A DNA stretch of 64,000 nt from Bradyrhizobium sp. WSM471 (lineage in GTDB: Bacteria; Pseudomonadota; Alphaproteobacteria; Rhizobiales; Xanthobacteraceae). The stretch is taken from the NCBI RefSeq assembly GCF_000244915.1, contig NZ_CM001442.1, forward strand, positions 6,510,001 through 6,574,000, read 5' to 3'. The position numbers and the translations under genes are program-made. Below the pieces are notes generated by a model that was not told the DNA's origin, ran no database searches, and worked only from the letters and a program-made list of their open reading frames with translations. This document shows, one piece after another, positions 1-64,000 of the stretch. How positions within the stretch are numbered: the first letter of the stretch is position 1; every line of letters begins with the position of its first letter.

Positions 1-1878
1 TTGAACGGGCCTCCTTGGAGACGACCCTTTCCAACTAGCTAGATTTTGCGAAACCTCCTTCGACTTCTGATCGACAACAGAGCTCACATCGCCGGTATAG
101 TCCAAGAGGAATCGCTTCCAATCTTCAGGCGTTATTCCAGCGCGCTGATGTTGCTCTTGCATCGATCGAAGCGCCGCGGGAGCGCGGTTCTGTCGCAAAT
201 CCCGAACATCTGAATTTACGCCAGCCAACGAGGTTTGCTGGTTAGAGAAGTATCGGATGTTTCCTCTCACGGTTTCAGCCGCAGAGAGCACCTGCTGGAG
301 GCGGTCGGAAGCCTTACTCTGCGTCTTGGGCAGGAGACTGACACGATCTCCTTGATAGCGCGCGATTAGCTTTTCTTTTTCAGCGATATGCGCAGATACG
401 ACGGAAACTTGTTTGGTCTTCTCCATCTCAATGGCTATTTGATCTGAGATCCCAGCCAAAGCAGTGGCTTCGCGAACACGGGTATCGTGATAAGTCGACG
501 CGCGATTGTCGAGTAATTCGTCGAAATCTGCGGCTCCATCGCGCTCAAGCGCTGGATGGGCTTCGAAGATGACTCGCTCTATCTCTCTTATGAGACTTGG
601 CATTCCCTCGATTGAGCAAAGATCTTCAACAAACTGTTGAGACAGATAACGAGCACGTGGATGGGCGTCGGCCGAAAGATCAATTGGAAAGTCCAGCAAA
701 CTGCGTGTCGGCCCTTGCTGCCCTCTCCAGTTTAGAGAGACGGTCGCTCCAGATAGGTATTCGTGGGCTCTAGCCAAAAACGACGGGCGTTCCGATGACG
801 GAACATAAGAGCCGCATCCCGTCGCTATTATGTCTGCGAGCGCAGTCTTGCCCGCGCCGCGGGCACCGATGATGGCTACAAGGCCAGAATTCAACGGTAT
901 TCTTGGGGTTATCGCCCACGGAGCATTCGCGATATGAACCTCATCAATCACCTGAGATTCCATGGCGGGCGACGGAGGCACCTCACCAACGTAAGCGCGC
1001 TCAGGATCAATGCAGGCCTGCAGTAGAGCATCAAACGTCGGCTGGCCCTTTATCCAGCAGAAACGGCTTTCGTCCGGCTTTCCTACGCGGTCGAGCGAAT
1101 GAGCATCAGAGCCCCAAAGGCACGGCTTGGGACCGTTGTAGTCACGTCGAAGCTCATCGAGACTTGCTGCTCCATACCCGAGCCAAAAATCCCGCTGCTT
1201 GAGACTACCGGCAAAGATTGCGTGAGCAGCTTTCTCCATCTCCCGGCGCAAAACATTGTCAGATGCTTCCTTTACGCCGGACGTTCCGTCAGCGTTGCCC
1301 GCTACAGCAATGAGTATATTACTCTGCGCCCATTTCATGTCCCGATAGACTTCCAGAAGGTCTTCTCGGGATACCTTGAACTGTAGACAGCCGTGCTGAA
1401 GTGCGGCCTCTTCATTGCTTTTGCCGGGGTCCGCGCGCGCCCCGAGCCGCCTAAGGTCACTTTCAGTGCAGGCAAATTTGTCGTCGAAAGCGACAAACGA
1501 TAGACGGCTCAAAAATCGATGAAGCTCCGTTAAGTGATGGGGGTCTTCTGGATTGACCAGCAGATGCACGTTGACAAAATTGCCCTTGACGGTCCCGGTA
1601 TTCAGACGAAGTTCGATGTTTGGGAACAGCAGTTCGCATCCCCTAAGACGTCCTTTTTCCTTGAACGCCTTCACGCGTTCGTATGACCTGGGGATGCAGT
1701 AATCCGTCACGCCAATCGCGCTCAGGGGCGGCGAAACAGCCTCAAGGGCATTCAAATAGAGTTCCCAACTGTCCTTCTTAGGATATTGATCCGATAGAAC
1801 TGTCCCGGGCGCGTGAATGTGGGGCTCCCACCGATGCCAGACAGAGCCACGGCTGAGCCGCTGTGAAGTATCCCCCAT
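1..1878 (-). CDS. TrlF-like PHP-domain/ABC-type ATPase (3' end beyond window)
   Basis: The reading frame is open for 626 codons from an ATG at 1878 to the window edge, so the C-terminus is missing. The N-terminal part looks like a PHP phosphoesterase domain: HxH at residues 20-22 and a late SDAH motif at about 257-260. An ABC/SMC-type ATPase domain follows, with Walker A GARGAGKT at 338-345 and a Q-loop-like YLSQQF near 411. A charged, probably coiled-coil stretch occupies about 460-560. This order matches proteins named TrlF family AAA-like ATPase. Walker B and the signature motif would lie off the window. PHP domains usually hydrolyse phosphoesters with bound metals; the substrate here is unknown. 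The base composition is clearly more AT-rich than that of the flagellar genes downstream. The start has no clear ribosome binding site. The gene lies 165 bp after a same-strand gene of unknown function and may be co-transcribed with it. Confidence 0.72.
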   Translation of the reverse strand, partial: MGDTSQRLSRGSVWHRWEPHIHAPGTVLSDQYPKKDSWELYLNALEAVSPPLSAIGVTDYCIPRSYERVKAFKEKGRLRGCELLFPNIELRLNTGTVKGNFVNVHLLVNPEDPHHLTELHRFLSRLSFVAFDDKFACTESDLRRLGARADPGKSNEEAALQHGCLQFKVSREDLLEVYRDMKWAQSNILIAVAGNADGTSGVKEASDNVLRREMEKAAHAIFAGSLKQRDFWLGYGAASLDELRRDYNGPKPCLWGSDAHSLDRVGKPDESRFCWIKGQPTFDALLQACIDPERAYVGEVPPSPAMESQVIDEVHIANAPWAITPRIPLNSGLVAIIGARGAGKTALADIIATGCGSYVPSSERPSFLARAHEYLSGATVSLNWRGQQGPTRSLLDFPIDLSADAHPRARYLSQQFVEDLCSIEGMPSLIREIERVIFEAHPALERDGAADFDELLDNRASTYHDTRVREATALAGISDQIAIEMEKTKQVSVVSAHIAEKEKLIARYQGDRVSLLPKTQSKASDRLQQVLSAAETVRGNIRYFSNQQTSLAGVNSDVRDLRQNRAPAALRSMQEQHQRAGITPEDWKRFLLDYTGDVSSVVDQKSKEVSQNLASWKGSSPRRPVQ

Positions 1879-2043
1879 TTGAAAAACTCTAGCTTATTGG
1901 CGTTATGGCAATATCGCGGTTTTACCTAGAAACGATCCAGTGCGTGGAATGAATAGAGCAAAGTAACCACACCGAGTCTTGTACGCCGATGAAACAATGA
2001 TGAGGTCGCGTATGTATCCACGAGTCCAGACTATCGACCGACA

Positions 2044-2925
2044 TTAATCGGCGCTGTCTTTGCTCCGCCCTCCCTTACGCTTTGCAATCGGCAGCAATCC
2101 TTCTGCAGGACGTACAATTCCCTGAACTTTCGCATCCTTCAAATTCAGAAGGCCGGCTCCCGGTCTGGCGCCCGTTTTTGCAGCCTTCCTCACTGCAACC
2201 ATAACATCTTCGACCCTGAAACCTTCTTTAGTCGGTGCAATAGCTATAGCATCAAACGTAACAAGGGGCTCACCGGATGGGCCGTCTGCAGGAAGCTTCA
2301 CGAAGTCTTCTAGTGTGTCCTCATTCAGAAGGTCGTGCATACCTTCGCCATGTGGAAACAGACGTTTGGGTGGCCTCGCGCGAATAACCTCCAATTTTGC
2401 CAAATCGTCGCTTGAAAATGGCGCGTGGAAATCGTTGTAGAAAATGAGCGGCTGTTTTCTCACTCGCATCTGGAAATGATAATGAGGATGTTTGGCTTCC
2501 TGGCTTGTCGGATGACCCGCAAAGTCGCTATCTGAACAAGAAAATGACCACTCGAAATCTTCATAAACGATGGTGCTAGCCAGCATTTTCCCATCAGCTT
2601 CGATAGGTAGGTCGTTTATGTTGATCGCGAACTCACTTTCATTTGCAACCCAACGCAGAAAATTTTGAAGGTCGAGATAGCCAAAACGCTCAGACAATTT
2701 TTTAAAGAAGCGTTTCTTGAAGCCCGGCGGGTTGAGCAACCAGTGAGGGCAAGGCTGCGTCACATCGAAATGCTTCAAAGGATGATTGCAGAGATAACAA
2801 TCACCGACCTGAAAGGCAGCCTGAAATCGACCATGCTCGGCATCCGCATGCTGAATGACCGCTATTGGCACCTCGGCCAAAAGATTCTTGAGATGATCGC
2901 GCTTTTGGGCCTGGTTACCGCTCAC
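2044..2925 (-). CDS. Unrecognised 293-aa protein with Cys/His motifs
   Basis: I do not recognise the family. The frame begins with GTG at 2925 and ends with TAA. Residues about 43-61 hold CYLCNHP followed by CPHW, a spacing that could bind zinc. A second His-rich stretch, HPHYHFQ, lies near the middle and could also be metal-binding. The C-terminus is Lys/Arg-rich (KRKGGRSK). No signal peptide or membrane segment is visible, so it is probably cytoplasmic. It lies upstream of the PHP-ATPase gene on the same strand, both in AT-rich sequence beside a tRNA, so a joint role with that ATPase is possible but unproven. An overlapping 99-codon frame on the other strand looks like a shadow. Confidence 0.65.
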   Translation of the reverse strand: MSGNQAQKRDHLKNLLAEVPIAVIQHADAEHGRFQAAFQVGDCYLCNHPLKHFDVTQPCPHWLLNPPGFKKRFFKKLSERFGYLDLQNFLRWVANESEFAININDLPIEADGKMLASTIVYEDFEWSFSCSDSDFAGHPTSQEAKHPHYHFQMRVRKQPLIFYNDFHAPFSSDDLAKLEVIRARPPKRLFPHGEGMHDLLNEDTLEDFVKLPADGPSGEPLVTFDAIAIAPTKEGFRVEDVMVAVRKAAKTGARPGAGLLNLKDAKVQGIVRPAEGLLPIAKRKGGRSKDSAD

Positions 2926-3074
2926 GACGAATCCAGCGAATATTTAAGTCCTCGCGGATATTAGCGGTTTGCACGTCTAGTTGCATCAAATGACTGAAAC
3001 ACGCAAAATTAGCGTGCTCAGTTGTTGCGATGCAAACTAGGCGAATGCGACGTCGGGGAGTTGCAGAGAACATT

Positions 3075-3151
3075 TGGTAGCGGGAGAGGGACTCGAACCC
3101 CCGACCCCAGGATTATGATTCCCGTGCTCTAACCAGCTGAGCTACCCCGCC
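3075..3151 (-). tRNA. tRNA-Met (CAT anticodon)
   Basis: Read on the minus strand, 77 bases fold as a tRNA. The acceptor stem GGCGGGG pairs with TCCCGCT (two G-U pairs), the D stem is GCTC/GAGC, the anticodon stem is CGGGA/TCCTG with loop ATCATAA giving anticodon CAT, the T loop is TTCGAGT, and CCA is encoded. CAT could also be tRNA-Ile2 with a modified C, but the body resembles elongator tRNA-Met. Its 3' end touches the AT-rich island-like segment. Confidence 0.93.
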
Positions 3152-3292
3152 ACAGGGTCGCGAGGGCCGAAACAGGCCGATCTCGCGAACGCGCGGCATA
3201 TAAGGAAGGGGGCGGCGGGCTGTCAAGCTAAGGTCGCCGGCTTCTGTTCGGGCCGATTTGGCGCGGGAATCGCGCCACTCAAGCACCGGACT

Positions 3293-3364
3293 CGCGGAGA
3301 GTCCCCCTCACCCGGAATCCGCGCGTCGCGCGGATTCCGGCCTCTCCCCGCAGGCGGGGGGAGG
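3293..3364. repeat. Intergenic double palindrome (CCTCTCCC family)
   Basis: Two hairpins lie side by side: a near-perfect inverted repeat around CCGGAATCCGCGCG at 3312-3340, and CCTCTCCCCGC/GCGGGGGGAGG at 3341-3364. The second is related to the arms of the element at 4509-4635. The element fills most of the gap between the tRNA and the next gene. It could also act as a terminator or mRNA-end structure. Confidence 0.7.
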
Positions 3365-3392
3365 CGAAGAAGCGCGGATGCGCGACTATTCG

Positions 3393-3749
3393 TTATTTCG
3401 GCCGCACCGTCGGGTCGCCGCCGGGGCTGCCGGGGGGCGGGATGACGGGCATGGCGCCGTTCGTGCTGGGCGCCGGGGCGTGCATCTCGGGGTCGACGCC
3501 GGAGGGCGGGCAGAGCACACCGTCCGATTTGGCCAGTTTGTCGCCGAGCGTTTCCCGGGACTGGCCGGTGGTGGTGCCGTCGGCCGAGCGGTTCGGGCGG
3601 TCCTGCGGCGTGCAATTGGTGGCGTGCTGCGGGGATGGCGGCGCGGTTTGTTGCGGCGGCGTCGCCGGGGCGGGCGGGGCCTGCGCGATCGCGCTGCCGG
3701 AGGCGGCGATCAGGAGGCTGGCCAGAATGACGTTCGATGTGGTGCGCAT
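3393..3749 (-). CDS. Small secreted Pro-rich protein, unknown
   Basis: This 118-aa product starts MRTTSNVILASLLIAASGSAIA, a good Sec signal peptide cleaved after AIA-Q. The mature part is rich in Pro, Ala and Gln. It then has a more conserved-looking stretch with TGQSRETLGDKLAKSDGVLC and a Pro/Gly tail ending in TVRPK. I chose ATG 3749 because the longer frame puts the signal peptide internally. The protein should be periplasmic or cell-surface. No enzyme motif is visible. It begins 45 bp after the stop of the methyltransferase gene on the same strand, so the two may be co-transcribed. Confidence 0.75.
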   Translation of the reverse strand: MRTTSNVILASLLIAASGSAIAQAPPAPATPPQQTAPPSPQHATNCTPQDRPNRSADGTTTGQSRETLGDKLAKSDGVLCPPSGVDPEMHAPAPSTNGAMPVIPPPGSPGGDPTVRPK

Positions 3750-3793
3750 GGAAGGGAAACGCGCGGGTGCTGCCGCGTGTTCCGCGCCCCCGA

Positions 3794-4432
3794 TCACGAT
3801 TTGAGGTAGCGGATCAGCGAAAAGTGCCCCATCGGCGGCATCGGGCGGCGCTCGGCCAGCGTGACGCCGCCGTGTTTTGCGGCCCAGTCGACCAGGCGGG
3901 CCCACGGAAACTCGGGGCGCCAGCCGAGACGGCGGGCCAAGGGCGCAAACGCGAGCTCGGAGAGTTTGCGCAAACCCTTTTCCGCGCCGATGTGGTTGAC
4001 CAGGATCAGCTCGCCGCCGGGCTTCAAGACGCGGACGAACTCGTCGAGCGTGCCTTCGGGATCGGGCACCGCGGTGATGACGTATTGCGCGACCACCGCG
4101 TCGAAGAAGTTTTCGGGGAAGGCGAGGTTTTTGGCGTCCATCACCGAGAGCACTTCGACATTGGAGAGCCGCAAGCTCCGCACGCGCGATTGCGCCTTGC
4201 GCAGCATCGGCTCGGAGATATCGACGCCGCAGATCTTCGTGGTGCGCGCATAATCAGAGAGCGACAGCCCGGTGCCGACGCCGACGTCGAGGATGCGGCC
4301 GCCGATGCGGTCGGCCTCGGCGATGGTCGACTGCCTTCCGGCGTCGAACACCTTGCCGAACACGAGATCGTAGACCGGCGCCCAGCGGCCATAGGCCTTC
4401 TCGACCCCGGCCCGCGAGATGTCTGCTGCCAT
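3794..4432 (-). CDS. PmtA-like phospholipid N-methyltransferase
   Basis: A 212-aa class I SAM-dependent methyltransferase. Residues 13-25 read AYGRWAPVYDLVF, the N-terminal pattern of Rhodobacter-type phosphatidylethanolamine N-methyltransferases. The SAM-binding loop DVGVGTG is at 49-55 and an acidic GVDIS follows the second strand. These enzymes make phosphatidylcholine from phosphatidylethanolamine at the inner membrane, and Bradyrhizobium is known to carry several such genes. UbiE-type quinone methyltransferases share the fold, so the substrate is inferred. The product is soluble with no membrane segment. A repeat element separates it from mnmA upstream. Confidence 0.78.
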   Translation of the reverse strand: MAADISRAGVEKAYGRWAPVYDLVFGKVFDAGRQSTIAEADRIGGRILDVGVGTGLSLSDYARTTKICGVDISEPMLRKAQSRVRSLRLSNVEVLSVMDAKNLAFPENFFDAVVAQYVITAVPDPEGTLDEFVRVLKPGGELILVNHIGAEKGLRKLSELAFAPLARRLGWRPEFPWARLVDWAAKHGGVTLAERRPMPPMGHFSLIRYLKS

Positions 4433-4508
4433 GCCCCCTGCCCTGCTTGAATTCTATGGAGAGTTGATCATTGGTGAAATCGAAGTCAGCCCAGCGCGCG
4501 GTCTGGCG

Positions 4509-4635
4509 CCTCTCCCGCTTGCGGGAGAGGTCGGCACGCTCGCAAGAGCGTGGCGGGTGAGGGCTTTATCCGCTCGCGAGATATCGCGGGTGGAGAGAGC
4601 CCTCGCCCCAACCCTCTCCCGCAGGCGGGAGAGGG
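4509..4635. repeat. Intergenic palindromic repeat (CCTCTCCC family)
   Basis: The element is bounded by two hairpins, CCTCTCCCGC/GCGGGAGAGG at 4509-4530 and CCCTCTCCCGC/GCGGGAGAGGG at 4612-4635, so the whole unit is a long imperfect inverted repeat. It is related to the element at 3293-3364 and lies between mnmA and the methyltransferase gene. Confidence 0.78.
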
Positions 4636-4678
4636 GGCGCACTTCCGGCGTCGCGAGAGTGCGGTCCGATCTCATGGA

Positions 4679-5860
4679 TTAGCCGCGGACCGCTTCTGCG
4701 AGCGGCCTCGTCGTGCTGCTTGCGGCCTTCGCGGCGGCGCTTTGAATGAAGCCGCCGCCGAGCACGCGGGCCTGGCCACTGGCTGCGTCGTAAAACACGC
4801 AGGCCTGCCCCGGCGAAACGCCCTCTTCGCCGGCGACGAGCTCGACCTCGTAATGGCCATTGGCGCCGCGCAGCCACGCCGGCTGGGGCGCGCGGGTCGA
4901 GCGCACGCGCACGAACATTTCGAGGCCATCGCCGATGGCGCGGTCGATGTCGCCATCGCCGATCCAGTTGACGTCGCGCAACACGATGCGGTGCATCTTC
5001 AGCGCCTCGCGCGGGCCGACGACGACGCGGCGGTTGGCGGCCTCCAGCCGCACCACGAACAGCGGCGCGGCGGCTGCGATGCCGAGGCCGCGGCGCTGGC
5101 CGATGGTGAAATTGGCGATGCCGTTGTGCCGGCCAAGGACACGGCCGTCGAGATCGACGATGTCGCCGGGGTCCATCGCGTTCGGCCGCAGGCGGGTGAT
5201 GATATCGGTGTAGCGCCCGGTGGGCACGAAGCAGATGTCCTGGCTGTCGTGCTTGTCGGCGACCGCGAGGCCGAAGCGCCGCGCCAGCTCGCGCGTCTCG
5301 GGCTTGGTCATGTCGCCCAGCGGAAAGCGCAGATAATCGAGCTGCTCCTGCGTGGTCGCGAACAGGAAGTAGCTCTGGTCGCGATCGGCGTCGGCGGCAC
5401 ACACCAGCGCGCGCGAGCCGTCGTCGCGGCGGCGCGAGGCGACGTAATGGCCGGTGGCGAGCGCGGTGGCGCCGAGTTCGCGCGCGGTCTTCAGGAGGTC
5501 GCGGAACTTGACCGAGCGGTTGCACTCGATGCACGGCACCGGCGTCTCGCCGAGCGCGTAGCTGTCGGCGAAATTGTCGATGACGGATTCGCGAAAGCGG
5601 TCCTCATAGTCGAGCACGTAATGGGGAATGCCGAGCTTGGCGGCGACGTCGCGGGCGTCGTGGATGTCCTGGCCGGCGCAGCAGGCGCCCTTGCGATGGG
5701 TCGCCGCACCATGGTCGTAGAGCTGCAGCGTGATGCCGACGACGTCGTAGCCTTCCGCCTTCAAGAGCGCAGCCGTCGTCGATGAATCGACGCCGCCCGA
5801 CATGGCAACGACGACCCTGGTATCCTCAGGACGGCCTTCGAGATCCAGACTGTTGAGCAT
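4679..5860 (-). CDS. mnmA: tRNA-specific 2-thiouridylase MnmA
   Basis: This 393-aa enzyme thiolates U34 of tRNA-Lys, -Glu and -Gln. The PP-loop SGGVDS is at residues 21-26. The catalytic Cys pair is C110 in VPCIEC and C210 in SQDICF. The tRNA-binding and beta-barrel domains follow, with [10 protein letters not shown] in the centre. The length fits the family. I chose ATG 5860 because the PP-loop then lies about 20 residues in, as usual; the frame stays open further upstream but that part has no family resemblance. The gene is divergent from fliK across a 348-bp gap. Confidence 0.95.
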
Positions 5861-6156
5861 GGGCCTTAAAGCGTTGTGACGGCGGCGTTCGGCGATCCGC
5901 TGGGTGCTTCCGGCGGGACAAAGGCAATCCCCGGGAACCGAGAGTTCCCGAAGGGCGCGGCCTGCCCGGTCGAAAGCGGTTGAGAGCTGTCTCTTTAATA
6001 TAGGCGGCCTTCCGGTGAAGCAATCACGGACCCCGCAAGGTTTACGGCAATTCTTGCCGGGGAGGCAGAAATGGCGGGGCTTCGGGAGGCCCCGCGGCGG
6101 GGACGCCAAATCATTAAACCTCTGATTTTATTAGTTAAAATTACTCAGCGCGACGG

Positions 6157-6171
6157 TGGCCCGCTCCTTGC
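6157..6171 (+). promoter_or_regulatory. Sigma-54 promoter for fliK-flgD
   Basis: TGGCCC-N5-TTGC matches the sigma-54 consensus TGGCAC-N5-TTGC at all but one base and has the required ten bases between GG and GC. Transcription would start near 6183, just before the GTG chosen for fliK. FlbD, encoded downstream in the same cluster, is a sigma-54 activator of flagellar genes. The rest of the 5861-6208 gap holds AT-rich sequence at 6113-6145 and no other gene. Confidence 0.68.
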
Positions 6172-6208
6172 TCCCTCTCATGGCGAAGATGTTTCCAAGG
6201 GGTTGCCT

Positions 6209-7867
6209 GTGGTCGGTCGTACGTCAGATGTAGCGGCAAGCGTGCAAGTCCAGAGCGCGCAGCAAAAGCCTGCCCGGTCGCAAGCGCCGAAAGAGAGCTC
6301 CGCCAACGACTCCTTCGGCTCGCTGGTGGACAGCAACACCCAGGCGATCAGCGACAGCGCGGCGTCCTCCGCGCAGGACACCCCGCGCCGGACCGATTCA
6401 TCGTCCGCCGCCTCGGACAAGAGCCCGCGCGATCGCTCAGTGAGCGACAAGTCCTCGCAGAGCAAGGCCAGCGACGACACCGACAAATCCGCGTCCGCCA
6501 AAAACGACGCCAAGAACGACGCGAAGAGCGACGCCAGGAACGACGCCAAGAGCGACTCGACCGCCGATGCGGCCAAGGCTGATAGCAAGACCAAGGACAA
6601 GCCGAAGGCGTCCGACGCCAAATCGGCCGACAAGTCTGCGGACAAGTCGGACCAGACCAAGGCGGACAAGGCCGACGGCACCGATGGCCTCGCGGCCGCC
6701 GTCGATACCGCCGCCGCCGCGCAGATCGACGCGGCGCAGGCCGCCTTACCCGATCCGAACGCACTCGTGGTGGCCGTGCCGGTCGATCCGAACGCGGCCG
6801 CAAACCAGACCGCCGGCTCCGCCTCCTCGCCGCTGACGATCGCCGCCGCCGGCATCGCCGCCAGCGCATCCATCACGGCGCAGATCGCCGGCCCCAAGAC
6901 CGACACCGCGACGCCGGGCGACAAGAGCGCCAAGACCGCGAGCGCCAAGGTCGATGCCGACACCTCGGCGACGCTGGCCGATGCCGCGACCGGGACGACC
7001 GATTCGACCGCGACCGACGCCAAGACCAATGGCGGCCTGATCGCCGCCGCCGACCAGGGCACGCCAAAAACGTCGTTCAAGGCCGCAGCCATCGCGCAAG
7101 GCGCGAGCGACGTTTCCAATATCGGCCAGGACACCGGCAAGGCGAACGCCGCGCAGACCCCGGCGACGGCAGCGTCCGCCAACACGGCGCATCCGCACGC
7201 CGACAAGCCGACAATCGATGCGAATGCAGCCGACGCCAAGGCTGGGACTTCCGACCGCACGGCCGATGCGGCACCGGCCACGGCCACGACGCATGCCCAT
7301 GCGGGCACGCAGGCCGCTGTCCCCACCACCGACACAAGCGCGCAGGCGGCCTCTGCCATTCAAGCGCCGCTGACCAACACGACATCGGCCGCGACCGCTT
7401 CGACCGCGACGCTCACGGCGACCGCGGCGAATGCCAACGCCATTCCGATCAGCGGCGTGCCGATCGAAATTGCCGCCGCCGCGCGCGCGGGCAAGACCCG
7501 GTTCGACATCAGCCTCGATCCGCTCGACCTCGGCCGCATCGACGTCCGCATCAATGTCGACCGCAACGGACAGGTCACTTCGCATCTCACCGTCGAGAAG
7601 CCGGAGACGCTGCAGATGCTGCGGCAGGACGCGCCGCAATTGCAGCGCGCGCTCGACGATGCCGGCCTCAAGACCGGAAGCAACGGGCTGTCCTTCAGCC
7701 TGCGCGACCAGAATTCATCGGGCCAGAACTCCGGCCAGAACAACGACAATGGCGGCAATGCCCGCCGGCTGATCGTCAGCGACGAGGACGCAGTTCCCGC
7801 GGCCCCGGTCGGGCGCAGCTACGGCCGCATGCTCGGATCGAGCAGCGGCGTCGACATCAGAGTGTGA
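6209..7867 (+). CDS. fliK: Flagellar hook-length control protein FliK
   Basis: The C-terminal part carries the hook-length control domain: LDPLDLGRIDVRINVD, then a segment with LRQDAPQLQRALDDAGLK. FliK is secreted by the flagellar export machine, measures the hook and switches export to filament subunits. The N-terminal two thirds are low-complexity Ala/Asp/Lys/Ser with short tandem repeats, typical of FliK rulers. I chose GTG 6209 (552 aa) because AAGGGG lies just upstream and a sigma-54 promoter ends at 6171. An ATG at 6071 in the same frame would lie upstream of that promoter. flgD follows after 13 bp, so the two form an operon. Confidence 0.9.
   Translation: MVGRTSDVAASVQVQSAQQKPARSQAPKESSANDSFGSLVDSNTQAISDSAASSAQDTPRRTDSSSAASDKSPRDRSVSDKSSQSKASDDTDKSASAKNDAKNDAKSDARNDAKSDSTADAAKADSKTKDKPKASDAKSADKSADKSDQTKADKADGTDGLAAAVDTAAAAQIDAAQAALPDPNALVVAVPVDPNAAANQTAGSASSPLTIAAAGIAASASITAQIAGPKTDTATPGDKSAKTASAKVDADTSATLADAATGTTDSTATDAKTNGGLIAAADQGTPKTSFKAAAIAQGASDVSNIGQDTGKANAAQTPATAASANTAHPHADKPTIDANAADAKAGTSDRTADAAPATATTHAHAGTQAAVPTTDTSAQAASAIQAPLTNTTSAATASTATLTATAANANAIPISGVPIEIAAAARAGKTRFDISLDPLDLGRIDVRINVDRNGQVTSHLTVEKPETLQMLRQDAPQLQRALDDAGLKTGSNGLSFSLRDQNSSGQNSGQNNDNGGNARRLIVSDEDAVPAAPVGRSYGRMLGSSSGVDIRV
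6503..6556 (+). repeat. 12-bp tandem repeat inside fliK
   Basis: Four and a half 12-bp units, variants of AACGACGCCAAG, encode repeated NDAK/SDAR tetrapeptides in the disordered part of FliK. The repeat stays in frame, so unit gain or loss would change protein length without breaking it. Confidence 0.85.
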
Positions 7868-7880
7868 GGAGTATTCGATC

Positions 7881-8588
7881 ATGACCACCACGAATGCCGC
7901 CACCGCCCCGTCCGTCGTCTCGGGCACGACCGACCTGCCGAAATCCTCGTCGAACCCGAGCCTGGGCTCGAGCACCGGCGCGACGCTGGCCGGCAACTTC
8001 CAGACCTTCCTGACGCTGCTGACGACGCAGCTGCAGAACCAGAACCCGCTCGATCCGCTCGACACCAACCAGTTCACGCAGCAGCTGGTGCAGTTCGCCG
8101 GCGTCGAACAGCAGCTCAAGACCAACGACTCGCTGTCCCAACTCGTTACCCTGCAACAGACCACGCAGGCGACCCAGGCGCTCGGCTTCGTCGGCAAGAC
8201 CGCCCTGGTCGACGGCACCACCGGGACCATGACGAATTCGTCGGCAACCTGGCATCTCAACGTGCCGAGCGACGCCACGGTCGACATCACCATCGCCAAT
8301 GCGAGCGGCCAGACCGTGTTCACCGGCAAATACACCGCCGGCGCCGGCACCGACGTTCCGTTCACCTGGAACGGCCAGGGCAATGACGGCACGCAATGGC
8401 CCGACGGCAAGTACACGATCTCGGCCACGGGCAAGGACGTCGCCAACAACAATGTCGGCATCGCCGCGCAGGTGCAGGGCGTCGTGTCATCCGTGGACCT
8501 GACCCAGTCGCCGCCGCTGCTGACCATCGACGGCGCCAGCTACACGCTGAGCCAGGTCAAGAGCATCATCGCGACGGCCAGCAATTGA
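7881..8588 (+). CDS. flgD: Flagellar hook-capping protein FlgD
   Basis: A 235-aa protein with the FlgD N-terminal signature FQTFLTLLTTQLQNQNPLDP and TNQFTQQLVQFAGVEQQ, followed by a FlgD Ig-like/tudor region with FTWNGQGNDG. FlgD caps the growing hook and is removed when the hook is complete. It starts 13 bp after fliK and is probably transcribed with it from the sigma-54 promoter. The length is normal. A palindromic repeat follows the stop codon. Confidence 0.96.
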   Translation: MTTTNAATAPSVVSGTTDLPKSSSNPSLGSSTGATLAGNFQTFLTLLTTQLQNQNPLDPLDTNQFTQQLVQFAGVEQQLKTNDSLSQLVTLQQTTQATQALGFVGKTALVDGTTGTMTNSSATWHLNVPSDATVDITIANASGQTVFTGKYTAGAGTDVPFTWNGQGNDGTQWPDGKYTISATGKDVANNNVGIAAQVQGVVSSVDLTQSPPLLTIDGASYTLSQVKSIIATASN

Positions 8589-8612
8589 AGGCGGCGCGCG
8601 AACCACATTCCG

Positions 8613-8734
8613 CGTCGTCCTGGCGAAAGCCAGGACCCATAGCCACCGAAAGTCGTTTTGGTTCGAGGACGTGACCCCGAGTCGTCGCCAAACTTCGCGC
8701 TGGGGTAATGGGTCCTGGCGTTCGCCAGGACGAC
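8613..8734. repeat. Intergenic palindromic repeat (GTCCTGGC family, copy A)
   Basis: The ends are CGTCCTGGCGAAAGCCAGGA and GTCCTGGCGTTCGCCAGGAC, each a hairpin and together the two arms of a longer inverted repeat with a less conserved core. A second copy lies at 14635-14763. It separates flgD from sciP. Confidence 0.85.
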
Positions 8735-8883
8735 AATTGGGCCTTGCAGCGCCGCGCGCAGGCCTCGTTCGTTAGTAAAGTATTTACGAACACCCCCCTC
8801 GGCCCGCCTGGACGCACCGTCCCGCCGGTCGAGTCGGCTGCGTTCCAGCCATTTTCAACGAGAATTGTATTGAAGCCTTAGGC

Positions 8884-8898
8884 TTAGCGGATTTTTAA
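8884..8898 (+). promoter_or_regulatory. CtrA-like box upstream of sciP
   Basis: TTAG-N7-TTAA differs at one base from the CtrA consensus TTAA-N7-TTAA and ends 57 bp before the sciP ATG. In Caulobacter, sciP is a direct CtrA target. The match is short, so chance is not excluded. Confidence 0.5.
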
Positions 8899-8955
8899 GC
8901 CGGCGGGCGTACGGTTCCTGAGTGAGTTCAGTGGTTGAGAGTTTGTGAGTACGCC

Positions 8956-9231
8956 ATGACAGAACCCCATCGCCCGAGGGTAAAATACGTCATCGGGCCG
9001 GACGGTAGTCCGTTGACGATTGCGGATCTGCCTGCACCCGGCACCAAACGCTGGGTCATCCGCCGCAAGGCCGAGGTCGTCGCCGCAGTCCGTGGCGGTC
9101 TTCTCTCCCTCGAGGAGGCCTGCAGCCGTTATACGCTGACGGTTGACGAATTCCTCTCCTGGCAGTTTTCGATCGACCAGCATGGTCTGGCGGGACTTCG
9201 CACCACCCGTATCCAACAATATCGCCAGTAG
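8956..9231 (+). CDS. sciP: CtrA inhibitor SciP
   Basis: A 91-aa protein that closely resembles SciP (DUF1153) along its whole length: RVKYVIGPDGSPLTIADLP near the start, RWVIRRKAEVVAAVRGG and LSLEEACSRY in the helical middle, and LAGLRTTRIQQYR at the end. SciP binds CtrA or its target DNA and blocks CtrA-driven transcription in the cell cycle. I chose ATG 8956, which gives the usual N-terminus MTEPHR; an earlier ATG at 8935 adds seven non-conserved residues. It is monocistronic, with a terminator after it and a CtrA-like box before it. Confidence 0.95.
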   Translation: MTEPHRPRVKYVIGPDGSPLTIADLPAPGTKRWVIRRKAEVVAAVRGGLLSLEEACSRYTLTVDEFLSWQFSIDQHGLAGLRTTRIQQYRQ

Positions 9232-9261
9232 GCAATCCGGAAATCTGCGGCTTTTGACGAA

Positions 9262-9293
9262 AATCGGCCTCGCCTTGCGAGGCCGATTTTTTT
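9262..9293 (+). terminator. Rho-independent terminator after sciP
   Basis: AATCGGCCTCG and CGAGGCCGATT form an 11-bp stem with a five-base loop, followed by a run of seven T. It separates sciP from the fliF operon. Confidence 0.92.
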
Positions 9294-9328
9294 CATGTTT
9301 CGTTTTGGCGCGACTTTTGTCGCAGCTC

Positions 9329-9346
9329 TTAACCTTCGTTAACCAT
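9329..9346 (+). promoter_or_regulatory. Candidate CtrA box before fliF
   Basis: TTAACCTTCG is followed at once by TTAACCAT. The last eight bases equal the short CtrA motif described in Caulobacter; the two TTAA blocks are six rather than seven bases apart. The box lies 78 bp before the fliF start. Class II flagellar operons are CtrA-controlled in related bacteria, which makes the site plausible. Confidence 0.42.
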
Positions 9347-9423
9347 ATCGAAACCATCACCTAGGCAATAATTGCCCAGTCGGCCTTTCCTGTGAAAGCA
9401 GCCGAATCTGTCGGGGCGGTTGC

Positions 9424-11031
9424 TTGCAAGGTCTTGCGGACTTTCTGAAGGGTATCGGAGCCGCCCGGTTCGGGGCGATGATCGCGGTCACCGCCGCGCT
9501 CGTCGGCTTTTTCGCGTTCGTCATCATGCGCGTCACCACGCCGCAGATGACGACGCTGTTCACCGATCTCAGCGTCGAGGACTCCTCGGGCATCATCAAG
9601 GACCTGGAGCGCCAGGGCATCCAGTTCGAGCTGCGCAACGAGGGCACCATCATCATGGTGCCCAAGGACAAGGTCACCCGCCTGCGGATGAAGCTCGCCG
9701 AGGGCGGCCTGCCCAAGGGCGGCGGCGTCGGCTACGAGGTGTTCGACAAGTCGGATGCGCTCGGCACCACCTCTTTCGTCCAGAACATCAACCATCTCCG
9801 CGCACTGGAGGGCGAGCTCGCCCGCACCATCCGCGCCATCGACCGCATCCAGGCCGCCCGCGTCCATCTGGTGTTGCCCGAGCGCCCGCTGTTCTCGCGC
9901 GAGGCGCCGGAGCCGTCGGCCTCGATCGTGGTGCGGGTCCGCGGCGCGCTGGAAGCCCAGCAGATCCGCGCCATCCGCCACCTCGTCGCCTCGGCCGTGA
10001 ACGGGTTGAAGCCGCAGCGGGTCTCGATCGTCGACGAGACCGGGCAGCTGCTCGCCGACGGCGCCCAGACCGATCCGGAGCAGGCGATGGGCGACGAGCG
10101 CCGCACCGCCTTCGAGAAGCGGATGCGCAAGCAGGTCGAGGACATCGTCTCCTCCGTGGTGGGCACGGGGCGCGCCCGGGTTCAGCTCTCCGCCGATTTC
10201 GACTTCAACAAGATCACCCAGACCTCGGACAAGTACGATCCCGAAGGCCGCGTGCTGCGCTCGAGCCAGACCCGCGAAGAGCAGAGCATGACCGCCGACA
10301 ACAACGGCCAGGTCACCGTCAACAACGAGTTGCCGGGCAACCAGCAGAACGGCGGCGTCGCGGCCAAGGACCAGAGCAAGAAGAGCGAAGAGACCAACAA
10401 TTACGAGATCTCCCGCACCACCAAGACCGAGGTGACCGAGGCCGGCCGGGTCAACCGCATCTCGGTCGCGGTGCTGGTCGACGGCATCTACTCCAAGAAC
10501 GACAAGGGCGATCTGGCCTACCAGGACCGCACCAAGGAGCAGCTCGACCGCATCGCCACGCTGGTGCGCTCGGCGATCGGCTTCGACCAGAAGCGCGGCG
10601 ACCAGGTCGAGGTCGTCAATCTGCGCTTTGCCGACGCCCCCTCCACCACCCCAATCGCGGAGCCGAGCGGCTTGCTCGGCATGCTCCAGTTCACCAAGGA
10701 CGACGTCATGTACTTCGTCGAGCTCGGCGTGATGATGCTGCTCGGCCTGGTGGTGCTGTTCCTGGTGGTCCGGCCGCTGGTCAAGCGCATCCTGGCATCC
10801 GACGAAGTCGCAGCCGCCATCTCCGGCGCCCTGACCGGCCCGGCGAGCGACGAGGCCGCGCCCGCCAGCCAGCCGCTCCTGCCGAGTGGCGCTGCGAGCG
10901 CGATCGACGTCGCCACCGTCCAGGGCCAGGTCCATGCCCAATCCGTCCATCGCGTCGGCGAACTCGCCGAGCGCAATCCCAACGAGACCGTCGCCATCAT
11001 CCGCCAATGGCTGACCGAACCCGCGAAATAA
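9424..11031 (+). CDS. fliF: Flagellar MS-ring protein FliF
   Basis: A 535-aa protein that forms the MS ring in the inner membrane, the base on which the export gate and C ring assemble. It has a membrane helix at about residues 19-38, YscJ/FliF ring-building domains, a Gln/Asn/Lys-rich variable loop near 290-330, and a second helix with VELGVMMLLGLVVLFLVV near 435-455. The C-terminal tail that binds FliG ends in IIRQWLTEP. The start is TTG at 9424, giving MQGLADFLKGIGAARFG, the usual rhizobial N-terminus. It is the first gene of fliF-fliG-fliH-fliN-flbD. Confidence 0.96.
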   Translation: MQGLADFLKGIGAARFGAMIAVTAALVGFFAFVIMRVTTPQMTTLFTDLSVEDSSGIIKDLERQGIQFELRNEGTIIMVPKDKVTRLRMKLAEGGLPKGGGVGYEVFDKSDALGTTSFVQNINHLRALEGELARTIRAIDRIQAARVHLVLPERPLFSREAPEPSASIVVRVRGALEAQQIRAIRHLVASAVNGLKPQRVSIVDETGQLLADGAQTDPEQAMGDERRTAFEKRMRKQVEDIVSSVVGTGRARVQLSADFDFNKITQTSDKYDPEGRVLRSSQTREEQSMTADNNGQVTVNNELPGNQQNGGVAAKDQSKKSEETNNYEISRTTKTEVTEAGRVNRISVAVLVDGIYSKNDKGDLAYQDRTKEQLDRIATLVRSAIGFDQKRGDQVEVVNLRFADAPSTTPIAEPSGLLGMLQFTKDDVMYFVELGVMMLLGLVVLFLVVRPLVKRILASDEVAAAISGALTGPASDEAAPASQPLLPSGAASAIDVATVQGQVHAQSVHRVGELAERNPNETVAIIRQWLTEPAK

Positions 11032-11048
11032 TCGAGAAGTGATCTGAC

Positions 11049-12140
11049 ATGGCCGCAGCCCTGCAAAACGCCAATTCCAACGACATCACCAGCGTGATCT
11101 CCACGCTCGGTCAGCGTGCCGTCGGCCGCGCGGGCGCCAAGACCGAAGCAGTACCGGGGCCGAAGCGCGCCGCGATCCTGATGCTGGCGCTCGGGGAGCA
11201 ATATGGCGGCAAGATCTGGGGCTTGCTCGACGATGACGAGGTGCGCCAGCTCTCGCTGGAGATGTCGACGCTCGGCACCGTCGAGGTCGACACCGTGGAG
11301 GACATGCTGCTCGAGTTCGTCTCGCGAATGTCGGCCTCCGGCGCGCTGATGGGCAATTTCGACGCCACCGAGCGGCTGCTCCAGCAATATCTGGCCCCCG
11401 AGCGCGTCAACGGCATCATGGACGAAATCCGCGGCCCCGCCGGCCGTAACATGTGGGAGAAGCTCTCCAACGTGCAGGAAGAGGTGCTCGCCAACTATCT
11501 CAAGAACGAATATCCGCAGACCATCGCGGTCGTGCTGTCGAAGCTGAAGCCGGAACACGCCGCGCGCGTGCTCGGCATCTTCCCGGAGGATCTGGCGCTC
11601 GACGTCGTCAACCGCATGCTGAAGATGGAGGCGGTGCAGAAGGAGGTGATCGAGAGCGTGGAGAAGACGCTGCGCACCGAATTCATGTCCAATTTGTCGC
11701 AGACCCGCCGACGCGACGCCCACGAGGTGATGGCGGAAATCTTCAACAATTTCGACCGCCAGACCGAAACCCGCTTCATCACTTCGCTGGAAGAGGACAA
11801 TCGCGAATCGGCCGAGCGCATCAAGGCGTTGATGTTCACCTTCGACGACCTCGTGAAGCTGGATTCCGGCTCCGCCCAGACCCTGATGCGCAACGTCGAC
11901 AAGGACAAGCTCGGCGTCGCGCTCAAGAGCGCCAACGAGGACGTCCGCAACTTCTTCTTCGGCAACATGTCCTCGCGTGCGGCAAAAATGCTCCAGGACG
12001 ACATGGCGGCGATGGGTCCGGTCCGCTTGCGCGACGTCGACGAGGCCCAGGCGCTGCTGGTCAACCTGGCCAAGGATCTCGCCGCCAAGGGCGAGATCAT
12101 GCTGACCAAGAACCGCGCCGACGACGAGCTGGTGTACTGA
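11049..12140 (+). CDS. fliG: Flagellar motor switch protein FliG
   Basis: A 363-aa C-ring protein that transmits torque from the stator to the rotor. The N-terminal FliF-binding part is followed by the middle domain with [18 protein letters not shown] and [10 protein letters not shown]. The C-terminal motor domain has FDDLVKLD and charged residues near [17 protein letters not shown]. The length is slightly above the usual 330-350 because of an N-terminal extension. It follows fliF by 17 bp and its stop overlaps the start of fliH. Confidence 0.96.
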
Positions 12141-12760
12141 TGGCAGCTCCGGCAAAATTCCTGTTCGACAACGACTTCGCGGCGCCCGACCGGACGCGCG
12201 AGAAGGCCGCAACCGCGGCCGAGATCGCCCAGAAGGTCGCGGAAGCCGAGGCGCGCGCCTATCAGGACGGCTTCGCCGCAGGCCAGCGCGAGGCCAAGGC
12301 CGAGAGCGACCGCCGTGTCGCGCTTGCCATGGAAGAGATCAACATCGCCATCCGGGGCATCGCTTCGGGCATCGGCAACATCGAATCCAAGATGGAGACC
12401 GAGGCGGTCGACGTTGCGGTCGCGGTGGCGCGCAAGCTGTGCGCCGATCTGGTCGCCGCCGAGCCGCTCGGCGAGATCGTCGCGCTGGTCAAGGATTGCT
12501 TTTCGCATCTGGTCGCGACGCCGCATCTCGTCGTCCGCATCAACGACGCGCTCTACGATGCCGCTCGCGAGAACATCGAGCGGCTGGCCAGGCAGAACGG
12601 CTTCGAAGGCCGGCTGGTGATTCTGGCCGAGCCCGAGATTGCCACCGGCGACTGCCGGATCGAATGGGCCGATGGCGGCGTCGTGCTGGAGCGCGCCGCC
12701 ATCGCGGCCAAGATCGACGAAATGGTGGGACGCTACGTTGCGTCCCGCAGGGGGAGTTAA
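12140..12760 (+). CDS. fliH: Flagellar export regulator FliH (FlbE)
   Basis: A 206-aa protein starting at the ATG that overlaps the fliG stop (ATGA). The N-terminal part is charged and helical with QDGFAAGQREAKAE, the GxxxG-like helix region typical of FliH. The C-terminal domain includes VAVARKLCADLVAAEPL and CRIEWADGGVVLERAAI, shared by FliH and the type III secretion protein SctL. FliH binds and restrains the export ATPase FliI. In Caulobacter the gene at this position was called flbE. FliI itself is not in the window. Confidence 0.88.
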   Translation: MAAPAKFLFDNDFAAPDRTREKAATAAEIAQKVAEAEARAYQDGFAAGQREAKAESDRRVALAMEEINIAIRGIASGIGNIESKMETEAVDVAVAVARKLCADLVAAEPLGEIVALVKDCFSHLVATPHLVVRINDALYDAARENIERLARQNGFEGRLVILAEPEIATGDCRIEWADGGVVLERAAIAAKIDEMVGRYVASRRGS

Positions 12761-12763
12761 ATC

Positions 12764-13114
12764 ATGAGCGACACTGACGGACAGGTCCCGCTGCCCGATC
12801 TCAACGGCCCGATGCCGCCTGCCGGCACCGACGTCGGCTACAACGAGGACGAATACGCGACGCGCGCCGCCGCCGACCTCGAGGCCGTGTTCGACGTGCC
12901 GGTCCAGGTTTCGGCCGTGCTCGGCCGCTCCAAGATGGACGTCAGCGAGCTGTTGAAGCTCGGACCCGGGACCGTGCTCGAGCTTGACCGGCGCGTCGGC
13001 GAGGCCATCGACATCTACGTCAACAACAAGCTGGTTGCCCGCGGCGAAGTCGTCCTGGTCGAGGACAAGCTCGGCGTGACCATGACCGAAATCATCAAGA
13101 CTGAACGCGCCTAA
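12764..13114 (+). CDS. fliN: Flagellar motor switch protein FliN
   Basis: A 116-aa C-ring protein. The C-terminal SpoA domain is clear: VPVQVSAVLGRSKMDVSELL, then GTVLELDRRVGEAIDIYVNN and VVLVEDKLGVTMTEI. The N-terminal 40 residues are acidic and variable. FliN with FliM forms the bottom of the C ring and helps chemotaxis switching and export. It starts three bases after the fliH stop, so it is translationally linked. fliM is not in this window. Confidence 0.96.
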   Translation: MSDTDGQVPLPDLNGPMPPAGTDVGYNEDEYATRAAADLEAVFDVPVQVSAVLGRSKMDVSELLKLGPGTVLELDRRVGEAIDIYVNNKLVARGEVVLVEDKLGVTMTEIIKTERA

Positions 13115-13158
13115 AGCGACGACGCGCGGCAGCGCGACCAGACGGACAGGAGACTGAC

Positions 13159-14544
<1,386 letters not shown>

Positions 14545-14572
14545 ACGCTCTACCCTGATTGAGAGAATGCGA

Positions 14573-14599
14573 ATGCCCGGGCTCGTCCCGGGCATTTTT
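14573..14599 (+). terminator. Rho-independent terminator after flbD
   Basis: ATGCCCGGG and CCCGGGCAT form a nine-bp stem with a five-base loop followed by five T. It lies 29 bp after the flbD stop and closes the flagellar operon. Confidence 0.85.
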
Positions 14600-14634
14600 G
14601 TTGGTGAAGTGCAGACAGCCTCCAGACTCTCGAT

Positions 14635-14763
14635 GTCGTCCTGGCGAAAGCCAGGACCCGTTACTCCAAGGAGGAGTTTGGCGAAGATTCGTCATTCGGT
14701 ACTCCTACCGCCCTCCCTCGACAGTTTCCGCGGTATGGGTCCTGGCTTTCGCCAGGACGACGT
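14635..14763. repeat. Intergenic palindromic repeat (GTCCTGGC family, copy B)
   Basis: The outer arms GTCCTGGCGAAAGCCAGGAC and GTCCTGGCTTTCGCCAGGAC match copy A at 8613-8734, while the core differs. Together with the terminator it fills the 336-bp gap before the peptidase gene; I see no gene there. Confidence 0.85.
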
Positions 14764-14880
14764 TGGGGAGGCAGCGTGGATCAAAACCCGCAGACTGCGA
14801 CATGGCCGCACCGCGTTCTCCGACTAGGTCGCGACAGCGCCAGGCCCTATAAGCGCCACCGAGGACCACGTGAGGGTAAA

Positions 14881-16029
14881 ATGTCTCAAGCTCAAATCAC
14901 GGATTGGCTGGCGACGCAGCGGCAGGCGATGATCGACCTGCTGCGCGATGTCGTGAACATCGATTCCGGATCCTATGACAAGGAAGGCGTCGATGCGGTC
15001 GGGGCGCGGTTCGAGCGGCATTTCGCCGAGCACGGCATTCCGTTCCGGCGCGAAAGCCACGCTACTTTCGGCGATGCGATCCACGCCGAGGTGGCAAAGC
15101 CCGGCAGCAACGAGAAGCCGGTGCTGTTGATGGGACATCGCGACACCGTGTTCGGCAAGGGCGAGGCCGGACGGCGTCCGTTCACGATTCAAGACAAGCG
15201 CGCCTATGGTCCCGGTGTTGCCGACATGAAGTCCGGCGTCGTCATGAACATATTCGTGGCAACCGCCTTCCACAAATTCGGCGGCAACCCGCACCCGATC
15301 AAGCTGCTGATCACCTCGGACGAGGAGATCGGTTCGCCCTCCTCGCGGCCGGTGATCGAGCGCGAAGGACGCGCCGCGCGCGCCGTGTTCAACTCCGAGC
15401 CGGGCCGCCCGACCGGCAATATCGTCACGGGACGCAAGGGCGGCATCTTCATGCATGTCGCCATCACCGGCAAAGCCGCGCATTCCGGCGCCAATTTCGC
15501 CGCCGGCGTCAGCGCGATCGGCGAGCTCGCGCACAAGATCGTGCATATCCACGCGCTGACCGATCTCGACAAGGGCATTACGCTCAATGTCGGCCTCGTC
15601 TCGGGCGGGCAGTCCGTCAACACCACGGCGCCTTACGCGGAAGGGCAGATCGACCTGCGTTATGTCGATCCGGCGGATCGCGCGAGGGTGATGGCCGCGA
15701 TCGAGACCATCATCGCGACGTCCTACGTGCCCGGCACCAGCGCAACGCTGACGGTCAAGGGCGAGTTCGTGCCGGTGGTGCAGAGCGCCGATTCAAAGGC
15801 ACTGTTCGAGAATTATCAGGCCGCAGCAAAGCAGGCCGGTCTCACCACGCTCGAAGGCGAGTTCTCCGGCGGCTGCGCCGATTCCGGCTTCACCGCCGCG
15901 GTGGGAACGCCGACCATCTGTGGCCTCGGCCCGGTCGGCGGGCTCGCGCACACGCCGGAGGAATATCTCGAGCTCGACAGCATCGTGCCGCGCGCGCAGG
16001 CGCTGGCGCTGGCGATCTTGCGGGGGTAG
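14881..16029 (+). CDS. M20-family metallopeptidase (carboxypeptidase G2-like)
   Basis: A 382-aa zinc hydrolase. Metal-site motifs are MGHRDTVFG (first His/Asp), GVADMKSG (bridging Asp), SDEEIGS (catalytic and metal Glu) and a late GLGPVGGLAHTPEEYLEL with the last His. The dimerisation domain has AAHSGANFAAG. The order fits glutamate carboxypeptidase/ArgE-DapE relatives that cleave N-acylated amino acids or small peptides; the substrate is unknown. No signal peptide is visible with ATG 14881, so it is likely cytosolic. The preceding TGAGGGTAAA gives a ribosome binding site. Transcribed alone. Confidence 0.88.
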   Translation: MSQAQITDWLATQRQAMIDLLRDVVNIDSGSYDKEGVDAVGARFERHFAEHGIPFRRESHATFGDAIHAEVAKPGSNEKPVLLMGHRDTVFGKGEAGRRPFTIQDKRAYGPGVADMKSGVVMNIFVATAFHKFGGNPHPIKLLITSDEEIGSPSSRPVIEREGRAARAVFNSEPGRPTGNIVTGRKGGIFMHVAITGKAAHSGANFAAGVSAIGELAHKIVHIHALTDLDKGITLNVGLVSGGQSVNTTAPYAEGQIDLRYVDPADRARVMAAIETIIATSYVPGTSATLTVKGEFVPVVQSADSKALFENYQAAAKQAGLTTLEGEFSGGCADSGFTAAVGTPTICGLGPVGGLAHTPEEYLELDSIVPRAQALALAILRG

Positions 16030-16044
16030 TCGTCACGCACTCTG

Positions 16045-16132
16045 CCGTCATGCCCGGGCTTGTCCCGGGCATCCACGTCTCTCGGGAATGGCGGCTGCGC
16101 GTGGATGGCCGGGTCAAGCCCGGCCATGACGA
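16045..16132. repeat. Intergenic palindromic repeat (TGCCCGGGC family)
   Basis: GTCATGCCCGGGCTTGTCCC at one end and GGCCGGGTCAAGCCCGGCCA at the other form nested hairpins, with CCACG/CGTGG inside. This sequence type is widespread between genes of Bradyrhizobium. It lies between the convergent peptidase and small membrane protein genes. Confidence 0.82.
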
Positions 16133-16143
16133 GGAGAGAGCCG

Positions 16144-16302
16144 TTACGAATAGCTCGGCGCATCCGGCCTGCGAAAGATCTGGATGGGGTCGCCCGGCAC
16201 GATCGGATGGCCGCTGAACATCGCATAGGCGTAGAGCGCGAGATAGGCGATCGCAATCGCGCCGACCGCGTAGAAGGCCCAGGTCGCGACGCGTTTCATC
16301 AT
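16144..16302 (-). CDS. 52-aa single-pass membrane protein
   Basis: A short frame beginning MMKRVATWAFYAVGAIAIAY has one clear membrane helix at about residues 7-30 and a conserved-looking tail ending in RRPDAPSYS. A GGAG lies seven bases before the ATG at 16302. The positive residues before the helix suggest the C-terminus faces the periplasm. No function can be assigned. It starts 95 bp after the stop of the flavin reductase gene on the same strand. Confidence 0.6.
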   Translation of the reverse strand: MMKRVATWAFYAVGAIAIAYLALYAYAMFSGHPIVPGDPIQIFRRPDAPSYS

Positions 16303-16397
16303 TGCGCTCCATTGCTGTCCCGGCGGGAGGCTCAGGCAGCGCTTCTAGAGCGATGAGGGCGAAAAGGCCAGCCTGGACGGTCTGTGGCCGGCGGCGA

Positions 16398-16979
16398 TCA
16401 AATGCCGCGGCGGACGTGGGTGGGAACGCTGACGTCCGCAAGCCTGACCGCGTCTTCGTCCTGATCCACCGCCACATACTGACCGTGCCAATAGGCCAGC
16501 GCTGCGTTGCGGGTCGAATTCCTGACGTCTCGCACCCGCCCGATGATGATCCCATGCGAATGGCGCTCGATGATCTCCTCGACTTCGCAATCGACGGCCG
16601 ACAATGCGCCAACCAGCAGCGGAACACCCGAGACCGCGGTCACCCATCTGGCGCCCGCGAAACGATCGGCGCCCTTGAGCCCGCCCTTGCCGGCAAAGCG
16701 CTCGGCGATGTCGAGCTGATCGGCCGCGAGGATGTTCACGCCGAAGGCACCGTGGCGGCGGATCAGCGGGAAGGAGGAGGCGTCGCGGTTGATGCTGACG
16801 ATCAGCGTCGGCGGATCGACCGAGAACGAGCTGACCGAGGTGACCGTCATGCCGGTGATGTCCTTGCCCCGTCCGGCGGTGATGACACTGACCCCGCCGG
16901 TGAGATGGCGCATGGCGCCGCGGAAATCAGCAGGCGAGACGGCATTTTCGGTCATGAGATCGCGGGGCACTACATTCAT
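16398..16979 (-). CDS. Flavin reductase family protein
   Basis: A 193-aa protein of the flavin reductase-like (HpaC/RutF) fold. It has FRGAMRHLTGGVSVIT near the start, GMTVTSVSSFSVDPPTLIVSIN for FMN binding and FGVNILAADQ in the middle. Such proteins use NAD(P)H to supply reduced FMN or FAD to a monooxygenase. An LLM-type flavin monooxygenase lies 4 kb away, but nothing shows they work together. ATG 16979 is used; a second ATG nine codons in is also possible. Cytosolic. Confidence 0.85.
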   Translation of the reverse strand: MNVVPRDLMTENAVSPADFRGAMRHLTGGVSVITAGRGKDITGMTVTSVSSFSVDPPTLIVSINRDASSFPLIRRHGAFGVNILAADQLDIAERFAGKGGLKGADRFAGARWVTAVSGVPLLVGALSAVDCEVEEIIERHSHGIIIGRVRDVRNSTRNAALAYWHGQYVAVDQDEDAVRLADVSVPTHVRRGI

Positions 16980-17233
16980 GGCATCGTCCCCAAGCGGGGG
17001 TCCCTCTCTATCTAGGTACGATCGTCCGCCGACAAAAGGTGGCTCAGGATCGAGCCTTCGAGGCCCGCGACCCGACCGAGAGATTAAAAAATCGCGAAAA
17101 CAACCCCATGCACAGTAGCCGGGGCGTGGGAAAACAATGACTTACGCTTATCCGAAATCAACTTGACTCGTCGGGCAAAACAGGAGCAGGATGGCATCAT
17201 GGCGGCGTTGCGGATGGACCGGTCCTTGCCGGG

Positions 17234-18412
17234 CTAATGCAGCCACCTCACGGGCAGATTTTGCAGCCCGCGGAACGCCCAGCCGCCGACCCGCACCGGT
17301 TCGTCGTCGGCGATCTCGAGCCGGCTGGCACGGGCGAACAAGGTCGGCAGTGCGACGTCGGCAATCATGGCACGCGAGGCCCAGGCGCCGGCGCAGAAAT
17401 GCGGACCGGCGCCGAATGCGACGCTCTTGGCCGTATCACGCCGCACGTCGAACTGGTCGGCGCGCTCAAAGTGCTTCTCGTCGCGATTGGCGGAGCCGAA
17501 CATGAGGAATACGCGCTCATCAGTTTCGAACACGACGTCGCGGATGGTCCACGGCTTTGCGATGCGTCGCGGCGACATGCCGATCGGCGAGATCCAGCGG
17601 GCATATTCCTCGAAGGCCTGGAGCCAGGTCACCTCGCCCTGGCGCACGAGATCGAGCTGGTCGGGATGGGTCAGCAGCGCCCAAACCGTGCCGGCGATCG
17701 CCTTGCGCGGCTCGTTCTGGCCGCCTGATATCGCGAGTTTGACATTGGCGCGCACGCTCTCCATCGCCATGCCCGAGGCGAGGAGCACGCCGAGGATGCT
17801 CTGGTCGGGATGCTTGCGCATCACCGGCAGGATGTCGTCGATGGCGGCATCGATTCCCGACGTTGCCGCATGGCAGCGCGCCTCGACGGCTGCGTCGCCG
17901 CTGTAATTGGCGATGCCCTCGATCATGCCCTGTGACCAGGCGTCCATATCCGCAAAGCCGATATTGGTGAGGCCGGTAATCGATTTCAGGCATTCGCCGG
18001 AGAACGGCAACGCGAAGTCGCGCATGAAATCGATACGTCCGGGCTCGATCGCGTCGATGATGCGATCGGCATGGGCCTGGAACAGCGCGGCCCAATGCGC
18101 CTTCACCGTCTTCGGCGACACCGTTGGAAACATCGCGCGGCGCTCGACCTGGTGCGCTTCGCCGTCCTTGCGCATCATGTTGTGGCCCATCAGCCGGTTC
18201 ATCAGGCCCGCGGGCTGGTGCGAGGAGAACACGTCGATCTGCTTCTCGGAGATGGAGATATCGTCGCGGCTCGTCAGCAGCGTCGAGCCGAGCTGCGGCA
18301 CGAACGCGATCGGCGCCTCCTTGCGCATCTTGGCGAGCATCGGATAGGGGTCGGCCCAGAATGCGGCCGGGTCGATGTCGATGCGCGGCGCCGTGCTCAA
18401 GCTTCGCTCCAT
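17234..18412 (-). CDS. Cytochrome P450 with atypical I helix
   Basis: A 392-aa soluble bacterial P450. The heme loop FGAGPHFCAGAW has its Cys at 340, and the K-helix ExxR is E269-R272. The I helix reads SGGQNEPR at 229-236, so the usual acid-alcohol pair (D/E-T) that activates oxygen is replaced by Asn-Glu-Pro. Similar NEP I helices are known in some bacterial CYP families. It is probably an oxidase or hydroxylase of unknown substrate needing a separate ferredoxin system, which is not encoded nearby. The LuxR-type gene lies 65 bp upstream on the same strand. Confidence 0.92.
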   Translation of the reverse strand: MERSLSTAPRIDIDPAAFWADPYPMLAKMRKEAPIAFVPQLGSTLLTSRDDISISEKQIDVFSSHQPAGLMNRLMGHNMMRKDGEAHQVERRAMFPTVSPKTVKAHWAALFQAHADRIIDAIEPGRIDFMRDFALPFSGECLKSITGLTNIGFADMDAWSQGMIEGIANYSGDAAVEARCHAATSGIDAAIDDILPVMRKHPDQSILGVLLASGMAMESVRANVKLAISGGQNEPRKAIAGTVWALLTHPDQLDLVRQGEVTWLQAFEEYARWISPIGMSPRRIAKPWTIRDVVFETDERVFLMFGSANRDEKHFERADQFDVRRDTAKSVAFGAGPHFCAGAWASRAMIADVALPTLFARASRLEIADDEPVRVGGWAFRGLQNLPVRWLH

Positions 18413-18477
18413 TGCTGTTCACCGCCAAGGCTAGCGGCTTCAGGAGGCGCCGTCTGTCCCCAGCGATTGGGACAGCT

Positions 18478-19266
18478 TCAGTTCAGGCCGCGCGGGCCGG
18501 CGAGCAGGCGCAGCACGATTGCAAACAGCTCGCTTTGCGAGGAGATGCCGAGCCGTTCATAGGCGCGCTTGCGGTACGTCAGGGTCGAATGCAGGCTGAT
18601 GCCGAGCGCCTGCGAGATCGCCTCGGAGCTGAAGCCGGAGAGGATGCGCCGGCAAACGTCCTGCTCACGCGGGGTGAGGCTGGCGAGCGGCGCGCGCGTC
18701 GCGAAGAGCGCGGCGAGAGATTGCTCAGTCGTCGCCGACGAGCTGTGCTGGAAATGGCGTGCTACGCTCGCACTGATGGCCGGTGCGATGGCCTGAAGTC
18801 GCGCGCGCTGGGCGTCGCTGAAGCGGCCCTGGACAGCGATGCGATAGAAATTGACGTAGAAGCAGGTATCGTCGACCCAGATCGCGGTCGCGCATTTGTC
18901 GACGATGCCGGAATCCACAAAGAACATTTTTCGGTAGCGCGCGCCGTACATGCGCGGCGCGAAGGCCGGCAGCACGAGCGGCGCGCGGCCCTCGCCTTCG
19001 AACAGCGCATCGCGGTTGGGATCGGATTGGTGGAACTGCCCGGCATAGGCCGCGCCCAGATCGCCGCCGATCGGGATGTTGCCGGCATCGAGCAGGCAGT
19101 GTGCGGCGCCCGCGCGGCTCAGGGCGAACACCATGCAATGGCCGACCCCGGCCTGCCGGCGCAGTGTATCGATCAGGATATCAGGGAAATCCGGGCGACC
19201 GATGGCGAGCACCGCGGGTGTGACATAGCCAGCCGCCGGATTTGCGGGCGTCCCGTGAGGGCGCAT
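18478..19266 (-). CDS. LuxR-type helix-turn-helix regulator
   Basis: A 262-aa regulator. The C-terminal HTH is clear at about 196-250: LTPREQDVCRRILSGFSSEA and then YRKRAYERLGISSQSELF. The N-terminal 180 residues form an unrecognised sensor-like domain without a receiver Asp motif and without a clear autoinducer-binding signature. It lies upstream of the P450 gene on the same strand and might control it, but this is only positional. Confidence 0.85.
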   Translation of the reverse strand: MRPHGTPANPAAGYVTPAVLAIGRPDFPDILIDTLRRQAGVGHCMVFALSRAGAAHCLLDAGNIPIGGDLGAAYAGQFHQSDPNRDALFEGEGRAPLVLPAFAPRMYGARYRKMFFVDSGIVDKCATAIWVDDTCFYVNFYRIAVQGRFSDAQRARLQAIAPAISASVARHFQHSSSATTEQSLAALFATRAPLASLTPREQDVCRRILSGFSSEAISQALGISLHSTLTYRKRAYERLGISSQSELFAIVLRLLAGPRGLN

Positions 19267-19383
19267 CGTTTTCTCCCTATCGCCTTTTGATGAAATTTAT
19301 CAGCAATGGCCGCGCGGCGGAAGGCGGGTGTCGTCGGATATCCGCCGCAAGGTCGCCAAGCCAGGCTGACCAGGGCTGGCGCC

Positions 19384-19554
19384 TCAGGCGGCACTTTTCC
19401 GCAAAATCTTGTCCATTGCTTTTCCCTTGGCCAGCTCATCGATCAGCTTGTCCAGGTAGCGGATCTCTCGCATCGTCGGCTCTTTGACATCCTCCACCCG
19501 GACCCCGCAAACCACGCCTTTGATCAGCGCTCGCGATGGATTGATCTTGGGGGC
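19384..19554 (-). pseudogene. 5'-truncated DUF2200 gene remnant
   Basis: The frame encodes [20 protein letters not shown], a middle with [19 protein letters not shown], and ends KILRKSAA before TGA at 19384-19386. This is the C-terminal half of the DUF2200 family, which is normally about 110-120 aa. Upstream in the same frame there is a TGA after only seven non-homologous codons and no usable start, so the N-terminal half has been lost. The 19267-19642 gap contains nothing else I can name. Confidence 0.7.
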
Positions 19555-19642
19555 CCCGTGATATGGGTCACTGAAGGTTCAAAGCAGTTGCGGCACTCTG
19601 CATCGTGGCCGCAACCCGCCACCCAAAACAGGAGGACCTCAC

Positions 19643-19873
19643 ATGAAAGCCGCTCGCTTCGCTGTCTTCGCCGCCCTCGTCGGACTCGGCTCTCTGCTCG
19701 GATCCGCACATTATTCACCTGCTGCAGCAGGCTTCGGCTCGCAATACGGATGGATGGGAAACAAGCCATACATGGATTGCCTCAAATACGTGGGGGCCTT
19801 CGGTGCCGACTACCCGAACCGAAACAAGAATATCGAAAGCTGCAAGCGTAACTACCTCCCGGGCGGCCGCTGA
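19643..19873 (+). CDS. Small secreted protein, unknown
   Basis: A 76-aa product with a signal peptide MKAARFAVFAALVGLGSLLG and likely cleavage near AAA-G. The mature peptide of about 45 residues has two Cys (MDCLKY and ESCKRN) that could form a disulfide, and aromatic/Gly residues. AGGAGG lies eight bases before the ATG. Probably periplasmic; no family recognised. Confidence 0.72.
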   Translation: MKAARFAVFAALVGLGSLLGSAHYSPAAAGFGSQYGWMGNKPYMDCLKYVGAFGADYPNRNKNIESCKRNYLPGGR

Positions 19874-19981
19874 GCTGACTGTCTCGACGGTGTATTGCCG
19901 GCATTCCCTGCTGGGTTAGCAGAATTCGCACCAGCAGTGCATGCTCGGATTTCAAACTTACTCGAAGGCAGAGGCGAAGCC

Positions 19982-20563
19982 ATGCTCAAGGTCGAACCCA
20001 CACTTGAAAATCTGGCATCGCATATCCAGCGGCAGGACCGATCGCTGAAGGCAATGAGATGGAGCGTTCTAGGGGCTACGATCATGGCGGCTGCGGCGAT
20101 CATTTCGTCGCAATGGCATGCGACCGTAAACGCCGATGCGGTCAAGACCAAAAGCCTCTCTGTGGAAACAATAGCCTTGCGCAATGGCACCGGAAAAATT
20201 GTCGCCTTGATCTCGTCCACTTCCGACGGAACGCCGCATATCTCGCTCTTCGATAGCCGCGAGAAGGTGCGTCTCAGCATCGGGCTTCGCCAGGATGGTG
20301 CACCTTCGGTGTCGCTCCTCGATACGGAGCAAGGTCATCGGGCGGTGCTGTCCCTGAATGATCATCAGGATGCGTCCTTGACGATGTACAATGCTGCAAA
20401 ACTTCCCCGCGCGACGCTCGCTGTGGACTCCGCCAGTTCGGGGCACATGGTTCTCTTCGGGACCGGCGGTGGTCTAAACCTCTCCGCGTTGGATGGCCGG
20501 GTGCAGTGGACGCCGGTGGACGGAGCCGTCCAGAACGTCCAGACGAAAACGGAATCCAAATAA
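19982..20563 (+). CDS. Membrane-anchored beta-repeat protein, unknown
   Basis: A 193-aa protein starting MLKVEPTLENLASHIQRQ. It has one membrane helix near 27-45 (VLGATIMAAAAIISS) and an external part built of repeated short strands such as HISLFDSREKVRLSIGL and PSVSLLDTEQGHRAVLSL, suggesting a beta-helix or sheet stack of about 20-residue turns. ATG 19982 is chosen over an in-frame ATG 29 codons earlier because the earlier leader lacks any pattern. Function unknown. The preceding secreted-protein gene ends 108 bp upstream. Confidence 0.68.
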   Translation: MLKVEPTLENLASHIQRQDRSLKAMRWSVLGATIMAAAAIISSQWHATVNADAVKTKSLSVETIALRNGTGKIVALISSTSDGTPHISLFDSREKVRLSIGLRQDGAPSVSLLDTEQGHRAVLSLNDHQDASLTMYNAAKLPRATLAVDSASSGHMVLFGTGGGLNLSALDGRVQWTPVDGAVQNVQTKTESK

Positions 20564-20591
20564 AGTCAGCCGGCCGCGGCGGTGAAAGACC

Positions 20592-21797
20592 CTACCCCGC
20601 CGCCGCCTTGGCCGGCGAGACGCTGACGGCGAGCTTGCCGTAGCGGTCGGTGAAGGCCTCGGTGTCGATCTCCTCGAGCTTGATCTCGCCGCTCATGACG
20701 CCCTGCTTCCAGGCGGCCTGCGCGGGATCGTTCTGGAATTCCGGCATCACCTCGCGGCCGAACAGCTCCAGCGATTCGCAGATGTGCTCGTGGCTGTTCT
20801 TGCCCGCCTGGTTCAGGAGGATGACCTGGTCGATGTGCGAGCCCTGGAAGCGCTTCAGCTTCCTTCGGATCGTCTCTGGCGAGCCGATCAGGCCCCCGCG
20901 CAGCGCCGCCTCCTGCGCTTCCGGGTTGTCGCGCTTCCACTTGTTGTACTCGTCCCACATGTTGACGGTGTAGGGCGCCGGACGCTGGCGGTTCTGCGAG
21001 GCGCCGTAGAAGCGCAACGCGAACTGGAAGAAGGTGGCGCCGTCGGCCCGGGCGCGGGCCTCCTCGTCCGTCTTCGCGCACATGAAGAACGACACCAGCG
21101 CCATGTTCGGGTTGATCTCGTAGTCGGCGAGCTTGGTGAGCCGCTTGGTCATGGCGTTGTAATAGGCGTGCACCCAGGCATGCGCGGCATCCGCGCTGAC
21201 GAACTGGAAACCGAGCGCGCCAAAGCCGTGCCGTCCCGCGCGTTCGATGGTCTGTAATTGCGAGCAGGCCATCCACAAGGGCGGATGCGGTTTTTGCACC
21301 GGCTTCGGAACGACATTGCGCAAGGGGATGTCGAAATATTTGCCGTGGTGCTCGCTTCCCGCGTCCTTGAACATCGGGAAGATCGCGGCGACGGCTTCCT
21401 CGAACACCTCTTTCTTGGTCTCCATGTCGCGGCCGAACGGCGTGAGCTCGGTGATGGAGGCGCTCTCGCCCATGCCGAATTCGCAACGGCCGTTGGAGAG
21501 CAGATCGAGCACCGCGACGCGCTCGGCGACACGTGCCGGGTGGTTGGTGGTGAGCTGGAGGATGCCGTGGCCGAGCCGGATGTTCTTGGTGCGCTGGCTC
21601 GCGGCCGCGAGAAACGATTCCGGCGACGGCGAGTGCGAGTATTCTTCGAGGAAGTGATGCTCGACGACCCAGGCGTGATCGTAGCCGAGCCCGTCGGCCA
21701 GTTCCATCTGCGAGAGCGCGTTCTGGTAGAGGCTGAGCTCGTCGCCGGCCACCCACGGACGTGGCAGTTGCAGCTCATAGAAGATGCCGAACTTCAT
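20592..21797 (-). CDS. LLM class flavin-dependent oxidoreductase
   Basis: A 401-aa luciferase-like monooxygenase. It begins MKFGIFYELQLPRPW and contains AWVVEHHFLEEYSHSPSP, NIRLGHGILQLTTNHPARVA and GRCEFGMGES, all typical of the bacterial luciferase barrel. These enzymes use reduced FMN from a partner reductase to oxidise aldehydes, alkanes, sulfonates or other substrates; the substrate here is unknown. ATG 21797 has GGAGAGG upstream. The gene is convergent with the beta-repeat protein gene, 28 bp apart. Confidence 0.9.
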   Translation of the reverse strand: MKFGIFYELQLPRPWVAGDELSLYQNALSQMELADGLGYDHAWVVEHHFLEEYSHSPSPESFLAAASQRTKNIRLGHGILQLTTNHPARVAERVAVLDLLSNGRCEFGMGESASITELTPFGRDMETKKEVFEEAVAAIFPMFKDAGSEHHGKYFDIPLRNVVPKPVQKPHPPLWMACSQLQTIERAGRHGFGALGFQFVSADAAHAWVHAYYNAMTKRLTKLADYEINPNMALVSFFMCAKTDEEARARADGATFFQFALRFYGASQNRQRPAPYTVNMWDEYNKWKRDNPEAQEAALRGGLIGSPETIRRKLKRFQGSHIDQVILLNQAGKNSHEHICESLELFGREVMPEFQNDPAQAAWKQGVMSGEIKLEEIDTEAFTDRYGKLAVSVSPAKAAAG

Positions 21798-21853
21798 GAC
21801 GCCTCTCCCGCTTATTTTTGTTGCGGGCATCTTAATGCGCGGGGCGGCGCTGT

Positions 21854-23095
21854 CTACGCAGTCGCAATTCCGCCTTGCGGGAGAACACGCTTCTCAGCGC
21901 GGCGGCCATTCAGCACCGTGCCGATGAAGGTGAAGCGCACCAGCAGATGATAGCTCGCCAGCATCGAAGGAAGCGCGACGACGAGAATGATCGCGAACTT
22001 GATCAGCCCGGGCCAGTCGAGCTGCGACAGCGCGACCTGCAGCGCCATCACGATCGGCAGGTGGATCAGATAGAGCCAGTAGGAGGCGTCGGCGAGGTAG
22101 CGCCAGGTCGGGCTGAAGCCCGACATGAAGCGGAGGGCGAGGCCGATGACCGCGAAGGTCGAAATCCATATCGCCGGCGCATACAGGATCACGGAGACAA
22201 GCCGGAGCGTGGCAAAGCCGAAAGGCAGTTTCGGTGCACCCGGCGCGGACGTCATCGCCCCAACCAGCACGAAACTGATCAGGATCAGAGTGATTGCGAG
22301 CAGAAGATGCGGGAGCCAGCGCCGCTCAATCAGCCGCAGCAGATCGATCTGCCGATGCAGCAGCCAGCCGATCGCGAAGGCGGTGCCGAAGCCGATCCAG
22401 GCCTGCGCGTTGGTGATGAGCGATTGATCCGGCGTCCTCACGCCCATCACATTGATCCAGCGTTGATCGAGACAGAAGGCGACGCCGATCGGGATCGCCA
22501 GAACAAGGGGGGCCAGCGGACTTTTCATGATCCCGGCGAAGACGCGGTCAATTACCACTCGCCACCCGCCTGACGCATCTAGCCAGACAAATGCGCCGCG
22601 CAGCAGCAGAACGGCGACATAAAGCTCCAGCAGCACATAGATGAACCAGAGATGGGTCAGGGGGAAATTCGGCAGCACCGGTGGCCAGCTGCGGGACCAG
22701 CCGCCGTTCGGGAAATGAGACGCCCAGATCGCGATGAAGTACATGGGCGTGAACAGGATCGGCCAACCGATCACGAGCGGCAGCCCGATTCTCAGGAGCC
22801 TGTCGCGGACGAAGCCCCTGACGCCCCGGCGATGAAAGCTCATGCGGGCGAAGAAACCCGCCATCAGGAAGAAGGTCGTCATCCGGAAGACGTGGATGGT
22901 GAAGGTCAGCAGGCCCAGGAGCAGGCTTGGATGGGTGTCCTGGATGAACCAGAACCGGGGCGTGGCGGGCACGAACGACATGGCCGCGTGCAGGACGATG
23001 CCGAGCAGCAGGGCGCCGCCCCTGAGTGCATCAAGAGCGTGCAGCCGTTCCGATGCAGGGGTGGCGGCGGTCGAAGGTGACATGGGTGGGCTCAT
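21854..23095 (-). CDS. Acyltransferase 3 family membrane protein (OpgC-like)
   Basis: About 413 aa with ten or so membrane helices. The N-terminal HALDALRGGALLLGIVLHAA carries the acyltransferase-3 signature with a conserved Arg and His, and ADASYWLYLIHLPIVM near the end is also typical. The family transfers acyl or succinyl groups to glycans; OpgC decorates periplasmic glucans, which rhizobia use in osmoadaptation. The exact acceptor is unknown. The start is uncertain: ATG 23095 or 23083 are both acceptable, and the frame is open further upstream. It follows the AraC-type regulator gene on the same strand with 73 bp between. Confidence 0.8.
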   Translation of the reverse strand: MSPPMSPSTAATPASERLHALDALRGGALLLGIVLHAAMSFVPATPRFWFIQDTHPSLLLGLLTFTIHVFRMTTFFLMAGFFARMSFHRRGVRGFVRDRLLRIGLPLVIGWPILFTPMYFIAIWASHFPNGGWSRSWPPVLPNFPLTHLWFIYVLLELYVAVLLLRGAFVWLDASGGWRVVIDRVFAGIMKSPLAPLVLAIPIGVAFCLDQRWINVMGVRTPDQSLITNAQAWIGFGTAFAIGWLLHRQIDLLRLIERRWLPHLLLAITLILISFVLVGAMTSAPGAPKLPFGFATLRLVSVILYAPAIWISTFAVIGLALRFMSGFSPTWRYLADASYWLYLIHLPIVMALQVALSQLDWPGLIKFAIILVVALPSMLASYHLLVRFTFIGTVLNGRRAEKRVLPQGGIATA

Positions 23096-23168
23096 TCGGC
23101 TGGCGAGAGGATCTGCCGGACAGTCTGCCCAATCGGGGCGCGGCGTTCTCGCCTGATCCAAAAATCGG

Positions 23169-24377
23169 CTAGCCGATTTCGCGGCGCGGCTGGCTGAGTT
23201 CAGCGCTGTCGGGCCGGCTCAGCGCCTCGCGCCGGAATTCGGTCGGGGTCATGCCGGTTTCGGCCTTGAACGCGCGATTGAAAGGTCCGATCGACTGGAA
23301 GCCCGCATCCATGGCGATGGTCAGCACCGGGACCTCCCGCTGCGTCGAGTCGGACAGCGCCAGCCTGGCGTCCTCGATACGGTAGCGGTTGAGGAACGCA
23401 TTGAAGTTGCGATAGCCCAGCCCTTCATTGATCGCTTGGCGCAGCCGATGCTCGGGAACGTCGAGCCGCGCCGCGAGCGCTCCGATCGCAAGGCCTTCCT
23501 GGCGGTAGGTTCGCTCGACCGTCATCAGATGGTCGAGACGCCGGAGCAGGATCGGGTCGACGACGGCCTGCCCCGCGGCGGCGCGATCGGCGGCCGGGGC
23601 TTGCCTCCCCGCCTCGCCAGATGCGATCGCGGCCGTGGCGTCATCGACGGCCATCGCCGGCGCGCTGAACAGGCCGATGGCGGCAAGCATGGCCACGATG
23701 AACAGCCCGAGCGCGGTCGGGAGACTGCCGGGCGCGCCGGGAACCGCGACGGGAATTGCGGCGAAGCCGGCGACGGCGACGGTCGCGATGAGCACGACAT
23801 TGATCGCAAGCATCGCCAGCCGCAGTCGGCGTCGCCGCGCGACCAGATCGGCTCGCCAGGTCTTGACCGTCTGAACCGCGGCAGCGAGGGCCAGCACCAG
23901 GGTGGCCAGAGCCAGGACTCGCCCGCCTGCGCCGGCCAAAGCGGGCCAGTTCGCCCAGCCCAGCGTGATCGCAAATCCGAAAGCCACGATGCTCAGCCAC
24001 AGGGCGCCGTGCCAACGCCTCAGCACGAAATCGTCGTCGAACGCCGCGCGCGCCCACAGCCAGAACACCGCAGGCTGCGCGGACAGGATCGGCAACACCC
24101 ACCACCAAGCCGTTTTGGGCAGGTTGGGCGCCGTCGCGATCGCATAGAATATGCCGCCTGCGCACATCGCGATGCCCAGAAAAGCCTGTTGGCCGGTCGC
24201 ACGACGCAGCAAGGCCACGAGAACGATCAACAGGAACACGCCGCTCGCCGCGCCGCGAAGTCCGAGATCGATCGCCGTCAGCCCTGTCGCGGTCACAGCT
24301 CGTATCCCCGTTCGATGCCAAATTGTCGCATCGCCTTCGCACGGGTACAACCCAAACTTGCGGCTGGCTAAGGCCAC
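23169..24377 (-). CDS. Membrane-bound AraC-type regulator
   Basis: About 402 aa. The first 250 residues hold roughly seven membrane helices, for example GVFLLIVLVALL, GIAMCAGGIFYAIA and LALATLVLALAAAV. The last 100 residues are an AraC/XylS DNA-binding domain with VLTIAMDAGFQSIGPFNRAF and FKAETGMTPTEFRRE. Regulators of this build sense a signal at the membrane and bind DNA directly. ATG 24377 is listed; a GTG at 24296 just before the first helix is an alternative. The gene is divergent from napE and shares its 125-bp control region. Confidence 0.85.
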   Translation of the reverse strand: MALASRKFGLYPCEGDATIWHRTGIRAVTATGLTAIDLGLRGAASGVFLLIVLVALLRRATGQQAFLGIAMCAGGIFYAIATAPNLPKTAWWWVLPILSAQPAVFWLWARAAFDDDFVLRRWHGALWLSIVAFGFAITLGWANWPALAGAGGRVLALATLVLALAAAVQTVKTWRADLVARRRRLRLAMLAINVVLIATVAVAGFAAIPVAVPGAPGSLPTALGLFIVAMLAAIGLFSAPAMAVDDATAAIASGEAGRQAPAADRAAAGQAVVDPILLRRLDHLMTVERTYRQEGLAIGALAARLDVPEHRLRQAINEGLGYRNFNAFLNRYRIEDARLALSDSTQREVPVLTIAMDAGFQSIGPFNRAFKAETGMTPTEFRREALSRPDSAELSQPRREIG

Positions 24378-24400
24378 AGCGACCGCCGCAAATTGACAGG

Positions 24401-24414
24401 TTGATCCAGATCAA
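24401..24414 (+). promoter_or_regulatory. FixK/FNR box upstream of napE
   Basis: TTGATCCAGATCAA is a perfect match to the FNR/FixK palindrome TTGAT-N4-ATCAA. It lies 88 bp before the napE ATG. With the box centred at -40.5, transcription would begin near 24448, and CATCTA at 24433-24438 could be the -10. In Bradyrhizobium, nap genes are known to depend on FixK2 under low oxygen. Confidence 0.85.
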
Positions 24415-24502
24415 GGCGTCAGTGGCCCTGCTGCATCTAAAGTGCGGCAAGGCAACGGCCCGGATGCCGTCCCAATCCCCACATTTTCAGACGAGACCGA
24501 AT

Positions 24503-24688
24503 ATGTCGGCCCCCGACGACGCGACTTCGCGCGTGCGCCGTAAGCGCATGGAGATTTTCGCTTTCCTGTTCCTGACCGCGATCGTGATGCCCGTCCTCGC
24601 GGTCGGAACGGTCGGCTCCTACGGGCTCGGCGTCTGGATCTACCAGATGTTCGCCGGCCCTCCCGGCCCACCGCCCTCCCCGCATTGA
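24503..24688 (+). CDS. napE: Periplasmic nitrate reductase subunit NapE
   Basis: A 61-aa membrane protein with a charged N-terminus (RVRRKRMEIF) and one or two hydrophobic stretches, FAFLFLTAIVMPVLAVG and then SYGLGVWIYQMF, ending in a Pro-rich tail. This matches NapE, an inner-membrane protein of unknown exact role that opens many nap operons. ATG 24503 gives the usual size; an upstream in-frame extension has no resemblance. First gene of napEDABC. Confidence 0.9.
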   Translation: MSAPDDATSRVRRKRMEIFAFLFLTAIVMPVLAVGTVGSYGLGVWIYQMFAGPPGPPPSPH

Positions 24689-24713
24689 TTCCTCGAAGCG
24701 AAAGACAGGCATC

Positions 24714-25028
24714 ATGGCCGAATCCAAACTCAACCGCCGCGCCTTGATCACCGGCCGGGTGCTCAGCGCCGACCGCATCGTCGCGCCACCCGGTTGCGAA
24801 ATTGCCAGCATCATCGTGCAGGCCCGCCCCGAGCGTCTGGACCAGCTGGAAGCCGCGATCACCGCCCTTGCCGGCTGCGAGATTCACGGCCGCGATGCGC
24901 GAGGAAAGCTCATCGTCGTGACCGAGGCGCCTGATGCCGGCAGCCTCGGCACCCTGCTCAACACCATCCAGTCGCTGCCCGACGTCTATTCCGCGGCCCT
25001 GGTCTTTCACGCCATCGAAACGGCTTAA
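24714..25028 (+). CDS. napD: NapA maturation chaperone NapD
   Basis: A 104-aa cytoplasmic chaperone. It contains a ferredoxin-like fold signature: [20 protein letters not shown], then [20 protein letters not shown] and [15 protein letters not shown] at the end. NapD binds the twin-arginine signal of NapA until its cofactors are inserted. It lies 25 bp after napE and 16 bp before napA. Confidence 0.94.
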
Positions 25029-25044
25029 GGCCGGGAGAGTCGTC

Positions 25045-27558
25045 ATGACATCGCCAAAGCTCGACCGCCGCCAGATGCTGAAGCTCGAGGCCGCCGCCAT
25101 TGCGGCCGCCGCTGCGGGCATGCCGGCACCGACGCTCGCCGCAAACCTCGTCGCCGAGCGCGACGTCGCCGAATTGAAATGGGACAAGGCCGCCTGCCGC
25201 TTCTGCGGTACCGGCTGCTCGGTGATGGTCGCGACCAAGAACAATCGCGTTGTCGCCACCCACGGCGACATCAAGGCCGAGGTCAATCGCGGCCTCAACT
25301 GCGTCAAGGGCTACTTCCTCTCCAAGATCATGTACGGCCACGACCGCCTGACACAGCCGATGCTGCGCAAGACGGGCGGCAAATACGACAAGAACGGCGA
25401 ATTCACGCCTGTTACCTGGACCGAAGCCTTCGACATCATGGAGGTGAAGTGGAAGGAGGCGATCAAGAAGCGCGGGCCGAACGGCGTCGCCATGTTCGGC
25501 TCCGGCCAGTGGACGGTCTGGGAGGGCTATGCGGCCGTGAAGCTGTTCAAGGCCGGCTTCCGCACCAACAACATCGACCCCAATGCACGCCACTGCATGG
25601 CCTCCGCCGTGGCCGGCATGATGCGCACCTTCGGCATCGACGAGCCGGCCGGCTGCTATGACGACATCGAGGCCACCGACGCCTTCGTGCTGTGGGGCTC
25701 CAACATGGCGGAGATGCATCCGATCCTGTGGACGCGCCTCGCCGATCGCCGGCTGTCCGCACCGCATGTTCGCGTCGCCGTGCTCTCGACCTTCGAGCAC
25801 CGCTCGTTCGACCTCGCCGACATCGGCATGATCTTCAAGCCGCAGACCGACCTCTACATCCTCAACGCCATCGCCAACCACATCATCAAGACCGGCCGGG
25901 TCAACAAGGACTTCGTTGCCGCGCATACCATCTTCAGGCGCGGCCAGACCGACATCGGCTACGGCTTGAGGCCCGAGCATCCGCTGCAGAAGAAGGCGAC
26001 GGGCGCGGCGAAGGCCAACGATTCCACCGAGATGAGCTACGACGAGTACGTCAAGTTCGTCTCGGAGTACACGCTGGAGAAGGCGGCCGAGATGTCGGGC
26101 GTGCCGCTCAACCGGCTGGAGGCGCTGGCCGAGCTCTATGCCGACCCCAAGACCAAGGTGGTCTCGTTCTGGACCATGGGATTCAACCAGCACACCCGCG
26201 GCGTCTGGTGCAACAACCTCGTCTACAACATCCATCTGTTGACCGGAAAGATCTCCTCGCCCGGCAACAGCCCGTTCTCGCTGACCGGCCAGCCCTCGGC
26301 CTGCGGCACCGCGCGCGAAGTCGGCACCTTCTCGCACCGCCTGCCTGCGGACATGGTGGTCACCAACAAGGAACACCGCACCAAGACCGAGCACATCTGG
26401 CAGGTGCCCGAAGGCACCATTCCCGACAAGCCCGGCGCGCATGCCGTATTGCAAAGCCGGATGCTGAAGGACGGCCTGATCAACGCCTATTGGGTGCAGG
26501 TCAACAACAACCTGCAGGCTGGTCCCAACGCCAACGAGGAGACCTATCCGGGCTTCCGCAACCCCGACAATTTCATCGTGGTCTCGGACGCCTATCCGTC
26601 GGTGACAGCGCTCGCCGCCGATTTGATCCTGCCGACCGCGATGTGGGTGGAGAAGGAAGGCGCCTACGGCAATGCCGAGCGGCGTACGCAGTTCTGGCAT
26701 CAGCTCGTGGCTGCCCCGGGCGAGTCGAAGTCCGATCTCTGGCAGCTCATGGAATTCTCAAAGCGCTTCAAGATCGAGGAAGTGTGGCCGGAGGAGCTGA
26801 TCGCCAAGAAGCCGGACGTGCGCGGCAAGACGCTGTTCGACGTGCTCTACAAGAACGGCCAGGTCGACAAGTTTCCGGTCTCCGACATCGAGCAGGGCTA
26901 CCTCAACGACGAGTCCAAGGCGTTCGGCTTCTACGTCCACAAGGGCCTGTTCGAGGAATACGCCACCTTCGGCCGCGGCCATGGCCACGACCTCGCGCCG
27001 TTCGACACCTATCACCGCGAACGCGGCCTGCGCTGGCCCGTCGTCAACGGCCAGGAAACAAAATGGCGTTTCCGCGAAGGCAGCGATCCCTATGTCAAGC
27101 AGGGCACCGACGTGCAGTTCTACGGCTATCCGGACGGCAAGGCGCGCATCTTCGCCCTGCCTTACGAGCCGGCGGCGGAATCGCCAGACAACGAATATCC
27201 CTACTGGCTTTCGACCGGCCGCGTGCTGGAGCACTGGCATTCCGGCACCATGACGCGCCGGGTGCCCGAGCTCTACAAGGCCTTCCCCGAGGCCGTGTGC
27301 TTCATGCATCCCGACGACGCGCAGGAGGCGAAGATCCGCCGCGGCGACGAGGTGAAGGTGGTCTCCCGCCGCGGCTTCATCCGCGTCCGCGTCGAGACCC
27401 GCGGCCGCGACCGGCCGCCGCGTGGCCTCGTCTTCGTGCCGTGGTTCGACGAGTCCAAGCTGATCAACAAGGTGACGCTGGACGCCACCGATCCGATCTC
27501 GCTGCAAACCGACTACAAGAAGTGCGCCGTGCGCATCGAGCGGGTGAACGTGTCATGA
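25045..27558 (+). CDS. napA: Periplasmic nitrate reductase catalytic subunit NapA
   Basis: An 837-aa molybdoenzyme that reduces nitrate to nitrite in the periplasm. The Tat signal is DRRQML at residues 7-12 followed by an Ala-rich stretch. The [4Fe-4S] cluster ligands are C51, C54, C58 and C86, and the molybdenum ligand is C184 in ARHCMAS. The Mo-bisMGD-binding region near the C-terminus includes [23 protein letters not shown] 25045 is chosen because it starts the Tat signal; a longer frame overlaps napD. The length is normal. Confidence 0.97.
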
Positions 27559-28025
27559 TGAAACGATTTGGAGTAGCGCTGCTCGCAGTCGCGATCGCGG
27601 CCGGCGCGAGTTCGCTGACCGCGCAGACGGTGACCTCAGGCCTGCGCGGCCCGACCCCGCTCAACGACGAAGGTCCGGCGCCGCCGATGCTGCCGAACCG
27701 CAACACCTCCGAAAGGGAAGTGCGCAACTATCCGGAGCAGCCCCCTGTCATTCCGCATACGATCGACGGCTATCAGATCGACCTCAACGGCAACAAGTGC
27801 CTGTCCTGCCATGCGCGGGCGCGCATCGCGGAATCGCAGGCGCCGATGGTCTCGATCACCCACTTCATGGATCGCGACGGCCAGTTCCTGGCTTCGATCT
27901 CGCCGCGCCGCTTCTTCTGCACGGAATGCCACGTGCCGCAGAACACCGCCAATCCGCCCGTCAGCAACGACTTCACCGACATCGACACGCTGCTGTCGCG
28001 TGCAAGCCCCGGTGGCCGCCGATGA
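27555..28025 (+). CDS. napB: Diheme cytochrome NapB
   Basis: A 156-aa periplasmic electron carrier to NapA. A signal peptide ([20 protein letters not shown]) is followed by two c-type heme sites, CLSCH at 82-86 and CTECH at 122-126, with distal His in IPHTIDG and SITHFMD. The ATG at 27555 overlaps the napA stop by four bases, so translation is coupled. Confidence 0.96.
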
Positions 28026-28675
28026 CGACGACCGCCGATGAGCCCGACGAGGGAATGAAGGCCAAACGCAGCTTCGTCGCGCGAAGCTGGGACTTTGCGC
28101 TCGAGCTCTGGCAGGTCCTGATCCGTCCGAGCTCGGTGTTCGGGCTCGGCGTGCTGGTGCTGGCGGGCTTCATGGCCGGCGTGATCTTCTGGGGCGGCTT
28201 CAACACCGCGCTGGAATTGACCAACACCGAAAAATTCTGCACCGGCTGTCACGAGATGAAGGACAACGTCTATGCCGAGCTGAAGTCGACCATCCACTTC
28301 GCCAACCGCTCCGGCGTGCGCGCGACCTGTCCGGATTGCCACGTGCCGCACAACTGGACCGACAAGATCGCCCGCAAGATGCAGGCCTCCAAGGAGGTCT
28401 GGGGCAAACTCTTCGGAACGATCGACACCCGCGAGAAATTCCAAGATCACCGGCTCGAGCTGGCGGCGCATGAATGGGCGCGCTTCAAGTCCAACGACTC
28501 GCTGGAATGCCGCAACTGCCACAGCGCCGATTCCATGGACATCACCAAGCAGTCGCCGCGGGCCTCGGTCGCCCACCAACGCTTCCTGTTCACCAAGGAA
28601 AAGACCTGCATCGACTGCCACAAGGGCATCGCCCATCATCTGCCCGACATGCGCGGCGTTCCCGGCTGGCAGTAG
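28022..28675 (+). CDS. napC: Tetraheme membrane cytochrome NapC
   Basis: A 217-aa NapC/NirT-family protein that passes electrons from quinol to NapB. One N-terminal membrane helix lies at about 37-60. Four heme motifs follow: CTGCH at 73, CPDCH at 103, CRNCH at 163 and CIDCH at 196. It overlaps the napB stop by four bases. No napF, napG or napH is present, so quinol oxidation depends on NapC, as in Bradyrhizobium. Confidence 0.96.
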
Positions 28676-28763
28676 GAGGCCCCGCCCGGCTTGAACCGGC
28701 GGTGCGAATGGTTAGTTTTGGGGCTGGCGAATCGCTCCGTTTCGCCCCCTCCTCAAGACAGAC

Positions 28764-29879
28764 ATGGCCACATTCACCCCGCATCAGGATGCCGCGCTCA
28801 AGGCCGTTGGCGACTGGCTCAAGGCCAAACCCGGCCGCAACGGCACGCCGCCGGTGTTCCGCCTGTTCGGCTATGCCGGCACCGGCAAGACCACGCTGGC
28901 GCGGCACATCGCCGACGGCGTCGACGGCGAGGTGAAGTTCGCCGCCTTCACCGGCAAGGCGGCGCTGGTCATGCGCAACAAGGGCTGCGACGAAGCCTCC
29001 ACCATCCACTCGCTGATCTACCGCACCCGAGAATCCGGCGAGGAACAACCCAGCTTCGAGCTGTGGGACGACGCTCCGGCCTCCAAGGCCAAGCTGATCG
29101 TGATCGACGAATGTTCGATGGTCGATGCCGAATTGGGCCGCGACCTGATGTCGTTCGACTGCCCGCTGCTGGTGCTGGGCGATCCGGCGCAGCTGCCCCC
29201 GATCCAGGGCGGCGGCTTCTTCACCAATACCGAGCCGGACGCGATGCTGACCGAGGTACACCGCCAGGCCCAGGACGACCCGATCGTGCGGATGTCGATG
29301 GACGTCCGCGAGGGCCGCGAGCTCGACATCGGCCGCTACGGCGAGAGCGAGGTGGTGTCGCGCAAGGAGCTCGATCCTGATCGCGTCATGGCCGCCGACC
29401 AGGTGCTGGTCGGCCGCAACAACACGCGGCGCGCGTACAATATGCGGGTGCGCCAGCGCCAGAACATCGAGGACGTCTTCCCCGTCGCCGGCGACAAGCT
29501 GGTCTGCCTGCGCAACAACCGCAAGAAAGGCCTGTTCAACGGCGGGCTGTGGCGCGTGAAGTCGCGCAACACCTCGCGTTCGAAATCCCGCATTCTCAGC
29601 ATGAGGCTGTCGCCGGACGAGGATCTCGGCCACAAGGTGACCAAGGTCTCGGTGCGCGCCGATTGCTTCGAGGGCGGCGTCGAGGCGATCGCCTGGGAGC
29701 AGCGCAAGCCCTATGACGAGTTCGACTACGGCTATGTGCTGACCGTGCACAAGTCGCAGGGCTCGCAATGGGACGACGTCGTGCTGTTCGACGAGAGTTT
29801 TGCGTTTCAGGAGAGTCGCGCGAGGTGGCTGTACACGGGCATCACGCGGGCTGCGAAGCGGCTGAGCATTGTGGTGTGA
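28764..29879 (+). CDS. SF1B helicase, Dda/RecD-like
   Basis: A 371-aa superfamily 1 helicase. Motif I GYAGTGKT is at 36-43, then FTGKAA (Ia), IDECSM (II), GDPAQLPP (III), TVHKSQGSQWD (V) and YTGITRA (VI). The small size, short 2A/2B parts and lack of an N-terminal RecD domain resemble the phage T4 Dda type, called ATP-dependent RecD-like DNA helicase in rhizobia. It probably moves 5' to 3' on DNA. It is separate from the nap operon, 88 bp away, with no functional link visible. Confidence 0.9.
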   Translation: MATFTPHQDAALKAVGDWLKAKPGRNGTPPVFRLFGYAGTGKTTLARHIADGVDGEVKFAAFTGKAALVMRNKGCDEASTIHSLIYRTRESGEEQPSFELWDDAPASKAKLIVIDECSMVDAELGRDLMSFDCPLLVLGDPAQLPPIQGGGFFTNTEPDAMLTEVHRQAQDDPIVRMSMDVREGRELDIGRYGESEVVSRKELDPDRVMAADQVLVGRNNTRRAYNMRVRQRQNIEDVFPVAGDKLVCLRNNRKKGLFNGGLWRVKSRNTSRSKSRILSMRLSPDEDLGHKVTKVSVRADCFEGGVEAIAWEQRKPYDEFDYGYVLTVHKSQGSQWDDVVLFDESFAFQESRARWLYTGITRAAKRLSIVV

Positions 29880-29894
29880 GGCTGCCGTGGCTGC

Positions 29895-29965
29895 CGTAGC
29901 CCGGATGAGCGAAGCGATATCCGGGACAGACGGACCCGCATGTCGCTACGCTCATGCGGGCTACA
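29895..29965. repeat. Intergenic palindromic repeat (GTAGCCCG family)
   Basis: GTAGCCCGGATGAGCGAAGC at one end faces GCTACGCTCATGCGGGCTAC at the other, giving a long imperfect hairpin. It lies between the convergent helicase and caspase genes, where it could also stop transcription from both sides. Confidence 0.82.
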
Positions 29966-29981
29966 AATTCGAGCGCGGCGT

Positions 29982-31679
29982 TCACTTCCCCGCGACGAAA
30001 TAAAAATCCTCTCTTCCCGGCGGCGAGCCGTACGAAAACGGCTGCTGCACGTGCTTGGTCACAAGCCAGACGTCGTCGCGGACGATGTCGAACAGCTTTC
30101 GGATCTCGACGCGCGGCACCTTGATCTCGCGGGCGAGCGCGGTGGCGAACGGGCTGTCGGCGCCGCCGTCGCCGTCCATCGCGGTCTCGCCGTGCTTGGC
30201 GGCATAGACCACCATGAAGCCGGCGCCGGGCTCGATGTTGGAAAAGCCCTTGTCCACCAGCTTCAGCGACAGCGTGCGCTGCATGGTCGGCGCGAACGGA
30301 TTGTCGCGGCAGGCATCCAGCATCACCAGACGCACTTTTCGCGCGGCGCCCACCGCCGCGATCACCTGCTCCAGCGCGACCGCCTGGGTCTCGGCGTCCC
30401 TGTCGGCGGCAAGCTTGGCATCGACGGGAACGAGGTAATTGACGCCGCCGATCTCGAAACCGTGGCCGGCGTAATAGACCACCGCCCAATCCGCCTTTTC
30501 CGCCTCGGCCGCAAACGTCTGCAACGCTTCGAAGAACTTGTCGCGGGTCAGGTCGCTGACGGATATCACGGTCTGGAAGCCGACATCGCGCAGCACGCTT
30601 GCGATCATCTTCGAGTCGCGTGGCGGATTGGGCAAGGCGTGGACGTTCTTGTAGGCGCCGTTGCCGATCACCAGCGCCACGCGGCGTCCCGTGGATCCGG
30701 CCGACGGCTGCGGGGTCAGCGCGGCTAATCGCTCCTGCGCAATGGCGCGGGCGCGCGCGACATCGAACTCGTCGAACTTCGTCAGCGAATAGGCCGCCGC
30801 GCGATAGTCGGCACGGGCCTGGGCGAGATCCTCCTTGCGCTCGTAGATCTGGCCGCGCCCCGAATGCGCCCGCACATTGTTCGGGTTGATCTGGATCGCA
30901 ATGTTGTAGTCCTTCAGCGCGGCCTCGAGATCGCCTTTCAGCATGTTGACGTCGGCGCGATTGTTGATCGCGTACACGTTTTTCGGCTGCTTCTCGATCA
31001 GGCCGTTGCAATCGGCGAAGGCCTGGTCGAACTTGCCCATCATGCCGTAGGTGATGCAACGATTGCTGGTGATCTGCGGCGCGGCCGGTTCGATCTTCTC
31101 GGCCTCCGCGAAATCGGCGAGCGCGCCATCAAAATCCTGCATCAGCGTGCGCACGCGGGCGCGGTTGGTGTAGCCGAGCAGAAACTTGGGCGCGTATTTG
31201 ATCGACAGGTTGAAATCGTCGAGCGCGCTTTGCAGCGCCCCCCGGCGCACCTGGATGATGCCGCGGTTGTTGTAGGGGACACCGTAGGTCGGACGCTTCT
31301 GGAGCGCGAGGTTGTAGTCCGCCATCGCAAGGTCGTCCTGGCCCGTCCGCTCATAGGCGAGGCCGCGCAAATTGAGCGTGACGACGTTGTCGGGATCGAG
31401 GTCCACGGCCATGGACAAGGTCTCGATCGCGTGGACGTAGTCGCGCTTGTTGATCAGCGTATTGCCGCGCACGGAGAGCGCGATGGCCTTGTCCTTGCCG
31501 GTGAGCCGGTCGGCGTTGAGTAAATTGTCGCAGGCCTGCGCCCTCGCCTGCGCATCCGCCTGGCGGTCGCGACAGATGGCGAGGTCGTCGCCGGGTTTCG
31601 GATCGGCCGCCGCGATCGAACTCCAGCCGGCCAGGATGGCGAGCACGGGGACGAGGGTCAGGGATACGACGCGCAGCAT
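29982..31679 (-). CDS. Exported TPR protein with caspase-like peptidase domain
   Basis: A 565-aa protein. A signal peptide (residues 1-25) is followed by about six TPR units between 65 and 300, for example LNLRGLAYERTGQDDLAMAD. A caspase p20-like domain runs from 332 to about 480, with the catalytic His at 406 in YYAGHG and Cys at 457 in LDACRDN. Bacterial orthocaspases usually cleave after Arg or Lys. The pairing of TPRs with a caspase domain suggests a partner-bound periplasmic protease; target unknown. It may cut itself or act in stress or cell death, but no evidence is in the sequence. Confidence 0.9.
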   Translation of the reverse strand: MLRVVSLTLVPVLAILAGWSSIAAADPKPGDDLAICRDRQADAQARAQACDNLLNADRLTGKDKAIALSVRGNTLINKRDYVHAIETLSMAVDLDPDNVVTLNLRGLAYERTGQDDLAMADYNLALQKRPTYGVPYNNRGIIQVRRGALQSALDDFNLSIKYAPKFLLGYTNRARVRTLMQDFDGALADFAEAEKIEPAAPQITSNRCITYGMMGKFDQAFADCNGLIEKQPKNVYAINNRADVNMLKGDLEAALKDYNIAIQINPNNVRAHSGRGQIYERKEDLAQARADYRAAAYSLTKFDEFDVARARAIAQERLAALTPQPSAGSTGRRVALVIGNGAYKNVHALPNPPRDSKMIASVLRDVGFQTVISVSDLTRDKFFEALQTFAAEAEKADWAVVYYAGHGFEIGGVNYLVPVDAKLAADRDAETQAVALEQVIAAVGAARKVRLVMLDACRDNPFAPTMQRTLSLKLVDKGFSNIEPGAGFMVVYAAKHGETAMDGDGGADSPFATALAREIKVPRVEIRKLFDIVRDDVWLVTKHVQQPFSYGSPPGREDFYFVAGK

Positions 31680-31922
31680 GTTGTCAGGTCAGCTCCAGCC
31701 ATCATTCTTTAGGTCGATCACCGATCGCACCGGTTCATCTAGCGCGGAGTTCCGGTCCTCGCCAAGCCGGCTCTTCCAGGCGGCGCGTTTCACAGACTCG
31801 TGTCCGTCCGGCCGTAACAATCGCCCGGTCCGCCCGTATCTGGACTATCCGAAATTGCCGGGCAGGCTGTTCGCCCGGCCCCAATCGCCCTAGACTGTCA
31901 GACCTTCCGAAAGAGGATTGCC

Positions 31923-32627
31923 ATGCGCCGACCCGCCATCCTGTCCCTGCTCGCCGCAACCACCGCCCTGACGCTGGCTTTTGCCGCGCCGACCCGGGCC
32001 GCAGAGGATGCGGTCGTGATCCCCGCTCCCGCGGTTGATGCGGCGCCCGCTAGCGGGATCCAGACCGCCGTGATCGCCGGCGGCTGCTTCTGGGGCGTGC
32101 AGGGCGTGTTCCAGCACACCGCAGGCGTCGTCAACGCGGTCTCCGGCTACGCCGGCGGGACCAAGGCGACGGCCGACTACCAGACCGTATCGAGCGGCCG
32201 GACCGGCCACGCGGAATCCGTCGAGATCAAATACGACCCCAAGAAGATCTCCTACGGCAAGATCCTCCAGATCTACTTCTCGGTGGCGCACGACCCGACC
32301 CAGCTCAACCGGCAGGGCCCCGACAGCGGGACGCAATATCGCTCGGCGATCTTCACCACTTCCGACGAGCAGGAGAAGGTGGCCGAGGCCTATATCGCCC
32401 AGCTCAACGGCGCCAAGGTCTTCAGCAAGCCGATCGTGACCAAGGTCGGCGCGCTGGAGGCTTTCTATGCGGCGGAGGCCTATCACCAGGATTATCTGAC
32501 GCTGCACCCGAACCAGCCCTATATCGCCTACAACGACCTTCCGAAGGTCGAGAACCTGAAAAAGCTGTTCGCGGATAACTATATCGAGAAGCCGACGCTG
32601 GTGAGCGCCAGCAAGGCCACCAACTGA
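31923..32627 (+). CDS. msrA: Peptide methionine sulfoxide reductase MsrA, exported
   Basis: A 234-aa enzyme reducing methionine-S-sulfoxide in proteins. The active site GGCFWG has its nucleophilic Cys at 55. Conserved GYAGG, GHAESVEI and YHQDYL follow. A signal peptide (MRRPAILSLLAATTALTLAF, cleavage near RAA) shows that the enzyme works in the periplasm, unlike the usual cytosolic form. msrB lies 57 bp downstream on the same strand. Confidence 0.95.
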   Translation: MRRPAILSLLAATTALTLAFAAPTRAAEDAVVIPAPAVDAAPASGIQTAVIAGGCFWGVQGVFQHTAGVVNAVSGYAGGTKATADYQTVSSGRTGHAESVEIKYDPKKISYGKILQIYFSVAHDPTQLNRQGPDSGTQYRSAIFTTSDEQEKVAEAYIAQLNGAKVFSKPIVTKVGALEAFYAAEAYHQDYLTLHPNQPYIAYNDLPKVENLKKLFADNYIEKPTLVSASKATN

Positions 32628-32684
32628 TCGCGAGATCACTGAACAAGATCACTGAAAACAAGATCATCGAAAAACGGGAGACCC

Positions 32685-33104
32685 ATGCCCGACACCAAGA
32701 CGAAAACCACGGACGACAAGGTCATCAAGAGCGAAGAGCAATGGCGCAGCGAGTTGTCGCCGATGCAATACGCGGTGCTGCGCGAGAAGGCGACCGAGCG
32801 TCCCTTCTCCGGCGAATATGAACACGACCACCGCGCCGGCATCTATACCTGTGCCGGCTGCGGCAACGAGCTGTTCGAGTCCGACGCGAAGTTCGATTCC
32901 GGCTGCGGCTGGCCGAGCTTCACCCAGCCCGCCGTCGAGGGCCATATCGACGAGGAGCGGGACGTCAGCCACGGCATGGTCCGCACCGAGGTGCTGTGCG
33001 CCAAGTGCAGCGGCCATCTCGGCCATGTCTTTCCCGACGGCCCGGGGCCGACGGGCTTGCGTTACTGCATCAATTCCGCAGCGCTGAAGCTCGAGCCCAA
33101 ATAA
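32685..33104 (+). CDS. msrB: Peptide methionine (R)-S-oxide reductase MsrB
   Basis: A 139-aa enzyme for methionine-R-sulfoxide. Zinc ligands are C56/C59 (CAGC) and C105/C108 (CAKC). The catalytic Cys is C128 in RYCINSAAL, and C74 in GCGWPSF is a possible resolving Cys. The N-terminus ([11 protein letters not shown]) is charged and has no signal peptide, so this partner seems cytosolic although MsrA upstream is exported. GGGAG precedes the ATG. Confidence 0.96.
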
Positions 33105-33110
33105 ACCTCA

Positions 33111-33157
33111 CGCGGCGCCGGGTTCCGTCATGGAACCCGGCGCCGCGATGTGCTTTT
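33111..33157 (+). terminator. Strong hairpin after msrB
   Basis: CGCGGCGCCGGGTTCC and GGAACCCGGCGCCGCG pair as a 16-bp stem with loop GTCAT, then ATGTGC and four T. The U-run is offset by six bases, so termination is likely but not certain. Confidence 0.65.
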
Positions 33158-33212
33158 CTCACCTGGTGGTGCGGCCGGCCATGGCGTTGCGGCGGCCGCC
33201 AGGGAGGATGCC

Positions 33213-33377
33213 ATGACGCTTGGGACCATCCTGATCATCCTGGTGATCATTTATCTCGTCGGCGGCCTGTCGGGCCGCATCGGTGGATACGGTTACGGAA
33301 TGGGTCATTCCGGCATGGGGATCGGCGGCCTCGTCCTGGTGGTGCTGCTCGTGCTGCTGCTCCTTGGCAAGCTATAA
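33213..33377 (+). CDS. Small hydrophobic protein, DUF3309-like
   Basis: A 54-aa protein beginning MTLGTILIILVIIYLVGGLS, with a Gly-rich middle (GGYGYGMGHSGMG) and a second hydrophobic stretch LVLVVLLVLLLLGK. It fits the DUF3309 type of short membrane proteins. AGGGAGG precedes the ATG by five bases. Function unknown. Confidence 0.7.
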   Translation: MTLGTILIILVIIYLVGGLSGRIGGYGYGMGHSGMGIGGLVLVVLLVLLLLGKL

Positions 33378-33498
33378 ACCGTTCAAACCACTGATATCGT
33401 TGAAACTTTCACGGTTGCGGAGCTGCCATGCGTGGATTCATCATCTCGCATCGCGGGGGTCGCAATTTTGTCAAAACGGGCTATATTAGAGGACGAAA

Positions 33499-33558
33499 AT
33501 GACATGTGCGGCGCCCACCCAATGGTGGCCTCTGCCGGTCCCAACCCCACGCGCTTAA
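33499..33558 (+). CDS. Possible 19-aa leader peptide with tandem Trp
   Basis: A short frame from ATG 33499 to TAA 33558 reads MTCAAPTQWWPLPVPTPRA. AGAGGACGAAA precedes it and TATATT at 33482-33487 could be a -10 element. It ends 30 bp before the next gene. It might be a regulatory leader or a chance frame; the rest of the 33378-33588 gap shows nothing else. Confidence 0.3.
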   Translation: MTCAAPTQWWPLPVPTPRA

Positions 33559-33588
33559 AGCCCCAGAGAGATCACGAGGTCTTTGACC

Positions 33589-33882
33589 ATGCGTCCACTG
33601 CGTCCGTTCAACTTCAACACTTCCGCCGAACTCTTCCCCGCTGCGATCCGCAAGAAGAAGCGTGCAGGATTCACCTATCGCCGGTTCGGCACCGCGGCCG
33701 AAGCCGTGCAGTTCGCGATGGAGCAGTTGCCGACGGATTCGCTGAACGGCGCCTATCTCCAGGTCGAGGAAGCGCGCTTCGACCAGAACGGCATCCGCTC
33801 GCTCTATGAGAGCGAAGCCTTCCCGCTGCCCCGCCACCGCAAGCCGGTGGAAGCCAGCACCGACGCCGCCGACGCGGCATAA
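33589..33882 (+). CDS. Conserved small protein, unknown
   Basis: A 97-aa cytosolic protein starting [19 protein letters not shown]. It has a basic patch [14 protein letters not shown], then a helix with [11 protein letters not shown] and [20 protein letters not shown]. The look is of a short DNA- or RNA-associated protein, but no family is recognised. A strong terminator follows 30 bp after the stop. Confidence 0.7.
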
Positions 33883-33911
33883 GTTTTCGTAAAGCACTCC
33901 GATGTGCGCTG

Positions 33912-33945
33912 AAAGCGCGATGGCCGAAAGGCCGTCGCGCTTTTT
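33912..33945 (+). terminator. Rho-independent terminator
   Basis: AAAGCGCGATGGCC and GGCCGTCGCGCTTT pair around loop GAAA with a single G-T mismatch, and the stem runs into five T. The stem is A-rich at the base and T-rich at the top strand, so it may also work for the convergent gene ending at 33961. Confidence 0.88.
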
Positions 33946-33960
33946 GCGTTTTGGGGCGTG

Positions 33961-34518
33961 TCAGATGCGCGGCTGCTTGTCGAGCCAGCGGCGGAGCAGG
34001 CGCACGTTGCGCATGTTGGCACGGAACATGACGTCAAAGGCGTCGCCCGCGAACGGGACGATGCCGACGACGCCGTCGAGGGCGACATTGCCGAGCATGC
34101 GCGCAGTGATGTACCAGGGCGCCCCGAGCGCCCTCGCCTCTCGCACCAGCCAGAGCGAGATCGCGGTGGTGATGATGTCGCCGACGACGGGGATCAGTCC
34201 GATCAACCCGTCGATGCCATAGCGGATATTGGTTCCGGGCAGCACGAAGGCGACGTCGAGCAGCTTTGCGATCGCCTCCATCCGTGCGATCCGCTGCTCG
34301 CGGGTCCGATTGCCGAACGGGTTGCCAGCAAATGGACTATCTTTGCCGAACTCGAAGCGAAACTCGCGAAAGCCCTGCTCCAGCGTTTCGGGCCGGATCT
34401 CGTGACCATCCTGATCGATGATCGGCCCACGCCCCTCGGTGCCCGAAGAGGCCGCACCCGCGCGGCTTCCCGAACGGGAGCGACGCGGAGCAAGGATATC
34501 GTCATCGGGCATGGTCAT
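33961..34518 (-). CDS. DUF4112 domain membrane-associated protein
   Basis: About 185 aa. The DUF4112 core runs from about residue 75 to the end: LDVAFVLPGTNIRYGIDGLI, then GLIPVVGDIITTAISLWL and GIVPFAGDAFDVMFRAN. Two amphipathic or membrane stretches are likely. The first 70 residues are charged and variable. ATG 34518 is chosen because the longer frame from 34617 would overlap the gene upstream. Function unknown. Confidence 0.78.
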   Translation of the reverse strand: MTMPDDDILAPRRSRSGSRAGAASSGTEGRGPIIDQDGHEIRPETLEQGFREFRFEFGKDSPFAGNPFGNRTREQRIARMEAIAKLLDVAFVLPGTNIRYGIDGLIGLIPVVGDIITTAISLWLVREARALGAPWYITARMLGNVALDGVVGIVPFAGDAFDVMFRANMRNVRLLRRWLDKQPRI

Positions 34519-34579
34519 GGCCTGTAGGGAACGCGCCAGCGCGGCGGAGGTTGCTGCGGCGTGATCGAAGGTCGCGCCC

Positions 34580-35005
34580 TCAAGTCTGTGCTGCCGCCGG
34601 CTGCGGCTCCTCGACATATCTATGCACGAGCCAGGATGAAATCACCGCCGGCACGAAGCCGACGAGGCCGTACAGGATGAACTGCACCGCGCCCGAGTCC
34701 GGCCCGCGCGAGCTGTAGGTCAGCGAGGCCAGGATGAAGGCGAACACGCCGACCAGCAGCATCCGCAGCACCGGGCCGATCCGGCGGATGTGGACCAGGA
34801 TGTCGTCGACCGCTCCGATCATCAGCGAGGGCAGGAATCCGAACAGATAGCTGTATTGCAGGGACTTGAAGAACACCGCGAACAGCTTGCCGACCTCAGC
34901 GAGATTGGTCTGGGTCCAATAGCCGGACTGATAGGTCGTCGTCAGCAGCAGCAGGAACCCGCCCACGAACGGGCCAACCAGCGCAAACACGAGATAGCGT
35001 TTCAT
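34580..35005 (-). CDS. Four-helix membrane protein (DUF5413-like)
   Basis: A 141-aa inner membrane protein with helices near 4-24 (FALVGPFVGGFLLLLTT), 50-68 (YSYLFGFLPSLMIGAV), 80-98 and 107-128. A conserved acidic VDDILVHIRR lies between helices two and three. It resembles short rhizobial proteins grouped as DUF5413. The DUF4112 gene follows 61 bp later on the same strand, so the two may be co-transcribed. Confidence 0.7.
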   Translation of the reverse strand: MKRYLVFALVGPFVGGFLLLLTTTYQSGYWTQTNLAEVGKLFAVFFKSLQYSYLFGFLPSLMIGAVDDILVHIRRIGPVLRMLLVGVFAFILASLTYSSRGPDSGAVQFILYGLVGFVPAVISSWLVHRYVEEPQPAAAQT

Positions 35006-35138
35006 CAGGCACCCTCATCCTTCGCCCCGTTATAGCAGCGCCGCGGGAACCTTGAATAGCGGGAGGTGCGGGCTCTGCCCTGGGAACAAGCGGCATAGCG
35101 ACGGACTTGAAACTCACCTGTCAGATCTGGAGCCGCCG

Positions 35139-35384
35139 ATGTCCCGCAAACTGTTCTTCCTGGCGACGATCGCGCTGGCGGCCGTGAGCGGCCTGTCGAA
35201 CGCGCCCGCTTTCGCACAAGGCCATATGGGTTCGCCGCAAGAGCAGAAGGCCTGTTCGCGGGACGCCTCGCGCTTCTGCCGCAAGGACCTCGGCAACGAC
35301 ATGGCCGTACAAGGCTGCTTGCAAGCCAACCGGGCCAAACTGTCGCGGTCCTGCAGCAAGGTCTTTCAGAGCCACGGCATGTGA
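35139..35384 (+). CDS. Small secreted Cys-rich protein, copy 1
   Basis: An 81-aa protein with a signal peptide (MSRKLFFLATIALAAVSGLS, cleavage near AFA-Q). The mature part holds four Cys spaced C-x7-C-x12-C-x11-C with DASRFC and CLQANRAKLSRSC, which resembles the Cys-rich repeat seen in Golgi glycoprotein 1 and bacterial relatives. ATG 35139 is chosen because it starts the signal peptide. A paralogue lies at 35909-36181. Confidence 0.75.
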   Translation: MSRKLFFLATIALAAVSGLSNAPAFAQGHMGSPQEQKACSRDASRFCRKDLGNDMAVQGCLQANRAKLSRSCSKVFQSHGM

Positions 35385-35420
35385 GGACCGGAACCATCCC
35401 GGCGAACGGAGAGTGAAGCC

Positions 35421-35648
35421 ATGTTGCGCGACGAACAGCTCTCGATTCTCAGGGACATCAGCCAATCCATCGCCTTTGCCGACGACCGGCACGGCAAGAT
35501 AGGCGAGCTGATCGCCGACGGTTACGTGATGAAGGACGGCGATCTGTTCGAGCTCACGGCAAAGGGCGTTACGGCTGTCGAGGAGCACGCAGCGCTTGGC
35601 GCAAGCGATGCGGAGCAAGCGAGCGTATCCTCCGATCGATTGATCTGA
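35421..35648 (+). CDS. Small acidic protein, unknown
   Basis: A 75-aa cytosolic protein, MLRDEQLSILRDISQSIAFA at the start and LFELTAKGVTAVEEHAALGA later. The pattern of an N-terminal helix, a DGYV(M)KDGD turn and a TAKG helix resembles a minimal winged-helix fold, but this is weak. It lies between two Cys-rich secreted protein genes, 36 bp after the first. Confidence 0.55.
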   Translation: MLRDEQLSILRDISQSIAFADDRHGKIGELIADGYVMKDGDLFELTAKGVTAVEEHAALGASDAEQASVSSDRLI

Positions 35649-35908
35649 TCGCACGCGAGTCGCATTGTGCGTGACGTGCGCGCAACAATTGCGAATTCCT
35701 TTTCGCTTGCCATTGCGGCCGCGCGACAATGGCGCATACTTGATTCGGGCGGCGCAGCACTTTTCGATTCGAACATCACGAGAGATCGAGCGACCACATG
35801 CGGGATTGAGGTCCCGGCGTGAAGGCTGTGACATGCGGCAGATCAAGCCGCGTGCGGCGCCCCAAAATCAAGTGGCTCAAGCCCACGGAACTCGGGGACG
35901 CATTCTGC

Positions 35909-36181
35909 ATGACACGCAATCAGACGATCGCAACTCTCTTCGCCGTCACAACCGCAGCCATCGCATTCCAGACATCGCCCGGCCTCGCCTTCTCCTCCGA
36001 AGCGCAGCAGATGTGCTCCGGCGATGCCATGCGGCTGTGCTCGAGTGAGATCCCCGACATCCCCAGAATCAGGGCCTGCATGGTGCAGAAAAAGGCTCAG
36101 GTCAGCCCCGGCTGTCGCGCCGTGATGGACCGCGAGCACGCAGCCGCGACATCGCGCAAGCGGGAAGCCACGGCGCAGTAG
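35909..36181 (+). CDS. Small secreted Cys-rich protein, copy 2
   Basis: A 90-aa protein with a signal peptide starting MTRNQTIATLFAVTTAAIAF and four Cys at exactly the same spacing as copy 1: C-x7-C-x12-C-x11-C, with CSGDAMRLC near the start of the mature part. The tail is charged (SRKREATAQ). ATG 35909 fits the signal peptide; the frame is open 30 codons further upstream. Confidence 0.72.
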   Translation: MTRNQTIATLFAVTTAAIAFQTSPGLAFSSEAQQMCSGDAMRLCSSEIPDIPRIRACMVQKKAQVSPGCRAVMDREHAAATSRKREATAQ

Positions 36182-36199
36182 AGAGAGCGTACCTGCGGC

Positions 36200-36313
36200 C
36201 ATCCTTCGAGACGCCCGCCCAAGGGGCGGGCCCTCAGGATGAGGTCTCGTTTCGCGGCGAGATATCAAACCCTCATGGTGAGGAGCCCACCAAGGCGGGC
36301 GTCTCGAACCATG
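36200..36313. repeat. Intergenic palindromic repeat (TTCGAGACGC family)
   Basis: CATCCTTCGAGACGCCCGCC at one end pairs with GGCGGGCGTCTCGAACCATG at the other; inner arms CCTCAGGATGAGG and CCTCATGGTGAGG form further hairpins. It lies between convergent genes. Confidence 0.85.
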
Positions 36314-36340
36314 CAGGCCGAGGTCTCACGGAGTAGAGAT

Positions 36341-37963
36341 CTAGTCGCCCCACTGCGCGAAGGCGTCGTTGAAGGCGCGCTCGCCGGGAGCGCCCTTCTC
36401 GATGGCGATGATGGCGCGGCGCTGGTTGGCGTAGACCAGGGGCACGTCGAACCAGGAGCGCTCCTTCAGGAGCTGGACGTTGCGGCTGCGGTCGGCGTCG
36501 ACGTTGGAGAGGCCGACCAGAAAGAAGCCGTCGGTGACCTTGACCGCGAGGCCTGCGAGCGGCGTGCCGCGTGCCTGCTCGTTCGACTTCATCAGGATGC
36601 CCGGCACGTTGGCGACGCCGCCGCCCGAAAAGTCCGCCGGCAGCACGAAGGTCAGCTCCGCCGTGTGGCTCGCCGGCAGCGAGGAATCGGTGTTGCGGCG
36701 GAACGACATCGTCATCTTGAACTTGCGGTCGGGGATCTCGATGTCGGCGCGCACGGCGACGTCGGCCTTCTGGTTGCCCGACGCCTTGATCGGCTCGAGC
36801 CGCCACACCACCGAGCCGACATATTGCTTGCCCTTCGGATCGGATGGATCCTCGTCATAGAGCACGACCTTCTGCGCCACCGGCGCGACCGGCTGGTCGC
36901 TGGCCGAGGGCTGGCCGACGCGATCCGGAATCTTGGGCTTGCTCTGCGGCTGAGACGAATCCCTGGGCGCCTCCACCACCTGCGTCGGCGAAGACTTCAG
37001 CAGGTTGGTCGCGGTCTGGACCAACTGCTTGCCCCAGAGGATACCGGCACCGACCAGGATCAGCACGATGCCGACGGCGATCGCGCTCTTGAACGGAAAG
37101 GCGGAGCCGGTACGGGCGCGCTTCTTCTTCGTGTCGCGATCGAGAACGGGGATGTGCGGACGTTGCGACGGCGGCTGCGACTGCGGCGCGTAGCGCTCGG
37201 CCTCCTCAATCGATTCGTCGTAGGAATACGGCGCGTCCGCCCCGGCGGCGCGATTCTCCAGGCTCGGCTCGAGCCGGTCGAATTCCGGCGAGGGCGAGGG
37301 CACGTTGGCGTAGGTGCGGCGCGCGGCACGGTTGGCTTGCGCGGCGGCGCCGCCGAGATCATTGGCGTCGGCCGTGATGTCGCGGAAGCCGCGCACGCCC
37401 GGTGCCGGCGGCAGCGGCGGTCCCATGTCCGGCGGACGGCGGCCACCGGCGCGATCACGTCCGGCCGGCGGAGGCTCCGGCATCGACGGCGGTGCCGGCG
37501 GACCCGGCTGTCGCGGCGCGTCGAAACGCGGAGCCCGCGGCGCACGCGGGGCCTCGCCCTGGTCATCGACATTGAAGGAGGGCCGGTCGGCGCGCGGCGG
37601 CGGCGGCGGAGCCGGACGGGTGCGCGGCGGGGCGCCGGTTTGGGGCGCTGGCGCGTTGCCCTCGGTGGCGCGGGTGCTGGCGCGGCGGAAGGCATCGCCG
37701 CTGCCGCTGCTGCGGGTGCCGCCACCGGGGCGCGAGGCCTCGCGGGCACGCTGGGCAGCCTCCGATTCCACCTTGCGGACGGCCTCTTCCAGCGAGAGGC
37801 GCTCGCGGGTGATCTCGGATTCGGAGAGCGGCGGCTGTACGCTGCGGAGCTGCGCGATCAGCGCCGTGCGCGCCCGCTCGTAGAGCGCGCGACGGCTCTC
37901 GCCGGGAGCGTTGGGGTCCAGGGCGGCAATAGCGCGGGCGATCAGCGGATAGTAATCAGCCAT
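36341..37963 (-). CDS. Pro-rich protein with one membrane helix, unknown
   Basis: A 540-aa protein. Residues 1-75 look helical (LIARAIAALDPNAPGESRRA and RLSLEEAVRKVESEAAQR). Residues 75-290 are Pro/Ala/Arg-rich and disordered. One membrane helix is near 307-326 (SAIAVGIVLILVGAGILWG). The C-terminal 190 residues form a folded domain with YVGSVVWRLEPI and DFSGGGVANVPGILMKSNEQ, presumably periplasmic. Similar proteins lie next to purA in rhizobia, but I know no function. The start is ATG 37963; the purA stop lies 37 bp upstream on the same strand. Confidence 0.8.
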   Translation of the reverse strand: MADYYPLIARAIAALDPNAPGESRRALYERARTALIAQLRSVQPPLSESEITRERLSLEEAVRKVESEAAQRAREASRPGGGTRSSGSGDAFRRASTRATEGNAPAPQTGAPPRTRPAPPPPPRADRPSFNVDDQGEAPRAPRAPRFDAPRQPGPPAPPSMPEPPPAGRDRAGGRRPPDMGPPLPPAPGVRGFRDITADANDLGGAAAQANRAARRTYANVPSPSPEFDRLEPSLENRAAGADAPYSYDESIEEAERYAPQSQPPSQRPHIPVLDRDTKKKRARTGSAFPFKSAIAVGIVLILVGAGILWGKQLVQTATNLLKSSPTQVVEAPRDSSQPQSKPKIPDRVGQPSASDQPVAPVAQKVVLYDEDPSDPKGKQYVGSVVWRLEPIKASGNQKADVAVRADIEIPDRKFKMTMSFRRNTDSSLPASHTAELTFVLPADFSGGGVANVPGILMKSNEQARGTPLAGLAVKVTDGFFLVGLSNVDADRSRNVQLLKERSWFDVPLVYANQRRAIIAIEKGAPGERAFNDAFAQWGD

Positions 37964-38000
37964 TTCTACTCAATTATACGCGCGTCCCGGTAAGAGATCG

Positions 38001-39434
<1,434 letters not shown>

Positions 39435-39490
39435 CTATCCAAGCCCTTGATATCCCCTAAAAATCCGCTTCCCGGACGGGCTCTACGACG

Positions 39491-40166
<676 letters not shown>

Positions 40167-40174
<8 letters not shown>

Positions 40175-41393
40175 GGATCGCCACCACCGGATCGAGTTTG
40201 GCCGCCCGCACCGCCGGCGCCATCGCGGCGAGCAGGCCGGTGATGGTGGCGAGCAGCGCCGTATAGATGAACAGGCTTCGCTCCAGGACCAACGGAAACA
40301 ATTCCGTGCCGTCGGCCTGGCGTGCCACCGAATGCCAATAGATTAGCGCAAACGCGCCCATGGCCGCGCCGAACAGCGAGCCGACGAAGCCGAGCAGCCC
40401 GCCCTGCACCAGGAACACGCGCAGGATCTGGCCGCGCGAGGAGCCCATTGCGCGCAAGATGCCAATATCCTTGGAACGCTGGATCACCGAGACGACCAGC
40501 ACGGCCGCGATGCCGAAGGCCACGGAAAGGCCGACGAACAGGCGAATCAGGGTGTTGGTGTTCTGCTGGGCCTGCACCGCGGTGAAGAACTGCGCATTGG
40601 TCTTGATCCAGCTGTCGGCCTCGACCACGTTGGAGGCTTGGATGCGCTGGGCGATCTCCTCGGCCGCATAGATGTCGCCGACGGTCATATCGATGGTGGT
40701 GATGCCGCCGATCATGCCGAGCAGCGACTGCGCGGTGCGCAGCGCGGCATAGCAGATGCGCTGGTTGGCGCTCTTGTTGCCGAGGTCGACGAGGCCGGAG
40801 ACCGTGAGCACGCGCGTGGCACCGGATGCGGCGCGAATGTTGAGCTTGTCGCCGACGGTGGCGCCCAGATCCTTCGCGAGTTCGATACCGATGATGATGT
40901 CCTCGCTGGTCAGGCGCGGCTCGCCGACGACGATATAGTCCGGCACCTTGACGATCTTGAAATAGGAATCCGGTTCGACGCCGGATAGCGTCACGGAACG
41001 GCTGGCGTCGCCGCGCACCACAAGCACGGAGCCAAGGATGGTCGGCGATACAGCGACGACCTCGGGCATCGCCTGCATCTGGTTCCTGATCTTCGGCCAT
41101 TGATCGATCGAGATCACCCGCTGGCTCGGGCGCTGCACCACCGCGTCTTCGAACTCGCTTGCGCCATTGCGCAGAGGGCGCGCGACCTGGTCGGGCGCGA
41201 GAAGCTGGATCTGCGGCTGCGAGGTCAGCACGCGCTTGATGAAATTGGCCTGCAACCCCGCCAGCATCGCCGACATGAAGACGATGACGCCAACGCCGAT
41301 CGAAATGCCGCCGATGATGAAGGCGGTCTGGAGCCGGCCTTCGCGCAGGAAACGCACGGCCATGGTCCATTCGAAGGGCAGCCAGCGGTTCAT
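40167..41393 (-). CDS. ABC transporter permease (FtsX/MacB type)
   Basis: A 408-aa protein with one N-terminal membrane helix (about 22-45), a large periplasmic domain (about 50-275) and three C-terminal helices near 285-305, 335-360 and 375-395. [20 protein letters not shown] before the third helix is the FtsX-family coupling motif. Such permeases do not move substrate through the membrane in the usual way but drive periplasmic partners. It overlaps the adaptor gene by four bases. Confidence 0.9.
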
Positions 41394-42658
41394 GGCAAGA
41401 CAGGACGCACGCGCTGACCGGTCAGGACGCCGGAACTTTGCGGGATCGCGACATCGCCGGCAGCGAGTCCGTCGGTGATCTCGATATGGCTGTTGCCGCG
41501 CAAGCCGATCCGGACCGGCCGCTGGCTGGCGCGGCCGTTCCTGATGCCGAGCACCCAGGGAGCGCCCGACAGGGCGTCGTGCACCGAGCGCACCGGCAAG
41601 ACCAGCGCATCGTCCTTTGCGGCGACCTCGATATCCACCGAGACCGTCATGTCCTGGCGCAGATAGTCCGGGGGATCGGCGACCGTCAGCTTCACCTCGA
41701 CCGATGCGCGGGAAATGTCGATGCCGGGATTGATGTAGGTGATCTCGGCAGCGAAGCGCCGGTCCGGATAGGCGTCTGCCGAGGCGAGCGCCTTCTGCTC
41801 GAGCGCTATCTTGCCGAGATTGCGTTCGTCGATCTGCAGCACGAGTTGCGCGTCGCCGGCCGGCGCGAGCACCAGCAGCGTCTTGCCCGGCTGCACCACG
41901 GTGCCGCGTTCGACACTGCGCGTGATCAGGACGCCGTCACGGGGCGCGGTGATCGTCGCGTAATCGAGGCGGGATTCGGCGGTGTCGAGATTGGCGCGCG
42001 CCTGATTGAGCAGGGTCTGGGCCATCACGTAGTCGCTGCCGCCCGGGCTTGCCGTGTAGACCTGAAATTGCGCCGAGCGCATCTGGGCGCGGGCGACGTC
42101 GAGCGTCTTCTGCGCATCGTCGAGCGCGGCGCGCGTGGCATAGCCGTTGTGTTCAAGCTGCGCGGTGCGGTCGTAGGTCTGCTGGGCGTTGAGCAGCGTC
42201 GCCTTGGCCTGGGTCAACGCCTCGTCAGCCGAGGGCCGCGTCAATTCCTCGATCTGCCTGATGCGCGCTTCGGCCTGGGCCACCGCGCCCTGCGTCTGCA
42301 CCACGCTCGCTTTCAGTTCGCGCGATTCCAGCGAGATCAGGGGCTGGCCCTTGGTGACCTTTTCGCCTTGCTGCACCAGCACATCCTGCACCGTGCCAGT
42401 GAGCTGACTGCCGATCTCGACCCGGAACGGCGTCTCGACGTGGCCGCTTGCCACCACCGTCTCGACCAGGCGGCCGCGCTTGACCTGGTCGACCACCATG
42501 GCGGGCCCGAGGATCGTCCGCGCGCTTTGCCAGACCCCGAGGCCGAGCAAAACGACGACAACCAGGATGAACCATTTGTGACTGAGAAATCCCGACCATA
42601 GCGCCGTGATGGAGACCCGCCTGTCAGGCGGCGGCAGGATCATCGCTTGCTCGACCAT
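41390..42658 (-). CDS. HlyD/MacA-type periplasmic adaptor
   Basis: A 422-aa membrane-fusion protein. One N-terminal helix at about 28-50 (WFILVVVVLLGLGVW) anchors it. A lipoyl domain half reads VETPFRVEIGSQLTGTVQ, a coiled-coil hairpin spans about 115-205, and the second lipoyl half has YATITAPRDGVLITRSVERG. With the two genes after it, it forms a MacAB-like efflux or export system, probably using an outer-membrane channel encoded elsewhere. Substrate unknown: macrolide, peptide or lipid export are all possible. First gene of the operon. Confidence 0.9.
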   Translation of the reverse strand: MVEQAMILPPPDRRVSITALWSGFLSHKWFILVVVVLLGLGVWQSARTILGPAMVVDQVKRGRLVETVVASGHVETPFRVEIGSQLTGTVQDVLVQQGEKVTKGQPLISLESRELKASVVQTQGAVAQAEARIRQIEELTRPSADEALTQAKATLLNAQQTYDRTAQLEHNGYATRAALDDAQKTLDVARAQMRSAQFQVYTASPGGSDYVMAQTLLNQARANLDTAESRLDYATITAPRDGVLITRSVERGTVVQPGKTLLVLAPAGDAQLVLQIDERNLGKIALEQKALASADAYPDRRFAAEITYINPGIDISRASVEVKLTVADPPDYLRQDMTVSVDIEVAAKDDALVLPVRSVHDALSGAPWVLGIRNGRASQRPVRIGLRGNSHIEITDGLAAGDVAIPQSSGVLTGQRVRPVLP

Positions 42659-42851
42659 AACGCTATCCGAATCGCGCCGGACCGGCCGGCGGATTCGTCC
42701 TCATCTCGATTTCGATCGTTGCCCGGCGAAAGCCGGGCTTGATGCCGATGAAGCTAGCGTGCCCTTGGCATTCCAGATTGCGGTAGGTCAACAGGTTGCG
42801 CCGAATTTCGAGGCATCTGCCTGACGAGACACTTCGAAACGGGAGCCTTGC

Positions 42852-45350
42852 TTGTCGGACAGTCCAGCGCACGCCGACAACCGCTTCTGGCATCTTTCAC
42901 CCGATCAGCTATGCAAGCGCCTGGGCTGCGGCCTCACCGGCCTGACCGCCGCGGACGCCTCCGAGCGCCTCGATCGCTTTGGGCCGAACAGCGACGCGCG
43001 GCCGCGCGTCGAGGGGGCGGCGCGTGCGATCACGCGCCGGCTGCTGGAGCCGCTGTCTCTGATCCTGCTGGTTGCCGGCATCGTCTCGATGCTCACCGGC
43101 GATGATATCGGCGGGCTCATCATTGTCCTGATACTCGTGCTCTCGATCGGGCTCGACACCGTCCAGGAAGGCCATGCGTTGCAGGCCGCGGAAGTGCTCC
43201 GCCGATCGGTGGCGCTCAAGGCCGAAGTCAGACGCGACAACGAGTTCCGCGAGATCGACGTCGATCGGCTCGTGCCGGGCGACATCCTGCGCGTCCGTTC
43301 AGGCGACATCATTCCCGCGGACGCGCTCATCCTGGAGTGCACAGCCTTCACCGCGGGCGAAGCGGCGCTCACCGGCGAACCCTATCCGGTACAGAAGCGC
43401 GCCGGCGCCACCACCGACCCGGACGACACGTCGAATGCACTGTTTCGCGGCGCCGTCGCGCAAACCGGCGAGGCGATCGCGCTCGTCGTCAGGACCGGAC
43501 GCGACACCGTGTTCGGAGCGGCGGCCTCCGCACTTGCCGAGGCCCAGACGCCTTCACCGTTCGAACGCGACTTGCGCGAATTCGGCCTCGTGATCGCGCG
43601 CGCCACGCTCGCATTGGTGCTGGTCGTGCTCACCGTCCGCGTGGTGTTTGGCCGCCCCGTGATGGACTCGCTGCTGTTTGCCGTGGCGCTCGCGGTCGGG
43701 CTGACGCCGGAACTGCTGCCAATGATCACCACGGTGACGCTGTCGCGCGGCGCGCTGCGCATGGCCGGCCGCAAGGTGATCGTCAAGCGCCTCGCCGCGA
43801 TCCACGATCTCGGCGCCATGACCGTCTTGTGCACGGACAAGACGGGCACGCTGACCTCGGCCGAGATCACGCTGGCCAAGAGCCTCGACGCCGCCGGCAA
43901 GGACGATGCCAGCGCCGCGCGGCTCGGCGCCATCGCCGCGAAACTCGGCGGCGATCGCGGCTCGCTCGACGCGGCGCTGGTTGCCGGCCAGTCGAATGCC
44001 GCGCAGGGCTGGACCCTCGCCGGCAGGCAGGCGTTCGACTTTTCGCGGCGGCTGGGATCCGTGCTCGCGACCGGTCCCGAAGGCGCGCTGCTCATCGTCA
44101 AGGGCGCGCCGGAGGCGGTGCTCGAGCTGTGCGTGATGGACGACGGCGCCCGGACCCGCGCGATCGCCCGCGTGCACGAACTCGCAAACGAAGGGCTCCG
44201 CAGCATCGCGATCGCCTCGCGCCCTTGGACCGGCGCAACGCGCGAGGTCGAGACCGCCGACGAGACCGATCTCGCGTTCGAAGGTTTTTGCGCCTTCGCC
44301 GACCCGCCGAAGCCGACGGCCGCGGCCGCGATCGCACGGCTCGCGGCAACCGGCATCACGCTGAAGATCCTGTCGGGCGACGATCCGGTGGTGGTGAAGC
44401 GGCTCGCCGGCCTGGTCGGGCTGAATGCCGACCGCGTCCTGTCGGGAGCCGACATCGCCGAACTCAGCGACGAAGCACTGGCAGTCCAGGTTCAATCGAC
44501 CGACGCCTACGGCCGGCTAGCGCCCGATCAGAAGTCGCGCATCGTGAAGGCCCTTCAGGCCGGCGGCGCGGTGGTCGGCTTCCTCGGCGACGGCATCAAC
44601 GACGCTCCGGCACTGAAGGCCGCCGATATCGGCCTGTCGGTCGACGGCGCGACCGGCGTGGCGCAGGCCGCCGCCGACATCATCCTGCTCGCCTCGGATC
44701 TCGAAGTCGTCGCCGACGGCGTCGAAGAGGGCCGGCGCACCTTCGCCAACATCATGAAATACGTCCGGATGGGCGCGAGCTCGAATTTCGGCAACATGCT
44801 GTCGATGGCGATCGCCTCGATGGCGCTGCCGTTCCTGCCGATGCTGCCGACGCAGATCCTGCTCAACAACCTGCTCTACGATCTCTCCGAGCTCGGCATC
44901 CCCTTCGACCAGGTCTCGCGCGCGGCCACCGCGCAGCCGCAGGTCTGGAGCATGACGCGGCTGGCGCGTTTCGCCGCGATCATGGGGCCGTTGTCCTCGG
45001 TCTTCGACTTCCTGACCTTCGGCGCTCTCATCATGCTGTTTCATGCGTCGCCGGACGAATTCCGCACCGCATGGTTCATCGAATCCATGGCGACGCAGAT
45101 CCTCGTGATCTTCATCATTCGCACCAATGGCCGACCGTGGCGCAGCTGGCCCGATCCGGTGCTGTCCGCCTCCTCGCTGGTCGCCCTGCTGGTCGCGATG
45201 GTGGTGCCCTTCACGCCGGTCGGTGCCTGGTTCGGCTTTGTTGCACCGCCACCGGTCATGATGGGCGGCATCGCGGTTCTGGTTGCCGTCTATCTCGCCT
45301 GTGCCGAACTGTTGAAGCCGTTCGCGATCCGTGCCGGGCTCAAGCGTTGA
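42852..45350 (+). CDS. P-type ATPase, MgtA-like (P3B)
   Basis: An 832-aa cation pump. The phosphorylated Asp is at 329 in CTDKTGTLT, TGEPYPVQK is the actuator loop (TGES position), and GDGINDAPAL is the hinge. The ion-site helix reads GLTPELLPMITTVTLSRGAL, close to MgtA/MgtB rather than to calcium or heavy-metal pumps. Magnesium or another divalent cation uptake is the best guess. There is no N-terminal Cys metal-binding domain. The start is TTG 42852 with GGGAG six bases upstream. A hairpin around GCCCGGC lies at about 42720-42739 in the gap before it; no other gene is seen there. Confidence 0.88.
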   Translation: MSDSPAHADNRFWHLSPDQLCKRLGCGLTGLTAADASERLDRFGPNSDARPRVEGAARAITRRLLEPLSLILLVAGIVSMLTGDDIGGLIIVLILVLSIGLDTVQEGHALQAAEVLRRSVALKAEVRRDNEFREIDVDRLVPGDILRVRSGDIIPADALILECTAFTAGEAALTGEPYPVQKRAGATTDPDDTSNALFRGAVAQTGEAIALVVRTGRDTVFGAAASALAEAQTPSPFERDLREFGLVIARATLALVLVVLTVRVVFGRPVMDSLLFAVALAVGLTPELLPMITTVTLSRGALRMAGRKVIVKRLAAIHDLGAMTVLCTDKTGTLTSAEITLAKSLDAAGKDDASAARLGAIAAKLGGDRGSLDAALVAGQSNAAQGWTLAGRQAFDFSRRLGSVLATGPEGALLIVKGAPEAVLELCVMDDGARTRAIARVHELANEGLRSIAIASRPWTGATREVETADETDLAFEGFCAFADPPKPTAAAAIARLAATGITLKILSGDDPVVVKRLAGLVGLNADRVLSGADIAELSDEALAVQVQSTDAYGRLAPDQKSRIVKALQAGGAVVGFLGDGINDAPALKAADIGLSVDGATGVAQAAADIILLASDLEVVADGVEEGRRTFANIMKYVRMGASSNFGNMLSMAIASMALPFLPMLPTQILLNNLLYDLSELGIPFDQVSRAATAQPQVWSMTRLARFAAIMGPLSSVFDFLTFGALIMLFHASPDEFRTAWFIESMATQILVIFIIRTNGRPWRSWPDPVLSASSLVALLVAMVVPFTPVGAWFGFVAPPPVMMGGIAVLVAVYLACAELLKPFAIRAGLKR

Positions 45351-45503
45351 GCGGGTTCCGGCCGCTGCCATGCATGGACGCGATGCGCCTCGCGCCGTTG
45401 ATATCGGCCGGATTTCCGTGTCTTTGAACGGGCCGGGTCTGAACCGGCCCGGGTGCCGCCGGGCTGGAGGCTCGGCGCATGACGCGGGGCCACAACAATC
45501 ACA

Positions 45504-46436
45504 ATGTCCGCCACCGACGAGACCACCGGGGCCGCCACGTCCGGCCACAACTGGATCGCCAACCAGCCTTATCTGCTGCTCAGCATCACCGCGCTGTGTT
45601 GGGCCGGCAATGCGATTGTCGGACGGCTCGCCGCCGGTCACATCCCGCCGGTGACGCTGTCGTTCCTGCGCTGGTTCTTCGCCTTTCTGCTGGTGCTGCC
45701 GTTCGCCTGGAAACACCTTGCGCAGGACTGGCCCGCGATCCGCGGCAAGCTCGGCCTGATGGTCACGCTCTCGATCACCGGCATCGGCGCCTTCAACACG
45801 CTGCAATATTGGGCGCTCGAGCATACGCAGGCGCTCAACACGCTGCTCTTGCAATCCGCCGCGCCGCTCGTCGTGGCGCTGTGGTCGCTCGCCATCCTCG
45901 GCGTCAGGCTCACCGCGGCGCAGGCCTTCGGCGTACTGCTGTCGATGTGCGGCGTGCTGATCATTCTGCTGCATGGCGATTTCACCACGCTGTCGAACAT
46001 CGACTTCAACAAGGGCGACCTCATCTTCGTCGTCGCGCTTGTTATCTTCGCGCTCTATTCGGTGCTGACCTTGAAGCGGCCGCCGATGCACGGCCTGTCG
46101 TTCCTCGCCTTCACGTTCGGCTGCGGTGCGGCCTGTCTCATTCCGCTGGAGATCTGGGAGTTGTCCGCGCGTCCCGTGATGAAGCTCGACGGGCCGAACC
46201 TCCTGACCCTGTTCTATGTCGCGGTGTTCCCCTCGACGCTCGCCTATCTCTGCTTCAATCGCGGTGTCCGGCTGATCGGCGCCAACCGCGCCGCGCCGTT
46301 CTTCCATGTCGTGCCGGTGTTCGGCTCGATCATGGCGATGGCGTTTCTGGGCGAGCACCCGCAGGCGTTCCACTTCATCGGCTTCGCGCTGGTGCTGGCC
46401 GGTGTGTTCGTGGCGTCACGGAAGCAGGCGGCATAG
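45504..46436 (+). CDS. EamA/DMT-family transporter, copy 1
   Basis: A 310-aa ten-helix inner-membrane exporter with two EamA halves. Landmarks are NQPYLLLSITALCWAGNAIV in helix 1, ALNTLLLQSAAPLVVALWS and NRAAPFFHVVPVFGSIMAM near the end. The family exports amino acids or metabolites; the substrate is unknown. It is clearly paralogous to the gene at 52060-52995. The 153-bp gap before it holds only a GC-rich inverted repeat near 45428-45453. Confidence 0.9.
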   Translation: MSATDETTGAATSGHNWIANQPYLLLSITALCWAGNAIVGRLAAGHIPPVTLSFLRWFFAFLLVLPFAWKHLAQDWPAIRGKLGLMVTLSITGIGAFNTLQYWALEHTQALNTLLLQSAAPLVVALWSLAILGVRLTAAQAFGVLLSMCGVLIILLHGDFTTLSNIDFNKGDLIFVVALVIFALYSVLTLKRPPMHGLSFLAFTFGCGAACLIPLEIWELSARPVMKLDGPNLLTLFYVAVFPSTLAYLCFNRGVRLIGANRAAPFFHVVPVFGSIMAMAFLGEHPQAFHFIGFALVLAGVFVASRKQAA

Positions 46437-46944
46437 CTCGTCTTCAAATGTAGCGCGCCGCACCCATGCAGAGCGTCGTGAGCAGCGCCGCGGCCACGCG
46501 CTGAGCAGTCGCAATGCGTGAATGGATGATCGCTGAATCGCCCGAGCCGCGGCTCAAGGCGAGAACCGCGCGGGGCCAATTGCGGCCTGAGCGCCGACCG
46601 CGATCAACGCGCAGACCGCGAGGGCCTGCTCGGTCGTGCCGAAGCTGCCGGAGTGGGCGAGATGGCCGAGATGGGCTCCGGTCAGGACCGCGATCGTCGC
46701 CACCTCAAGACGTTTGCGGAGCTGCGCCCGCGGCGGTCGCCCGAGGAGGTCTGCCGCTTGATGCAGGCCGCGTGACGCGCCGCTGTTGATGGGTTGATAC
46801 TGGCGGGACAGAAAGCGCACTGAGCGGAAGAAGTAGGGCCACGAGCGTCTCGCTTTCCTTGCAATTTGTCCGGGACCAAGGTTCAATGTCCCGATTGCTG
46901 GCTTCCCGATCCAATAACCCAACTGTAATTGCAGGGAGAGTGAT
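46437..46944. other. 508-bp stretch with a possible decayed minus-strand gene
   Basis: No convincing intact gene. On the minus strand a frame ending at 46554 encodes hydrophobic VATIAVLTGAHLGHLAHSG and ALAVCALIAVGAQAAIG. A different minus frame, ending at 46444, encodes IATAQRVAAALLTTLCMGAA. One base gained or lost near 46555-46580 would join them into a small membrane protein, so this may be a frameshifted remnant. Confidence is low. Confidence 0.3.
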
Positions 46945-47463
46945 ATGGGCGCATTGATGGCCGAGGACGATATCTATATCGGCCCGCTGTTCGATCTGTT
47001 CAATTTGAGATTTGGTCCCGAGCAGAAAGATATCGAACTGACTGCCGGGGGCGTGTCCGAAATCAAGGCCCTGCAGGACGAATTCGAAATCTTCCAGGAA
47101 GGACGGCCGCTCGTCGAGAGCGCAAAGCTCCTCGGATTGGGCGGCCTGAACAACAACCGTGCAAAGAACCGGTGGTACAGTGTGCTGGCCTGGCTGGCCA
47201 AGGTCCCCTCGGACCAGGACGGCGAAACGGGCGACCAGCGCATCGTGAACGCATTAATCAAGAACTTTGCGCGCAAGTCGCCGCTGCCTTGCTTCATGAA
47301 GGCCCATGATTCCCGCGATACCGGCGGCTACGGCCTGCGGGTCGTGGTTCGCGAAGACAACCCGGTCTTCTACATCGAGCGAACGTATCTCACGATCTCG
47401 GTGCCGATGGCGCCCAAGGTCCCGCCTGGAGGCAAGGGCAAGAAGAAGAAGTCGAAGAAATAG
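46945..47463 (+). CDS. Hypothetical protein with Lys-rich tail
   Basis: A 172-aa cytosolic protein I do not recognise. It has DDIYIGPLFDLFNLRFGPEQ at the start, a helical middle (VSEIKALQDEFEIFQEG, NRAKNRWYSVLAWLAKV) and a final basic tail GGKGKKKKSKK. The tail could bind nucleic acid or phospholipid. GGGAG precedes the ATG. The methyltransferase gene starts eight bases after its stop, so the two are probably co-transcribed. Confidence 0.75.
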   Translation: MGALMAEDDIYIGPLFDLFNLRFGPEQKDIELTAGGVSEIKALQDEFEIFQEGRPLVESAKLLGLGGLNNNRAKNRWYSVLAWLAKVPSDQDGETGDQRIVNALIKNFARKSPLPCFMKAHDSRDTGGYGLRVVVREDNPVFYIERTYLTISVPMAPKVPPGGKGKKKKSKK

Positions 47464-47471
47464 GCGGGCTA

Positions 47472-48146
47472 ATGCGCGCCGCCGTTGTCACGAGCGAGCT
47501 TGCCTCTCCGGGCGCCGGAGACCTGAGCCGGATCTACAACGGCATCGCCGCCTATTATTCGGCGAAGGTCGCACGCTTCGGCGCGACGCCGAACGGCGTC
47601 GACTGGACCTGCCAGGCCACGCAGGAGATGCGCTTCGTCCAGCTCCTAAGATTGTGCGACTTCGCATCGCCCTTCTCGCTGAACGATCTCGGTTGCGGCT
47701 ATGGCGCGCTGATCGCCTATCTCGGCCGCCGGCATAACGGCTGCGCGGTGGACTATCTCGGTATCGACGTCTCGGAGCCGATGGTTCGGCGGGCGCTGCG
47801 GCTTTGGCGGAACCGCGGCGACGCCGCGTTCGCCATAGGCCATAGCAGCCCCCGGACGGCCGACTACGCGGTCGCCAGCGGTATCTTCAACGTTGCGCAG
47901 GATCAGCCGCAGCACGACTGGGAGCAGTTCATCGCGGCGAGCCTCGATGATCTTCATCGCACCACCAGGCGCGGCTTCGCAGTCAATTTCATGAAGCGGC
48001 CGGAAAGCGCGCCTGCCCGCCGAGGCCTCTACACCACCGACACCGTATCCTGGGCGCGCTACTGCGCCAGCCGGTTCAATGCCATTGCAGAGGTGCACGA
48101 CGGCTATGGATTGATGGAGTTCACGCTCATCGTGCGGAAACCCTAG
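47472..48146 (+). CDS. Class I SAM-dependent methyltransferase
   Basis: A 224-aa methyltransferase. The SAM loop is DLGCGYGAL with acidic IDVSEPM on the next strand. YNGIAAYYSAKVARFGATP near the start and TTDTVSWARYCASRFN near the end are not typical of any class I know. Substrate unknown. It shares an operon with the hypothetical protein upstream and converges on the cyclase gene with three bases between. Confidence 0.85.
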   Translation: MRAAVVTSELASPGAGDLSRIYNGIAAYYSAKVARFGATPNGVDWTCQATQEMRFVQLLRLCDFASPFSLNDLGCGYGALIAYLGRRHNGCAVDYLGIDVSEPMVRRALRLWRNRGDAAFAIGHSSPRTADYAVASGIFNVAQDQPQHDWEQFIAASLDDLHRTTRRGFAVNFMKRPESAPARRGLYTTDTVSWARYCASRFNAIAEVHDGYGLMEFTLIVRKP

Positions 48147-48149
48147 CCT

Positions 48150-51100
48150 TCACGCGCCGACCGACAGCCGTCGTCGAGTCTCCTCCAGCAGCCGCCGGTA
48201 AATGCCCGCCCCCGTCAGCTCGATCAGGGCCTCGGCCCGATCGACGAGGAGGGCCACCTCGCCGAGGTGATCCGGGTTGTTGCTCGCCGCCAGCGCGGCG
48301 GCGAGCGCGATGGTGGCGCGGCATTCCGGCAGCCGGGCGTGCCGTTCCTGCGCCACCGCGATCGCTTCCCGTGCCTTGTCGATGGCCGCGGCGTGGGCGC
48401 CGGAACGAAGCTGATAGTCGGCGATGCTCGCAAGCATCTCTGGTTCGATTTCCATGGCAACGCGCGCCGCGCGCACGAACTCGACGCCCTCCGTCAACGA
48501 CAGGATTGCGGCCTGATAGTTCTGCGCGATGCCCTGCGCCGTGCCGATGCAGGCGAGCGAATAGGCGCGCAAATAGGGACTGGCCTGGCGCGTCGCCAGT
48601 TCGATCACGCGCCAGGCATGGGTGGAGGCCATCGCGGAATCGTCAAGGCACCAGGCCAGATCGACATACCCAAGATGGGCGATGAACTGCACCGTCGGAT
48701 CGATCAGCGTCGGATCGATGGCGAGAATTCGATCGAAGCACCGCCGCGCCTCGTCAAAACGGGCGAGACGAACCAGGATTCGGCCGCGGAGGCCGAAGAT
48801 CCAGTGCTCGACATTGTAGCCAAGGAACTGGTGCTCGAAGTCGGTGATGCCAGGAACGCCGGCGAGCGCCGCATCACTCGCCGCCAGGGCTTCGCGCAAA
48901 AGGCCGGCCCAGCCGTAGGCTTGGCTGAGCGAGGCATTGAGCGTCGCGGCGCGACTGGTAAGCTGTCGCGATTCGGTCAGCGCCAAGGCTTCCCTGACGG
49001 TGTTGACGTAGGCATCGGCTTGCCCGCCGCTCGCACCCGCGATCCGTCCTTCGACGAACAGCAGGAGCGGGATCATGGAATCGTCGATCTCCTGCGCCCA
49101 TTCCAACGCTTCCTGAATGAAGGGTTTTGCGTCCTCCGACGTCATGCCCTCGCGCCAGCCTAGCCAAGCGATCTGGCTGCTGGCCGCGATCCTGAGCACA
49201 TCGCCCGCGAGAGTACGCTTCTGTCCCCCCTTCAGCGCGCGCACCTTGTGCCAATGCCGAATCGCTTCTGCCGGACTGGTCGAGCCGATCCAGCGCGCGG
49301 CGCGCGCGGCGTATTCGGCGGCGGCGTCGATCTCGCCGGCCTGCTCGAAATGGTGCGACAGGAGCGCTGAAAGCTCCTCGAGCCGCTCAGGATAAAATTG
49401 CTCGATCGCACGCGCCACCCGCGCGTGCAGAAGGCTGCGCCGCGCGCGGAGCTGGGTCGAGTAGGCGATTTCCTGAATCAGGGGATGGCGAAAGCTGTAG
49501 CCTTGGCCGTCCTCGCCGCTGCGCGCCTGGAGCATCTCGCCGGAACAGAGCCGGGCCAGCGTCGCCTCGAGCTCGACAGCGGACACGCTGGCAACGCTCT
49601 GCAGCACCGCGAGCTGAAACTCCTTGCCGATGATCGCGGCCGTGTGCAGGAGGTCGCGATCGCCGGGCGCCAGCCGATCAATCCGCGCTCCGATCACAGC
49701 CTGCACGGTCGGCGGCAGCACGTCGGAGACACCGGAAATGCCGCGCCGATAACCGCCCTGCTCGCCAACGATGGCCAGATGCTCGACCAGGGAACGGATC
49801 AGCTCCTCAGCGAAGAACGGGTTGCCGCCGCTGCGCTCGGCGACGCGCCGCCGTACCTCGGACAGCTCGTCCCCCGGCCCGAGCAGCTCGTTGACGAGAT
49901 CGTCCGTATCCGTCGGCGAGAGCTCGGCGAGCTCGATCTGCTGGTACAGCGGCTCGCGCATCCAAGGCGCGAAATAGGCCGGCCGGAAATTCACGATCAG
50001 GACCGTCTTGGTGGAGATCACCGCGTCAACGAGCGTTGCGACGAATTCCTCGCTCGCCTGATCGAGCCAATGCAGGTCCTCGATGATGATCACCGACGCC
50101 GACGCGCCGCGCTGGCGAATCATGTGCCGGACGATGTCCAGCAAGCGAACGTTGCGTGCGCGCGGACCAAGCCAGGAGGGTGGGCCCTGGCCGTGCCTGA
50201 TGCCGAGGAAATCGCAGACCAGCCAGAGGTCCGCCTCGAATGTAGAGCCCAGCTCGGCGAGGCGCGTGGCGATCTGCTTAACCGCCAGATCAGGCTCGTC
50301 GTCCGGTGAGACGTTGAAATAGGTCGAACGCAAGAACTCCAGCACCGGCTGCAGCGGCGTTGCCGTGCCATAGGGCTGCGCGCGGGCCTCGAACACCGGG
50401 ATGTGGCGCGCGCGGCAATACTCAGCGAACTCGTAGCACAGCCGGCTCTTGCCGGTCCCGGGCGGGCCGACGATGCCGGTGACGCGCGAGCTGCCGGTCT
50501 CCACCGCCGCCAAAGTCCGCTGCAGCAGAGCCATCTCCCGCTCGCGCCCGCGGAACGTCGCCAAGGCGACACCGCGGAATTGCTGGCTAGCCACCGCCGG
50601 CTTGAGGTTCTTGAGAAGATACAGCTCGATCGGCTCCGGCACGCCGCGCAGGCGGTGACGGCCGAGCGGGCCGACGTCGCAGAACGAGCGCACCAGACGG
50701 TAGGTCTCGTCGGTCAGGCAAATCTCACCCGGTTCCGCCTTGGCCGGCAGCCGGCTCGCCAGATGAATGGTGAGCCCGTAAGCGCCGTGCTCGGTGACCG
50801 TGTCGACGAGCGGAGCATCCGCGACGATCTCGCCGGAATGCAGGCCGATGCGTACCGACATGGCATCGTCTCGCGCACGAAACGTGTCGCGGATCGCCAG
50901 CGCCGCCTCGCACGCCAGCAGGGCGTGGCCCTCCTGCGCGCGCGGTGCGCCGAAGAAGGCGAGGATGCCGTCGCCGAGAGTTCGGACCACCGTGCCCTCG
51001 AACCGCTCCACGCCGTCGCACATGGAATCGAGCGCGGGCTTGAGACGCTGCATGGCATCTTCAGCGGTTAGGCCGGCGACGATCTCGGTCGAGCTAACGA

Positions 51101-51341
51101 GATCGGCAAACAGCACCGTCACCTGCTTCAGCTCGCCCCGAAGCGGCCTCGTAGAATGCCCCGCCGCTGCCGGGATTGGGCGGCTCGCAGCATTCAGGGC
51201 CGCGCCGCAGGCCCCACAAAAACCTGAGCCGGGCGGGTTGAGATGATTGCAGGCGGAGCAGGCCATCGGCAAAGCCGAACCGCAGCCGTGACAGAAGCGA
51301 TTGGTCGCCGGATTGTCACCGCCACAACTCTCACAGAGCAT
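48150..51341 (-). CDS. Zinc-ribbon/class III cyclase/ATPase/TPR signalling protein
   Basis: A 1063-aa multidomain protein. Two zinc ribbons lie at the start (Cys 3, 6, 17, 20 and 28, 31, 42, 45). A class III nucleotide cyclase domain spans about 70-240, with metal Asp at 80 in FADLVSS and at 124 in LGDGILAFF. An AAA/STAND-type ATPase has Walker A GPPGTGKS at 292-299 and Walker B IIIEDLHWLD, and a long C-terminal TPR-like helical region follows. The product is presumably cAMP made in response to a ligand bound by the TPR part. ATG 51341 is chosen because the first ribbon starts there and GGGGAT precedes it. This architecture is frequent in rhizobia, which have many cyclases. Cytosolic. Confidence 0.88.
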   Translation of the reverse strand: MLCESCGGDNPATNRFCHGCGSALPMACSACNHLNPPGSGFCGACGAALNAASRPIPAAAGHSTRPLRGELKQVTVLFADLVSSTEIVAGLTAEDAMQRLKPALDSMCDGVERFEGTVVRTLGDGILAFFGAPRAQEGHALLACEAALAIRDTFRARDDAMSVRIGLHSGEIVADAPLVDTVTEHGAYGLTIHLASRLPAKAEPGEICLTDETYRLVRSFCDVGPLGRHRLRGVPEPIELYLLKNLKPAVASQQFRGVALATFRGREREMALLQRTLAAVETGSSRVTGIVGPPGTGKSRLCYEFAEYCRARHIPVFEARAQPYGTATPLQPVLEFLRSTYFNVSPDDEPDLAVKQIATRLAELGSTFEADLWLVCDFLGIRHGQGPPSWLGPRARNVRLLDIVRHMIRQRGASASVIIIEDLHWLDQASEEFVATLVDAVISTKTVLIVNFRPAYFAPWMREPLYQQIELAELSPTDTDDLVNELLGPGDELSEVRRRVAERSGGNPFFAEELIRSLVEHLAIVGEQGGYRRGISGVSDVLPPTVQAVIGARIDRLAPGDRDLLHTAAIIGKEFQLAVLQSVASVSAVELEATLARLCSGEMLQARSGEDGQGYSFRHPLIQEIAYSTQLRARRSLLHARVARAIEQFYPERLEELSALLSHHFEQAGEIDAAAEYAARAARWIGSTSPAEAIRHWHKVRALKGGQKRTLAGDVLRIAASSQIAWLGWREGMTSEDAKPFIQEALEWAQEIDDSMIPLLLFVEGRIAGASGGQADAYVNTVREALALTESRQLTSRAATLNASLSQAYGWAGLLREALAASDAALAGVPGITDFEHQFLGYNVEHWIFGLRGRILVRLARFDEARRCFDRILAIDPTLIDPTVQFIAHLGYVDLAWCLDDSAMASTHAWRVIELATRQASPYLRAYSLACIGTAQGIAQNYQAAILSLTEGVEFVRAARVAMEIEPEMLASIADYQLRSGAHAAAIDKAREAIAVAQERHARLPECRATIALAAALAASNNPDHLGEVALLVDRAEALIELTGAGIYRRLLEETRRRLSVGA

Positions 51342-51564
51342 CTGATCCCCAACGAAGCAATAGTCGACCAGCAGGAAGCAGCACCGCAACGCGCGATGCC
51401 TAGCCTGCAATGCCGGTCATCCGCGCCCACCGGCCAAAGGCATCATCTTTGGCACCCTCAGGCAACCGAATAGTTCACATTTGGCGCGCAACTGGGTCGA
51501 AGTCGCGCCCAAAGGTTGCACAGAATATCCAAACACGCACGCTTGGTTCGTGAGTCCGGCAGGA

Positions 51565-51966
51565 TCAGCCGGCGCTGAATTTGCTGTAGGCTTGCTCCGT
51601 CGCAACGATCACATGCTCGGCGCAGGCGTTGCGCCGGTGCGGATCGGCGTCACGCTCGTAGGCCTCCGACGTCATCATGTCGACGAAAGCCGCAACTGTG
51701 GGATAATGGACCAGCGCCACGAAATCCCAGTTGTTGCCCTGCTGCGGGCCGAGCGCGACCGCCTTGGCGTCGCCGGTCCAGAGCAGCGTGCCGCCGCGCG
51801 CCTTGATCATCGGCACTGTGACCGCACTGTAGCGCAAATAGGCGTCCCAGCCGGAACCGTCGCCGTCGCCGGAGCGCGCGTGGAAGCGCATCAGGTTCAG
51901 CATCACCACGGGTGCGCTCGAATCGAGCCGCTCCAAGCCGTCGATGTTCAACATATTAACCGTCAA
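51565..51966 (-). CDS. DUF1330 family protein
   Basis: A 133-aa protein of the dimeric alpha-beta barrel type. VVMLNLMRFHARSGDGDG near the start, WDAYLRYSAVTVPMIKARGG and LWTGDA in the middle, and DFVALVHYPTVAAFVDMMTS are characteristic of DUF1330. Function unknown; related barrels act on small aromatic or fatty molecules. It lies upstream of the cyclase gene on the same strand with a 223-bp gap in which I see nothing. Confidence 0.8.
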   Translation of the reverse strand: MTVNMLNIDGLERLDSSAPVVMLNLMRFHARSGDGDGSGWDAYLRYSAVTVPMIKARGGTLLWTGDAKAVALGPQQGNNWDFVALVHYPTVAAFVDMMTSEAYERDADPHRRNACAEHVIVATEQAYSKFSAG

Positions 51967-52059
51967 TGCCGCCTCCTCTGGTCATGCCTGCATTGTAGCA
52001 TTGCGGCCGCGTGACTTGTGTCACGACGTAAATCCGGCGCAAGCTCGTATCCAACGCCA

Positions 52060-52995
52060 ATGACGATCGCTTCGCCCGCGCCACCGGCCTCCAATCCGGC
52101 CAGTTGGCTCAACAACCAGCCTTATCTGCTGCTCAGCCTGAGCTCGCTGTTCTGGGCCGGCAACATCGTGCTCGCGCGCCACGTCGGCGCGCATGTGCCG
52201 CCGCTGACGGTGACCACGATCCGATGGTTCGGCGTGTTCCTGATCCTCCTGCCGTTCGCCTGGCCGCATCTGAAGCGCGACTGGCCGAATCTGCGCAAGA
52301 GCCTGCCGCTGATGCTGTTCCTGTCGCTGGTGGGCTTCGCCTTCAACAACGCGATCTCGTACTGGGCGATGCAGTACACGGAAGCGCTGAACGCGCTGCT
52401 GATCCAGTCGGCCGGGCCGCTGTTCGTGGCGCTGTGGTCGCTGGTGCTGTTCGGAGTGCGGCTGACCGGTGCGCAGCTCGCCGGCATCGGGATCTCGCTT
52501 CTCGGCGTGCTGATCATCATCCTGCGCGGCGATCTCGCCGCGCTCGCGAGCATCAGCTTCAACAGGGGCGACATCATGTTCGCCTCCTCGCTGGTGGCGT
52601 TCGGGATCTACTCCGCCTTCATCCCGCGGCGACCGAAGATCCACCAACTCTCCTTTCTCTCCTTCACCACCTGCTGCGGCGCGACGATGCTGCTGCCGAC
52701 CGCGATCTGGGAGGCCTGGAGCGGCCGCGTCCTGCAACTCGACGGGGTGACGCTGGCGACGCTGGGCTACATCCTGATCTTTCCCTCGACGCTGGCCTAT
52801 CTGTTCTTCAACCGGGGCGTGGCGCTGATCGGCCCGAACCGCGCCGCACCGTTCTTCCATCTGGTGCCGGTGTTCGGCTCGGCGATGGCGATCCTGCTGC
52901 TCGGCGAAAAGATTCAGCCATTCCACCTGATCGGATACCTGCTGGTGCTCGCCGGCGTCGTGATCGCCTCGCGCCAGGGGTCTGCGGTGAAGTAA
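52060..52995 (+). CDS. EamA/DMT-family transporter, copy 2
   Basis: A 311-aa ten-helix transporter paralogous to the one at 45504-46436: NQPYLLLSLSSLFWAGNIVL in helix 1, ALNALLIQSAGPLFVALWS, and NRAAPFFHLVPVFGSAMAI near the end match position by position. ATG 52060 gives a start similar to copy 1. Export of an unknown metabolite is likely. Confidence 0.9.
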   Translation: MTIASPAPPASNPASWLNNQPYLLLSLSSLFWAGNIVLARHVGAHVPPLTVTTIRWFGVFLILLPFAWPHLKRDWPNLRKSLPLMLFLSLVGFAFNNAISYWAMQYTEALNALLIQSAGPLFVALWSLVLFGVRLTGAQLAGIGISLLGVLIIILRGDLAALASISFNRGDIMFASSLVAFGIYSAFIPRRPKIHQLSFLSFTTCCGATMLLPTAIWEAWSGRVLQLDGVTLATLGYILIFPSTLAYLFFNRGVALIGPNRAAPFFHLVPVFGSAMAILLLGEKIQPFHLIGYLLVLAGVVIASRQGSAVK

Positions 52996-53092
52996 TTCCG
53001 CAGCGCGAGACGAGGCGACAAACTCGCGTCTTCCGATTTCGACGAGGAGACGCTAGGTTCCCCGCCAACGAAAAAAGAGGGAACGAACCGAC

Positions 53093-54070
53093 ATGCTTTC
53101 AGCGTTGATCCGAAACCTGCGTGCCATCGGCACGGCCGTCCTTTGTCTCGCCGCCGCGTCCGCTGCGCAGGCCGACAACTATCCGAGCCGCAACATCACG
53201 CTGGTGCTGCCGTTCGCGGCCGGCAGCGGCACCGACACCACGACGCGGCTGATCTCGCAGCATTTGTCGCAGGCCCTCGGCGTCGGCATCGTGATCGAGA
53301 ACAAGGCGGGCGCCAACGGCATGATCGCCGCCACCTATGTCGCGCGCGCCGCGCCCGACGGCTACACGCTGCTGGTGACCACCAACACCACGCATTCGGC
53401 CAATCCCTATCTGCTCAAAAGCCTGACCTACGATCCCGTCAAGGACTTCACCCCGATCGCGCGCACCGGCGACCTGCCCTTCATGCTGGTGATCCACCCG
53501 GAGGTGCCGGCCAAGACGGTCGGCGAACTCATCGCCTACGGCAAGGCCAATCCGGGCAAGCTGAGCTACGCCTCGGGCTCGTCCTCGGCGATCGTGTCGG
53601 GTGCGACCTTCGCGCACAATGCCGGGCTCGACCTCCTGCACGTGCCCTACAAGAGCTCGCCGCCGGCGCTCAACGACGTCATGGGCGGACGCGTCTCGAT
53701 GATGTTCGTGGACATCCTGACCGGCCTGCCGCATGTCCAGGGCAACGCGCTGCGCGCGCTCGCCGTCACGACAAAGGACCGCTCGGCGCTGGTGCCGAAC
53801 CTGCCCTCGATGCAGGAGGCCGGCGTGCGGGACTTCGACATCTCGTCGTGGCAGGGCTATTTCGGACCCGCCGGCATGCCCAAGGAGATCGTGACGCGAC
53901 TCAATGGCGAGATCCGGAAGATCATCGAGCAGCCGGAGATCAAGGCCAAGCTCGCCACCCTCGGCATGGACGCGTTTTCGGGCACGCCGGAGCAGCTCGG
54001 TACGTTCGTGAACGAACAGCTGGTGTTGTGGGAGAAGCTGATCCGGGAGGCGGGGATCGAGAAGCAGTAG
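53093..54070 (+). CDS. Bug/TctC-family periplasmic binding protein
   Basis: A 325-aa solute-binding protein. The signal peptide is at 1-27 (cleavage near AQA-D), then YPSRNITLVLPFAAGSGTDT, VIENKAGANGMIAA and YASGSSSAIVSGA, which are the ligand-binding signatures of Bug proteins. These bind carboxylates for tripartite tricarboxylate transporters. TctA and TctB partners are not nearby, so it is an orphan, as most Bug proteins are. Confidence 0.93.
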   Translation: MLSALIRNLRAIGTAVLCLAAASAAQADNYPSRNITLVLPFAAGSGTDTTTRLISQHLSQALGVGIVIENKAGANGMIAATYVARAAPDGYTLLVTTNTTHSANPYLLKSLTYDPVKDFTPIARTGDLPFMLVIHPEVPAKTVGELIAYGKANPGKLSYASGSSSAIVSGATFAHNAGLDLLHVPYKSSPPALNDVMGGRVSMMFVDILTGLPHVQGNALRALAVTTKDRSALVPNLPSMQEAGVRDFDISSWQGYFGPAGMPKEIVTRLNGEIRKIIEQPEIKAKLATLGMDAFSGTPEQLGTFVNEQLVLWEKLIREAGIEKQ

Positions 54071-54078
54071 AACGGTCT

Positions 54079-54178
54079 CGTAGGGTGGGCAAAGCGAAAC
54101 GTGCCCACCGAGAAGTTACCGCGAACTCAAAAAGAAAAAGGGTGGGCACGACGCTTCGCGTCTTTGCCCACCCTACGA
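54079..54178. repeat. Intergenic palindromic repeat (GTAGGGTGGGC family)
   Basis: CGTAGGGTGGGCAAAGCG at one end and CGTCTTTGCCCACCCTACG at the other form a long imperfect hairpin; GTGCCCACC/GGTGGGCAC form the inner arms. It lies between convergent genes. Confidence 0.87.
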
Positions 54179-54193
54179 ATTCAGTGCAAGAAC

Positions 54194-55879
54194 CTACGCC
54201 GCGCGCATCTTGGCGAGGAAGCCGTCGACTGCGCTGCGCAGCGCGCCGGACTGGCTGTCGAGCTCGCGGGCGTTGGTGAGCACGTCGGCTGCCGCCGTGC
54301 CGGTCGCTTCCGCGGCCGACGTGACGCTGCCGATATTGGCGTTGATCTCGCTCGAGCCGGCGGCGACCGACTGGATGTTGCGGGCGATCTCGCGGGTCGC
54401 CTCGCCCTGCTGCTCGATCGAGGCGGAAATGCCCGCGGTGATCTGGCTCATCTCGGCGATGGTCTGGGTGATGCCGCCGATGGCGGCGACCGCATCGCTG
54501 GTCGAGGTCTGCATCGCCGCGACCTGGGCGGAGATTTCCTCGGTCGCCTTGGCGGTCTGGTTGGCGAGGGCCTTGACTTCGGAAGCGACGACGGCGAAGC
54601 CGCGGCCGGATTCACCGGCACGCGCCGCCTCGATGGTGGCGTTGAGGGCGAGCAGATTGGTCTGCGCCGCAATCGAGTGGATCAGCTTGACCACCTCGCC
54701 GATCTTCTCGGCGCCGGTGGAGAGCTCCTGCACCGTGGCATTGGTGCGCTCGGCGTCGTTGACGGCGCGGCTCGCCACTTCGGTCGAGCGGGTGACCTGG
54801 CGCGAGATCTCCGCAACCGAGCTCGACAGCTCTTCGGCGGCGGCGGCAACCGTGCCGACATTGCCCGACGCTCTCTGCGAGGCGGCGCCGACCGTCGCCG
54901 CACGCGAAGAGGCGTCGCTGGCGGTCGCGGTCATCGATTGCGCCGTGGCTTGCATACCCGTCGCGGCCGAGGAGACCGAGCGGACGATGCCGTTGACGCT
55001 GCGTTCGAAGTCGCTGGCGATGCCCTCCATCGCGCTGCGACGTTCCGCCGCGACACGATCCTTGGCATCGGCTTCGCTCTTCTCGATTTCGCGAATGCGC
55101 AGTGCGTTGTCCTTGAAGATCTGGACGGTCGAGGCCATTGCGCCGACCTCGTCGCCACGGCCGACGCCGGGAATGTCGCCCTCGAGCTTGCCCTCGGCGA
55201 GATCCTTCATGCGGGCGCCGAGCAGCGCCAAGGGACGGCTGATGCTGCGGCCGAGCAGCCAGGCGACGCTTCCGGCGACGATGACGATACCGAACATGGC
55301 GAGACCGAGCAGCCAGTAGACCGGGCCCATCTTTGCGTCGATGTCGTCGAGATAGGCGCCGGTGCCGAGATACATCTCGAGTTCGGGGACGGCCACCGCG
55401 TAGCCCATCTTCCGGATCAAGCCTTCGTGGCCCGGTTTCGCGTATTCATAGGTCAAAAGGATCGAACCGTTAGCCTTCGCGCCGTTCATCAGCTCCAAGG
55501 ACAGTTTGCGGCCATTGGTCAGAACTTCCATGCGGTTGGTGCCGATCTGCTTTGGATCGGGCGCCAGCTGCGTGATACCGTCATAGGACGTCCCGAATAG
55601 ATAACCGGCCCCTTTGTCATAGGTCATCGCGTTGCCGTAGCGGCGAAGATCAGCCATCGCGGCGTCCTTCGTCATCTCGCCCGCATCCACCCGCTTCTTC
55701 AGCGCCACCGCATAGTTGCGGCCCATGTCGACGATGGCCTTGGCCTGCTCGATACGCGCGTTCACCATCTCCTGCTTCATCAGATAGCCGGCCAGAAATC
55801 CGGAGATGCACAGGCCGAACAAGGTGACGCCGACGAGAATGCCGAGCTTGGGGGCGATCTTCAGATTGCTCAATTTCAC
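54194..55879 (-). CDS. Methyl-accepting chemotaxis protein with sCache domain
   Basis: A 561-aa chemoreceptor. Helix 1 lies at about 13-34, a periplasmic single-Cache-like domain at about 40-185 with [13 protein letters not shown], helix 2 at about 187-209, HAMP at about 211-263, and the signalling hairpin has its tip in [20 protein letters not shown]. Ligands of such sCache domains are often small organic acids. GTG 55879 is chosen because GGAG lies seven bases before it; the frame is open 20 codons further. It is the only chemotaxis gene in the window. Confidence 0.93.
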
Positions 55880-56129
55880 GGGATGCTCCGGCAACAAAGG
55901 GATAAGGACACGCGAGGGAATCGATCGCAATTGAATCAACTTTTAGTGGCGAGCCCTTAGCAACCTGTTACGGAGCGCCCCGTAAAAGCCCGGAGGAAAC
56001 GTCGGGGCCGTCGCACAAATCGCCGCCACGGCAACCGCCGATTGTACGCAACCGCCCCGATTTCGCGTAAAAGACGCAAAGGCCCGCGCGAAGGCGGGTC
56101 GCAACAAGAAACCAAATCGGGAGCAGGAC

Positions 56130-57173
56130 ATGCCGAAATACAGGATCGTGACGCCGAAGGGCGCGAGCTTCACGGTCGCGAGCAGCGATTATTCCTATGA
56201 GCGTGAGGCGCTCGATCCGATCGACGCCGAGATCGTCGAGGCCCCGGCCGACGAGGCCGGGTTCATCGCCGCCGCGAAGACAGCGGACGCCATCTACGCC
56301 AAGGGTATCCCGATCACCAAGACCATCATCGACGCGCTGGAGAGCTGCAAGGTCATCACGCTGGGCTCGGTCGGCGTCGACAGCGTCGACATCAAGGCTG
56401 CAACCGCGCGCGGCATTCCCGTCACCAACATCCCCGACACCTTCATCGAGGAGGTCGCCGACCATGCCATGATGCTGCTGCTCGCAGGCTTCCGCCGCCT
56501 GGTCGAGCAGGACCGGATGGTGCGCAGCGGCCGCTGGGCCGAGGGCAGGCCGGCGTTGTCGAAGATTCCGCGGCTGATGGGCCAGACGCTCGGCTTCATC
56601 TCGTTCGGCCGCGTCGCGCGTGCAGTTGCGAAACGCGCGGCGCCGTTCGGGCTGCGGATGATGGCCTACGATCCCTTCATCCAGGAAACGCTGATGTCCG
56701 ACCACGGCGTGATTCCGGCGACGCTGAACGAGGTGCTGTCGCAATCCGACTTCGTCTCGATGCACGCCCCCGCCCGGCCCGAGGTGCATCACATGCTCAC
56801 CGAGAAGCACTTCCGGCAGATGAAGAAGGGCTCGGTCTTCATCAACACCGGCCGCGGCGCCACCGTGGACGAGGAAAGCCTGATCAAGGCGCTTCAGGAG
56901 GGCTGGATCGCCCATGCCGCCCTCGACGTGCTGGAGAAGGAGCCGCCCTCGCACAACAATCCGCTGCTCGGCATGGACAACGTCACCCTGACCGCCCATG
57001 TCGCCTCCGCCTCGGCACGGTTCGACGAGGCGCGCAAGCGCCGGGTGGGCTACGAATTGTCACTGGTGCTTCAGGGCATGTGGCCGGTAAGCTGCGTCAA
57101 TCCGTCGGTGCTGCAAGACACCGCGCTCCGCCGCTGGCAGCCTGTCAGCATGGACCGCGGCCCGAACAGCTAG
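56130..57173 (+). CDS. D-2-hydroxyacid dehydrogenase, CtBP-like
   Basis: A 347-aa NAD-dependent dehydrogenase. The NAD-binding loop is degenerate: GQTLGFISFGRVARAVAKRA in place of GxGxxG. Catalytic Arg is in NTGRGATVDE, Glu in VLEKEPP and His in LTAHVAS. IEEVADHAMMLLLAGFRRLV is the dimer helix. The branch resembles C-terminal binding protein/phosphoglycerate dehydrogenase relatives. The reaction is reduction of a 2-oxoacid or its reverse. It precedes a sugar-type ABC importer by 100 bp and may be in its operon. Confidence 0.9.
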   Translation: MPKYRIVTPKGASFTVASSDYSYEREALDPIDAEIVEAPADEAGFIAAAKTADAIYAKGIPITKTIIDALESCKVITLGSVGVDSVDIKAATARGIPVTNIPDTFIEEVADHAMMLLLAGFRRLVEQDRMVRSGRWAEGRPALSKIPRLMGQTLGFISFGRVARAVAKRAAPFGLRMMAYDPFIQETLMSDHGVIPATLNEVLSQSDFVSMHAPARPEVHHMLTEKHFRQMKKGSVFINTGRGATVDEESLIKALQEGWIAHAALDVLEKEPPSHNNPLLGMDNVTLTAHVASASARFDEARKRRVGYELSLVLQGMWPVSCVNPSVLQDTALRRWQPVSMDRGPNS

Positions 57174-57273
57174 GCGGGACGGCCGCGAAGGCGCGCCGGC
57201 AACCGGCAAAAGACTGAAAACGACCCTTCACCGGCGATCAACGCCGGGAAGGGAAACACATAGGGAGGAACCG

Positions 57274-58617
57274 ATGAGGAACGACATCACACGTCGTGAT
57301 GCCTTGGCGCTGGGCCTGTCCGCTGCGGCAATCGCGGCCACCGGTGCTCCGGCAAATGCGCAATCCGCGATCAAGGCCGCGGACGTCCCCGCACCGAAAC
57401 TGCCGATCGAGAAAGGCGCATCCCTGCGCATGCTGCGACCGGTACGTTTCGTCCAGGCCGACGAGGACGTGTTCCGCGCCAATGCGGCAAAATTCACCAA
57501 GGAAACCGGCGTCGAGGTCAAGGTCGATTTCGTCGGCTGGGAGGACATCAACCAGCAGACCGCGGTGACCTCGAATTCCGGCGCCGGTCCCGACATCATC
57601 ATCGGCTTCTCCGATGCGCCGCACATCTATATCGACAAGCTGATCGAGCTGACCGACGTCGCCGATTATCTCGGCAAGCGTTACGGCGGCTGGCTGCCGC
57701 TGGCGCAGCGCTACGGCAAGAAGAACAAGAGCGACGCCTGGATCGGACTGCCGTTCGGCGCCACCGCGGGTCCGCTGATCTACCGCAAGTCGATCCTGCA
57801 ATCGGTCGGCTTCGACAAGGTGCCGGAAGACCATGCCGGAATCCTCGACCTCTGCCAGAAGCTCCAGAAGGCCGGCAAGCCGGCAGGCTTCGCGCTCGGC
57901 AATGCCAGAGGTGACGGCACTGGTTTCGCGAACTGGTCTTTGTGGTCGCACAACGCGGCGCTGCTCGACGAAGACGGCAACGTCACAATCAACAGCAAGG
58001 AGACCATCGCAGCGCTGAACTGGGTCAAGCAGCTCTACCCGACCTTCATCGCCGGCACGACGTCATGGAATGACGTGTCGAACAATCGCGCCTATTCCGC
58101 GCAGGAGATCGGACTGACCGCGAACGGCGTCTCGCTGTACTTCTCACTGAAGAACGATCCGGCGACCAAGGCGATCGCGGATGATAGTGAGCATCAGCTA
58201 CTGCCCAAGGGCCTCGCCAAGGTCTCTCCGATGGATGGACTCACGCTCAATGCCATGGTGTTCAAACACAGCCAGTATCCCAACGCCGCAAAGGCCTTCC
58301 TGCAATACATGCTGGAAAAGGACCAGTACGAGCCATGGCTCAACGCCAATTCCGGCTACTGGTCGCAGCCGCTCGCGGCTTATGCCGATGCCGCGGTATG
58401 GACGCAGGACCCCAAGGTATCGATCTTCAAGAACACCATGAATAGCACTTACTACAGCGGTTATAAGGGACCGATCTCGACCGCGAGCGGAGCGGTCACC
58501 GCCGACTACGTGCTGATTCAGATGTTCGCGTCGGTTGCGACCGGCGCTGCCACACCGGAAGCCGCGGCCGCGGAAGCCGAGCAGCGCTGCAAGCGGTACT
58601 TCCGGCGGCAGAAGTAG
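57274..58617 (+). CDS. ABC importer solute-binding protein (family 1)
   Basis: A 447-aa periplasmic binding protein. A twin-arginine leader TRRDALALGLSAAAIAATGA suggests Tat export of the folded protein. The body has GVEVKVDFVGWEDINQQTAV, GADIIIG-like PDIIIGFSDAP and YGGWLPLAQRYGKKNKSDAW, typical of the maltose/glycerol-3-phosphate-binding family. The ligand is a sugar or polyol, not determined. Two permease genes follow after a palindromic repeat. Confidence 0.92.
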   Translation: MRNDITRRDALALGLSAAAIAATGAPANAQSAIKAADVPAPKLPIEKGASLRMLRPVRFVQADEDVFRANAAKFTKETGVEVKVDFVGWEDINQQTAVTSNSGAGPDIIIGFSDAPHIYIDKLIELTDVADYLGKRYGGWLPLAQRYGKKNKSDAWIGLPFGATAGPLIYRKSILQSVGFDKVPEDHAGILDLCQKLQKAGKPAGFALGNARGDGTGFANWSLWSHNAALLDEDGNVTINSKETIAALNWVKQLYPTFIAGTTSWNDVSNNRAYSAQEIGLTANGVSLYFSLKNDPATKAIADDSEHQLLPKGLAKVSPMDGLTLNAMVFKHSQYPNAAKAFLQYMLEKDQYEPWLNANSGYWSQPLAAYADAAVWTQDPKVSIFKNTMNSTYYSGYKGPISTASGAVTADYVLIQMFASVATGAATPEAAAAEAEQRCKRYFRRQK

Positions 58618-58632
58618 CGCTGGACAGAAGTT

Positions 58633-58718
58633 CGTCATTGCGAGCGAAGCGAAGCAATCCAGCCTGTCTCCGCGCTTACAGCCTGGATTGCCTCGTCGCT
58701 TCGCTCCTCGCAATGACG
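58633..58718. repeat. Intergenic palindromic repeat (CGTCATTGCGAG family)
   Basis: CGTCATTGCGAGCGAAGCGA at one end and CGCTTCGCTCCTCGCAATGACG-like sequence at the other pair as a long hairpin, with CAATCCAGCCTG/CAGCCTGGATTG as inner arms. It splits the ABC importer operon between the binding protein and first permease, where it could weaken downstream expression or stabilise the upstream message. Confidence 0.87.
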
Positions 58719-58753
58719 GGCGTGGTGACTTCCAGAGACAGGACAACGACCCG

Positions 58754-59710
58754 ATGTCCGTGACCACACTTCCCACTCTCGCCCTCGCACGACGGCAGCC
58801 CTCCTGGCTGGTACGCCTGTTCGACTACAAGCCGTTCCTGATCGTGATGTGCCTCGCACCCGCGATCGGGCTGCTCGCGGTGTTCCTGACCTATCCACTC
58901 GGCCTCGGCATCTGGCTCGCCTTCACCGACACCACGATCGGCAGAAAAGGCGTCTTCGTCGGCTTCGAGAATTTCCAGTATCTGCTCACCGATTCCCTGT
59001 GGTGGAACGCGGTGTTCTACAGCGTGGTCTACACGGGGATCGCGACCTTCGGGAAGTTCGCGCTGGGCTTCTGGCTCGCGCTGCTGCTCAACAACCATTT
59101 TCCGTTCAAGAGCCTGTTGCGTGCGATCATCCTGATGCCCTGGATCGTGCCCACGGTGCTCTCGGCGCTGGCGTTCTGGTGGATCTACGATCCGCAGTTC
59201 TCGATCATCTCCTACCTTCTGGTCGACGTGCTGCACTGGCGCACGACCAATATCGACTTTCTCGGCTCGCCCTGGCCGGCGCGCTTCTCGCTGATCGCCG
59301 CCAACATCTGGCGCGGCATTCCTTTCGTCGCGATCTCGCTGCTGGCGGGCCTGCAGACCATTTCGCCCTCGCTCTATGAAGCCGCGATGCTCGATGGCGC
59401 CAGCGCCTGGCAGCGGTTCCGCTACATCACCTTTCCGATGATGATGCCGATCCTCGCCATCGTCATGACCTTCTCGATCATCTTCACCTTCACCGACTTC
59501 CAGCTGGTCTATGCCATCACCCGCGGCGGCCCCGGCAACTCGACGCATTTGCTGGCCACGCTGGCCTTCCAGCGCGGCATTGCCGGCGGCGAGCTCGGCG
59601 AGGGCGCGGCGATCGCGGTGTCGATGATCCCGTTCCTGGTGTTCGCGACGCTGTTCTCTTATTTCGGCTTGGCCCGCCGCAAATGGCAGCAGGGAGAGAG
59701 CAATGACTGA
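58754..59710 (+). CDS. Sugar ABC importer permease 1 (MalF type)
   Basis: A 318-aa permease with six membrane helices. The EAA loop that docks on the ATPase is EAAMLDGASAWQRFRYITFP. LAPAIGLLAVFLTYPLGLGI is helix 1. ATG 58754 follows the repeat element; the frame is open upstream through the repeat but lacks resemblance there. Its stop overlaps the next gene by eight bases. Confidence 0.93.
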   Translation: MSVTTLPTLALARRQPSWLVRLFDYKPFLIVMCLAPAIGLLAVFLTYPLGLGIWLAFTDTTIGRKGVFVGFENFQYLLTDSLWWNAVFYSVVYTGIATFGKFALGFWLALLLNNHFPFKSLLRAIILMPWIVPTVLSALAFWWIYDPQFSIISYLLVDVLHWRTTNIDFLGSPWPARFSLIAANIWRGIPFVAISLLAGLQTISPSLYEAAMLDGASAWQRFRYITFPMMMPILAIVMTFSIIFTFTDFQLVYAITRGGPGNSTHLLATLAFQRGIAGGELGEGAAIAVSMIPFLVFATLFSYFGLARRKWQQGESND

Positions 59711-60599
59711 TACCGCCGCCCAGCCGGCCGCCGTCGCCACCACACCGCCGGACACCATGGCCTGGGATTCCGGGCTGCGGCGGCTGATGATGATCTACCT
59801 GCCGCTCGGCTGCTTCGTGCTGATCCTGCTGTTTCCGTTCTACTGGATGGCAATCACGTCGTTCAAGCCGAACGCAGAGCTGATGAACTACCGGGAGCAC
59901 AACCCGTTCTGGATCTCCTCGCCGACGCTGGCCCACATCAAGCACCTGTTGTTCGACACCGCCTATCCGCGCTGGCTGTGGACGACGATGCTGGTCGCGA
60001 TCGGCGCGACCACGCTGTCGCTGATCGCGAGCACGCTGGCCGCCTATGCGATCGAACGCCTGCGCTTCCGCGGCAGCCCCTATGTCGGCCTCGGCATCTA
60101 TCTCGCCTATCTCGTGCCGCCGTCGATCCTGTTCATTCCGCTGGCAACCGTGGTCGTGCAGTTCGGCCTGTTCGACAGCCCGCTTGCCCTGATCCTGGTC
60201 TATCCGACCTTCCTGGTGCCATTCTGCACCTGGCTCCTGATCGGCTATTTCAAGTCGATCCCCTACGAGCTCGAGGAATGTGCGCTGGTGGACGGCGCCA
60301 CACGGCTCCAGATCCTGCGCCGGATCACGCTGCCGCTGGCGGTGCCCGGCCTGATCTCGGCCGGCATCTTCTCCTTCACGCTGTCCTGGAACGAGTTCAT
60401 CTACGCGCTCGCCTTCATCCAGAGCGGCGCCAACAAGACGGTGCCGGTCGCGATCCTGACCGAGCTCGTCACCGGCGACGTCTACCAGTGGGGGGCGCTG
60501 ATGGCGGGATCGCTGCTCGGCTCGCTGCCGGTTGCGATCTTCTACTCGCTGTTCGTGGATTATTACGTGTCCTCGCTGACAGGCGCGGTCAAGGAGTAA
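59703..60599 (+). CDS. Sugar ABC importer permease 2 (MalG type)
   Basis: A 298-aa permease with six helices and EAA loop EECALVDGATRLQILRRITL. LGCFVLILLFPFYWMAITSF is the first helix. It pairs with the upstream permease in the inner membrane. No ABC ATPase gene follows; the next gene is a metallo-hydrolase. The ATPase must therefore be encoded elsewhere or shared. Confidence 0.93.
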   Translation: MTDTAAQPAAVATTPPDTMAWDSGLRRLMMIYLPLGCFVLILLFPFYWMAITSFKPNAELMNYREHNPFWISSPTLAHIKHLLFDTAYPRWLWTTMLVAIGATTLSLIASTLAAYAIERLRFRGSPYVGLGIYLAYLVPPSILFIPLATVVVQFGLFDSPLALILVYPTFLVPFCTWLLIGYFKSIPYELEECALVDGATRLQILRRITLPLAVPGLISAGIFSFTLSWNEFIYALAFIQSGANKTVPVAILTELVTGDVYQWGALMAGSLLGSLPVAIFYSLFVDYYVSSLTGAVKE

Positions 60600-60731
60600 C
60601 TCGCGGCTGCGCGCGAGCGCAGTCGATCGTGCTATCGTGATAGACCGCATGCTGCATTGGCCCCACGCTGCATCCTGACAGCGGGGTCGATCATTGGCGC
60701 CGTCGATAGTCGCTCGAGAAGCGAGAATTGC

Positions 60732-61700
60732 ATGCGTTCGACACGGCTCCCATCATTATCTCGACGCGGTTTCTGCCTGTGTTGCGTTGGCGCCGCGACG
60801 GCCGCCGCTTCGGGATGGCTTAGCCCCAGGCAAGCGTACGCGGAGGCGCGAGGCATCGTCAGCCTGATCAAGGACAGCGCTGCTGTATCGCCGATTGTCG
60901 CGCATAAGCTCCGAAACAACATCACCGTGCTGGAAGGCTCCGGCGGCAACATTGCCGTGCTGACCGGGCCCGACGGCAAGGTACTGATCGATGCGGGCAT
61001 CCGCGTCTCACGTCCGCAACTCACCAAAGCGCTGGCCGATCTGGGCGCCGATCCCATCACCCATCTCGTCAACACCCATTGGCATTTCGATCATGCCGAT
61101 GGCAACGAATGGCTGCATGCAGCCGGCGCCAAAATCATAGCGCAGGAAAACACCCGCAAACACCTTGCCGAAGTGCAGCGGGTCGAGGACTGGGACTACA
61201 ATTTCCTTCCGCTCGGCGCGGGCGGAATCCCCAGCGAAGTCTTTGCCGACAGCCGCGAGCTTAAGCTCAACGGAACCTCGATCGGCCTGAAGTATTACGG
61301 GCCCGCGCACACCGACAGCGACATCTCCGTCACCTTCGCAGACGCCAACATCGTCCATGTCGCCGACATGTTCTGGAACGGCATCTATCCGTTCATCGAC
61401 TACTCCACCGGCGGCAGCATCGACGGGATGATCGCTGCATGCGACGCTAATCTCGCGGCGATGGACAAGGACACGATCGTCATCGCCGGCCATGGCAGAC
61501 CGGTCGGCAGCAAAGCCGAATTCCAAGCCTTTCGCGACATGCTCGCCGGGATCCGCGACAACGTCGCTCGCCTCAAGAAGCAGGGACGAACGCGGGATGA
61601 AACCGTTGCGGCGAAGCCGACAGCGGCCTTCGACGCGATATGGGGGCAATTCGTGATCGATCCCGGCTTCTTCACCCGACTGGTCTACCAAGGCGTTTGA
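60732..61700 (+). CDS. Exported MBL-fold metallo-hydrolase
   Basis: A 322-aa zinc hydrolase. The metal motif [10 protein letters not shown] gives H116, H118, D120 and H121; further ligands are His in GPAHTDSD and AGHGRP. A twin-arginine leader [20 protein letters not shown] suggests Tat export. ATG 60732 starts this leader. The closest look is to periplasmic MBL proteins of uncertain substrate; beta-lactamase activity is only one option. It precedes an alpha/beta hydrolase gene by 50 bp. Confidence 0.88.
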
Positions 61701-61750
61701 AAAACCCCTCGCGCCGTCGGCGAACTCATCGTTTTGAAAAGGACATTGAC

Positions 61751-62755
61751 ATGAAAACCGCAGAGACCGCAGGCAAGCCACCGCTCCTCGATCGTCGCCG
61801 TCTCGTTCTTGGGTTGTCCGGAGCGGCTGTCGCAGTTGCTTCGACGGCAGCATCCGCGAAGCCGGAGGGCGACGAACACACCGCAGGTGCCTATCCGGTC
61901 ACCTATCATCGAACCGCGACCGTCGATGGCATCAAGATATTCTACCGCGAAGCCGGGCGGAAGGACGCGCCGGTCGTGCTGTTGCTGCACGGCTTCCCGA
62001 CCTCCTCGCACATGTTCCGCAACCTGATCCCGGCACTGGCCGACAGGTACCACGTGATCGCTCCCGACTATCCCGGATACGGCCAGAGCGAGATGCCACC
62101 GCGCGCGACATTCAAGTACACTTTCGACCGTTTCGGCGAGCTTGTCGGCGGCCTGCTCGACCAGCTCGGCGTCACCCGCTATGCGATGTATGTCATGGAT
62201 TACGGAGCTCCCGTGGGCTGGCGGCTGGCGCTCAAGAATCCAGAGCGCATCAGCGGCTTGATCGTGCAGAACGGCAACGCCTATGATGAAGGGTTGAAGG
62301 AGTTCTGGAATCCGATCAAGCAATACTGGGCCGACGGATCCGAGACCAGCCGGCAGGCATTGATGAAGCTGGTCACGCTGGAAACGACGAAATTCCAGTA
62401 CACCGACGGCATGTCCGACGTCAGCCGGATTTCACCCGACAACTGGGTGCAGGATCAGGCGCTGCTCGACCGTCCCGGCAACAGCGACATCCAGATGGAC
62501 CTGTTCTACGACTATCGGACCAATTTGCCGCTGTATCCCGCGGTGCAGGCCTACTTCCGCAAGCACAAGCCGCCGACACTGATCGTCTGGGGCAAGAACG
62601 ATTTTATCTTCCCCGCCGATGGCGCCCATCCCTACAAACGCGACCTGCCCCAGGTGGAATTTCACCTCATCAACACCGGCCATTTTGCGCTTGAGGACAA
62701 GTTCGACGAAATGGTCCCGTTGATCCGCAACTTCCTCTCCCGCAAGATCGCCTGA
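61751..62755 (+). CDS. Exported alpha/beta hydrolase (epoxide hydrolase-like)
   Basis: A 334-aa protein. A Tat-type leader [20 protein letters not shown] is followed by the fold: oxyanion-side [10 protein letters not shown] at 80-89, nucleophile Asp150 in [16 protein letters not shown] for the acid and NTGHFALED for the His. An Asp nucleophile is typical of epoxide hydrolases and haloalkane dehalogenases, not esterases. ATG 61751 starts the leader. Substrate unknown. It lies between the MBL protein and a small periplasmic protein, all on the same strand. Confidence 0.88.
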
Positions 62756-62776
62756 TTGTCCCGGAAGGAAACGGAC

Positions 62777-63223
62777 ATGTATGCCGCTCTCGACTGCATG
62801 GCCGTTCTGGCGGCCTCAACTCTGTTCGCAACAGCCGCCATCGCCCAAACCGCCAGAGACGCGCGCGGCCCATCGCCGCTGGTCGCAATCGAAAACGAGG
62901 CGCCCGCGCGGTTGATCGTCGATCCGCCGCTCGCCGAACAATTGGCGCAGGGTCTCGTCTTCATCCAGTACAGCACGGAGAATCTCCGCGTCGTGCCGGT
63001 GTTCGGCAAGGGCGCGCTCGACGTATCGCCGCGCATCGGCCACGTCCATATCACGGTCGACGATGCGCCATGGCATTTTGTCGATGCCAGTGGCGAGACC
63101 GTGATCGTGGTCGGACTGAAGCCGGGCCCCCACAAGGTTCTGTTGGAGTTGGCCGATCCCACGCACCACGTGATCGACAGCAAGACCGTCAGCTTCGAGA
63201 TTCCAACACCCCTAAAAAAATAG
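62777..63223 (+). CDS. Small periplasmic protein (DUF6130-like)
   Basis: A 148-aa protein with a signal peptide (MYAALDCMAVLAASTLFATA, cleavage near AIA-Q). The mature domain has VFIQYSTENLRVVPVFGKGA, VSPRIGHVHITVDDAPWHFV and GLKPGPHKVLLELADPTHHV. His-rich strands in an Ig-like fold suggest a metal-binding or chaperone-like role. It resembles proteins grouped as DUF6130. GGAAGGAA precedes the ATG. It begins 21 bp after the hydrolase stop, so they are co-transcribed. Confidence 0.78.
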   Translation: MYAALDCMAVLAASTLFATAAIAQTARDARGPSPLVAIENEAPARLIVDPPLAEQLAQGLVFIQYSTENLRVVPVFGKGALDVSPRIGHVHITVDDAPWHFVDASGETVIVVGLKPGPHKVLLELADPTHHVIDSKTVSFEIPTPLKK

Positions 63224-63307
63224 CCATCGACCGCGGCGTTTGGCCCGGCTTCACAAAACTGCAATGCGCGGTCCGCATAAGATGTCCTCCGTTAACAGGA
63301 GACGCAC

Positions 63308-64000
63308 ATGCGCGCGACTTTTCTTGGCACCGTCGCAACGATCATTCTTGCCGCGAGCTCCGCGCTCGCACAGAGCGAAGGCGAATTCCCCGCCAAGCTC
63401 GCCGGCCATTTGGTGATGCCGGCTGCCACCTTCATCGACGCGCCGGCTGATGCCCCCGCCGATCTCAAGACATCCGGCAAATACACCACCGGGAAGCGCG
63501 TCGACGCGCTCGGCACGGTGATGGGCAAGTCCTATGAGCGGGCGACCGGCGTATCGTTGCCGTTCAAGGGCCAGCCGTTGCAGGGCCATTCCGGCATCAA
63601 GTCGATGGGCGACGGCACCTTCTGGGTCATCACCGACAACGGCATGGGTGCGCGCGCCAATTCGCCGGATTCGATGCTGTACCTCAACCGCTACAAGATG
63701 GATTGGGTCGGCGGCAAGATCGAGCGGCTGGAAACCGTGTTCCTGCACGATCCCGACAGACGCGTGCCGTTCCGCATCGTGCACGAGGACACCGAGAGGC
63801 GCTATCTCACCGGCTCCGACTTCGACACCGAAGGTTTTCAGATCATCGGCGACACTTTCTGGATCGGAGACGAATTCGGCCCCTATATCCTGAAGGCCGA
63901 CAAGACCGGCAAGATTCTCGGCCTGTTCGAGACGGTCGCCGACGGCAAGCCGGTGCGCTCGCCGGATCACTGGGCGGTGGCGACGCCGGGAGCACCGGGC
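63308..64000 (+). CDS. Phytase-like esterase-domain protein (3' end beyond window)
   Basis: The frame is open from ATG 63308 to the window end, 231 codons. A signal peptide (MRATFLGTVATIILAASSAL, cleavage near ALA-Q) is followed by GHSGIKSMGDGTFWVITDNG, DFDTEGFQIIGDTFWIGDEF and FGPYILKADKTGKILG. These are hallmarks of the esterase-like activity of phytase (beta-propeller) family. The product is probably periplasmic. GGAG lies ten bases before the ATG. The rest of the propeller is missing from view. Confidence 0.88.
   Translation, partial: MRATFLGTVATIILAASSALAQSEGEFPAKLAGHLVMPAATFIDAPADAPADLKTSGKYTTGKRVDALGTVMGKSYERATGVSLPFKGQPLQGHSGIKSMGDGTFWVITDNGMGARANSPDSMLYLNRYKMDWVGGKIERLETVFLHDPDRRVPFRIVHEDTERRYLTGSDFDTEGFQIIGDTFWIGDEFGPYILKADKTGKILGLFETVADGKPVRSPDHWAVATPGAPG

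What the first reader, a model, noticed from the sequence alone, without database searches (positions are those of the whole stretch)
1..2925. PHP-domain/ABC-type ATPase plus an unknown gene as a possible mobile defence cassette
Seen: HxH and SDAH motifs of a PHP phosphoesterase, then a Walker A and Q-loop of an SMC-like ATPase in one chain, with a second unknown gene upstream on the same strand, all in AT-rich DNA. Known: PHP domains fused to ABC-type ATPases are found in conflict systems and act on nucleic acids or phosphoesters. Inference: this pair could be a DNA- or RNA-processing defence module. The 3' half of the ATPase is outside the window.
Basis: partly seen in the sequence, partly recalled or inferred. 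Interest (0 to 1): 0.75.

Follow-up and report, generated by a model that had tools for sequence, protein, structure and literature searches.

The report
TrlF ATPase and unknown-gene tRNA island
A small stretch of foreign-looking DNA next to a tRNA gene of a Bradyrhizobium-like bacterium carries a known kind of ATP-driven, nuclease-like gene and an unnamed gene that elsewhere turns up in prophages and near phage-defence genes, so it looks like mobile cargo with two separate, possibly phage-resistance genes rather than one two-gene system.

Summary

TrlF and the upstream gene (ORF2, 293 aa) fill a 4.19-kb, 52% GC insert that starts at the 3' end of a tRNA-Met gene and ends 23 bp after the TrlF stop codon. 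Relatives hold other cargo in that slot, including large serine recombinases, TIR and patatin genes. So it is mobile cargo.

It is not a conserved pair. In the genus 9 of 265 genomes have TrlF and 4 of 265 have ORF2; only this genome has both. 0 of 11 other TrlF loci carry ORF2. 3 of 50 distinct ORF2 loci have a TrlF/PHP-ATPase relative nearby.

ORF2 is the less expected part: an unnamed family without hits in four family libraries, found in 12 distinct proviral contigs, some at P2-like accessory positions, and near restriction, Avs2 or DUF4238 genes. No defence activity is shown for either gene.

The parts
1..1878 (-). TrlF-family PHP-SMC/Rad50-like ATPase, residues 1-626 of 989 (the rest lies left of the window)
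976..1845 (-). PHP-fold domain, residues 12-301
1813..1821 (-). PHP HxH motif, H20-I-H22; both histidines in 26 of 26 aligned rows
1099..1110 (-). SDAH, PHP motif with D258 and H260; both in 26 of 26 rows
844..867 (-). Walker A, GARGAGKT, residues 338-345
637..639 (-). Q-loop-like glutamine Q414, invariant in A6 (26 rows)
2044..2925 (-). ORF2, 293 aa, unnamed family; GTG start shared with close homologue P0005
2743..2799 (-). ORF2 C43-x2-C46-x12-C59-x-H61, invariant in 96 aligned sequences; zinc binding inferred
2476..2484 (-). ORF2 H148-Y-H150 (both histidines invariant in 96); H167 at 2425-2427 also invariant
1..3074 (.). In-window part of the 4189-bp low-GC insert; its left end is 1115 bp left of the window (genome 6508886)
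3075..3151 (-). tRNA-Met (CAT), whose 3' end is the right boundary of the insert

Best explanation
The stretch is a decayed or passively mobilised 4.19-kb genomic island in a tRNA-Met integration hot spot. It carries two cargo genes that most likely were acquired and act independently. (1) A TrlF-family protein: an N-terminal PHP-type metal-dependent nuclease fold fused to an SMC/Rad50-like ATPase with coiled coil. Most likely mechanism (inferred): the ATPase head and coil recognise an infection-related state, for example free DNA ends or a phage protein as for PARIS AriA; ATP binding or hydrolysis changes the coil, and the PHP domain then cuts nucleic acid of phage or host. (2) ORF2: a single-gene accessory factor with an invariant Cys3His site and an invariant HxH...H set, most likely a metal-binding phage-exclusion or defence protein that acts alone. 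Shown here: domains, family, insert boundaries, separate distribution, prophage and defence-gene neighbourhoods of some ORF2 relatives. Inferred: nuclease activity, trigger, metal binding, defence role.
For: TrlF: NF045780 641 bits against a cut-off of 350 over residues 10-983; model with PHP and SMC/Rad50 parts; sequence-profile match to PARIS AriA, E 2.2e-6, and Rad50, E 5.3e-6. Island: in G011 the conserved left flank lies 381 bp from the tRNA end, against 4189 bp here; similarity to this genome stops within seven bases beyond the tRNA in all 19 relatives whose fetched stretch holds the tRNA; 4 of 20 fetched relatives have a large serine recombinase at the tRNA end. ORF2: 13 IMG/VR loci, 12 distinct, among them integrase-ORF2-regulator-tail in L141 and regulator-ORF2-integrase in L132, a portal gene beside or 1.8 kb from it in L134 and L137, a DUF4238 gene two genes upstream in L140. 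Cellular loci with HsdR, HsdM, Avs2, type III MTase or Vsr within two genes (L012, L007, L025, L045, L046). A DUF4238 protein from the P2 hot spot protects against T7 (PMC9122126, passages read).
Against: No defence activity is known to me for either protein; TrlF was named in a Photorhabdus temperature-restriction locus, where no trlF mutation was found and its role is unproven (PMC7554251, passages). In PADLOC the N-terminal 625 aa of TrlF match best Ppl at only E 9e-7, and ORF2 matches nothing. In all 25 aligned rows of the window's clade two positions that are histidine in the L046 protein are replaced (H to Y60, H to A/S193), so catalysis is uncertain. No integrase, no att repeat of 14 bases or more, no second copy of the tRNA end. 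Most cellular ORF2 loci show no sign of these prophages: only L031, L034, L044 and L050 of the 51 stretches tested matched any of 13 phage-gene queries. Five of ten ORF2 neighbours hand-picked for one search had no PADLOC hit, and there was no random-locus control. ORF2 was not found in 50,697 phage or 72,556 plasmid records.
Confidence: 0.6

Rival explanations
1. ORF2 and TrlF form one two-gene defence system, ORF2 being sensor or regulator and TrlF the nuclease.
For: Same strand, 165 bp apart, alone together in one insert. A TrlF or PHP-SMC relative lies near ORF2 in L046, L047 and L048.
Against: Only this genome has both among 265 of the genus and 385 of the class. 0 of 11 other TrlF loci have ORF2 in the fetched stretch. 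In L046-L048 one or two other genes lie between and the ATPase of L046 is distant (25% identity); ORF2 of L047 and L048 is 883 of 885 bases identical, so they are about one case. 47 of 50 distinct ORF2 loci show no TrlF, though many are cut by contig ends.
Confidence: 0.1
2. TrlF is a growth or stress regulator (temperature restriction), not a defence protein.
For: The family is named after the Photorhabdus temperature-restriction locus; deleting the whole operon allows growth at 36 C (PMC7554251, passages).
Against: The trl point mutations found there were in trlG, none in trlF, and the locus is patchily distributed among genomes (same passages); a self-toxic defence system switched on by heat would give the same phenotype (inference). 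A TrlG-like gene was not found beside the window's TrlF or in 11 relatives' loci with the one query used.
Confidence: 0.15
3. Both genes are inert passengers or take part in transfer of the element rather than in defence.
For: No integrase remains. TrlF relatives L100 and L101 lie near a serine recombinase and a transposase-type gene. Three genus matches are partial (L088, L093, L095).
Against: Both frames are intact here, with catalytic-type residues invariant across distant homologues.
Confidence: 0.15

Closest known systems
TrlF of the Photorhabdus TRL operon / NCBIfam NF045780
   Same: Full-length family match, same PHP-then-ATPase order
   Different: No TrlG-like gene found beside it (TrlR was not searched for); TDH changed to TDY and a second histidine lost in the window's clade
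Ppl anti-phage protein (NF042955, PADLOC PDLC02208; reported by Gao et al. 2020, recalled)
   Same: PHP-ATPase single chain (recalled); best stretch 837-983, whole-protein E 1.8e-33
   Different: 115.6 bits against a cut-off of 1000: not a Ppl
PARIS AriA (8v46)
   Same: Best-scoring solved structure by sequence profile, profile positions 765-921, E 2.2e-6
   Different: AriA has no PHP domain (recalled) and works with a separate TOPRIM protein AriB (PMC9122126, passages)
Mre11-Rad50 and SMC ATPases
   Same: Head and coiled-coil fold
   Different: Here the nuclease-type part is a PHP domain in the same chain
Exclusion or defence genes of the P2-like prophage hot spot (old, tin, DUF4238; PMC9122126, passages)
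   Same: Some ORF2 relatives sit at P2-like accessory positions
   Different: ORF2 matches no family in Pfam, PADLOC, NCBIfam or PHROGs and is untested

Membership tests
TrlF family (NF045780) | Whole-protein score above the curated cut-off | tested here: met
   641 bits against 350, profile 1-943 of 944
TrlF family (NF045780) | PHP-fold N-terminus and ABC/SMC-type ATPase in one chain | tested here: met
TRL operon (trlR-trlF-trlG) | TrlG (HATPase_c_4) gene adjacent | tested here: not met
   No tblastn match (E up to 1e-3) of the L046 TrlG-like protein in L002, L003 or the 11 other TrlF loci; one query only. Not filed as a TRL operon
TRL operon (trlR-trlF-trlG) | TrlR regulator gene | not tested
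   No TrlR search was made
Ppl | NF042955 score above the cut-off | tested here: not met
   115.6 bits against 1000
Spaf_1101 family | NF045781 score above the cut-off | tested here: not met
   116.8 bits against 475
PARIS | AriA plus AriB TOPRIM nuclease pair | tested here: inconclusive
   AriA-like profile match only; no AriB search was made
Active PHP nuclease | Complete metal-ligand set and cleavage activity | tested here: inconclusive
   H20, H22, E89, D258, H260 in 26 of 26 rows and H105 in 25 of 26, but Y60 and A/S193 replace the L046 histidines in the 25 other rows; activity needs an assay
Mobile genomic island at a tRNA | Boundary at the tRNA 3' end, atypical GC, absent or replaced in relatives | tested here: met
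Mobile genomic island at a tRNA | Own integrase and att repeats | tested here: not met
   No repeat of 14 bases or more, no second tRNA end; one serine-recombinase query gave no match beyond the tRNA end in the insert. Read as a decayed or passive island
Known defence gene (PADLOC 2.0.0) for ORF2 | Match to a PADLOC model | tested here: not met
   0 families at E up to 1
HIT/GalT-like enzyme for ORF2 (HxHxQ motif resemblance, recalled) | HIT fold | tested here: inconclusive
   No HIT protein among the rows shown by Foldseek and VIA or in the PDB profile search

The most novel reading that the evidence does not exclude
ORF2 founds a new, widespread single-gene anti-phage (superinfection-exclusion) family with an invariant metal-type site and no detected solved relative. 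It travels in prophages (among them P2-like ones, at their accessory positions), tRNA islands and defence-gene neighbourhoods, and here meets by chance a TrlF protein of a TDY clade with an altered PHP active site.
Probability: 0.4. Interest if true: 0.6.

Novelty: new member of a known kind. Interest (0 to 1): 0.42.

Why it matters
It turns a vague 'PHP-ATPase cassette' into two testable genes. TrlF is a common, named, functionally unsolved PHP-Rad50-like family related to Ppl and PARIS AriA. ORF2 is an unnamed family of at least 710 protein clusters, found in records labelled from alphaproteobacteria to Patescibacteria and a few archaeal bins, some of them in prophages where exclusion genes are kept. 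If ORF2 excludes phages, a defence gene that four family libraries miss becomes searchable.

Full report
What is there. The window starts inside a gene. The genome is one 7.78-Mb contig. Taking the stretch to the left gives the complete minus-strand gene, 989 aa. A database record for the same protein starts 41 residues later (948 aa), but most of the 120 listed homologues are about 980-1005 aa and cover the N-terminus. The second gene, ORF2, is 293 aa, 165 bp upstream on the same strand.

The insert. A tRNA-Met gene lies at window 3075-3151. The right flank matches in 60 of 60 genus genomes searched, this one included. From 20 of the 59 others, chosen among the best rows, I fetched the DNA beyond the tRNA. 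Similarity to this genome stops within seven bases beyond the tRNA in all 19 relatives whose stretch holds the tRNA; the relatives fall into several groups among themselves. The left flank resumes at genome 6508885, 23 bp beyond the TrlF stop codon, in three of them to the base and in four more within 24 bases. Between the flanks lie 4189 bp here, 381 in G011, 1893 in G036, 3410 in G046, 4083 in G021, 5147 in G055, 5220 in G009 and 9897 in G029; in the other loci the left flank was not found in the fetched stretch or matched only in part. None is a clean empty site. Four of 20 have a large serine recombinase ending at the tRNA (L114, L115, L117, L123; Pfam for three). Other cargo includes a TIR protein, a patatin-TPR protein and HARE-HTH, DUF3800 and weakly HNH-like genes (2 of the 10 proteins in that call had no hit). 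The insert has 0.521 GC against 0.629 and 0.661 on its sides. No integrase and no att repeat were found. A serine recombinase leaves little repeat (recalled), so loss of that gene or capture by other means fits.

Do the genes belong together? TrlF (E up to 1e-100) is in 9 of 265 genomes of the genus and ORF2 (E up to 0.001) in 4 of 265; G000 alone has both. Across 385 genomes of the class the numbers are 4 (E up to 1e-60) and 3 (profile, E up to 1e-20), again only G000 shared. None of 8 genus and 3 class TrlF loci contains ORF2 or a match to one TrlG-like query in the fetched stretch (the class loci are only about 6 kb long). Of 51 ORF2 loci (48 and 3; L084 repeats L013, so 50 distinct) three show a TrlF/PHP-ATPase relative. 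L046 has a TrlG-like HATPase_c_4 gene, TrlF, Vsr, an unknown gene, then ORF2; L047 and L048, nearly identical in ORF2 (883 of 885 bases), have an SMC-like protein with a PHP-like start, a PIN protein, then ORF2. Many ORF2 loci are short contigs, so 3 of 50 is a lower bound. The pair is best seen as a meeting of two cargo genes.

ORF2. It has no hit in Pfam, PADLOC or NCBIfam or PHROGs. A profile search finds 710 proteins; the 120 listed have no Pfam domain and, where named at all, are 'hypothetical protein'. In 96 aligned sequences C43, C46, C59, H61, H148, H150 and H167 are among 12 invariant columns, which suggests a zinc site and a second metal or catalytic site (inference). The model is confident (pLDDT 87.4, pTM 0.82) but gave no convincing structural match. 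Thirteen IMG/VR loci encode relatives, 12 distinct since L137 equals L138. In L141 the order is integrase, ORF2, phage regulator (phrog_603, Ogr by recall), then tail protein phrog_52; in L132 it is regulator, ORF2, integrase; L140 and L136 have tail or baseplate genes and L135 an integrase beside ORF2. L134 has a portal gene beside it and L137 one about 1.8 kb away. L140 also holds a DUF4238 gene (E 7.7e-27) and L134 an AAA plus HNH pair. 'P2-like' is my reading of these genes. Passages of Rousset et al. 2022 (PMC9122126) describe the P2 hot spot between gpA and gpQ and a DUF4238 protein that protects against T7. Against a general prophage setting: 13 phage-gene queries matched only 4 of 51 cellular ORF2 stretches. 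In cellular loci hand-picked neighbours within two genes are HsdM (L007), HsdR (L012), Avs2 (L025), a type III methyltransferase (L045) and Vsr (L046); the other five of the ten proteins in that call had no hit. Of 136 neighbours scanned (of 169), families such as type I-III methyltransferases, Avs2, Drt2 and Ppl were matched (only the first 25 families of each list are shown), without a per-locus count and without a random control. ORF2 was not seen in the isolate-phage or plasmid collections.

How it probably works. TrlF: an ATP-dependent clamp-like sensor with a built-in PHP nuclease, comparable with Mre11-Rad50 in layout and with PARIS AriA in its ATPase; trigger and substrate are unknown. 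ORF2: a stand-alone metal-binding exclusion factor. Both defence roles are inferred. The only phenotype that I found for a TrlF operon is temperature restriction in Photorhabdus, mapped to trlG (PMC7554251, passages).

Verdict. The mobile-cargo reading is right, the pair reading most likely wrong, the defence reading plausible for each gene on its own. The part worth pursuing is ORF2.

Noticed in passing
L113:4893-5789 (-): 298-aa protein in the same tRNA-Met slot of a relative (G046) with a TIR_2 domain fused to a pterin-4a-carbinolamine dehydratase domain; an unusual combination to my knowledge.
   Followed up: no
L112:9835-11892 (+): Low-GC (0.52) patatin-TPR gene in the same slot of G029.
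   Followed up: no
L114, L115, L117, L123, tRNA-Met end: Large serine recombinase genes whose match runs into the tRNA-Met gene, suggesting this tRNA is their attachment site.
   Followed up: partly
L047:4297-9225 and L048:5819-10747: SMC-like protein with a PHP-like start, PIN_12 protein and ORF2 in a row in Bacteroidales bins, with genes that look by eye like DNA methyltransferases nearby.
   Followed up: partly
L101 and L103: Two genomes of the genus share a similar partial TrlF copy (628 and 495 aa ORFs); L101 has a transposase-type (rve) gene nearby.
   Followed up: no
L105:7962-15346: ORF2 of another genus member lies beside a GTPase-associated GAP1-N1 gene and further genes that by eye may form a conflict system.
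   Followed up: no
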